This document shows positions 1 to 64,000 of a DNA stretch of 64,000 nucleotides, piece after piece (the first letter of the stretch is position 1; every line of letters starts with the position of its first letter). The position numbers and the translations under genes are program-made. Below the pieces are notes generated by a model that saw only the letters and a program-made list of their open reading frames with translations, did not search any database and was not told where the DNA came from. This DNA comes from Lucinisca nassula (lineage: Eukaryota; Mollusca; Bivalvia; Lucinida; Lucinidae), in contig OY757011.1 of assembly GCA_963580285.1 (NCBI GenBank), forward strand, positions 161,311,908 through 161,375,907. Direction: 5' to 3'.

Positions 1-87
1 TTTATTAGCCGAAACTACGTAGTATGACCCATCTTCTTTCTTATGAATGTTTTCATTGCTCTTAAAGGAACTCATTTTTGATTTTTA
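1..87 (+). repeat. Same repeat as 25963-26085, cut by the window edge
   Basis: Matches 25975-26072 almost base for base and begins within the hammerhead-like 3' half (TTAGCCGAAACTACGTAGTA). The upstream half lies outside the window, so its ribozyme state cannot be judged. Confidence 0.6.
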
Positions 88-1450
88 TTTAATATAGCTT
101 CATACAAATGTTGTTTATGATAATATCTCAAGCAAGTTAGACCTTCAAGGTCATGGCCTTAAGGTCACGTTCACTGTGGCTATTTTCACACAAATGGTAT
201 GTATGATAATATCTCAAGCGAGTTCGACTTTCATGGTCATATCTTCAAGGTCAAGGTCACTCTGGCTATTTTAAGAAAACCTTTGACATCAATGGAGCGC
301 CTATTTTTAAAAAGGTTTCAATATAACTTCACACAAATGCTGCTTATGATAATATCTCGAGCCAGTTTGAGTTTCAAGGTCTTGTCCACAAGGTCGAGGT
401 CACAATGGCTATTTTTAGAAAAAACTTTGTCATCGCTCTAGTGCGTACATTTATTGTTGGTTTTTAATACAAGTTCACACAAATGTTTGGTATGATGATA
501 TCTCGAGCGAGTTTGATTTTTAGGGTCCGCGGCTGAAGATCATGGTTGCTGTGACTATTTTTAGAAAACTTTGTCATCCCTCTAGTGCCTTTATTTATTG
601 TTAGATTTTAATATAACTTCACACAAATATTGGGCATGATGATATCTCGAGCGAGTTGGACTTTCATTGTCCTCGACTCAAGGTAAAGGTCACTATGGCT
701 AGTTTTTGAAAACTTTTATCATTAATCTAGCGCCTTCATTTATTGATGGATTTTTATACTATTTCACATATATGTCGGACATGATGATACCTCGAGCTAG
801 TTTGACTTTTGGGGTCTGGGGTTCAAAGTCAGGATCACTATGGCTATTTTTAGAGAAAAAAAAAACTTTGTCATTGCTCTAGCGCCCAGCTTTATTGATG
901 GATTTAATGATTACTTCAGACAAATGTTTAGTATGATGATATCTCGAGTGAATTCAACTTCCAGAGTCAAAGGCTCAATGTCAAGATCACTGGCTATTTT
1001 TCGAAAGTCTTTGTCACCACTGTAGTGCCATGGATTTTAATAGAACTTCACACAAATCTTTGGTATGATGATATCTCAAGCAGGTTTGACTTTCATGGTC
1101 TGGGCTCAAGGTAAAGGTCACTGTAGCTTTTTCAGGAAAACACTTATTGATGGCCTTTTATTTAATTTCATACAAATGTTGCGTATTATAATATCTCGAG
1201 CGCTTTTGACTTTAAGGGTCCTGGGCTCACTGTGACTATTTTTAGAAAAAACATTGATATCTCTCTAGCATTTACATTTATTGACGGGTCGTAATATAAC
1301 AAGACACAAATGTTGCATATGATAATATCTTGAGCAAGTTCGACTTTTAGTCTTGGCCTAAAGGTCAAGGTTACTGTGGTTATTTTAAAAATCCTTTCCA
1401 TCGCCCTAGTGCCTGCATTTATTTATGTATTTAATTGTTAATATAACTAC
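88..1450. repeat. ~140-bp degenerate tandem repeat, about 10 units
   Basis: Units share ATAACTTCACACAAATG, TATGATGATATCTCGAGCGAG, GACTTTCA and AAGGTCACTGTGGCTATTTT in order. The CTCGAG-like mark recurs at about 124, 211, 352, 499, 642, 787, 940, 1073, 1195 and 1329, a spacing of 87-153 bp. Many units carry AAGGTCA half-sites. No gene is seen in the block. Confidence 0.8.
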
Positions 1451-1654
1451 ACAAAATGCAGGTCAGGTTTGATTTCTGATAAAATCCAGCTGTAATTCTG
1501 GGAGTTATGGCCCTTTTTTAAACTTCGTTGTGTGTGTGGTGTGTGGGAATGTGTGGCGGCGGTAAAACGTCTCCCTGCCCTACATCATAGTGTAGATTAT
1601 GTTTTCTTGTCCTTTGGGATCATTGATTCCATTCTGGAATTTTGAAAATATTCG

Positions 1655-1702
1655 AGGGTCACTGATGAGGCCTAATTGGCCGAAACTGGCTAGTCTGGCC
1701 CA
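1655..1702 (+). ncRNA. Hammerhead ribozyme, copy 1
   Basis: All conserved parts are present in order. Stem I 5' strand GGGTCA is followed by the core CTGATGA, then stem II GGCC-TAATT-GGCC and the core GAAA. Stem III is ACT-GGCT-AGT, followed by the cleavable C (NUH site GUC). The stem I 3' strand TGGCCC pairs six bases with GGGTCA, including one G-U. This is a type I layout with a very short stem III, as in retroelement-associated hammerheads. Confidence 0.85.
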
Positions 1703-1915
1703 GAAAACATGTACACTTCATATTTTTCACTTCTGTGGTGTATTCCTTGCTTCCAAAGGATAACCCTTTTATTGAAAATATTTAACTTCACTACAGCTGG
1801 TGTGTGGGAATGTGTGGCGGCGGTAAAACGTCTCCCTGCCCTACAACATAGTGTAGATTATGTTTTCTTGTCCTTTAGGATCATTGATTCCATTGTGGAA
1901 TTTTGAAAATATCCG

Positions 1916-1963
1916 AGGGTCACTGATGAGGCCTAATTGGCCGAAACTGGCTAGTCTGGCCCA
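1916..1963 (+). ncRNA. Hammerhead ribozyme, copy 2
   Basis: Identical in core and stems to the copy 261 bp upstream: GGGTCA, CTGATGA, a GGCC/GGCC stem II, GAAA, ACT/AGT stem III with loop GGCT, then GUC and TGGCCC. Both copies look catalytically complete. Confidence 0.85.
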
Positions 1964-2445
1964 GAAAACATGTACACTCCATATTTTTCACTTCTGTGGT
2001 GTATTCCTTGCTTCCAAAGGATAACCCTTTTATAGAAAATATTATCATACATAAAAGTAGTTTGTGTTTGATATCTTTTGAAATCGTTAATTTACACTGA
2101 ATGAATATTTTATATAATCATAAAATCTAGGTCAAGTTTGATATAACATACAATATGCCGATTATTATGACTGTTATGGTCCTTTTTCAACCTCATATTT
2201 TTGCAAAACGCTTGTTTCAGTGTAAAGCTTGCCCCTGGGCAGTGTCATCCGTGTCATACTGACACATTTCTAGTTCAACTTTTTGTCGCATTTGTTCAAC
2301 TTCATTTCTTAAAGATTAATGTATTTATTTGCAACAGCTGGTGTTACATGCATTTGTGGAGCCGGTAAAAGGGTTCCCCGTACTTCATCAATAGTGCTGT
2401 TTATTTACTACGTTTATAAAACTTCGAAGTAGAAGAAATGTTTTC

Positions 2446-2540
2446 ATCGTCCAGATAGCATAGTCGGATGAGCACTTGCCTTGGAAGCAAGGGATCGCCG
2501 GTTCCAGTCTGGTTCTGGTCGCACTTTTTCAAATTCATTC
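2446..2540 (+). repeat. tRNA-like sequence, probably a SINE head
   Basis: Contains TAGCATAGTCGGATGAGCAC, an anticodon-arm-like CTTGCCTTGGAAGCAAG and GCCGGTTCCAGTCTGG. The acceptor ends do not pair well and the B box departs from consensus, so this is a relic rather than a tRNA gene. Its 3' text (TTCATTCCTTAAAGATTCATG) recurs at 2300. Confidence 0.45.
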
Positions 2541-3654
2541 CTTAAAGATTCATGTATTAAGATGGCTAGGTGACAAACCATCAAGGCCAGTGGCATCTAG
2601 TGATTTTGTGACCGCTTTCAATCAATGGTATTTTGAAGCAGGTATTATCAGGAATGCGTGCCTTGACAAATACATTAAGTATTTGAAAATCGCTATCAGT
2701 TGAGGTTTTCGATGGTTAAGATGCCTTTAGACGATCACTTATATTGGCAATATAAGAGTTCAGTTTATAAACAATAAACACCTCATTATCTTAAATTATT
2801 TCGTCCGGGATTTTGGAAGCTCCCAACGACCTACTTATTTGTTTAACTTGAACTGGGTTTATTGTTTTGGGCGACATTCGAAAAGAACTCTAAAATTATG
2901 TATTTGTTTATTTGCCTTGTTTATCAGATGTCTGTATTTGTTCCAGTTCATCTCTTTGTCAAAGATATCTTTTTTAAGACCGCATTTTAATATCGTCGTG
3001 CTTCCAATCAGGTTGAGTTTCATGTTTCACGCTTTTTGATTTAAGAGGTGCATACTTATCCTAGGTTTCCGTGAATGTTTTTAACCATACGGACAATTCA
3101 TGTTGGTATCCATAGCAATCTGTAGGTAGCTTAATCTGTTAAAGGGTCAGTTAACAATTAATCATCATTAAATTTCTTGTAGCATCTGTATTGGATGGAT
3201 GAGAATGTCACGTTAGTTGAGTTTTTGGATACTGACCGCGTAAAGCAAACTAGATAGTGGCCACTGTCGTGATATGTTAGACAAATACTTCTGAGATTTT
3301 TAGGAGTCCAGAGCGTATCGTCTATTGGCTTTTGTGAATGAGATGTTACACTGGTTTGCTCGTCAATTAGCTGAACGGAATTTTATGGTTCCATGTTGTG
3401 TTTCAAACTGTTTTTAACAGTACTCCTTGAATTTTGTCTATATAGAAATCGCCCATTAAATACATTACTGGGCATATACTCGATGACAAGAACTTTTTAA
3501 CCATTCCGCATTAGCCAAAGGAGGTATAGAGATTGAACAAACAAGAAATGATTTAGTATTATATCAAGGGTATTCTTAGTTATATGCGTATTAGTTTATG
3601 ATTCCAAAACGTGACACCAAACAACAGGTTATTTGCGTAGTTCATATTCGTTCG

Positions 3655-4060
3655 GGTCGATGGGCATGGTGGGCAAAGCTTGTTTACCAAGTAATGCTTA
3701 ATACCCGCGGACGCCTGATTACACTCTTCTGGAGTCCATGTCTGTTGATCTGAACATTGATATTTGCCATTTTGTCTAGGGATTAACGATTTCGGATTAA
3801 CGCTTTGGTACTACGACCTAAATTTCTTACCACTTATTAACCCTTTTTGTATCAAATGGAATCTTCCTCCATATATAAAGCAGGAGTCCATTTCAAAATT
3901 CAGGGGTGTCAGGTTGTGGTATCTTTAAAATTGATTTGGAAAATGGCTGAACTTTCTGGAAACAGTGTAGGCCCTGATGAGACGCCGCGTTCTGCGGCGT
4001 CTCGTCTGGGCCTGCACTGTTTGCCAAGGTATCTCTTTTGGGTTTTGCGGTACTAAATGG
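3655..4060. repeat. Dispersed repeat with a GC-rich terminal hairpin
   Basis: The right part (3963-4026) is a hairpin: AAACAGTGTAGGCCCTGATG, GAGACGCCGC-GTTCT-GCGGCGTCTC, then GGGCCTGCACTGTTT. The left part recurs inverted at 47190-47370 (GTCGTAGTACCAAAGCG, CATGGACTCCAAAAGAG). The middle and hairpin recur inverted at 62100-62290. Reading frames here are incidental. Confidence 0.7.
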
Positions 4061-4776
4061 ACTACTTACAACCATTCACTACCTATATCCTCCACTACCA
4101 ACCGAAATAACTACTAAATGCCACATAATACCAATTGCTACTGCAATCTTAAATAAGCGGCATATAGATGGTATGAAGTTTACGTTTCAACGCCTCTTTC
4201 AACCTCAAACTAACTCTTAACGAACAAATAATTATGGTTTAAATTGTAATTTGTTTCAGTTAATGGCAGTATATAGGGTCTTCAGTGGTAGTTTGTGAGG
4301 TCGTCAGCAGCAGTAAGTGCTAGACATTATGGGGTCATTGGAAGCAGAAAGTGGTTATATGTGGGGTCGTTTGTGGAAGTTAGTTGTAGTTTTGTGTGTG
4401 GGCCCTTTTCAACATTATTTACTTATATCGGGCCGATCGTTAATCAGAGGTTGGCGAAACCCGGAGTACCCAGAGAAGAGAAAAAAGCCCTGACCTTCCG
4501 TTACAGAACTTGGTAGTAGTTTGTTGGGCGTTAGTAGCAGTAAATGCTGTTTTTTGGGGTGGGTGCGTTAGTCTCAATGTTAGCTAGTGATGCCGTTAAT
4601 AGCAGTAAGTAGATGTGTGTGGTATCGATGAAAATAGTATGTCATTAATTCTGTTGTTGTTGTCAGTACCAGAAGATTTCATATATCGAAATACCGACAT
4701 TTCCTCATTACACCAAAAATTACATTGGAGCCAATCCATAGCCCAAGATGAGACGGGTAAATGAAGACATCAAAGA

Positions 4777-4930
4777 GTGAGTGAGTGTTTGAGTTTTACG
4801 TTCCACCAACAGCTAATGTCATACGGAGACGGGACCTCGGTTTTTAAAGACACATCCGGAAGTCTGGAGAAGCCCGGGATCGATCGTTTACAAGGCGAGT
4901 AGCGTAACCAGTACACCACGAAGGCTTCTT
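4777..4930 (-). mobile_element. SINE group D, 13-bp target duplication
   Basis: On the minus strand: tRNA-like head (GAAGCCTTCGTGGTGTACTG, GATCGATCCCGGGCTTCTCC), then GACTTCCGGATGTGTC and a tail ending in CACTCACTC. AAGACATCAAAGA flanks it at 4764-4776 and 4931-4943. Confidence 0.87.
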
Positions 4931-5168
4931 AAGACATCAAAGAATAGTCTATTTATTTCGTATTTATTACTCCAAGAAACAAATGATGTGGATATTTGTA
5001 AGAATCACCTCGGTGACGTGATGCTATCGAATGTCAACAACCTATGTTCCTTTACTGCCTATTATACTACTCCTTATTGGGATTCTATATAACGGCAAAT
5101 TCTTTATAACGTTAAAATGTAATGAAACAAATAGTTATAACGAGGGTCCACTGTATACACGTACTTAC

Positions 5169-5388
5169 CGGTTTCTCCGGCCCTATCCGAGCACTGCACC
5201 GTCAAGGTGACATTGGAAGGATGATAACTCTGGTCCACGTCATAATCCACATTAAATGACAACTCTCCCGTGACGCTGCCTAATTTAAAAAGATCGCTGT
5301 ACTCAGATGTGACAAGGCTTAAGGTGTACTTATCGTCCGCATCTTGGTCACTGACAACGAATCCTGGATATTCTTTGCCACCACCACG
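5169..5388 (-). CDS. Cadherin exon 10 (repeat e)
   Basis: An exon of 220 nt, phase 0 in and phase 1 out, with acceptor TTTCCTTGTATAG and donor GTAAGTACGT. It encodes RGGGKEYPGFVVSDQDADD, YTLSLVTSEYSDLFKLGS, VTGELSFNVDYDVDQ and VTLTVQCSDRAGETG. This is nearly a whole cadherin repeat with a DxDxDD calcium-type motif. No following exon was found in 1-5168, so the rest of the gene lies left of the window. Confidence 0.87.
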
Positions 5389-8300
5389 CTATACAAGGAA
5401 AACGCATTTCAATTGCATTGGATACATGTTCAAGGGAAGCAACTTAATAAAAATATATTTTTCTCTCTAGTCAACAAGGTCTATTCTTGAAAAGGAAATC
5501 TTTGCTTGTTTCAGAAGAGTTTTTCTAATAGGTATGAATTTAATTCTATTTAGAAGGTAGAGTAATTAATAGTTACATTTCTTAATTGTTATTTCAAGAC
5601 AGTTCTATATATTAGTTTTGCTATCTGTAGATACGCTTAAAATTTTCATTTGTGGATATTTGTATTTTTCATTCTCCTATGGCTCTTTAAGGGGAACCTG
5701 GCAGATTTTTCCTCCATCTTGCAAATGGAGTCAACTTTCGGGACTTCCTGTTCGCTCTTTAAGCCCCGTCCCACTAAAAAAAGGTCTAGTTATAAAGCAA
5801 ATTATTTCCTTTAAGGGTAGACCACTATTGACATGGGAGACAAAATAACTTTGGAGGAGTTGTCTTTCCTGAAAGTGTATCCATTCCCCTTAAGTATTAA
5901 ACATCATGTTATTACTTTCACACCAATCAGATCACTATTTGAGTCGCTTGTAATGTGCAGAGAATAAGGAACAGAAGAAAAGAGTGTGGGGTCATCTGCA
6001 AATAAATCGAAATCACCGTGTAATGGATATGGGTAAATCATTTACATATAGAAGAAAATGAAAGGGTTCCAGAACACTTCCCTTATCTTCACCTCCTGAT
6101 ATTGTTTTAGGGTTAATCTGAGATGTGTACTGGTGGTGTTCTGTTTGTGAGATATGATTTGAACAATATTTAGGAGCTCTGGTGCCGTCTGAATCCTACT
6201 TAAACTCTTTTTAACTACTTCGGTAATAAAATTCCATTTAAAATCGATATATGATAAACAGAATCTTACACTCGTGATCATTTTGCGAAGGACTCATTTT
6301 ATAAATTTCGTATGGAATGAAAATTCGTGTAAGATCCACTTTATATATGGGCAGGACACCACTACGCAAACCAACAATCAATCGTTCATTCCGCAATCAG
6401 GCATTCTAGTAACCTAATAATGGGGATTGAATAACTGCACGTTATAATAGGTAGTGACCTATAATACCTTTTACTGATCTATAAAACGTTTATTGTCCGT
6501 TTATAGACCGGACCTACTTTTCAGGTACTTAATTTGCAAGTGTAAACAATAAAGTGCAACCAAATAAACTGCAAGTTATTATCTTTGCTATATTTATTTA
6601 TATAAATTTTAGGAAATTTAAGCTAGACTCTTACCTCCTCGGGCTTTCCTGGTTTGAATGGTCCATTGCAATAATTGCGCACTGCTACTGCGGATGCCTC
6701 TTAATCTCGAAAATAATTTTCGAAGCTAAAATAAACTATTTATTCGCAGAATTTCATTTAGAATGAAAAGCGCCGGGAAAATTTTATTCGACCATGTTCT
6801 CTGTGGCGTGTTGACATCTTTGCACTCTTTGACGTCACATTATGCTACGTGTGCGCGCCAAGGCACAGAATGTCGTTTAGCTAGCTGCACTGTCTGCATT
6901 TTTGTTTATTGTGAAATTCGCTAAACTATTGCAAAACCCCTTGGTTTTTTTGGATTGCGGTATAAACTAAGTGTACGATTATTGTAGGGTCTTTGATAAT
7001 AAAATATAATCGGTTCGCCACGACAATTTTATAGGGGCTCGCTGTAGCTTGCCCCTATAAATTTGCGTAAGGCTCACCGATGCCTAACCATGCATTTACT
7101 ACTATTTCCACCATTTTCACTATCGTATGATATTCAAATGTTAGACCCTGTCCAATCACACATCGCGTTAATTCGCAAGTGCGTAAGAATTTGCTGTTAC
7201 CCCTGCCTCATGCGTGGTTACATAATACGTTGTCTTGTCGAAGTAGCAGGGTTCGTTTTCATCTATCAAATTCACGTAGAGAACATAAGGTCCAGTTTCA
7301 GCCTTCTGGTCACTCACGAAGAAGAGGAAAACAAAACCGTTCGAAATTTCATAGTCAAGAGTTTCATTTTCTACCAGTCTCAGTTCATACGCTGGAAAGA
7401 CACAGTTTAGATTTTTCCGTCATTTGAACTTATCTGTATTAAACATCACGAAAACACGCATATATAATTTTGACCCCCTTTAACCCCACTTATATATTGT
7501 AAAACTGGGGTTTTCAGGGGTAAACATTATTTTTCTTATTTCTGCTCAAAAACATAGATTGTGGGTACTCGATAGAACCGCCTCGTCGAGGCGGTTCTAT
7601 CGAGTCCCCGCAATCTATGTTTTGAGCAGAAATAAGAAAAATATCATATTTTTATCTGGAAATTTTCCTTTTTTGGGTGGTAAAATCTTCCAATACACTT
7701 GTATAGGCGTGTTTTCGTAATGTGAACCCGAAAGTTCATATTCAAACATCATTCTGGAGATGAACATCATAAGCTACATGTAGCTTGAAGAAACACTTTT
7801 AACAGGTTGTAAACTTTATTAGATGTTGTCATGCATTCTTAAAATATAAGAAAAATGTTTTGTTTGTTTTGCAATTGAAATGCCCGTTCAACACTCGTCA
7901 TGCCATATCGAGCCGGGAAGTTTACATAACCACATTTTACCTGAGCAGGCTTACACCATAGTGTAGTTTATATTCTCTTGTCCTTTGGGAGCATTGATTC
8001 CATTTTGGAATTTTGAAAATATCTGAGGGTCACTGATGAGGCCTAATTGGCCAAAACTAGCTAGTCAGGCCCAGAAAACATGTACACTTCATATTTTCTA
8101 GTTATGTGGTGTATTCCTTGCTTCAAAAGGATAACACTTTTATAGAACTTATTACACATTACCTGAGCAGGCTTACACCAAAGTGTAGTTTATATTTTCT
8201 TGTCCTTTGGGATCATTGATTCCATTTTGGAATTTTGAAAATATCTTAGGGTCACTGATGAGGCCTAATTGGCCGAAACTAGCTAGTCAGGCCCAGAAAA

Positions 8301-11300
8301 CATGTACACTTCATATTTTCTAGTTCTATGGTGTATTCCTTGCTTCCAAAGGATAACACTTTTATAGAACATATTACAATGAGCTGTTAACCAATACAGT
8401 GCACATTTTTTAATCATCTTAAGGGAAAGAATGAACATGGTAAAGATTTCATGATCAGTCTTCACAAAGAATGTTGCCGACCCGGGAGGTATCGACCCCG
8501 CGTTCCCTTGGTTACCCTTGAGACGCATCCGACAAAGCTACCGAGGTCGGCCCTACATTAAACCTAAACCTTAAGTGATTGCTTATTTACTGGTATATAC
8601 GAGGGATGTTCGAAAATTTTTGCAACTGACCCGCTTTCTCCTGGACATTCATTAAAAGGTAATATTCTTTATACGATACGGATAACTGATCATCACTGTA
8701 TATTGTGTATAGCTATACTAGAAATCCACAAACAGATTCTTTTGCAATCTCGACTGCAATAAAATGGTCAGGAATCAGTCAAAGATGCCCTTTATACAGA
8801 AATACCCAGGTCTGCAGCTACCAAATCTAACTGTCATAAGATCAAAAAGGATGCGTGTTTCAATGTTAGGGATCTATCACAAATGACAAACTTGGATTGA
8901 TTACAAGAGGGTAGTACATTTAGCAAAGTGTAATCTTTTGTATACGGACGTACGGGTGGACAGTCAGGGGCCAGTTGTTCAACGTATCGTTAAAACTTTG
9001 ATCATTAAATATGGCAAATGTGCTAATATTTTTGCTGATAAAAATTTGATCAGCTTTTGCGCATGCAAAAGCTGCTCACATTTTTCAGCAAAAAATACCA
9101 AAATTTTCGATATTGTACTTGCTAGAACAGTTAACAATATGACCACTAACGAGCTTGTTAAGCTAACGATGCTTTGAACAACTGGCCCCAGATAGCTAAC
9201 TTGTTGGACTTATTGACGGCTATTCCAACGTTCAATTTTAAGCGCCACTTTGAATGGGGAAATACATTGATGAAAAGGGACTAACCCTAACCGTCGTAGA
9301 GGCTAATAAATGTATTTTAGACGGAATAAACCACACTGTCCGGACAAACTGAAGTACATCGTACATTTATTAATTGTCCGGGCGGATATACGAATGGTTG
9401 GGTGGATGGATTATAGCGACTTAAACTGGATGTGTGTCAAACATGTCTGTCGCGACGTTGTTGTTTTTGTTGTTGCTGTTGCTGTTTGATATAGCTTCCA
9501 CCGTATTCTACGCACCTCTTGGAGAAATGTAGCAATCTCACATTGGACCAACGTTACAACCAAGGTTAAAATGATGACTGTCCATCACACTATTTTACAG
9601 CTTAAAAGTCTTAAGAACACAATGGTAGCTAAGGTTCACCACGGCTTCCATTTATTATTCAGCCTTTCTACTTCTCCATTCTCTCATATCTCTCAACGTA
9701 CAGCGTGTAACACAGTCGCATTACGAAAACATGCCTATACCAATACATTGTAACCTTTATCGCCGAAAAAATGAAAATTTTCAGATGAAAAATTGTGATA
9801 TTTTTCTTATTTCTGCTCAAAATATAGATTGTGGGTACTCGCTGAGGCGGTTCTAACGAGTACCCACAATCTATATTTTAGAGCAGAAATAAGAAAAATA
9901 AGGTTTACCCCCGTAAACCCCAGTTTCACCATATAAAAGAGGGGTTCGAGGGGGTCAAAATTATATAGGCGTGTTTTCGTGATAGTCTTATATGGTACAT
10001 GTATACAACTTCACTGATCATCTTTGTAGCAACCATAGCGGTACAGTCGACTTGTAGCTGTAGTAGAGTTTCTCTGTCATTGAGATCTAGAGCACAGTTT
10101 CTTAGGATATATTTTACGTCTCTGAGTATATGCTGTCTAATACTTTCAAGGGTAATACAGTCCAACAGAAAGTAAGCGACTGGTTCATCACTGGTTTTAC
10201 ATAACAGGCATGTCGGGTCCACTTGATTCTGACTAAAGGATTATCTGTCTGTTTGTAATATGTATGTTCCAGCAAATTACGAAAAAACGCCTATACAAAT
10301 GCAATGTAACTTTTAAGGCCGAAAATATGAAAATTTTAAGACGAAAAATTGTGATATTTTTCTTATTTCTTCTCAAAATATAGATTGTTGGTACTCTTTA
10401 GAAACGCGTCATTGAGGCGGTTCTAACGAGTACCCACAATCCATATTTTAGAGCAGAAATAAAAAAATAAGGCTTGACCCTGTAAACCCCAGTTTTGCTA
10501 TATAAAAGTGGGGTTCAAGGGGGTCAAATTATATAGGCTTGTTTTCGTGATGAGCTATCTTCAAGTGCACTGCAATTCGAGGCACCTCATATAGGTTTCT
10601 AGAAGATTTTATCACTGGATTTCGTTTCAGCAACTCCGTCGCGTTAAACACTAGCGTTTTCGGACTTTGATATAACGGGAAAATGGACTGTAAGCGACTG
10701 TCCCAGCAGTTACATATTGCTCTTTGTACGTTTTTCTTCCATTGCGAAAACACGCCTATACTAATACATTGTAAACTTTACCTCCGAAAAATCGATATTT
10801 TAGATGAATACTTGTCACATTTTTCTTATTTCTGCTCAAAATGTAGATTGTAGGTACTCGTTAGAACCGCCTCATCGAGGCGGATGAGGCGGTTCTAACG
10901 AGTACCCACACTCTATATTTTTGAGCAGAAATGAGAAAAATAAGGTATACCCCTGCAAACCCCAGTTTTACTTTATGAAAGTGGGGTTCAAGGGGGTCAA
11001 ATTTATATAGGCTTTTCGTGATGCACGAAGCTTTGGTCTGGGATTCATACAGAAGGTTTTCACAATCAGGAAGCCAATACACGACACACAATTTCCTTAC
11101 TACCACAAACCAGATGTTGCTGTCTAGCTTCTTTACCGCCAATTGACGGACTCAAGTTCTAACTTTCTCAACTGAAGACTCAGACAATCTACAGATATTC
11201 CCGAAGAAGTTAAGCACACGTTGATGACTCATACCTTCCACGGGGAGGCTGCCGGAAGTAAAGAAAATGTGTTTATACTTAAAAATCACCAAATATGTTT

Positions 11301-14300
11301 TCCTTTTGTTACATTATCCACCCAGTATACTCCATAACAAATAAAATACTTACTGCTGTTCTCCAAAGAAAATTTGGCTGTTGAGACAGAAGGTGTGACT
11401 GACCACGAGACAGAAATAGTCTCGTCTACATCGAGATCTGAAATGCATTGTAAATTGTTCCAAATTTTGACAAGGGATCTTGTGCCGTATAAATATAGCA
11501 ATCTCCTATTCCGTTTAGAAATCTATTTCTTTAATTAAACCAGGATCTCGCTGCATCGACTGAACAGTTTATAAACATGGAAGGCCCTGATCAGACGCCA
11601 CATTCTGCGGAGTCTCATCTGGTCTAAACGTTGATCAGTGTATCCGGTATCAATCATGGCGGGACAAGATATGCTTTTAAGCAAGACTTTGGCCTTCACA
11701 CCCAGATCACAATCATGACAGCTGTTGTGCTGAACAGAAATTTGTATCTAGTAGAGCTGATATAAAAAATCAAAGCATGGAGGGACTGCAGTTGTTCGGT
11801 TTTGTTTGTTTGATTTGAGGTTTAACGTCCCCGTCAACACTGTAAAGGTCATTTTGGAGACGCTGCTTCCAATTTTGTGGGACTTTTACCCGACATTGAG
11901 ATGAAATGACATCTCAAGCCCTGTCGCCCAATGAAACCAATAGGGTTTATTAGCATGGACGGTCCGCCTCACACCGCGGTTCCTGGACAGGCTTAGATCC
12001 TCTAAGCGGTTTACCAGTACTAGTGTGCGGGCCGGATTCAGCTCTGCGTGGAAGCATCATGCAGCAAATATATTTCTTCAAGCCCCTATGGGCGGGGGCC
12101 GTGCAGTTGTTCGGTACGACAGAAAAATACTAGCAATGTTTATTATTCGTATTAAATTGTAAATACAATTTCACTAATTTTCAGTTAATTGAATTAACAG
12201 AAATTAATTTCCACCATAAAAGCTGATTTAACTTACCGGAGACTGTTAACTTAGAAATACTTGCACCACTGGCTATTTCTTCAGAAACTGATATGGTGTC
12301 AGGAAGGTTTGTAATGACAGGAGGCGTGTTTGCATCTGGGAATTAAGAAAAACACTGCCTTAGCTGAAGTGAAATTCTAAGAACTATATCAAACGAGAAC
12401 ACAAGAAAGGGCTTCCATGGCCCCAAAGTTAAATGAACGCTGAACTTTTTTCATACTCAGTTCAATTGAGCCTGTGATACCTATTGATTTAAATTATCAA
12501 ATCACCAGCTTATGAGCATTTTTGTATGATTGCTAAACCGAGAATGAACTCATAAAAAATAAAAATGCCACTAGTTGTGGACGTTTTCATATTAATGAGC
12601 AGGACGCATTTTAATTAAATCTGTCATCTCATAAATCATCAAAATTCCAACAATAATAATAAGCAGGAAACTTTTTGTGCTCAATTGAGATAATCATGGA
12701 ATAACTACGGTTAATTACGAAAAACCGCCTATATAATTTTGACCCCCTTGAACCCAACTTTTATATAGTAAAACTGGGGTTTCCGGGGGTAAACCTTATT
12801 TTTCTTATTTCTGCTCAAAAATATAGATTGTGGGTACTCGTTAGAACCGCCTCGATGAGGCGGTTTTAACGAGTGCCAACAATCTATATTTTGAGCAGAA
12901 ATAAGAAAAATATCACAATTTTTCATCATAAAATTTTCATTTTTTCGGCGATAAAGGTGGCAATGTATTCGTATAGGCGTGTTTTCGTAATGGATTACCC
13001 GAGTATCTGAGAATATCTATGACGATCAGAATAGAATGAAATTTGTGTTGATCATAAATAATGAAATGTCAACAGTTGTAGGCATTTTTTAAGATTCATG
13101 AACATGACTCATGCCGTGCTCATTTGGGGTAGAGTATATAAACTCTTACGACATGATATTCGTAACGAAGGAAGGAATCATAGCTGAAAAAATCCCGCCT
13201 CCTATGTACTACATTTCGGTAACAGATCCGTGAAGCATACTGCATTCTTTGATATCTAAAAATGTTATTTTTCTGATGAAAATATGTGTAATTTTTCTTA
13301 TTTATTTTCCAAATATAGGTTGCGGGTTCTCGTTGGAACCGCCTCTATGAGTACGCACAACCCATGTCTTGGGTCAGAAATAAGGAAAATAATAAATACC
13401 CCTGTAAACCCCAGTTTTCTCTATGTAAAGTGGGGTTTGCAGGGATGTTCATTACACGGACTTGTGATGAATAAGTGGCGAGATATCTTTGTCAAACATA
13501 GTTCAATTTGCAGATAATGTAGCATTTATGCCGATTGCATATGTTTTTCTTAAAATGGTTTTAACAAGAAAAGATATGACAGAAAGTGTCATATTAAGTG
13601 ACACGATTGTGATTACATTGTACCAATTGGGAAAGAAACAGGCATTGATATCACAATATATTAAAACCGTCCAGTTATAAACTTATAAACAAGGATTATG
13701 AGATAAATGAATTTTCAGTATCAAATTAAAAAAAAAAAAAGACCTTTCCGACATTTTGTTACATTTGAAAACTTGAATATCTCAATTGGCATCACGAAAA
13801 CTCGCCTGTATAATTCTGAACCCCCCCCCCACCCCCACCCCCACCCCCCGAACTCCATTTCAAATAGTAAAACTGGGGTTTACAGGGGATATACTATATT
13901 ACTATATTTCTGCTCATATTTCGAGCAGAAATAAGACAAACATCACAACTTTTCATCTGAGAATTTTCGTTTTTTCGGCGGTTAAGTTTTCAATGTATTT
14001 GTATAGGCTATTTTTCGTGATGGACTGTTTGATATTTGTGGAAACCTGTGTTACATTCAACAGAGCCGGCCTCAGTGGCTCAGTCGGATGCGCGTCTGAC
14101 TGGTGATCAGGAGGACGCGGGTTCGACTCCCGCCGGGGTCGGCAACATTCTTTCGTGGAGATTGATCATGAAATATTTTCTACGGTCATTCTCTCCCTTC
14201 CGCTGATTCAAGAAGGGCAGTTGTCAGTTTCTGGCGAAAGAATGTGCACTGTACTGGTTAACCGCTTACGTATAAGCCTGCCCAGGAAAGTGTTGATAGG

Positions 14301-14662
14301 TAAACTGACCGGCTCAAAAATGACCTAAATAGTGTTGACTGGGCCGTTAAACTCCAATACAAACAAACAAACAAACAAACATTCAACAGTGTAAAATTTG
14401 ACAGATATGAATTCGACACACTTTGATATTTTTGGACACAGCCTTAGCAAAGTAACAGACCGACAAGCTCGATCAGCAAATCAGCAAAAAGGCTATTCTT
14501 TATTCTTAGCAACATCCTTTCCAACAACAAGAACAACACAAGTCCACTAATGCAGTGGTTATAATTATAATTATAATTATTAGTATTTTTTTATTATTCT
14601 CCTTCTGCAACCAGACACCGTCGTGATATTACTGAAAAATTGTTGAAAGCGACGTTAAACCC

Positions 14663-14744
<82 letters not shown>

Positions 14745-17014
14745 TATTCTCCTTCTTCTTATTATTATCGTTTTTTATCATAATAATTGTCATTTTAGTA
14801 TTATTAATATATACTTTCCACGAAACATAGTGTACCCGCCCATCGGGGCTCGGAGATATAGATTGAGCTTGATGCTTCTTTGTGGAGCTGAAACCGACCG
14901 GGTTAATCGTTTAGAAGGTCTTAGCCATGCCAGGCAAGTTGTTTGAGTCGGACAGTCCATGCATAAATCCAAACGGTTTGATTCAGGAGGTAGGACTTGA
15001 GAAGTCATTTCGTCTCAATGACGTGTAAAAGTCCCACAAATTGAAGGCAACGTCTCTTAAATGACCTAATTAGTGTTGATTGGCACTTTAAAGCTCAACT
15101 CATACAACCAAAACCAACAAACATCATTGGCTAGTGTTTATCCACTTCAAGCGCCGATTTGACGGGACCGGTTTCTTAAACAAATCTGGTTTGTTATAGA
15201 TAATATTGCTTGTGTAAATCAAAATAACTGATAAATTTTAAGCGGCAAATATATACTTACCGGAAACGAAAACTATACAAGTCATCCATTTTTAAATTGT
15301 CTCTGGTAAAAAAATTTAAATAAAATTTGAATTCAATTATATAAATTATCATCAGTAGCATCTCTGCTACTGATTTATTGCATATAATGTTTAATGATAG
15401 CTACGATTTAACGGGTAAGGTCAAAGATTCAAGGCAAGAGTCAGAATCCTGGTGTTCAAGTTTCCATTGAGTCAAACTTTTTGTGTCGCGAAGGTGGTTC
15501 TCATTTTTACCAGTTGTTCACTTGACATTCGGAATAGCGTTTATAAAATCAAAAGTTTCGCAATGATTGAAATATTATCGACCTTTTAATACTGGACCAA
15601 AAGACCGGAAGTTAGCAAAGTGTATAGCAATTTGGATTGTGGTTATTGTTTTAATTAATATTTAAGACTAAACTGAAACAACTATTGTAAAACTATTAAC
15701 AGCACTTTTGGGTCGTTTCTTGCAGTTTTTGAGATTTCAATAGAATGTTTGTTTTTCGATATTTTTTAGATGTTATGTTCTTTTATTAATTCTTGCTTTT
15801 GACTTATTACGTGTACGATAAAATGTTGTAGTCAAAGTACGATTACAAAGAGATTTTGTGAAAAATGCAATTTTTACATTTTCCGACAAAACATTTATTT
15901 TGAACACCAAATTTTCTTTAAATGGTTACAAGCTTTATGTCTATAGATAGCCAAATCTTTCATCAGTTATTTTTTGTCACTCGAGCTTTTGATTACCTAA
16001 CTCTTTAATGTCACTAATATTTTTTTTCAATACATGTACCTTTACACATTAATTCTAACACGAGTTGCTTACATGATCTGATAATACTGTGTATTATTAT
16101 TGAAAGGATTTATATGTCACATTTTTATTTACAGCACTTAAAAGTTTTTCCATAGACACTTTGTGAAAAAAATAAGATTGGTTCTGATTATTTTGGATAC
16201 AATATTAAAAGATCATTTGATGGATATTATAAGGGTGTGTAAGGAGCATAGTGGACTCAGAACCATTGGCGTTTTGGTATGGAAACCTGTGTTTCAAACT
16301 TGCTCACATGTACATTGTGCTGCGCTCTGACTTTTGAGAGAAGCAATGCAATATACTAACTTAAAAGATAAAGCACTTTAGTCACAAAGATAAATATATA
16401 GTAACATATAGCTGTCAATAGGATATCATTTCATTATGTTATTTGTTTAAAATGATTTTGTTTGATTTGAGGTTTAACGTCCCCGTCAACACTGTAAAGG
16501 TCATTTTGGAGACGTTGCTTCCAATTTTGTGGGACTTTTACCCGATATTGAGAAGAAATGACATCTCAAGCCCTGTCGCCCAATGAAACCAATAAGGTTT
16601 ATAAGCATTGACGGTCCGATTCGTGCGCACCGCTTTGCCTGGGCAGGCTTAGATCCTCTAAGCGGTTTACCAGTACTCGTGTGCGGGTCGGATTCACCTC
16701 TGCGTGTAAGCATCATGAAGCCCATATATTTCTTCAAGCCCCGATGGGCGGGGGCCGTTGTTTCAAATGCAGTCTATAACATTTACTTGAAAGGGACTGA
16801 AAACAATTTGCTCTTCATCCATAATTATGCTGTGTAAATGGCATTTCTCTAACGATACGATTGCGGGTTGAAATGTAAAGTAGAAACCTTAATTTTCTTG
16901 ACATAAAATAGGATTACAAGGGCATTGCATGAGCATATTAACGTGATGAAAAAAAAACTGGATAAAATTAGTCAATATTGTTTGTTGGAATGTACATAAA
17001 TAATAATAATAATA

Positions 17015-17053
<39 letters not shown>

Positions 17054-20000
17054 CTATAACTACTACTACTGCTACTACTACAGATGAAAATTTTAATAAT
17101 AAAACGATGATGATAATAGTTATACTGTTATTACTTTTCCCCAACTGAAACTATTATTTGGTCCCCGCCGATCGGGGCTTGCAGAAATAGATTGGGCTAC
17201 ATGATGCTTCCACGCAGAGCTGCACATGACAGGAGGTCTTAGCCTGCCCAAGCAAAGTGATGTGAGATGGACCGTCCCTATATATAAACCCTTTTGGTTT
17301 GTTTGTGTGACAGGGCTTGAGATGCCATTTCATCTCAGTGTCGGGTAAATCTCACAAACTGGAAGCAACGTCTCCAAAATGACCCAAATAATGTTGTCGG
17401 GAACATAAAATCTCAATACAAACAAACAAACCACTACTACTGATGATACTACTTACAATAAAGAAAATAATAATCTTATTAAAAAAAAACGCCCAAAGAC
17501 GGTTCTTCTGTCGCGGTTTATTTTTGTTATGGTTTGTCTTTGGGTGTGTGTATCGATTGTATTGTTTTTCTTTTGGATAGCCAATTGGCCATTTTGTGGG
17601 AAAGCAAATGTCCTTTTGGCTTTCAACTATTGATGTTTCCATTTGGGTCTAGTTGTTTCATGTTTGTGTTTCTTTCCCTTTGATGTCTCTGATGAGAGCT
17701 GTGTGTTAATTGTATCGATTCCTGATCATTACCTTCATTTCTATTTTAGAACGGTCACTGAAAAGAATTTCACATGGGGGGGGGGGGGGGGGGGAAAGCT
17801 TAAATCTATTTTACGCGGCCGCATTTCTCGCCCTTACTTCCGCCGCGATTTAGACAAATAATCTGTTCAGTCCGCATGAAGGCTTCCTGACTCACCAGTA
17901 CAACATCTCCGAGAACACAAAAATCCAACAACCACAGAGATGAAAACCAATATCCAAAGCATTTTGTTTAATTACTTGAATAATGTAGAACTAGGGTGAC
18001 GATTTGCCCGTATAAACCTTTGTATTACCTCGCATTCTGTGTTTGCTTGCACAAGTTTCATGTTTTGTAAGTATCTTAACCTTTGTACGACAATAAAATC
18101 TTCCATCTTAAGGGGAATGGGAACACCTGGCACATTTTCCGCCATTTTTTCAAAGGGAGACAACTTTCGGGGCTTCCAGTTCGCTTTTCTATAGGCTCAG
18201 TCCCGCTGAAAAAGGGGTCTACTCTTAATGGAAAGAATTTGCTCCTCAGGAGCAAATTCTTTCCTTTAAGAGTTGACCCCTATTGACATGGGAGACAAAA
18301 ATAATTTTGTAGGAGTTGCCTCCCCTGAAGGTGTACCCATTCCCCTTAAAAGTTAGGAGTGGTCCATTTCCAATTATAGAGATGTCAAGTTTGTTTTGTT
18401 TTTGGTAATTTTTGAAGAAAAATGTATGTTAATTACGCAAACAGTGTGGAACCAGATCAGACACCGAGTTCTGCGGCGTCTGATCTGGGTCTGCACGGTT
18501 TGTTAATGCTCCCTGTAGGGGAAGCTAGGCATATTTGGATTAACTTGTAGATTTGGTTAGTTCTCTGTACATTGTCACATAAAGATTCAGCCAAACTCAC
18601 GGGTTTCTATACTATAATTAACTGCTTAAATTTCTATTTAAAATCTTTTGTAAATTTATACAATGATTATAGTCTATGTTATTCCCTATCTTTACATCTT
18701 TTGTTTGCTAAACACATAATTTGAGTTTTAAGTTATCATAATCGATTAGGGCATCTGCCGATCGGGATTTGAAGAAATAAATTAGGCTGCATGGTGCTTC
18801 CGAACAGAACTGAAACTGACCGCAAGTGAGTACTGGTAAACCGCTTAGAGGGTCTAAGATTGCCCAGGCAAAGTGGTGCGAATAGGACCGTCCATGAATA
18901 TAAACCGTATTAGTTTCATTTAGCGGCAGGGCTTGAGATGTCATTTAAACTCACTATCGGGTAAAAGTCCCACAAAATTAGCAGCAATGTTTTAAAATGG
19001 CCTATCTATTGTTGACGAGGTCGTTAAATCTCCAATCGAACAAATTACAATCGACTTGAATCCAACCCCCTTGAAAGGGTCTAGGATGTCCGAAGTCTGG
19101 CCAACACACATCTGCGAAGCGCAAGAATGAATCAAATGTGAGTTATAAAAGAATGCAGTATGTCGCACAACAAAATCAAAGCATAAATGGCAGCGGTGGG
19201 TCGATTTTCTCTAAGTGTAGGCTGGGAAAATAATCCTGAACGAGGACGAAGACTATTTCATTTAACCTTTCAATCACTCAGGGTAGATCCGGATCAGGTC
19301 CCAAGGTTATACAACTTTTTTCATGCTCAACTCAGCTGAGCATGAAACTTGTGCTGCTCATACAAATTAAAACACTAATAAGTTGAGCATTTTTTCTTTC
19401 TCAGATCGCAGAGAATGCTATTTGTTTAGCTCACAAATTTTAAAATGCCAACAATTGTTTGCATTTAAAATTTGTGAGCAGTACAAATTTCATGCTCAAG
19501 TGAGTTGAGCATAAAAAAGTTTTATAACCTCAGGACCAGATGTCAGGTTATGTAGTGCCTGATCTGGGTCTTCACTTCTTTCCCGAGTCCCCTTTTTGGG
19601 ACCTTAGGCATATACTGGCTTACAAATTCCATTTAAGGGCAATCGGAACACCTTCACGGAAGGCAACCCCTGCAGAAGTACTTTTGTCTCCCATGTCAAT
19701 AGGGGTCAATTCTTAAAGGAAAGAATTTGCTCCAAGCGTAGACCCCATTTTCAGTGAGACAGCGCTTAAGGAAAAACGAACATGAAGTCTCAAAAGTTAT
19801 CTTCCTTTTGAAAAATAATGGAACAATCTACCAAATGGACCCCGTCAAGCGATTTTGGTACTTATCGCCTATGCGAGCAGCGAAGGTTCAGGCGAGACTT
19901 ATCGCCTATGCGAGCAGCGAAGGTTCAGGCGAGCCTGCGCATCCGCGCAGTCTCGCCAGAACCTTCGCTGCTCGCTCATACAAGCAGTGAATCAAGAGGA

Positions 20001-23000
20001 ACCTTTAGACAGAAAACCATATTCCTGGCCCCTCTGAATGGCTGGGCATGCGCAGTTAAAATTTGTCATGACGGAATGCTCGAAGACACAAATTCGCTTG
20101 GCGGGGCTCAAATGTTCCCATACCCCTTTGGAATTAACTCACTACACGAACCCAGTCAAAGTTTTACGGATAACCGTCTCTTTGCATAGCACCCCGACGT
20201 CTCAGTAAAAAGATAATGCGGCTATAAATTATCGTTGTCTGGATTTTGTACCATTACGCCTATACAAATGCATTGTAAACTTTACCACCGAAAAAAATGA
20301 CAAATTTAAGATGAAAAATTGTGATATCTTTCTTATTTCTGCTCAAATGTTGGAACTCGTTAGAACCGACACATCGAGGGGGTTCTGACGAGTATCTCGA
20401 TGAGGCGGTTCTAACGAGTCACACAATCTTTATTTTGAGCAGAAATAAAAACAAAAAAGTAAACCAATGTAAATCCCAGTTTTTATATATAAAAGCGGGG
20501 TTCAAGGGGATCAAAATTATCTGGACGTGTTTGCGGGATGGCCAGTAGTTTATAAGCGGACGAAAGCAATACGACTAAGTATTGCCAATCAATCTACCAT
20601 TTCAAAAGTAAAACCGCCTACATGTTGCATGAACACGGTTAGTATCTCGGCAGGAAGAGGCAGCTGGTGTCTTTGACTTCCTCGATTTTGTAGCCTGTCA
20701 TGTTTAATTCACCTTATTTGCATTACCTGCTGCTGGTTCCTAGTCTAAAGGTTATCAATGATGGAAAAACAGGTAACCATACCCCCCTGACCTTGAAAGG
20801 TCAGGGGGGTCTGGTTACCTGTTTTTCCAAAATATACAATGTGCAAGCTTGGAGCCAGCAAATAATGCAACTATGGTGAATAGTTTCTGTTCTCTTGCAT
20901 TTTCTCTTACCCCCTTTTTGTACTGACCCCCCCCCCCCCCCCCCCCCCCCACCCCACACACACACTTTACATTATCAGGAGTCTATTTCGCAATTTGGAA
21001 TGGTTGTCAGATTGAGTGTTTTAGAATCTGTGAAGGCCCTGATCAGACGCTGCGTGTGCACTGTTTGCAAATGACCCGTTTGACTAATGGACTAATGCTA
21101 GGAGGTGTGTCAGTTGTTTATTGCCTTTCCTGGAAAACAATAGTTCTTTTGTTGTTGTTGTTGGATGACCGTTAAAACATAAACAATTGTCAATATGCTT
21201 TATCTAAAATAGAAGTGAAGGCAGTGATCAGAAATCGCTAAGATTAACCCACATCTCCCATCAGAGACACCAATATGGAGCGCCGTTTTACTATTTAATC
21301 CGTATTTATTGATATTCATAATTCGATTTATGGATATCCATAAATCACCCGAATAATGGATATCCATAATTCGAATTATAGATATTCATAAATCGAATTA
21401 TGAATATACATAATTCGATTAATGGATATCATTAATTCTAATCAATTGATGGATATCCATAGTTCGAATTATGGATATCTATAATTCGAATTATGGATAT
21501 CCATTATTCCTCTGATTTATGGATTACGCCCATGCAGGTGATACAGGACGTTTATTGGTCTCCTGGAAGTAGTCACCCTAACCACCTGGGTTTAACTCCA
21601 TGTCCCACCTGGACTCCCAAGCTGACAGGGTGTTTAGATCATTTTTATAGCTCCTGGTCACTATACGCTCCTATGGTGAGGTAAACGGCCGTGTCGTCGG
21701 CAAACAGACGTCATTTATATTGACAAGGAACAGGATCGGGCCCAGTACAGAACTCCTGGCGAACTGGGACCGAACCTGATTCCTCACCCTCACGGATTAC
21801 CGACGGTGACCGAATACCTAAGAAGGCATGGATCCAACCCAGTGCTTTCCCCTCTTATCCCGTATTGGTGGAGTTTTCAAAGGAACTTCGAGCGTAATGT
21901 AGGCTAAATGTCTAAATAGTCGAGATTTTTCGTTCTTTTCTTTTTTTTCTTTGCAAAGGGAGCATTTATTATAAATCTGGTTTATTTGCAGTGGAGAATT
22001 ATGGATATCCATAATTCGATGTATGGATATCAATAAATCGAATAATGGATATCCATTATTCGATTTATGGAATCCATTATTCGATTTATGGATGTCATTA
22101 ATTCATATCAATTTATAGCTATCCATAATTCGAATTATGGAGAAACACAAACATGAAATAACTGGCCTGTAATGGAAACATCAATAGCGGAAAGCCAAAA
22201 GGAGCTTTATTTTCCCACAAAATGGCCACGTGGTTATACCCCCCGCCCCACCCCCACCCCCAAAAATGCAATCGATACACACTCTCAAAGAAAAACCATA
22301 ACAAAACTATAAATGTTTTCAGAGGAAAACAATGTCCCCCTACCATAAATTCTTGAAACACTTTAACAACTAGGTTAGAGTCACCAAAATGGAAGCTGCA
22401 AACAAGCCATTTTTGGCCAAAAACAGACAGTTTTCTTGGGAGCCTGTGACCTTAAAAAACAAACAGTCATTAAAAAGCTCAGATCATCAGACAAATTTGG
22501 TAGACTGTAATTAAATATTGTACCGATTTTGACCAACATTCATAAATAACAACAACATCAGGAAAAACAAAAACCCCAAATTACAACATTTCAGCGTTTT
22601 CTGGAAATAGTGTAGCGTTCAATGCAGACTACACAGCATATTTAATTTCTACTCTGTACTGCAAACAAAAAATAGAAACGTTTTCAGAGGAAAGCAATGT
22701 CCTCCCACCATAAATATATCTTAAAACACACATTTGACTTCAACAACTAGGTTAAAGTCACCAAAATGTAAGCTGCAAACAAGCCATTTTTGGCCAAAAA
22801 CTCAGTTTTCTCGGGAGCCTGTGACCTTAAAAAAACAGTCATTAAAAAGCTCAGATCACCAGACAAATTTGATAGACTGTAATTTGTTTGTTTGATTTGA
22901 GGTTTAACGTCCCCGTCAACACTGTAAAGGTCATTTTGGAGACGTTGGTTCCAATTTTGTGGGACTTTTACCCGACATTGAGATGAAATGACATCTCAAG

Positions 23001-26000
23001 CCCTGCCACCCAATCAAACCAATAGGGTTTATAAGCATGCACGGGCCGACTCGCACTGCTTTAAATATTGTACTGATTTTGACCAACATTCATAAATTCT
23101 TAAATGATACAGGTTACAGATAAACCATTGTTTGGCCCCCAAAAGAACAGGTTTCGGGAGACCTTGGCCTTAGAGTGCAGACAAACCATTTTTGGCCCAA
23201 CATTGACTGTTTGTGTGGGGGGGGGGGTGACCTTGAAAAAGGTCAAGATCACCAAAATCTAACCAAGTCTGTGGTATGTTGTATTGATATATTGTACCAA
23301 GTTTGACTATAATTAATAGGGTAGAGTGCAGACAAGCCATGTTCGCCCAAAATTGACTGTCTTTTGGGCGCTGTGACTTTGTAAAAAGGTCAAGGTCGCC
23401 AACATCTAACAATCTGCGGTTTGTTGTAATGATATATTGTACCAAGTTTGACTAAAATTAATCAATTCGTTAATGAGAGAGCGCAGACAAGCCTTTTTGG
23501 GGCCAAAAATGACAGTTTTTGGGTTACTCTGACCTTGAAAATGAGGTCAAGGTCACCAAAGGCTAATCAAATCTGCGGTATTTTGTATTGATATATTGTA
23601 CCAAGTGTGACTAAAATTAATCAATTGATTAATGTGAGAGTGCAGACAAGCCATGTTTGGACCCAAAATGACTGTTTTGGCGTCCTGTGACCTTGGAAAT
23701 GAGGTCAAGGTCACCAAAATCTAATCAAATCTGCAGTTTGTTGTAATGATATACTGTATCAAGTTTGATTAAAATTAATCAACGCGTTAATGAGATAGAG
23801 TGCAGACAAGTCATTTTTATCCTAAAATGACTTTTCTTGGGTCGCTGTGACCTTGAAAATGAGGTCAAGGTCATCATGACCTAACGACTGTTTTCTCTTA
23901 TCCTAATGATGTGTTTATGCAAGCTCAGGAGATATAATGCTTCAAACAGGCTACGCCGACGCAGTCGCAAACGGGATCCGCACCAAAAACAATATGTTCC
24001 CCTCCCCTCCGGTGGGGGTGGGGGCGACATAAATATAACGCGACAGAAGAACCGCATTGGAACGGTCAGTGAAACGAATTCCATTTGATTTTACACGGCC
24101 GGAATCCTCGCCCTTACTTCCGTCGCGATTAAGACAAATAATGTGTTCAGTCCGCATGAAGGCCTCCTAACTCACCAGTGCAACATCTCCGAGAACACAA
24201 AAATCAAACACCCGCAGAGATGAAATAACTGTGAGGACTCGACAACAAGAAACCACCGAAATGCTGGAGCAAAAGAAAATCAACAGTAAGACTCCGATGG
24301 GCCCAACCAATAAACGGGATCCGCACCAAAAACAATATGTCCCTCTCCCCTCCGGTGGGGGACATAAATAAACCGCGACAGAAGAACCGCATTGGAACGG
24401 TCAGTGAAACGAATTCCACTCGATTTTACACGGCCGGAATCATCGGCCGTACTTCACTCGCGATTAAGACAAATAATTTGTTCAGTTCGCATGAAGGCTT
24501 CCTAACTAATCAGTGCAACATCTCAGAGAACACAAAAATCAAACACCCGCAGAGATGAAACAACAGTGAGGACTCGACAGCAAGAAACTGATGAAATACT
24601 GGAGTAAAAGAAAATCAACAGTAAGACTCCGATGGGCCCAACCAGAGACAGATCATCACTTATCTAATACCACTTGTAAAGCTCAGAAGTACCAAATATA
24701 TGAGGTTTAACGTCTCCGTGACCACTATTTAGGTTATTTTGGTGACGTTCCTTCCAAATTTGTGGGACTTTTACCCAACATTGTGATGAAATGACATCTC
24801 AAGTCCTCTCGCCCAATGAAACCAGTAGGGCTTATAAGCGTGGACGGACCGATCGTATTCCTCTAAACGGTTTACCAGTACTCGTGTGCGATCGGTTTCA
24901 GCTCTGCGTGTAAACATCATGCAGACCATCTATTTCTTCAAGCCCCGATGGGCCGCGGCCATACAGATAGCAAATATATCATTTTGAAAATCTGGAGTTG
25001 TCCCTTTTAGCTCTGATGTGATAACATACCATAAGGACACCTTTTACTCAAAAACAGATAGTGAGCAGCAGTCATCAAGCATCAAGTCATATGCAATAGC
25101 AGAATCTGCTGAAAAATTCTTACAGCAGAAAGATATAGAAAATCTCCAGAATATAAAAACAGGTGAGACAGAGTAAAATAATGGGAGGGAATACAATTAC
25201 AGACTATCATGTCATAAAAAATATAAAACACAATGAAACGATTGTTTCAAGGTTTAAAAAAGTAGAATAAAGAAGGAAAGTGTGCAGTTTAAGACACTAA
25301 AATAGCAATAATGTTAGACCATTGCAAAAGAAACAAACAAATACAGCTGTAGTTGACTCTCCAACTGCTTGTCCACTAGAATTAACTAGAACAAACATAA
25401 CTAACATGAAGACTACTCAGATTCTGAAGATGAAATTCCGGCAAAAGATAACATTGTACTTTGCAAAACGTCAAATCCAGACTTGAGGAAAATGGCATTT
25501 GTGATAATATTGCATGCGGATCAGTTAGAAGTATGTGCATGTTCGGTTCATCTTTCACTTTGCAACTTAGTCAGCGTACTCAGAAGGGATGGTGTGATAT
25601 TTTTATGTGTCCCCTTAAGACTCAAAATTGATAGTACTGAAATTTACAACATCTTGGAACTGTGAACTGCTGATTAGTTTCTCTCTTTGAATATTACTGT
25701 TCTTTTGTGTCAGTTTTTGCATGTGTTATAATTTGATCGACAGTAAACTTTTCAAAGTGGCCGGAATACTTTTACTGGATCAGTGTTCTTCATGCTAATG
25801 TCGCTTTTCAAAGTGACAGCTTTTGCTGGATAAACACGGGGTAATTTAAAAAAAATGTTACTTAATTGTTCACATTCGATTCATTTATAATGTTATTCAA
25901 CGGGAAAATTTTTAAGATTTGTCTGCTACGTACGCTCAAATTTGTTATGTGGACGAAATTTGGTTGAGCGGGGTTTATTAGCCGAAACTACGTAGTATGA

Positions 26001-29000
26001 CCCATCTTCTTTCCATCTTCTTTCTTATGAATGTTTTCATTGCTCTTAAAGGAACTCATTTTTGATTCTTATTTACATCATGCGTACATGGATATATTCA
26101 TATTTATTCGCCTGAGTACGCATGCGGCTAATATGTGGCATGCAATATTGAATACACAGGCTCTTTTGTCATGTATTCGAACGATGACCCTAGGTGGCTT
26201 CGCCAAATATATGACAAGTCCTTTGGTCCCACATTCTTATGTGCGAAGGGAATGGATTAAACAATGAATTAAAAAAAAATGATATTATCAGCTAATGTTG
26301 AAACAAATAGTCCGCTAATGAGAGCATGGACTGCAATGTTTTTCTCAATGTTGTGAATTTACGTTAAAGTAACGTCAGATAGTTTCACCGCCATATAGCA
26401 AAAGTAAAATTCAGGGGCCCGCGAACAGCAACGGAACAACAACGGTTTGAATTACATCACTGACACCATCCCGACAGAACTGTGATTTGCCTTTCTTCTG
26501 CTAGTAGTTCTGCAAATTCTGCTCATTTCTAGAAATAACCAAAGATTTCATTGCCAAGCTTTAGGGGCGATATTGTTGGACAGATATGAGTCTGCTATTC
26601 ATTGAAATGCCAATTTCACAGATGTTCAGAAATTTACATACCTGAAATCACAGCTGAAGTCGCCGCTGCACTTGTCGCTGAGGGGTTCGCTATGACTAAT
26701 GCAAACTATGTCCGTGCAATAGACTTATTGAAAGAAAGATTTGGTAAACAGCAGAAAATGACGCACGCCGCTATGCAAACCATGCTCAAATTGGCTGCAC
26801 CGTCTAGTAAAGTGTCTAGTCTCAGACACTTTTCAGATAAAATGGAGACATATATTCGCAGTTTAGAAGCTATGGGTTTGTGTCAAGAGTCGTATGGTAA
26901 TTTGCTTGTGCCTTGTGTGTTAGAAAAAATGCAAGGAGAAGTTCACAGACAATTGGCTTGTGCAAATGTTGACAATGACTGGCCTTTAGCAGATTTTCGC
27001 CGCGCGATTAACAGAGTAATCGGTATTCTGGACGCACAACGAGGTGGAAATCGACGATTACGTGGCTACGACGTCATATCATCCTTCAACAAGAGCCCAG
27101 AGAAAAAGCACAGCCATGTCCAAGCCCATCAAATGGAGGGAAAGTGCCTAGAGCCGAGATCAGGTGTGCGTTTTGTGACGGCGAACACAGATCTAGCAAC
27201 TGCACAGTTTTTACAGACACTGAATCCAGAATGAAATGAAAAATGTGAAAGAGAAACGATTATGCTTCAACTGTTTAGGCAAGCATCCAGTGGCCAAGTG
27301 CAGTTCCAGTAATAGGTGTCAAATCGGAAGCACCACACGACGATTTGTAGCAGCAGTCAATCAGGAAACCAGTCAGCAAGTTATTACAGTAGTGAGATTA
27401 CGGCATCCGAAACAGCCGTATTGCATTCAAACACAAAATAGAAGCAGATGCAACAAGCCTGCAAGACAAGGGAGTTTTACTGAAAACCGCCATAGCAACT
27501 GTAACTTTGTCTAATCACGTGCATGCCGAAGCCAGCATCCTATTTGATGAAGGAGACATAAGTAATTCATAACTGAACATTTGGCAGAAGAACTTAACCC
27601 ACGAGAGAAACTACGGAGACAATATACCTGTCGTCATTCGGGAGCACAACTAGCAAGCTGCAGCAAGTAGACGTTGCAACAGTACATGTTGTAGCAGATA
27701 ATCACCAGATGATTCCTGTTCGTTTTCTGATTGTGCCAACAATTTGAACGCCTATCAACAGCAGACCACAGCATGCCGTGTAGGAGCTAACGTACCTACG
27801 AGGGCTAAGACTCGCCCATCCGGGAACCAGCGATTCGACGTTCAAAAATCTATGCTGATTGGTGCTGAATTTTACTGGGGCATCGTAGAAGAACGTGTAG
27901 TTCGAGGTTACCGAACCTAAAGCTGTGAAGTCCAAGATAGGCTATCTATTATCAGGACCAGTATATTCCCGAGCTACTGGACACGTGTACAAAATAATGG
28001 TCTCACGCCCACCGACAGATCTACTTGAACACTTTTGGAGTCCAGAAAGCAGCATGGGGATATCACAAACCTCTGAAGGTACAGACAAAGCAGACGACTT
28101 CAAAGAATATCAGCAGTCATCTATAGTGGACAAGGACGGAAGTTACACCGCTAAGTTGCCATGGAAAAGTGACAACGTAGCATTGTCTAGCAACTACGAT
28201 GTCGCCAAGAAACAAACGCAGAACTTGGTCAGAAGACTACAAGGACAGCCACACTTAATTGTGAAATACAACGAAATCATATATGAACAGAAACGAAAAG
28301 GGTTCATAGTGAAAATCGACAGTGATACCCCACCCATCGGACAGGTCAACTACATTCCCCAACGTCCGGTGAAAAAGGACTCAACTACCACGCCTATTCG
28401 GATAGTATAGTACTGCAGCAGCCGGAAGCCGACGAACTTACCTAGTCTGAACGATTGCCTGGAATCAAGCCCGCCAATACTGAATGATCTTACCGCATTC
28501 TAGTGAGATTCCGCATGCATAGTAACGCTGCCATGGCCGATATTGAAAAAGCATTTTTGCATGTCGGCCTTGATGAGAGAGACAGAGATGCTACCCGTTT
28601 CGTGTGGTCATGTGACACCAGCCTCCGGACAGTCCCTTATCTACCTACCGTTTCAAGTCGGTGTTATTTGGGGCCACCTGCTCGCAGTTCATTAAAAGTG
28701 CAACCATTTTGAAACACTTAGATTACAACAAGCACGTGCCAGCAGCAGAACTCATCAAGAGAGACATATACGTTGACAACGTACTTTCAAGTTTCTAATC
28801 ACGGTCAGACATAGTACTTTCCTCAATCACATATATGATCACGGTCAGACATTATGATTTCCTTCTCACATATATGATCAGGTAAGGATATATCCCAGTC
28901 GTACTCGTCTTTCCATAGTTCTTGAAGTAATATCGTAGCACGGACGGTAACGGAGCTCAGTAGGCCGAGTGGATCATACATCTGTGACCAATATCTAAGT

Positions 29001-32000
29001 ATACCATGGGATATGACTGTCTCAGTTCCTGATCGTTTCTCTTTTTAATTTTCAAGAACGAGTCTGACCTACTCCAGTGTTTCACAGAATCAAGAAGTTC
29101 GATGTCACACGCGAGTATGAATCTTCGGGCATGGACTTCAAACAGTAAAGCCCCACTACGAACACAATCAGCCGTCAACGGAGTCCTAGATAGTTACGTA
29201 AACGTAAAGATCCTTGGAATGACATGGAACCCAGCCAAAGATGAAATGACATTTGCAGGGAGAAAAACTATTCCGATTCTTGAAGCTGTGACTCAAAGAA
29301 CCATGCTTAGATATTCGTCACAGATTTATGATCCACTCGACCTACTAAACCCCGTTTCCGCCCGTGCTAAGATATTGCTTCAAGAACTATGGAAAGACAA
29401 GTATGACTGGGATACACCTTTACCTGACCATATGCATGTGAAACATGGAACCAGCCCGCGTGGTCCTTGAATTAGGTTATAGAGACGAGGTTTACCAGAC
29501 TGTACTTACCTTCAACAAGTTGTGACAGCGAAAACGAGCCTTCACATATTCGTAGATGCAAGCACCAAGTTATATGGAACAACCGCATACTTGTGCAGTC
29601 AATACCAAGCTAGACTTGTCATATCGAAGAACAGAGTAGCACCACTAAAGGCCTTAACCTTACACCAACTGTAACTGATGGCAGTGATGGTTGGTGCACG
29701 ACTTGCTTCACATCTACAGGAGACCTTATCAACCTCGATTGCGACATTTTGGTCGGACAGCAAGATTGAACTACACTGGCTAACAACAACGAAAGCGCTG
29801 ATGCGTTTTGTGCTTAATCGTGTTCAAAAGATAAATCAGCTAAAAGGCAGGTTGCCATGGAGATGCTGTCCCACAGATAACAATCCGACAGACCTACTTA
29901 AACGGGGAATATCAGCAGACGCCTTCCTTTGCAATCAACGATGGCCCGCAGGGCCTGCCTGGCTTACAAACAGAGATCAATGGCTTACCTGTGAGTATAG
30001 ACGGTCATCAGTACCGTAATCACCCAAGTATTGAGAGGATACCATGAAGCAGACGACAGCCGTTACAAGCCCACAATGTACTGAGATCCCGGGTGTACAG
30101 AGTAATCAACGTAACCAAATACAACACTTACCTTGAAACAACTTCGAGTCCCTGCATACACGTGCAGATTCATCGACAACTGCAGGCGCCAAGAAGCAAA
30201 CAGAGTTACCGGCAGCCTCACAGCAACTGAACTACACGATGCAGAAAAAGATGGCTCAAATCTTGTCAAGCTATAAATTTTCAAGGTGAAATAGCCAATA
30301 GGCAGACAAACAGCAGGAGTTCGCGCCTACCACTCAGATTGTTCTGAGTACCTCACGTCATTACGAGAGTACCACAGGACCACGGGATCGAGGGGGACGT
30401 ATCCGTGTGAGTGATGTCGTGCAGACCCACGAGGGACCACGTAGCCGTTGTAGCCCCCCAGTAGTCCAGGGGCTGATAACTGGGAACGACGGATCAGTTC
30501 GTGCCGCAAATGTGAAGACGAAACAGGGACTCACTACACGACCAGTTGTGAAACTCTACCCCATAGAAACGGTTAAGAGTGAGTTGTGATACTGAGATAT
30601 ATCGACTTTGAGATATAGTGAATACGCATAGACGTAATAGTTTTTTATCTAAAGTATTCATGAGAAGTGTGACGTTTTCATTAATTAAGGTTTTCAAACT
30701 TAAGTAAGCATTTTCCTTCACTAATTTTCATAATGTTCACAACTAGTATCATAAAGTATCTTAAAGCTATTTTCATGGATCAAGTTCATATCACTTTGGC
30801 GGCCTCCCAGAATGTTGTGAATTAACGTCTATTTAACCTCCATATAACGTAAGTAACGGCCATGTTTTGACGTCACCGTTTTCATGTGTATGTACGCGAC
30901 GTCATTGACTGAATAGAACGTGAATAGATCACAACGCTTCTTTGTTGCTTGTTTTCCTACAAGTTCATAAACGGCGTAGCCGACCCACTAATCTTGACTC
31001 CAAATCACTTCAATTTCTAAAATTTCTTTTCCTTTGTTAACTTAAAGCAGATCGAAGCTATATCGCATATACAGATTGTGTGTGTAGAAGAAAAGCTTAT
31101 TCTATAGCCTGTGGCGTTTCATCACTTGAACAGCTGCGACATCTATATTTGTGATTGTTAAGCATACAGTTTAAGCACACCATTGATGCTATCAGAGCTG
31201 TGACATCATGGCATATCGCATGGGCCTCTGACTTGACCTCTGGTTAGCAATTCTGGGTCACGAGGAGGTCCTTTCGTTTATTATTTTTTGAAACAGTTTA
31301 TTTTCACTGGAGGCATTTTCGGTCTGCTTACGTAATTGGCTCGTCAAGGAATAAGCTCTATTGAAAATAATACTATACATTTAAATATTTACTTGTGAGC
31401 TCCACCCGTAAGACCTCTGTAGCTGAGAGAACGCTGTCCGAGACTGTCACGGTCAGGTCATAAGTGCTGTCAATCGCGTAACTGAGATCTTTGGAAGTTG
31501 TTATTTCTCCTGTATCTGGAAAAGAGTCCAGCTATATTGAATGCATAACGTTTTTTCATAAATGTGTGTGTGTGTGTGAATTCGGGTTTAACGTCGCTTT
31601 CAACAATTTTTCAGTCATATCACGACGGTGTCTGGTTGCGACAGGGAGCTCAATGCTCACGTTTATAGTGCTGCCTCACTGAAGTATCATGTCCCAGACA
31701 CATTACATGATACCACACCCAGTCACATTATCCTGACACTGGATCGACCAGTCCTAGCTCTACCCCGTAAATCTGAGTGCCAAACGAGGAGCAGCTAGTA
31801 CCATTTTTAACGACTTTGGTATGTCGCGGCCCGGGATCGAACCCGAGACCTCCCGTTCCCCGGAGCGGACACTCTACCAACTGAGCTATCGGGGCCCGTT
31901 TTTTTTTCATAAAATAAAGTTCCACATCAAGTGAACAAGTCCATGAATGAACACCCCCTAAACCCCACTATATATAGAGAAAACTGGGGTTTACGGGGGT

Positions 32001-35000
32001 ATACATTATTTTTCTTATTTCTGCTCCAAGACATAGTTTTGGGTACTCATTAGAACTGCCTCATTGAGGCGGTTCTAACGAGCACCCACAACCTATGTTT
32101 GCAATGTAAATAAGAAAATATTACATATTTTCATCAGAAAAACAGCCATTTTGGAGATGCGAAATGAGCACTATGTTGCGTGGGTGGGTTATCTTAATGA
32201 TTACGACAAAACATCCGTGTGAGATAGTGCATTCTGATGTATCTCGAAAGGAGTATTTTTCTTATGACAGAAAATGATATGATATTTTTCTGATAAATTT
32301 TCCAAGCATAGGTTGCGGGTGCTCGTTAGTACCGCCTCAGAAAGGCGATTCCAACAATTACCAACATACTATGTTTGGTGTATTTATAAGAAAATATCAC
32401 AGATTTCTACCAGAAAAGCAACCATTGTCGAGATAAGAAAAAGTGCACTATATCACACGGATGTGTTATTGTAATGATTCATAAAGAAAGGATTAAAAAA
32501 ATCTATCAGATAGATTTATATCATCATAAACCATGCTTGATACATGTTACGGAATCACACATAAACAAATGCATAGTAAATTTTACCGCCGAAACATTGA
32601 AAGTTTTGGCTTACTGAGAATTAGAGCGAGCTAATTCAATGTAACGTTGGTTGGTGCCTCATACTTTGTCTCTGGTTGGGGCCATCGGAGTCTAACTGTT
32701 GGTTTGCTTTACCTCCGGCATTTCAGTGGTTTCTTGCTGTCGAGTCCTTACCGTTGTTTCACCTCTGTGGTTGTTTGAGTTTTAGTGTTCACGGAGCTGT
32801 TGCACTTATGAGTTAGGAGGCCTTCATGCGGACTGAACAAATTATTTGTCTAAATCGCGACGGAAGTAAGGGCGAGGATTGTGGCCAGTTAAAATCGATT
32901 AAAGCCCCCTAGTGGAATTCGTTTTCGCTGACCGTTCCAAGGCGGTTCTTCTGTCGCGGTTTATTTTTGTTATGGTTTGTTTTTGGGTGTTTGTGTCGCT
33001 TATATTATTTTATTTTGGATAGCCTATTGACCATTTGGTGGGAAAGTAACTGACCTTTTGGCTTTCCGCTACTGATGTTTCCATTAGGGTCTGGTGTTTC
33101 ATGTTTGTTGTTCTTTCCCTTTGGTTTCTCTGATGGGCGCTGTTGGTTAATTGTATCGATTCCTGATCATTGCCTCCACCTCTATTATGAGATGTGAAAT
33201 GTGATTTTTCTTTTTTCTGCTCAAAATATAGATTGTGGGAACACGTGAAAAACGCCGAGGTAAACTCTCCAAAGGGATTCTGCTCCAACAGGTTAATGCA
33301 AGAGTCCAGGTTAATGCAAAATTGCAGTGGATGCTGTTGTGCGGAATGGGTACGAGCTAATATTGCACCCCGCCTCGTCTCCGGACTTAGCTCCTAGTCC
33401 CAAACTTGAAAAAGGATATTCGTAGACGACATTTCCTGTCTAACGAAGAAGTCGTGACGGCAGTTAAGGAGTGGGTCGGAGAAAAATGACCCTGGCTTCT
33501 TCAGTTCTGGGCTGATGGCACTGGAACAGTGTTGGTCCAAGTGTATCATTCTAGAGGGCAATTAAGTCGAAAAAGAAGTGATCGATCTTACCCAGAAATA
33601 AGTAAGGCTGTTTTATTGACTCACCCTCGTATGGTAGGACAACGAGTAATAAGTTCAAAATTAAGTCTGTTGATACTTTACAGAACAGCTTTAAAGGGTG
33701 GTTCTAAAAAACACACAAAAAAACTATGTTTAGTGTAGAAGGTCTGAAAATAGGAAAAAAATCTAATACTCATCTGAGGTTTATAAAGTTCATTAGGATA
33801 ACCACCATGTGTCATAGTGTTGTCTTTTGTGCTCTAAAACATCATTTTTAGATAATTTTCTGTGTTTTTCTCGCCACAACATTGAGTGTGGGTGCTCAAT
33901 GAGGTGGCTTTAACGAGCACCCACAAGCAATGATTTTGAGCAATACATAACTAAAAACTGTACAAATGTAAGTCCATGTTCACTTTTACAAAGTTGAGTT
34001 CATAAGGGTGTTCATTACACGGACTTGTTAACATAATGTCCAGAACCATGATTCTGTTACGTAAATTACATGAATAAATGGGGTATCATTACGAAAACAC
34101 GCCTATACAAATATATTGTAAATTTTAACACCGAAAAATGAAACTTTTCAGATGAAAAATTTTGATAATTTTCTAATTTCTGCTCAAAACATAGACTGTG
34201 GATACTCGATAGAACCGCATTGACGGTTGTAAATTTGACTTGTTAATTTTACCACCGAAAAATGAAACTTTTCAGATGAAAAATTTTGATAATTTACTTA
34301 TTTCTGCTCAAAACATAGACTGTGGATACTCGATAGAACCGCCTTGACGAGGCGGTTCTAACGAGTACCCACAATCTATGTTTTAGAGCAGAAATAAGAA
34401 AAATAATGTATACCCCTCCAAACCCCAGTTTTACTATTTAAAAGTGGTGTTAAAGGGGGTCAACTTTATATAGGCTTGTTTTCGTGATGTGTTTTATGGT
34501 AGTGTCCAAGATAAAATACAATGGATCACAGTAACCATCATTATCACATACTTGCATTAATCTGGAAAAGGTCTGGTGTTGTTGGAGTTGACGTCAAAGC
34601 AAACGTGACATGTGCGCTGTCTGTATCATTAGCTTGTACGGCGAAAACGGAGGTACCGGGTGGTGTATTCGACGCATCGAACGAAGGGTTTGAACCTGGA
34701 ACAGTGAACTTGTTAATACAAGAAGAAGAAGAATATGTTCGACGCTTCAATCGAGGCGTAGAAGAATTATAAGAAGAAGAAAATAAACACAACAACAAGG
34801 TCAAGTAAAACACGTATGAAGAGGAAAAGAAGTCGCACCATGTAAAAGCAAAAAGTAAAACAGTCAACAAATACCCCCTCCCACTGGTCAATATAAATGC
34901 ATAAGCCTCACGATAAACGCATGGGATGCTAGTTTTGAACGCATTGGCTTCGAAGGAAAATGGCGAAAAGGGGCAACATTTGAAGGTAATTGACAGATTG

Positions 35001-38000
35001 TTTATATTTTATATGATTTCCATTGATGTCCAAATGAGATATTGAAACACTGATTTGCCTTTTCATCTACATTAAGGCGAAGTATCTATCTTTCAAAATG
35101 ACAAAAATAAACTCAAATCAAAATCTGAACGGGAATGTAAATTCTCATAAATTGCGATGTTTTGTCGGGTTTCCCTCTAAGCCTTTTCACTCACCGGGGA
35201 ATTTTAATCGATGCTTATCAGATCGAAAAGTATTCACCTATCTAAATCGTAGATAATGGTTTTTGGACTTTTCAATCCAACGTTAGTGGCTTTACAACAT
35301 GGATGTTATACGACAGACTGCATGCATGGTAGTTAACCCAATCACGGTTGGCAACTTTGCTTCCCTCTTTAATTGCACGCCGGTGGGTCAGGCCTCAGAT
35401 TCTATGACGGCTCCAACGTAAAGGCTTATTGAGAATTAGAGAGGTCTAATTCAAGGTAATGTTGGTTGGTGCCTGATGCTCTGTCTCTGGTCGGGCCCAT
35501 CGGAGTCTAACTGTTGGTTTTCTTTTGCTCCAGCATTTCAGTGGTTTCTTGCTGTCGAGTCCTCACCGTTGTCTCACCTCTGTGGTTCTTTGATTATTTG
35601 TGTTCACGGAGATGTTGCACTGATGAGTTAGGAGGCCTTCATGCGGACTGAACAAATTATTTGTCTAAATCGCGACGGAAGTAAGGGCGAGGATTGTGGC
35701 CACGTAAAATCGATTTAAGCCCCCCAGTGGAAATCATTTCACTGACCGTTCCAAGGCGGTTCTTCTGTGGCGGTTTATTTATGCTGTTGTTTGTTACTTA
35801 CTGTGTGTATCACTTGTGTCTTTTTATTTTGGATGGCCATATGGCCATTTTGTGGGAAAGTATCTGTCCTTATGGTCTTCCTTTGTTTAGGTTTCCATTG
35901 TGGTCTGGTCGCTTAATGTTTGTGTTTCTTTCCCTTTGGTGTCTTTGATGGGTGGAGTAAGTTAATTGTATCGATTCCTGATCTTTGTTTTACTTCTACT
36001 TTTTATTTCGTTTTTTATTTTCGTTTAGTTGGTGTATATTTGCTTCCAAAGGATCTTATTTTCACTGCAGTTGGTGTTGTGCCGTATGGCGGCCGTAAAA
36101 CGTCTCCCCGTATATCATCATAGTGCAGATTATATTTTCTGGTCCTTTGGGATCATTGAGTTTATTTTACATCATTTTGAAAATAGAATTCTGCTAGGGG
36201 GCGTGACCGGTGTTGCACATTTCAGTACTGGTCATGAACAAACTAAATAAAACCGTGTCGGCTTTTTTCGTTTTTTGGTGTATTTTTGCTTCCAAAGGAT
36301 CCAACTTCATAACTTATATGTCTTCACTGCAACTGGTGTTGTGTCGTGTGGCGGCCGTAAAACTTCTCCCCGTACATAATCATAGTGCAGATTATATTTT
36401 GGTCCTTAGGGATCATAGAGTTCATTTTAAAACATTTTGAAAATATAGTTCTGCTTAAGCCGGCGCTAGGGGGCGTGGCCGGTGTTGCATGAACAGACCT
36501 AATAAAAACCGTGTCTACTATTTCGTTAATTTGGTGTATTTTTTGCTTGCAAAGGATCTTACTTTAAGAACTTATTTAAATCATTTATCACGTCGAGACC
36601 CTGCAAAGTATTGTTTTACATAGTGATCTTCACACGGACTTTACAAACGTAAACGTTAATGTACAGTTTGGAAAATCAGCTCTTGAAGTCTGTTTTACAT
36701 CGGGTTTTTTCTTTCATGGATATAATAACGACTGGCGGTCTGATACAACTAAACGACGTGAAAGCCTTGGAACTTTATGTAGAAGCATATTCGATCCGCG
36801 GAAAAGGGCTCTGTGCATCTGGCGGGGACGTAAGTCATAATGCCCATACGTGCAGTCCCATTACAGTCTTCGATATGCACTGTATGGATGCCTGGTAAAT
36901 AAGATTTTCTTCATGTGGGCCGGCAATGCTGCATTCTGTCTGAGTGACTACTCCGGCGCGTATGCTCGAATACATTGCAATGCTTATGAACCATAAATGC
37001 CCCATTTTTTAGAGTTACTTTTTTATTTTATGGAGTTTCATTATATTTCTATTTATTATAAGCTTTACTGAACTTCCTGTCCTTCAAGCAAATAGTGCTG
37101 GCCTGATGAGACGGTGCATCCTAAAAAGAGGAAACACTCCCAGTTTGACGTTATCGTTCCTTGTCAGACATATTCCTACACTAATACTGTATACGCTATG
37201 TCATTAGAGAAACATACTCACCTCTTTATTTATATTTTTGTTTCCTTAATGATTCAGCACAACGTAAATCCGCACCCCCCCCCGCCCTCGAAAAATAATA
37301 TGGACATGCACCTGTAGTAAATGCTCATACAAGTTTGTGCATATGCATAATTAAGCCATCTGTTTTGCGGTAATTAAGATTTCAGGATGGCACTATTTCG
37401 AGGAATGAGTTGGTCTTGGTTTGGTTTGGCTGTTGCAATAGCACATATGCGTTTTTTTCCGGCCCAGGTTCATATGTTAGATCTGGGTCGTTGCTGCTGC
37501 ATATGTGCGTTTTGTCATGCCCCGGCTCATATGTTAGGCCTTGGTCAAAGTTGCTACAAATGTACGTTTTCCGTGCCCCGGCTAATATGTTATATTAATC
37601 GGAAATGCGAAGGGCTCTTTGCACACTCAATGAGTGCTCAAGATATTGCACAATCTTGTATGTATTGCTTTAATTCTACAAAAGTGAATTATAATGGGTA
37701 TCAAATGGTCAGAGCTAAAATCCTGAAATTTCATATATATCATCTGCATGAAAAGTAAGCGGATCCGTATGCTTTCCATCGGAGTGATTCCCCTTTCATT
37801 TTTGACTGGCTCATTTAACGTTATACAGTGGGTACTTAGTGTGCGCATCTCCTCATACAGTTTTATTTTATTTGAAACTTTGCATGACTTTTGTCATAGA
37901 ATGTAGATATGCATGTAATTTTGGCATTATCATCAATTTGATTTTGCCACTGTTTACGACTTTTGAACGTTGCCTATGTTTGGGCTTAAATTCTATAATA

Positions 38001-41000
38001 ATTGCATAACTAGGGTTATCAAATGGCTACAGCTGGATTCATGAAAATTCATATATAGCATCTACATGAAAAAGAGAAAGACCGGTATCCTTTCTTTTTT
38101 CCGTCGGGGTTCTCATTGTGGAGTTAGTCTCCTTTTCCCCTTTTTGGCTTGGACATTTGACGTTATACAGTGGGCAAATTGTGTGGCCAAATCCTGATAC
38201 AGTTTTATACCGATCAGTTTGAAACTTTGCAGGAATTTTTGGCATAGTTTGTAAATATGCATGTGATTTTGGCATTATCATCAGTTTAATTGTTGTCACC
38301 CGTTTTGAATTTTTAACTTAGCATTTATTGTTTTAGTTTAAATACTATTTAAGTGCAATGTAGTGGTAACCAAACGGTTAGAGCTAGAATCCTGACATTT
38401 TATATATAGCATTAGCATAAAAAATAAGCGGACCCGTATTTTTTCCATCCGGGGTCATCAGAGTTATTCCCCTTGATGCCCTTTTGCAACTCTTGCATTT
38501 GGGTATTTTGTGCGCGCAACTCCTCATACAGATTTATACCGACCAATATGAGACTGTGCAGGCAGTTTTGTCATGGTCTGTAGATTTGTATGTGATTTTG
38601 GAGTTATCGTCCAATCAGTTTTTTACTATTTCCGACTTATGTGAAGCCCCTGTGTTGTAGTGGATCCCCTTAAAAACCCGGGGTCGTGGTTTCGACCCCG
38701 GGATTCTGCAGACTTTCGGATGAGTCATTAAATCGAGGTCCTGTCTCCGTATGACCATAGATGTTTGTGGAACGTAAAACTCAAACTCACACACACACAA
38801 TTCTCCGATTACTGAATTTTGCCATTTTTTGGGATAAAATACCATTTAATTGCATTGTATTGGCTAACAGCTAAAATCTTGCAATTTTATATATAGCATC
38901 AAAATAAAAAAATAAGCAGACCAATGTATATATATATGTTTTTCATTGGAATTCTCTTAACATAGTAATTCCCCCTTAGTTTACCCCTTTTCGACTTAAA
39001 CATTTGACAGAGATGGTCGGTACTTTGCGTGCACACCTATCCATACTCATATATTCCAGTCATTTGAAAACTTTGTAAGCTCATTTGTAATGGTCTGTAG
39101 ATGTCATGTGATTTTGGCGTTATCGTCGATTTAATTTTTATGGCTTCTTTCGACTTTTAAACTCAGCCGTGTTTGGTGCTTAAGTTTTCTAGTCAATGCA
39201 TATTTAAGGGAAATGATACAGTAGAGGGCATAGTGTTATACAAACATATTTTCTGGGGTTTTTTCTTGCATTTATGATCAAATATTAAATTTTGGAAAAA
39301 AGCTTACAAGCATTTATCTGCATATACTGATTTTTTTATTTGTCTTTTAATTTCTGTATGATGTACGGACAAGTCTTTTATAATTCCACCCAGAATGGCA
39401 GAGTACTGATTCTTTTTTTTTCACATTTCTTTAATGTTATGAATATGAATGAATGTATGTGCATGTCCCATGATGAGTCAGACTTAAATTAACTAAAATC
39501 AGTAATCCGTAACCGGATCTATAGGCTACTCTAGTAGGAATAATCTGGTACTGGACCTCTTTACTCCGGGATCACTTGCTTCTGAAGGACGATTCCATAG
39601 TTAGAAGATCTAAGTCTATGTTACTAACAATGTCTGTGTATTTTCATTGAACATTTATAGCAACTGCCAGTCATGTTTGAAATTTCTAATTGCATTAGAA
39701 GTATCAGCTTTGTAAATGATTTTGAAGCCACTTTGTATTTAAAATTCCGAAAAAAAAATATCAAGCAGAGATCTGAGATTGTAAGGGTTAATATCTTTTA
39801 ATCTTATCATTTTCGTTTACCATCCACTGGTGAAAAATATCAAACACAGAACTGAGATTGTAGAGTGAATATCTTTTAATCTTATTACATGCATTTTCGT
39901 TAACCATTCGCTGGTAAAAATATCTAACAGAGATCTGATATTGTGAGGGTGAATTCTTTCAATCTTACCATTTTCGTTAGCATTCGCTGTCGGTTGGTGT
40001 CTTGATGCTCTGACTCTGGTCGGGCCCAGCGGAGTCCAACTGTTGGTTTCCTTTTGCTCCAGCATTTCAAATTTGACATGCTGTCGAGTCCTAATCTTTG
40101 TTTATCTTTGTTTCATCTCTGTATTGGTATTCGTTAGATTTTATTTGCTCATGGATTTTGCACCGATGATTTTGAAATCCGTCGTGCGGACTGAACAAAT
40201 CATTTGTCTAAACAACGACAGACCCAAGGCCGAGGATAGTGGCCACGTAAAATCAATTTAAGCACATTCCCCACCCACCCCCTTCACAGACACGCTAAAA
40301 ACTTGAAACTTGCCGCGCCACAATGGGATTCTTCTGTTTTGGTTTTCTACCGCTTCAAAACCTAAAGCTACAGGGGAGCTTATAGGATAGGCAGTTGTCC
40401 GTCGTCGTAGTCGTCTGACGTCATCTGGCGTCTGACGTCAACACTTTCAAACGACAACTCCTCTGAAGCCACTAGGCTGACTGGGCCCAAGTTTTATCTG
40501 TAGCATCCTTGGGCTGGTGGATTGAAAGTTTCTATTTTTATAAAAATCGGCTCTTTAATGTGGTTGCTATGGCAACTCATAGTTCCCATAGACTTAAAAT
40601 GCGGAAAATTGAAAAACTGGTATTTACTGCCAAATCATTGCAGTTAAGGCGTAACTATACCAAATTTAGTGACACAGAGGCCTTTCTGATATTTAATCTT
40701 CATCAGTGTGTATCAAGCCCAAAGTTATGAAACCGAAACGGATGATTGGCAAGACACGGCAAACACAGCACATCCCCCATCGAGCACACACCGACCAACG
40801 TAGCTCATGAGACAGGTCAACTGGAGGCATCAGGCAAGAGACGCCCACCCGCGGACTTATAGGCGTCCCCAACCGAGCCAACATCAGCAAACATGGCCCA
40901 CCTTCCACGGAAGTTCGGGCATCAGGAAGGAGATGTCCAAAGTAGCGAGACTTGCAAAATTCAAAATATAACAAAAAGGGGGCAACCAAATCTGCTAAGA

Positions 41001-44000
41001 TACATGTCTCACCTGACAAGTAAGTCTTAGTTTTAGAAAAAATACAATTTTATACTGCAAAAGTTAAAGATATAATATAGCTATTTAAATCATTACCAGA
41101 GTACTGACGTCAACACCGTAGTATCAACCTCAGCACTGAGGAACTGATACTGAGCTGATGATACCCTCAGGGACGAACGAATCATCCACCAGCAGATATA
41201 TCGACCAAGTGGTTGCAATTAAGGCGTAACTATACCAAATTTAGTGACACAGAGGCCTTTCTGATATTTAATCTTCATCAATGTGTCTCAATCCCAAAGT
41301 TATGAAACCGAAACGGATGATTGGCAAGACCCGGCAAACACAGCATATTTTTACAAAAACTTTAATTGAAAGGTTCCTTGAGTAATCTTCTCTCAGCCAT
41401 ATGCTTTCATGCCAACCCGGGGGACCTCGGAGGTGACGGGGCCATGCCCCACCCCCCTCCACTTCATAAAAGGCCATATATCTCAGAAACCATTCAGATC
41501 ACCACAAAATATCCATATAAATTATTTTTCCTTATGTTAAAACGCATTCAGTGACACCAACTTGGAGGTATCCAGGGATGTACCGGGGCCATGCCCCACC
41601 CCCTCCACTTCATAAAAGACCCAATATCTCCGAAACACCATTATATATTTTTATTCCTTATGATAAAATACATTCAGTGACATAAACCTAGCGGTATTTC
41701 GGTGTGCGCTGGGGCCATGACCCACCCCTACACTTCACAAAAGGCTATATATCTGGAAAACTCTTCAGTGCCAAACCCCTTAACCATATATATTCTTGCT
41801 CCTTATAATAAAACGTATTCAGCGACACCGACCTGGGTTGCCTTGGATGTGCTACCCCACTAACCCCTCCACTTTATAAAAGGCCCAGTATCTCAAAAAC
41901 CTTACAGATCCCCACAACTAGACCATACATGTTCTTGTTCTTTATAATAAGACACATTCAGTGACACCAACCTAGGTGTCTCGCGGGGTGCGCTGGGGCC
42001 ATGCCTCACCCCTAAACTTCACAATAGGCCATATAAATGAGAAACTGTTCAGAGCCCCACCCCTAAACCCCTAAAGCCCAACCCCTAAACCATATATATT
42101 CTTGTTTCTTATGATAAGAGGTATTCAGTAACAGCAGCCTTCCCCCTACCCCTACGGATTGCCCCGGGTGATGTCACACCCCTTTACTGCTTTAAAAGCC
42201 ATATACATCAGAAACCATTCAGATCCCCACCCCTTAACCATATATCTCCTCCGCTGTTTAAAATGCCTCATTTCTCGGGAACCGTACAGATCCCCACTCC
42301 TATACCATATATATTCATAAGACGCATTTAGTGATACATTCCACGGCCCTATTGGGTCAATGCCCCTCCCCCACAACTTCATTAAATGCCTAATATTTCA
42401 AATACAGTCCATATGGGTGCTTATTTGGGTAGGAGGTTTGGGAGCCTTTAAATTGGTAGACTAAAATCATACCATGTTAAAATGCATGGCTGCCAGTGGG
42501 CAGTGTCCATCTGAGCTCTGGTGAGCATAGTGGTCCAAGGGCCTCTTTTATTGTTACAGTATGTAATGCTAATATCTTTAATATTTTTTCATTTTGGAGA
42601 GCCATTCGACCATTTCGTCGGTAAGTAACTGAGTTTGGCTTTCCGCGTGTCACGTTTTCATTATGGTGAAATGTTTTTCTTTTGGTGTCTTGGATGGGAG
42701 GTTCGCAGTAATTGTATCGCTTCCTGATCATTGCCTTCGCTTCTGTTTTAGATCACAAACTTCAGAAGGAAATCCGAACAGGCAATTTATGAAAAATTAC
42801 ACTCCCGTTCAGATTTTGATTTGTGTTTATTTTTCATTTTCATTTCGCCTAAGGCAAATCAGTATCATGTGTCTCTTTTGGACATCGAAGAACAACTAAA
42901 ATATTTAACAAAAAAAAACTGTCAGTTACCTTCGAATGTTGCCTTTTTACGCCACTTTAGAAGCCGATGCGTTCAAAAATAGAAGTCGATGCGTTTTTGC
43001 GAAGCCTTTGCGTTTGTACTAACACATACTAAAAAATCAATTCACGACTATCTACGCATTTCGTTGACTGAATAAACTTATTAGACCTGTTTGCAGATGA
43101 TGCCACTGTGCATGCTGCAGGGCCTGCAGTTCCGAATCTGTGTAGACAACTGCTGACTTGATTTGTTATGCAAATGGTGCTCTGGTAATGATATGAAGCT
43201 TAATATTCTAAAAATAAAAACTATGTTCATATCATCTAAGAAAGGTACCAGTAAACTAATGTTTAATTCACCAATTTTCATAGTTGCTGGTGAACAAATT
43301 CATGTATCAGACAATGAAAAAACTCTTGGTGTCCATATAGACAATACACAGCCCTGGGCATCTTATGTAGAGTGAGTAAGTGAGTTTTACGTCCCACCAA
43401 CAACTAAGGTCATACGGAGACGGGAACACGGTTTAAAGACTCATTCGAAAGTCTGGAGAAGCCTGGGATCGATCCTGCTATCCCTGGTTTGCAAGGCGAG
43501 TAGTGTAACCACTAAACTACGGATGCTTCTGATTTTATGTAGAATTAACTCTGAAAAAATAACTCATTTCTGTACGTCATAAGCAGGATCAAACGGTACC
43601 TCTCAATCCCAGTCAGAAAGCGTTTCTACAATGCATACATCCCCCCCCCCACCTTGATTATTTTTCACTTTTCTTGGAATTGCTGATGCCGAACTGCTGA
43701 ATTGTGCAGTGAAATTTCAACACAAGGTGCTGCATGATCAATTTTAAACAAGCCAATATACACATCATCCAATGGACTGTTTACAGAATTAAATTGGATG
43801 GCATTTCCAACAAGAGTAAATTATTAAAAAGCTATTTTGGTGTACAAAATATTGAATAACATTACAAGGTTTGTTTTAGTTCACAAGTGAAGTAAACACT
43901 CACAGCCTTAGATCAGCTTCTATGTGCTTTGTAGCAAAATCCCATTTATGAAATTAACAGGAATACCCTTGCTAATATGGAATACGATCCCAGAAAACAT

Positions 44001-47000
44001 CAATTTCCCTTCCACAGTTTAGGCAAAAGACACTTGGAATGGTCAGCAACCCAGTCGCAGTTATAATCTAAGCTGTATATATTTTGGCATGTATTTTGTT
44101 TGATTGATTTGAGGTTTAACGCCCCCGTCAGCACTGTATATGTCATTTAGGAGACGTTGGTTCCAATTTTATGGGACTTTTACCCGACATTGAGATGAAA
44201 AGACATCTCAAGCTCTGTCGCTTAATAAAACCAATAGGGTTTATAAGCATGGAGGTCCGACTCGCACCGGTTTGCCTGGGCAGGCTTAGATCCTCTAAGT
44301 GGTTTACCCGTACTCCTGTGCAGTCGGGTTCAGCTCTTCGTGGAAGCATCATGCAGCACGTCTATTTCTTTAAGTCCCGATGGGCGGGGCCGTTTTCGCA
44401 TGTTTACTTGTGATAACAGATATATGTAATTTTCCATGTTCATACTTTATATATGTATACGCTGAATGAGGACCCAAGGGAAGATTGGACTGTTTCTAAC
44501 TGGGCCTTCTCGTTAAATAAAGTCATTACTATTATTATGATTATTATTATTATTATTAGATTGGTCAGGTAAGAGGTTTGTGTTGTTTGTGGAATCTTTT
44601 TATTCTCAGGGACATTAATGTGGATATATGAATATACGAAAACATGTTGAACCGGTAATGAGTCACGGGGATATAACTGATATGTATGGTAATCGCAGCA
44701 TGGGATTGGAGAGAGGGTATTTTGAGCGAATGAGTGAAGCTGAGATGAGTGGGTTGGGGAGCGTGGGCTGTGAATCTCATGATTGCGCCTTTACCTGTAA
44801 ATATACCCATATAAAATTAATGAGAATTTTGAGAATACATGTATATTGATTTCCACGGAAACTGCTCAGATGATTCTGTCCTAACAAACATAACCTGTTG
44901 GTAAATTTGTAAACCGTGGAGGACCATTTTCTTCCACGTCCACTGTGAGGACTGTCGAAGATGCGCCATATTCATCAGAACACACGATCGTGATGACGAA
45001 CGTCGATGTCACAGCATGTTTCAAGTTGGGGTTATTCAAGAGGTAGACTTCATAATCTGAAATGCACACGTAAATTATCAAAGCACTCAGGGTACTGGTG
45101 GGCCGATTGTCTTTGAGTGTAGGCTTGGAAAATAGTCCTGGACCTTCGTTTAATCATTAAATTCCAGTTGTCTGATCTGTGTCTGCATTATTAGCCAAGC
45201 CCAACCCATGATTCCAGTCCAGATTCTACAGGTAGCCCTCTTGCGCACTGATAAGAATAGCCCCGACTGTTTTCTATAAATAACCTTTGCCTAGTCTTCC
45301 GACAAGTCAGTGACAGTAATGTGGACTTAAGCATTGAAAAAACTTACTACGCTTTATAACTTTAGGTCGATTGTTTAACAATGAGTCTGTGTGCCCGAAA
45401 CGGCACAAGCTGAAATGAACAACTGATCGGAGTCTTTGTGACTGGCAAACGTCATCATCTTAGGATCCTGCCTCTTCCACAGTGCAGAAATCGAAAATTC
45501 TGATGGGCGAGCAGGCTACTCTGTTATATACAATTTCATATGTTAATGACTAGGAAACATTTTCATGGCATGACCCTCCTTAAAACATTAAACTATTTCT
45601 CAGTAACAGTTCCTGAGCAGTCGGGATAAAACATTCATGGTATAACATTCTGTAAGTGCACTTGGTCCCGAGTCGGGATATCGTAGGACAAGAAATGCAA
45701 TGCCAATTACGAAAACACGCCTATACAAATACATTGTAAACTTTACCGCCAAAACAAAAAAAAAAAAAAACGAAACTTTTAAGAACATTTTGATATTTTT
45801 TCTTATTTCTGCTCAAAATATAGATTGTGGGTACTCGTTAGAACCGCCTCTACTCGTAAGAACCACCTCATCGAGGCGGTTCTAACGAGCACTCATAATT
45901 TATATTTTAGAGCAGAAGTAAGTACAATAAGATTTACCCCTGTAAATCTCAGTTTTACTATATAAAATAGGGGTTCAGGGGGTTCCAAATTATATAGGCG
46001 CGTTTTCGTTATCCCGACGACGGACAATATCATAATGTTATTAATCAAGTAAATTCGTATTGGATCAATTACAGGTCCGAGGTCTGCTGTATTGCCGAAG
46101 GCCGAGGGTCAATACAGCTGATCGAGGACCTGTAAAGTTGACATTATTATAACATAACATAAAAAACGAAAGGCGGCGACTGATCAGGGCCTACATGGTT
46201 TGCAGTACAGGGGCCAGTTGTTCAAAACTAACGACGTCGTTAGTTAATGTAACGTTAAAACTTTGATCATTTAATATGGCAAATATGCTAATATTTTTGG
46301 TGAAAAAATGTGAGCAGCTTTTGCAATGCAAAAGCTGCTCACATTTTTTCAGCAAAAATACCAAAATTTTAAATACTAAACTTGTTAGAACAGTTACAAA
46401 TATGACCACTAACGAGCTCGTTAAGCTAACGATGCTTTGAACAACTGGCCCCTGGACTTTAAGGGTTAAACAAAAACAGTCTAAGTCCCCGTTCAGGACC
46501 AATTTCCAACCAACAATCAGAGGCAATCGGCCCACCATTGCCGTCAATGCTTTTATATTATATAGCTATGAGTATTTTGTGTCCCAAAGATACATTTATA
46601 TAAAAGAGGTGGCCTGTTTAATAGTCTCCAATAAACAAGTCCTACATCAAAATCAAAGGGATTCTGAGGTGATTATGAGCAGAGACTCTCTTAGAGATAT
46701 GTTTTAAAGGGGGCTCTTTAAGGGGAACTTGTGTGATGGTATACTTTTACTGAGATTGTTTCCACAAAATGTTGTTTTATTTTTTTTATTTCAAAAAAGT
46801 TAAGAAAAACGCTGACATATCCATTGTTTCATTTACTCAAAAGTGAACAGAAGAAAACAAACACGGTAAAGGAAAATGGACTGATTAATTCAAGATCTCA
46901 TCAATCAGTTAACAACTATTTATTCATTTATTTATTTTGTGAAAGTATGTGACGTCTAAAACATTAGCATTTTATAGTTTCAGTAAAGATAAAAAAATAT

Positions 47001-50000
47001 AAAATGCTTCTTGTTTTAGACACAATCATATCAGAAAAGAGAAAGCCTTATACCCTACATTTTTATAAAGTAAAACGGGAGTATAGAGGGGCCCACCTTA
47101 TTTTTCTTAGTTTTAATCAAAAACATATATTGTGGGTCCTCGTAAGAACCGCCTAAAGAGTACTCATAATGTAAAAAAAAAACATATTGAACAGGAAAAT
47201 TGGGGTTTAGTAGTTTAGGTCGTAGTACCAAAGCGTTAATCCAAAATCATTAATCCATAGACAATTGGCAAATATCAATGTTCAGACCAACAGACATGGA
47301 CTCCAAAAGAGTGTAATCAGGCGTCCTAGGATAGTAAGCATTACTTGGTAAGCAAGCTTCGCCCACCATGTTTAGATGAGTATACATTATTTTTTTGTCT
47401 TATTTCTACTCAAAACATATTGTAGATCCTTGTTAGAACGTCCCCACCGAGGCAGTTCTAACGAGCACCCACAATATATATTTGGAGTAGAAATATTAAA
47501 GATACCAGGATTTTTATCTAAAACATTTCACTTTTGGTGGTAAAATTTAACCAATGTATTTGAATAGGCATGTTTTTGTAATGATTATAAATAATTGTGT
47601 TTCTTCCATTAATATCAAAAACAGGACATAGTTATCAAACAAGTAAACAAGTAAATATATGTGATATGTCAAACCTACGTCCCTAGGTAATTGATCACCC
47701 TGTCTTGGTCCCCAACCTGTATGACAGCCAGATTATCCCGTCATAAGCGTGTTATGTAATCCAAAAGGAGTTTAAATCTCAAAATATGCACTTTACCAGA
47801 ATATAATGAAAGCGTTATTATTTTTTTTCGCGTGACTGCATTGAGTCGCCAGGTTTTACCTAACAATTAAATTCGAAAGCATCCGTGTACAGGGGGAATA
47901 ACAAGAAAGTGTGCTGATACCGTGTTTTATCATACATTTAGTATAAAATACTTAGTTTTTGAATATGCGATACGAACGTGACACCAATGCACGTATAACG
48001 CTTGCACGTGCTGCCATATCGCATGGGCTTTATCATACCCCAAAAATCCATATCACAACCCTTTATCGCACCCCTAAGCCTTTATCATACCTCTGACGTC
48101 ACCCTATTCGGAACACGCGGCGTTCTTCCTTTTGCGGCATTTCGCATTTGTTGTTCAGGACGCCATTTGCAATTTGCAATATTTTCGTCTGTTCGAACTG
48201 TTTGGCAAAAAAAAAAAAAAAAAAAAAAAACAACAACAAGAAACATGGCACGGCGCAGCGAATACGAGAGGAAAATTGGCGAAGGATTGCTGACATTTTT
48301 TTTTAAAGTGAAATGTATGATAAATAAATTATGATATGGCATTTTTCATATCATAACCCCATATCAGCCCTCGACCCATATCAGCCCTCAGGCCTTCGGC
48401 CCTCGGGCTGATATGGGAGTCTCGGGCTAATATGGGGTATGATATGAAAAATGCCATATGATAATCTCTATATATCAACACTAATGTTACTCGGATTTTA
48501 TCGCCCATTTCTAATCATTCAAAATGTAGTATAGGCATATAACAAAATGGTTTCTTGCTTGGATGATGTTTATTTCTGACGAAACATGTGTGATAATTTT
48601 CAAACAAAGGTCGTGTGTGCTCGATATCCAGGCGGTTTGCTTACGTCCCACTAACAGCAAAGGTCAGTTAGGTCGATATATCAGTTTAAAGACTTATGCA
48701 AACCTACGACCCCTGGCTTTTGAGACGGGTAGCTTAATGACTGCATTGCGCAGGCATCTCATGGAGATGGTCCTAAAAAGTACCCAGATTCAATAGTTTG
48801 CTGCAAGAAGACTGTAAATCATTTATAATATTGTAAACTACCCTTGTCTCCAAGTTGTATGTGGGTTACAGAGTATTCATACTACGGGCTCTGAACTACA
48901 TGACCCTTCTTTCATGCATCAACGCATTGGATCTCCATATTAAAGGTGTTGTTGAATCGATACACCTTAAAGTTTTATGGATACAGACTCTAAATAAGAA
49001 GAAATGGGACTGCATCACGATGACAAGTCCTTGTAAATAGCACCCCTCTAAACCCTACTTTACATTAAGAAAACACGCCTATACAAATTCATTGTAAACT
49101 TTACGTCCAAAAAAAAAAAACACACGAAAGGTTTGAGATGAAAAATTGTGATTTTTTTCTTATTGCTGCTTAAAATATAGATTGTAGGTACTCGTTAGAA
49201 CGCCCCTAGAACCACCTCATCGAGGCGGTTCTACCGGGTACCCACAACCTATATTTAAGAGCAAAAACCAGAAAAATAAGGTTTATCCCTGTTAAGCCCA
49301 GTTTTACTATATAAAAGTGGGGTTCAATGGGGTCAAAATAGTATAGGCTTGTTTTCGTGATGATATAGAGAAAACGTGGGTTTACAGGGGTATACGTTAG
49401 TTTTCTACAGGGTTATACGTTAGTTTTCTATAGCCGCCTCAGTTAGGCAAGACATAGGTTGTGGGTACTCTTTAGAACCGCCTCAATCAGCCTATGTTTT
49501 AAGTATAAATAAGATAATCATAACGATTTTTCACAGAAAATTAACCGTTTTAGTGGTATGAATAAGTGCAATATGTTGCACAGGTGTGATATCGTAATGG
49601 GATTCCAGGTTTTGCGATGTAGAGTGTGCTTATTTCTTATTCGAACATACAGTCAGGTGGTACTAGGGGTGATCAATAAATTCGAGAACTTTTGCTATAA
49701 CTTAATAATGAAAAACGATACTTATTACTTCTCGACATAGGATCCCTTGACCTTGATACACTTTTGACATCTGTTCATCCACGCGCCGAACGCGTGACGT
49801 AAGCCGTCACGTGACACCTCCCTAAGCACCACCGTTATAGCAGCCCCTAGTTCATCTCGCGTCTCATATTTTACACCATGCAGCTGATCCTTCACATTTG
49901 GAAACAGGGAAAAGCACAGCTAGCCAAGTCTGGGCTATACGGTGGATGCGGTAGAGTTTCGATACCCAGTTCCTTGAGGGTGGACGTCACAAGTTGACTC

Positions 50001-53000
50001 ACGTGCACTTGAGCGTTGTCTTGGTGCAAAATGAACCCCGACCTTACAAGTTCGGGACGTTTATCTCGAATAGCTCTCTGCAACTGGAATTTAATTAGAT
50101 GTGCGTAGTATTCACTATTGACTGTAGTTTTAGCTGACACCATGTGATTCAACACAATTCCTTTTGTGCCACAGAATATGATGGACATAACTTTACCCAC
50201 TGACTTGGAAAGTCGGGCTTTTACAGGCGATGGTGACGATGCATGCTTTCACACGGAACTCTGTTGCTTGCTTTCCGGCTCAAAGAAGTGGAACCATGTT
50301 TCATCACATGTTATTATTTTATTCAGGAACCCATCACGTTCCTCTGCATATCGGTAGAGAATATCTCGACAGATCTGTTTCCTTACTCTCTTCTGGTCAG
50401 GCTGAAGTAGACGAGGTACCCACCTTGCACAGACGCGGCTTAATTCAAGCTTTTCCGTTAGAATCTCTTGGGCTGTGCCATAACTTAAGTTAAAGACCTC
50501 CGCTACATTTCTAATAGTCACTCGCCTGTCTTCCATTACGTATTGTTCAATGGCAGCACAGTTTTCCTCTGTAGTATCCTTCACAATGCGGCCAGATCGG
50601 GCGTCATCTTTGGTCGATGTTCTTCCGTCATTGAAGCGATGCCACCATTTATGAATACAAGATTTCAAAAATGCTGCTTCTCCGTATATTTCTTGGAGAT
50701 CCTCTTTGATTTCGCTCATAGTCTCCCCTAATTTTACATAGAATTTACTGATAGTCCTCTGTTCTGCAAAAACGTCGTCAGCCGTTTTTGAACGGTGAAC
50801 GTGAAGTATGACGTCGAAAATATGACGTCACGAACGTAATACCTTGATGACGTTGTCCGTAGCGTGCTATTCTCTCGACCATATAAATTTTATTGCGATT
50901 GGTCGTATATTAAAAAAGTTATAGCAAAAGTTCTCGAATTTATTGATCACCCCACGTAAATATTAATTTTGTTTGTTTGTTTGTTTTGTCGTTAAACGTC
51001 CCAGTCAACACTGTACAGGTCATTTTGGAGACGATGCTTCCAATTTTGTGAAACTTTTACCCGACATTGAGACGAAATGACATCTCAAGCCCTGCCGCCC
51101 AATGAAACCAATAGGGTTTATAAGCAACGGTCCGACTCGCAACGCTTTACCTGGGCAGGCTTAGATTCTCTGAGCGGTTTATTAGTACTCGTGTGCGGTC
51201 AGTTTTAGCTCTGCGTGGAAGCATCATGTAGCCCATCTATTTCTTCAAGCCCCGATGGGCGGGGGCCGGGTAAATATTAATACGATATAATTCAGTTATT
51301 CAGACCATCTAAAATATGACGAAAGCATATATAGGGGAACATGATCTTCGTCCGACGGAATATTCTAAAGATATAATAATCACAGGGGCGTGATTGTCAT
51401 TAAATGAAAACCTGAGCGGTATACCAATAGATCCTTTCCATATTCCGAAGATCGTTACCGCTGGAGAAACGTCAATGATGTCACATGCGACGGCATCACC
51501 TTCAGGGTCAGTGACGTTAAGTGTGTATATACTTCTCTGAGCAATCTCATTCTCATTGACATTCACAGGTGTTGGTGGTGACAATAATATGGGTGCCTGG
51601 TTAGGTATTACGTCAATCTGAATAGAAAAGAATGACAGTACATGATTCGATTAAATTGAAAAATGTTTACGGAACCATGTTGAAAACGGTACGCTTCAGT
51701 TGTAATACCATGTAGTTGCTGTCAATAACTAGTATAGTCCGAACAAATTGGCATGAGACTGGTGAACTCTATTACCATAATTTCACGATCGACTGAATGC
51801 ACGTATTTATCTTCGCTGTCTCCCGAAGATGATGATATTGGTATTCAATACATAGGGGTCGGTAAATGGGTCGCAATTCACGAGATGCGGAAAATTCACG
51901 AGAGGTTTACGAAAGTCGACGTATTAGGCGATAACATTGACTAATTTATTCCTTGCATAAAGGTCAGTCTCATGTCAAATTGTTCGAACTATAAAACTCG
52001 CTCACAAAGATCCTATAGACTGTAAATACAATTGTATGCCTAATTCTGAAAGACATATTTCTGAAAAAAAAAATAACACTTCGATCGCTGCAGAAAATTC
52101 TAGAGCGGACAGCAGTCTGTTTTCCATTATATTTGCTGAACAAACGATTCACGTAAATTGTCATGCCTTATTTTCGTCGAAAAATAAGAACATTCATCTG
52201 AAATACTATGCCGTCTGCTAAACGTGCTCAGCGCTTGAGGGTTAACAAAGAATGTCATTGAAAGTTTATGGGTCTGCGTATGGTCCAGTAAAGTGAAAAT
52301 AGTCATAAGCTGGAAATATCAGAAAAGTTGGATCGCTTTTGCTCCACCGCGTGACGTGAAGATCACATTGTTGCACATATTCTATACTTAACGTTATTTC
52401 TATATAAATCAGTAACATTAGAACTCTTCATCACGAAAACACGCCTACATAATTCTGATCCCTTTGAACCCCACTTTCATTTTGTAAAACTAGGATTTAC
52501 GGAGGGTTGACCCTTAGTTATCTATTTCTGCTCCAAAATAAAGATTGTTGGCATCGTCGATGAGACGGTTCAATGCGTACCCACGACCTATATTTTGGAC
52601 AGAAATAAGAAAAATATCAAGGCGGTTCTAACGAGTACCAACAATTTATATTTTAGAGAAATAAGAAAATATGACATATTTTCATCTAAAAGTTTCATTT
52701 TCGGGCAGTAAAATTTACAATGTATTTGTGTAGCCATGTTTTCTTATAATTAATGTCTCCTAAAATGATGTAATCTAGACTAAGTAACATAAGTAAACGG
52801 CCCCCGCCCATCGGGGCTTGAAGAAATAAATGGTTGCATGATGCTTCCACGCATAGCTGAATGCGACCGCACTTGAGTACTGGTAAATCGCATAGAGGAT
52901 CTAAGCCTGCCCAGACAAAACTGTGCGAGTCGGCCCGTCCATGCTTATAAACCCTATTGGTTTCATTGGGCGACAGGGCTTGAGATGTCATTTCATATCA

Positions 53001-56000
53001 ATGTCGGGTAAAAGTCCCACATAACTGGAAGTAACGTCTCCAAAATGACCTGAACAGTGTTGACGGGGACGTTATACCTCAAATCAAACAAACAAACAAA
53101 TATTAGTAAAATGCGTTAGCTATTCATGTTTCATCTGTTATATACTCGTATGTTATGTTCGGTCAATCAAACATTGCTACACCCAAATCTCTATTTCAGT
53201 CAAAGTTTCAACACAATAAATGTGTAAATCTATGAGAACATGAATACTGGGTATTTTTAAACCTTTCAAAATAATATTTTCTATTAAATAATCATTACTA
53301 TTGCCTTTGTTAATATTTCCAAGTATAGGGGCGTAGGCAACTATGTCAAACATGGCATGTCTCACAATTCGTTCGACGTATAGCTTTAACAATTGCATTT
53401 AAACTGTGTTTTTAAATTAAGGGAAATATAACAAGTCAACGCAATGCATCAAAATTCATTATTTATTAAAAACAAAATGAACAAAATCTAGTAGACAAAT
53501 AGACAATTTAGTACTTGAAGATGAAAAAAAAAAAATACAAGGGGTATTGGGGTAACACACTTAATATGCCATATATTCTATTAGCCCCACTCGCCAGATG
53601 GCAGAAAACAGATATTGGGCTTTTAAACGATTGGGATTTACGAAATCCCCCTTGGGAGAGGGTGGAGTGTGTACGTGTGTGTGTGTGTGTGGGGGGGGGG
53701 GGGGTGCAAACACTCTCCAATGGCTCATAGCCTAGATTATTCGTAAGAACAAACTATGGTCGCGTTCAAACGAGGGTTAGATCTGCTAAACTGGTCAATA
53801 GTACGAATACAATGGAGTTCACACTAAAAGTACTAAAATGCCTATGTTAAGCCGAGCTTTGGGATTGTTCAAAAGTGCTGATTAAAGACATTTATTCTTT
53901 ATTATTGAGGACTTTCATTTCATTACATAATATTATGAAACCCTCACAGCTGACTGAAGAGAAGTCCTTCAACAGGTAAGGGGCCTCCTTGGAGAAAATC
54001 AATAATTTACTTACTGTTGACTGGTCTACATAATTGATTTTCCCCTTAAGTGCCTCAGTCAGGGGATGCAACAAGAGGTACTGATCACTCTATTAAGGAC
54101 CGTCTTTGATCTGCTATAGTCAGTATATCACAAGGGGCAATAAAACAATTATGAACACACGGTGTGTCCTACTGTTACAAGAATAAATGCCTATAAGACA
54201 ATTTTTCGAACAGTTCCAAAAGCGGAAAATGGCTGAAAAATGTAAACTGTCTTAATATGCTTTTAAAAGCAGAATTAGTCTTTATTTTATTAGCCGGTCT
54301 TAATAGAGGAATTTCACTGTATTTGTGATCGCAAATCTGGACCGGACAATGAGAGACGAAAGCATCAGTCCGAATAAATCAAATAATTATCTTTCGTGCC
54401 CGGATATATCACTATACGCAGTTGAGGGGTACCATTATGTACAGACTGTACTGAATTTATTCGTGCCAGACTGGTCCCGGGCCTAGAAGCCTCCGTGGTG
54501 CAGTGGGTACGCTACTCGCCTTGTAAACCAGGGATCGCAGGATCGATCCCGGGCTTCTCCAGACTTTCGGATGAGTCTTTAAAACCGAGGTCCCGTCTCC
54601 GTATGACCTTAGCTGTTGGTGGGACGTAAAACTAAAACTCACTCACTCACTGGTCCCGGGCCGATCTCGCACAGATTATCAGTTTAGTGTGAATATTTAC
54701 CGCTATTGTTTCTGACGACGTTTCTCCCGCAGAATCAGTGCAGGCGATGCTGAGGTTATAGCCAGAACAGTTGTCGAAATTTAGACCGGCTGTTGACAGG
54801 AGATATAGCTCTAGATCTGCAATACGCAATACGAAATTACACAAGTATCACCTTTTACAAGAAGTTTAGGTCTACACATAGCACACATAGTCACAGAATT
54901 GGAAAGTAAAATCACAAAACTGTTAATGTGTTTGTTGTATTAGTGTCCCAGTACATATATGAAAGTGTATAACAGCCAAATATTCGTTATGTTCACTCCA
55001 GTTATATATTTAAACAAAACTACCAATCTTTCCCTATTACAATATGACAACGACTTGTACCATTGAAATAAAAAAAATCAGTAAAACAGGTACATCTACC
55101 TATGTATTCTGTTTCTGTTTTTTTTATTTTGTTTTTTTTTTTCACATTCTGGGTTAACATTATCCAAAAATGCCTTTTGAGGAAGCCGTCTGAGATTTCT
55201 TTTTCAACAAAAAGCGATATCAAACAGAAAATAGATATACTGTATAACAGGTGGGAAATCAGCATCGTGTAAACCCAGAAAACATGTGTTTATTTTGTCA
55301 GCATGACAGCTTGTGATAAATTTAAGAGAGTGTTCCGGCAATCCCGAGTTATAAGCGTTAGGATTTATAACGCTGATGACGTATCAATGGAAAATAACAT
55401 TCAACCAGTCATGACCTTTTCTGAAATGCTTCCGAAGCAAAAGGAAACATTAAATAGTGGGCGTAGACAATAAGGATAATGGAATGAGCGGCTTTCGTAA
55501 TTATGACGTGCTGATGATAGGAGATATAGTTCAAAATCAGTTATTCTACAATATTACAATTATATTAGGGGAATGGATTGAGCAGTTGTTGTAATTTAGA
55601 TCGGCTGACGAGCGGAGATATAGTCCAAGATCTGTAATTACAATTACATAAGGGGAATGGATAGAGCATGTGTTGTAATTGAGATCGGCTAATGATAGGA
55701 GATATAGCCCGAGATCTGCAATATTTCAATTACATAAGATGACTGGATGGAGCAGTTGTTGTAAGTTAGATTGGCTCATGAGAGGAGATAAAATCCAAGA
55801 TCTGCAATATTGCAATTACATATGGGGAATTGATAGAGCAGTTATTGTAATTTAGATCGGCTAATGATAGGAGATAAGCCCGAGATCTGCAATATTACAA
55901 TTAAAAAAAGTGAGTGGATGGAGCAGTTGTTGTAATTTAGATCGGCTCATGAGAGGAGATATAATCCAAGATCTGCTATATTACAATTACATAAGGGGAA

Positions 56001-59000
56001 TTGCTAGAGCAGTTGTTGTAATTTCGATCGGCTAATGATAGGAGATATAGTCCAAGATCTGTAAAACTACAATTACATAAGGATAATGGATAGATCAGTT
56101 GTTGTAATAAGGGTCGGCTAATGATAGGAGCTTTAGCCGAGATCTGCAATATTTCAATTACATAAGGTGATAGGATTGAGAAGTTGTTGTAATTTAGATC
56201 GGCAAATGAAAGGAGATATAGTCCCAGATCTGTATTATTACAATTACATAAAGGGAATGGATAGAACAGTTGTTGTAGAGCAGTTGTTGTAATTTAGATC
56301 GGCTAATGATAGGAGATAAAGTCCAAGATCTGCAATATTGCAATTACATAAGGGGAATGGACAGAGCAGTTGTTGAAATTTAGATCGGCTCATGAGAGGA
56401 GATATAGCCCAAAATCTGCAATATTAGAATAACATAAAGGGAAAGACTAGAGCAGTTGTTGAAATTGAGATCGGCTAATGATAGTCCAAGATCTGCAATA
56501 TTACAATTACATAAGTGGAATGAATAGAGCAATTGTTGTAATATAGATCGCCGAATGATAGCAGAAATATACCGAGATCTACAATAATACAATTACATAA
56601 GGTGAGTGGACGGGGAAGTTGTTGTAATTTAGATCGGCTCATAAGAGGAGATATAGTCCAAGATCTGTAAAATTACAATTACATAAGGTGAGTGGATGCA
56701 GCAGTTGATGTAATTTAGATCGGCTCATGAGAGGGGATATAGTCCAAGATCTGCAATATTGCAATTACATAAGGGGAATGGATAGATCAGTTGTTGTAAT
56801 TTAGATCGGCTGATGATAAGAGACAGAGCCCAAGATCTGCAATATTACAATTACAATTACATGGGAATGGATAGAGCCTTTGTTGTAATTTAGATCGGCA
56901 AATGCTAGGAGATATAGTCCAAGATCTGGAATATTACAGATACATAAGGGGAATGGATAGAGCATTTGTTGTAATTTAGATCGGCTTATGATTGGAGATC
57001 GACCAAAGATCTGCAATATTGCAATTATATTACGGAGAATGGACAGAGTAGTTGTTGTAATTTAAATCGGCTTATGAGCGGAGATAAAGTCCAAGATCTG
57101 CAGTATTACAATTACGTGAGGGGAATGGATAGAGCAGTTGTTGTAATTTAGATCGGCTGATGATAGGAGATATAGTCGAAGATCTGCAATATAACAATTA
57201 CATAAATGGAATGGATAGAGCAGTTGTTGTAATTTAGATCGGCCCCTCAGAAGAGATATAGTCCAAGATCTGCAATAAAACAATTACATAAAATGAATGG
57301 ATAGAGCAGTTGTTGTAATTTAGATCGGCTAATTATATGAGATATAGCCCGAGCTTTGCACTGTTACAATTACATAAGGGGAACTGATAGAGCAGTTGTT
57401 GTAATTTAGATCGGCTAATGATAGGAGATATAGTCCGAGATCTGCAATAATACAATTACATTAGGGGAATTGATAGAGCAGTTGTTGTAATTTAGATCGG
57501 CTAATGATATTAGATATAGCCCGAGATCTGCACTATTACAATTAAATAAGGGGATTGATAGAGCAGTTGTTGTAATTAAGATCGGCCCCTGAGAGGAGAC
57601 ATAGTCCAAGATCTGCATTATTACAATTTCATAAAGGGAATTGATAGAGCAGTTGTTGTAATTTAGATCGGCTTATGATAGGAGATATAGTCCGAGATCT
57701 GCAATATTACAATTACATAAGGGGAATGGATAGAGCAGTTGTTGTAATTTAGATCGGCTAATGATAGGAGATATAGTCCGAGAGCTGCAATATTACAATT
57801 ACATAAGGGGAATTGATAGAGCAGTTGTTGTAATTTAGATCGGCTAAAGATAGGAGATATAGTCCGAGATATTCAATATTACAATTACATAAGGGGAATG
57901 GATAGAGCAGTTGTTGTAATTTAGATCGGCTAATGATAGGAGATATAGTCCGAGATCTGCAATATTACAATTACATAAGGGGAATGGATAGAGCAGTTGT
58001 TGTAATTTAGATTGGCTGACGAGAGGAGATATAGCTCCAGATTGAAAATATAACAGATGCAAAAGGGAAGCGGATAGAGCAGTTGCCTTAATTTAGACCG
58101 GCTGATGACAGGATAAATACATGTACCTCAGTATCTGCAAAATAACGATTACATTAGGGGAATGAACAGAGCAGTTGTCATAATTTAGACCGACTGATGG
58201 CTTAAGGGTAGCTTTGCACTAAATACTGGAGGTACTGGGTTTTATCATTTTGGGACAGAGCTTTTAGTTGCAGTCTAAATACCAGGCAGGCTTCCATTGG
58301 ATAAATATCCCATGTTTCATTTCAATGTGAGAAAAGGATAGTTATAAGGAAATAAAATGATGTGTGTTTTATAAATATATCTGCAAGCTCAAAGAAATTG
58401 TGGATGATTTTATCTTGTCACCTCTCCGTTAAAAAGCCGGCTTGTATTCACTGCGAATCTACATGTAAACAAACATGGCGGACCATAACTTGAAAAGGAG
58501 ACGAGCAACATGTGGATTTTTCTCATCAACTTGTTGAGCTAGGATGGCTCTATAAATAAGAAAGGTTTGAAAAGTTTTGCATGTGTAGTTTTTGTGGGAG
58601 CATGTAAAAGGTTACTATTGTCGCCTATGGAAAATATTTAGTGGTAAGCTCCCTATACCAAAAGTTGGAAAATCAGCCCCACACTCCATTTTTCAGTCAT
58701 TACATCATATTTTCACACATTGGTAGGTTCTATCCAATTCTGTATCATAAAATGGATATTCCTGGCATGTGGTTTGCCATAGAAACTGTAAAAAAGTGTA
58801 AGGTGTGTGGTAATTTAGGTCTAACTGGGTGTTTTTGATCAGTTTTTGCTTCTGATCTGTGCATTTGGGGGGGGGGGGGGTACTTTAAAGCCATGTTAAT
58901 CAATTGTTAATGGGTTTGTTTTGGAAAAAGTCTTACAGTAAGTGTATAACCAGAAACACAAGAGAAAGAATCTACTCCATCTGGAATATAACAGTAAGGT

Positions 59001-61117: not shown

Positions 61118-61204
61118 CTGGAATGCAAACACCTCATAGAAAATTTTGTATCAAAGGACGTAAGATTCGCATACATGTTGCGTGTGATACAATAGCTTTG
61201 ACTC

Positions 61205-61485
61205 CATCACGATAACACGCCTATATAATTTTGACCCCCTTGAACCCCACCTTTACATAGTAAAACTGGGGTTTACAGGGGTAAACCTTATTTTTCTTAT
61301 TTCTGCTCTAAAATATAGATTATTGGTACTCGTTAGAACCGCCTCGATGAGGCGGTTCTAACGAGTGCCCACAATCTTTATTTTGAGCAGAAATAAGAAA
61401 AATATCACAATTTTTCATCTTAAAATGTTCATTTTTTTCGGCGATAAAGGTGGCAATGTATTTGTATAGGCGTGTTTGCGTAATG
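61205..61485. mobile_element. Foldback MITE upstream of exon 1
   Basis: Ends CATCACGATAACACGCC and GGCGTGTTTGCGTAATG, with a near-perfect central hairpin around CCTCGATGAGG. An ATT microsatellite (61500-61540) follows. Confidence 0.84.
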
Positions 61486-61501
61486 TAATGATTTGAAATG
61501 A

Positions 61502-61543
<42 letters not shown>

Positions 61544-63044
61544 CCCCTCGCTCTTAGAACAAAAAGTGGGGATATTGTAATCGTCTTCGCCGTCTGTACG
61601 TCCGTACGTCTGACCAGATTACTCCTCCTACACCTTTAGAGAAACAATCTTGAAACCTTGCATGACACTCCTAGCTCTTGGGGCGGGGCTGTGGGGGAGT
61701 GCATGGGAGATTCAAAAATCAAAGTTTTTAGAACATGGCCGAGAACAATCAAATAGACCGACATGATGATTTGAATCCATTGCAATCATAAAAAAGTACG
61801 CCCTCCATAACGATTCACAGACCGTTATAGATAGAAGCTTGAAACCTTGTGAACTGATAGATCTTTGGTCTGGGGGAGTGTGCGAAAGGAGTGCGCAACA
61901 CTTTCGCACCATTCTAGCAATCATCATTGTTGTTATTATCATAACAAAACAGAGGACATTACAGGAGTGGTAATTTCATATGAAATTTTTTAAGCGAGCC
62001 TTTGGCGAGTTTCATTAATTCCAAATGAAATGACCTCGAGTGGAGGATTCTGTTTACCATAAAACGATTTTAACCCATTTTGTACCGGAAGCCCCAAAAC
62101 TGGTACCCTGGCGAACAGTGCAGGCCCAGATCAGACGCCCCAGCACGCGCCGTCTGATCAGGGCCTAAATTATTTGCAAAAAGGTCAGATATTTTCCAAA
62201 TCAGTTTTAAGTTAGTACAACCTGATGACCCTAAATTATGAAATTGACTACTGCTATATATAAGGAGGAAGATTCCATTTGGTATCTGATTTTATTGCCG
62301 AAGAAGTTTAAAATAATTTTAACAGAGACCACGCGGTTGTCACGGATGGCGCCAAAACGAACCACGAGTTAAACCACAACACCGACGTTGATATGACGTT
62401 GCCCTAGCGACTTGTGCCTGCTGGGACCATGTGAGGTCATATGAGTTGTTATGGCATGTCGTAACTTATTAAAAACAGGGACGTTATTTTAATTTTTTTT
62501 TCTGGGCGGGCGTCGGGGGTCGTCCTCGGCAGGCTTCCCTGATCATTTCCTTCACTTCTATTTCAACTTTTGGTTAACACTGTTTAAAAGCAAAAAAGAA
62601 CAAAAAGAAAAACGAGAAAGAAAGAAAGAAAGAAAATGAAAGGAAATGTCCACAATACCGTCCAATTGATAAGGCGGTTCTTACCAGTACACACAATCTA
62701 TAAGAAAATTATCAAGCATTTTGTTAGAAAGAAAGAAACTGTGAAGAAAGGCAAGACATGTTTCTTTATCTGATTGTTATTAATATCTTTATAAATCCTG
62801 GGTTGTTTTATATAGGTGTACTTCAGTTGAACCCGTTGATGAAATCCTAAAGGACATGATGTATAGTATACACAAGACTTATTTGAATCTATGCAGTTAT
62901 TCTTTGTTTATTATGTAGCTGGCATTTCCTTTTGCCAGACAGGTAAACAAAATGCAGTATCGCATGGTATGACAAAATTTACATAAACAAACACAGATGA
63001 CTTACAAATCAAAAGTGAGAGACCAAAGTCCAAGAACGGGACCA
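61486..63044. other. Microsatellite and unassigned intronic text
   Basis: ATT repeats at 61500-61540, then a block with GTACGTCCGTACGTCTGACC and two GAAACCTTG-containing partial duplicates (61640-61690 and 61830-61870). A scrap of the foldback MITE hairpin lies at 62650-62705. No cadherin exon was found upstream of 61117. Confidence 0.45.
62100..62295. repeat. Inverted partial copy of the 3655-4060 repeat
   Basis: Holds GCGAACAGTGCAGGCCCAG, the CAGACGCC/GGCGTCTG-type hairpin, then TTTTCCAAATCAG and GGAGGAAGATTCCATTTGG in inverted order. Solo hairpin relics are also seen near 11575-11640, 18440-18505, 19545-19580, 21030-21072, 37095-37120 and 46175-46205. Confidence 0.65.
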
Positions 63045-63570
63045 TTAATTACCCCAGGGCTATAATTAAGAGGCCCACTAGGTGAAGCTTCTTACTAAAT
63101 ATCAAATACCTTGGCTTTGTGGTTTCAGGATTAAAGACGTTCAAAGATTTTCCCTAAATAACACTCTTTAAAACATCTGGACCCCAGAGCGGGGTCAGTT
63201 TTGGCCCCAAGGCAATACATAGAACATTCTCGATGGTCCCCTAGATGAAGCTTCATACCAAATATCAAAAACCTGTACCCTCTGGTTTCAGACAAGAAGA
63301 ATTTTTAAACATTTCACCTATATGGGTCTATGTTAAATATGTGAGCTCCAGGGCGGGGCCATTTGTTTTTGGTTTTGCCCCAAGGCTATAATTTGAACAA
63401 CATTGGCAGATGTCCCTTAGGTGAAACTGAATACCAAATATGAAAGACCTGGGCCTTTTGGTTTTAGAAAAGAAAATTTTAAAGGTTTTCCATTTATAAG
63501 TCTATGTAAGGCATGTGGGCCCAAGGGCGGGCCAATTTTGGCCCCAACGCTATAATGTGAATAAAAGCGC
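63045..63570 (+). repeat. Tandem repeat of ~175 bp, three units
   Basis: Units share TAGGTGAAGCTTCATACCAA, CTGGTTTCAGA and GGGCGGGGCCATTTTTGGCC. After it, 63570-64000 has GGGCCATAACTC-like repeated phrases and no gene. Confidence 0.72.
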
Positions 63571-64000
63571 TGCTTGCACTGCATCATGCCCCGCCACTGC
63601 ATTTACGTAAAGCAAGTGCCATGACACTGTCAAACCAGAGTCACAGTATTAGTTCTTGCGTTCTGAACCTCAACTCATAATGCTTTACATTAGTTTTGTG
63701 TGAAGTGTGAAACGGTTTCCAACACACTAGTAAACTATTGGTAGCAATGATAATTTTCAAAATTTACTATGTTCAAAGGGCCATAACTCAAAAATAAGAC
63801 AACCAAGGTCACGGCTCTTGTGGTCTGCACGTTGTCTCATAGTGCTTTACATTTCTATGAGATATCATGAAAAAATCTAAAACAGTTTTCAACTTACAAT
63901 ACTGACATGAGTACCAGGTAGAACTTGCTATGTTTAATGTTCAAAGGACAATAACTCCAAATGTATACACACCAGAGTTATAGCCTAATGTTCTGCATGT

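Follow-up and report, generated by a model that had tools for sequence, protein, structure and literature searches.

Intron 1 of a cadherin-type gene of the bivalve Lucinisca nassula contains a tandem array of 86-bp units. These units most probably derive from the gene itself, by a tolerated tandem duplication of a piece across the boundary of intron 1 and exon 2 that was enlarged by unequal exchange. The gene is found on the minus strand of the window, i.e., the whole stretch of 64,000 nucleotides that was analysed, and its exons 1 to 7, as read from the sequence, can be joined in frame. Two more cadherin-like exons, numbered 9 and 10, exist further downstream in the gene; no exon 8 was identified. 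The first four exons are as follows.

60943..61117, minus strand: exon 1 of the analysed stretch, first half of a cadherin repeat; it ends in phase 1 and has an open frame with exon 2.
54701..54816, minus strand: exon 2, which supplies the second half of that cadherin repeat (from sequence, frame, and Pfam).
51425..51617, minus strand: exon 3, which holds the first half of the following repeat; weak donor (score 0.83); relative P0001.
44895..45056, minus strand: exon 4, which corresponds to exon 2 in the following repeat and has the same acceptor phase.

Joined, exons 1 and 2 form one open frame, which matches the Pfam Cadherin model with 22.3-23.0 bits, under the cut-off of 28.8, and aligns with solved protocadherins (best E 0.0014). 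Exons 5 and 6 score 47 bits against PF00028 (cut-off 28.8) and are thus recognised as Pfam Cadherin. Exons 3 and 4 do not match PF00028; they match PF17963, a bacterial Ig model, with 19.2 bits (below cut-off). Splice sites were scored with approximate matrices. On this approximate scale the acceptor of exon 2 (ATTGCAG/ATCT) scores 7.44 and its donor (GCG/GTAAAT) 6.26. As the donor of exon 3 is weak, the junction of that exon rests on the frame and the repeat pattern.

Few relatives of this protein were found. The 337-aa joined protein of exons 1-7 retrieved a single protein, P0001. Its match is confined to exon 3 (70% over 63 aa), and searches of the bacterial/archaeal and viral collections did not find its contig. 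The same search with the exon 2 frame and with one array frame gave no candidates. In the organism's own genome, the protein of exons 1-4 has four matches at E <= 0.001, all of which are the exons in the window. Therefore, there is no paralogue usable as an outgroup.

The array is found upstream of exon 2 and is bounded distally by another repeat.

55470..58199, minus strand: 86-bp array of 32 units, with AG at the acceptor position in 27.
58207..58607, no strand assigned: repeat abutting the distal array end, with a copy 98% identical at 59575-59976.

Tandem Repeats Finder reports a period of 86, 30.7 copies, and 80% matches at 55545-58189. The units are head-to-tail with a constant period, as in a satellite or minisatellite array. 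The array limits were taken from a BLAST search of the window with the unit. The array was split into 33 segments, and the last one (55412-55483), mostly spacer, was left out, leaving 32 units. The initial annotation had given about 31 copies at 55495-58205; the array is real, with limits at 55470-58199.

When the 2.93-Gb genome was searched with the unit, all 30 matches (at least 30, as these counts are lower bounds) were at this locus. A second scan, with a 24-base core and up to 2 mismatches, placed 26 of 26 matches in the array, with none on the opposite strand and none for a reversed control. Exon 2 with its flanks, searched against the genome at E up to 10, matched only exon 2 itself and units u02, u03, and u04. 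No additional unit was found in the 50 kb on each side of the window, and viral contigs have no exact match to the unit core. In the search of the window and these flanks, the sole match beyond the array and exon 2 is a 19-bp one at 5878-5896 in the window, which was taken as chance. Since both unit and exon 2 match one locus only, a dispersed satellite with an accidental likeness to an exon is unlikely. A dispersed or high-copy satellite family exists at many loci; a single locus was found here (the counts being lower bounds), and 'minisatellite' is therefore a better term than satellite.

The unit corresponds to the following part of the gene.

54764..54845, minus strand: segment with homology to the unit, made up of 53 nt of exon 2 and 29 nt of intron 1; probably the proximal last unit of the array.

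The best alignment of unit to exon covers this interval with a score of 74, while 1000 dinucleotide shuffles give a mean of 17.0 and a maximum of 30. Its ungapped core is 61 bp long with 83.6% identity (E 1.2e-13 within the window). Chance likeness of the unit to exon 2 was rejected, as no shuffle comes near this score. The homology to the end of intron 1 and the start of exon 2, described in the initial annotation, is thus upheld, including against shuffled sequence; its extents are 29 and 53 nt, not ~25 and ~60 nt. A breakpoint model that derives the linker of ~10 nt from the flanks of exon 2 fitted best with 29 nt of intron and 63 nt of exon, and 65 of 120 random flanks did as well.

Where the unit overlaps exon 2, the exon residues have a cadherin-like character of their own. 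Exons 1 and 2 score 23.0 bits with the 18 unit-covered residues, 14.4 bits with these masked, and 14.7-19.6 bits in 10 exact shuffles. At the same place, arbitrary sequence gives 14.7 bits, a composite of edge-unit residues 23.6, and the unit consensus in the exon frame 23.5 (15.9-17.5 in the other five frames). The score of the consensus is a consequence of its exon likeness and so provides no independent evidence on direction. Exon 2 aligns with exon 4, as had been proposed (33%, E 0.003), and exons 4, 6, and 9 have the same start phase as exon 2 at a seemingly equal point of the repeat, as judged by eye. Because of the cadherin-like residues, the shared phase, and the alignment with exon 4, the beginning of exon 2 appears to be an ancient part of the gene and not a contribution of the satellite.

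Between exon 2 and the array exists a spacer with a separate origin.

54846..55469, no strand assigned: inserted dispersed repeat of ~624 bp, the spacer that separates exon 2 from the array; copies in the genome; 5-bp near-duplicate at its edges.

For the spacer repeat, the genome has 1770 candidate places, and 40 of these were scored. Among the 60 matches listed (self excluded), the homology spans query positions 3-627, i.e., 54852-55476, and no further. The spacer is flanked by ACAAG (54841-54845) and ATAAG (55470-55474). The homology of the exon ends at unit phase 24 (54845) and that of the array starts at unit phase 20 (55470), and the two pentamers, at phases 20-24 on both sides, fit a 5-bp target-site duplication. 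When the spacer is removed in silico, the array joins exon 2 in register with a score of 250, compared with 181 with the spacer in place. Note that the join point was optimised and that the joined score by itself proves little, since random-phase joins into the uniform interior also have a median of 250. By itself, in-register contact would arise by chance in about one case in ten. The simplest reading, given that the contact is in register and the insertion edges fall on nearly the same bases, is that, until the insertion took place, the array probably ended with the splice site of exon 2 as its last unit. Neither the spacer insertion nor exon 2 as the probable last unit had been seen in the initial annotation.

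The dispersed repeat adjoining the array may suggest a mobile element as the carrier or source of the array, with the likeness to exon 2 being chance or secondary. In the oyster Crassostrea gigas, satellites and parts of Helitrons are mixed and tandemized, as reviewed in PMC12628747. Here, however, the unit was found at one locus only whereas the neighbouring repeat is widely dispersed, and the unit-exon score is far from that of any shuffle. An element-borne array was rejected because the genome searches, with counts that are lower bounds, did not find the unit linked to the element elsewhere, and it is extremely improbable.

The units of the array are not equally similar to the exon. The exon and the array consensus differ in 16 columns, which make up the diagnostic set. 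The edge units are u01, u02, and u03 at the distal end and u32 at the proximal end, and the other 28 are inner units.

57989..58199, minus strand: distal edge units u03, u02, and u01, exon-like in 3/16, 6/16, and 8/12 diagnostic columns; u01 is cut short.
55484..55577, minus strand: proximal edge unit u32, which reads NFELYLLSSARHNYESRS in the exon frame; 4 exon-like, 12 consensus, and 0 other states.

In total, the edge units have 21 exon-like, 34 consensus, and 5 other states, and the inner units 19, 377, and 49. The left-out segment (55412-55483) has 3, 3, and 7, respectively. Non-consensus states are more often exon-like at the edges (Fisher 4.8e-6; 8.9e-4 without u01), and only 7 of 200,000 draws of four random units reach 21 exon-like states; these p values flatter somewhat because the edge set was picked after the diagnostic states had been viewed. 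In the exon frame, the exon reads NLELYLLSTAGLNFDNCS, the common inner form NLGLYLLSLADLNYNNCS, u03 NLELYLLSSANLNYNNCS, and u32 NFELYLLSSARHNYESRS. Exon-like bases, which the initial annotation had placed in the distal copies, are indeed retained, but at both array ends (u01-u03 and u32).

Changed shared columns amount to 46/232 at the edges and 112/1697 in the inner units, so the interior is homogenised and the ends are diverged. The centres of arrays are reported to be better homogenised than their ends (reviewed in PMC5615363). In a tree of the units rooted on the exon, which carries no support values, u01 branches first and u02 and u32 are near the base, but u03 is inside. By plain distance, the inner units and not the edges are closest to the exon (0.208), a result of the private changes that have accumulated at the edges.

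Exon-like ends would also be expected if the satellite were older and one of its units had given rise to the 5' part of exon 2, as an exon formed in this way would freeze an early state of the satellite. However, the unit-covered segment of the exon has its own cadherin signal, it aligns with exon 4, its phase is shared with exons 4, 6, and 9 (by eye), and the satellite was not found elsewhere in the genome. An exonized satellite was rejected on these grounds, and such an origin is very unlikely. The opposite direction, from exon to satellite, is well supported because the array is at one locus, the covered residues are cadherin-like, the array ends are exon-like, and the contact is in register. 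On these points the exon is probably ancestral, as the initial annotation had supposed.

The array carries many copies of the acceptor of exon 2. AG is in the acceptor position in 27 of the 32 units, CAG in 26, and the exact TTGCAGATCT in 14, which bears out the earlier remark that many copies keep AG in the same context. Decoy acceptors, also part of that annotation, exist as candidates in the sequence: the 27 in-register ones score 0.0-5.6, all below the 7.44 of the real one (approximate matrix). By the same approximate matrix, intron 1 has 249 other AGs of which 6 outscore the real acceptor, and three of these 6 are in the array in another register. The donor of exon 2 is outside the unit. 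None of the 80 GTs in the array reaches its score (best 5.34 compared with 6.26, approximate matrix), so that no copy keeps a donor as good as that of exon 2. Nonetheless, the best array GT scores higher than three of the eight donors assigned in the gene, i.e., those of exons 3, 4, and 6 (0.83, 3.94, and 4.91). When exon 1 is joined to the decoys, all 27 products are truncated, with a stop in 3-84 codons. In the 28 inner units, the A of the acceptor is conserved in 28 and the G in 26, and the column quartiles are 0.86, 0.93, and 0.96. As the acceptor bases are conserved at the background level, the acceptors show signs of neither retention nor removal by selection.

A row of acceptors in an intron could itself be functional. 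It would detain the spliceosome in intron 1 or yield truncated products, and recombination would tune the row of ~27 acceptors, the last of which is the true exon start, so that the length of the array determines the time for which the spliceosome stays upstream and thus the output of full-length cadherin. If so, unequal crossing over would change splicing output as a trait. The AG kept in 27/32 units, the three array AGs that outscore the real acceptor, and the best array GT are consistent with such a role. Decoy exons with weak splice sites restrain OGT intron 4, as described in PMC12017769. In that article, however, the published decoys require a 5' splice site, and the units have none that matches that of exon 2. 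Also, the acceptor bases are conserved no better than other columns and the in-register decoys score under the real site. A functional row is therefore very unlikely, and so is array length as a setting of cadherin output.

The duplication origin proposed at the outset would proceed in the following way. An 86-bp piece across the intron 1/exon 2 boundary would have been duplicated in tandem, and unequal exchange or slippage would have increased it to ~32 copies in addition to the exon's own copy. The ~624-bp dispersed repeat would have been inserted later between the array and exon 2. Growth may have been tolerated as every new copy sits upstream within the intron. Only the last copy continues into the remainder of the exon and its donor, and exon definition would select it. 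The upstream acceptors, which have lower scores and no good donor, would mostly be ignored; the candidate decoys lack an exon-defining donor and hence are likely passed over.

The components of this system are ordinary: tandem duplication, unequal exchange, and insertion. Tandem exon duplication with mutually exclusive exons is found, e.g., in insect Dscam. As there, tandem copies of one exon exist in an intron. Unlike such exons, the units do not hold a whole exon. They are unable to serve as mutually exclusive exons because they have only 53 of its 116 nt and no donor. Satellites also arise from other sources such as RNA genes. In satellites grown from transposable elements, an array comes from a piece of older sequence, as here (PMC12628747), while the source here is the acceptor region of a coding exon and the array is, as found, private to the locus. 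Minisatellite or low-copy satellite arrays that unequal crossing over has shaped have head-to-tail units and an interior more uniform than the ends, again as here (PMC5615363). The difference is that the present unit spans an intron-exon junction and that its probable ancestral copy is still used at one end. The OGT decoy exons in retained introns (PMC12017769) are likewise splice-site-like sequences upstream of a true exon in a long intron. In contrast, the present array has ~27 candidate acceptor copies with no good donor. Among the papers listed, no title or opening of an abstract reports an array grown from the acceptor of a coding exon. Nor does the combination appear in these listings: an array found at a single locus, a unit that lies across the acceptor of a coding exon, and a probable last unit that is the acceptor in use.

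In this gene, the probable ancestor of the array is still in use at the array end, and the direction of evolution can be read from the sequence. The array also provides a natural test of splice-site choice, with ~27 acceptors of common descent placed before one real site, whose main difference is that it is joined to a whole exon and a donor. Exon definition would be illustrated if only the real site were used cleanly; otherwise, copy number would be a regulator.

The spacer between exon 2 of the cadherin gene and the array of 86-bp tandem units in its intron 1 is occupied by a dispersed repeat roughly 624 bp in length (54846-55469). Its copies are widely spread across the genome (1770 candidate places, of which 40 were scored), and among the matches listed, identity to the other copies is 67-85%. 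No clear terminal inverted repeats are apparent in this spacer repeat. On the distal side of the array, one repeat is present in the following two copies.

58207-58607, repeat copy 1, adjoining the distal end of the array
59575-59976, repeat copy 2, with 98% identity to the copy at 58207-58607

Another repeat, at 60640-60927, contains near-palindromic arms at 60739-60846 and has many relatives on both strands within the window, for example those listed here.

7446-7722, relative of the repeat at 60640-60927
12727-12992, relative of the same repeat
61207-61485, relative of the same repeat

Between exons 3 and 4 of the cadherin gene, two long frames are located on the minus strand at 49895-50827. 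Judged by eye from their sequence, these frames look like putative fragments of a mariner-type transposase. The true acceptor of exon 2 carries a tandem doubling, CGTATTGCGTATTGCAG, at 54817-54829; the array consensus is without this doubling.
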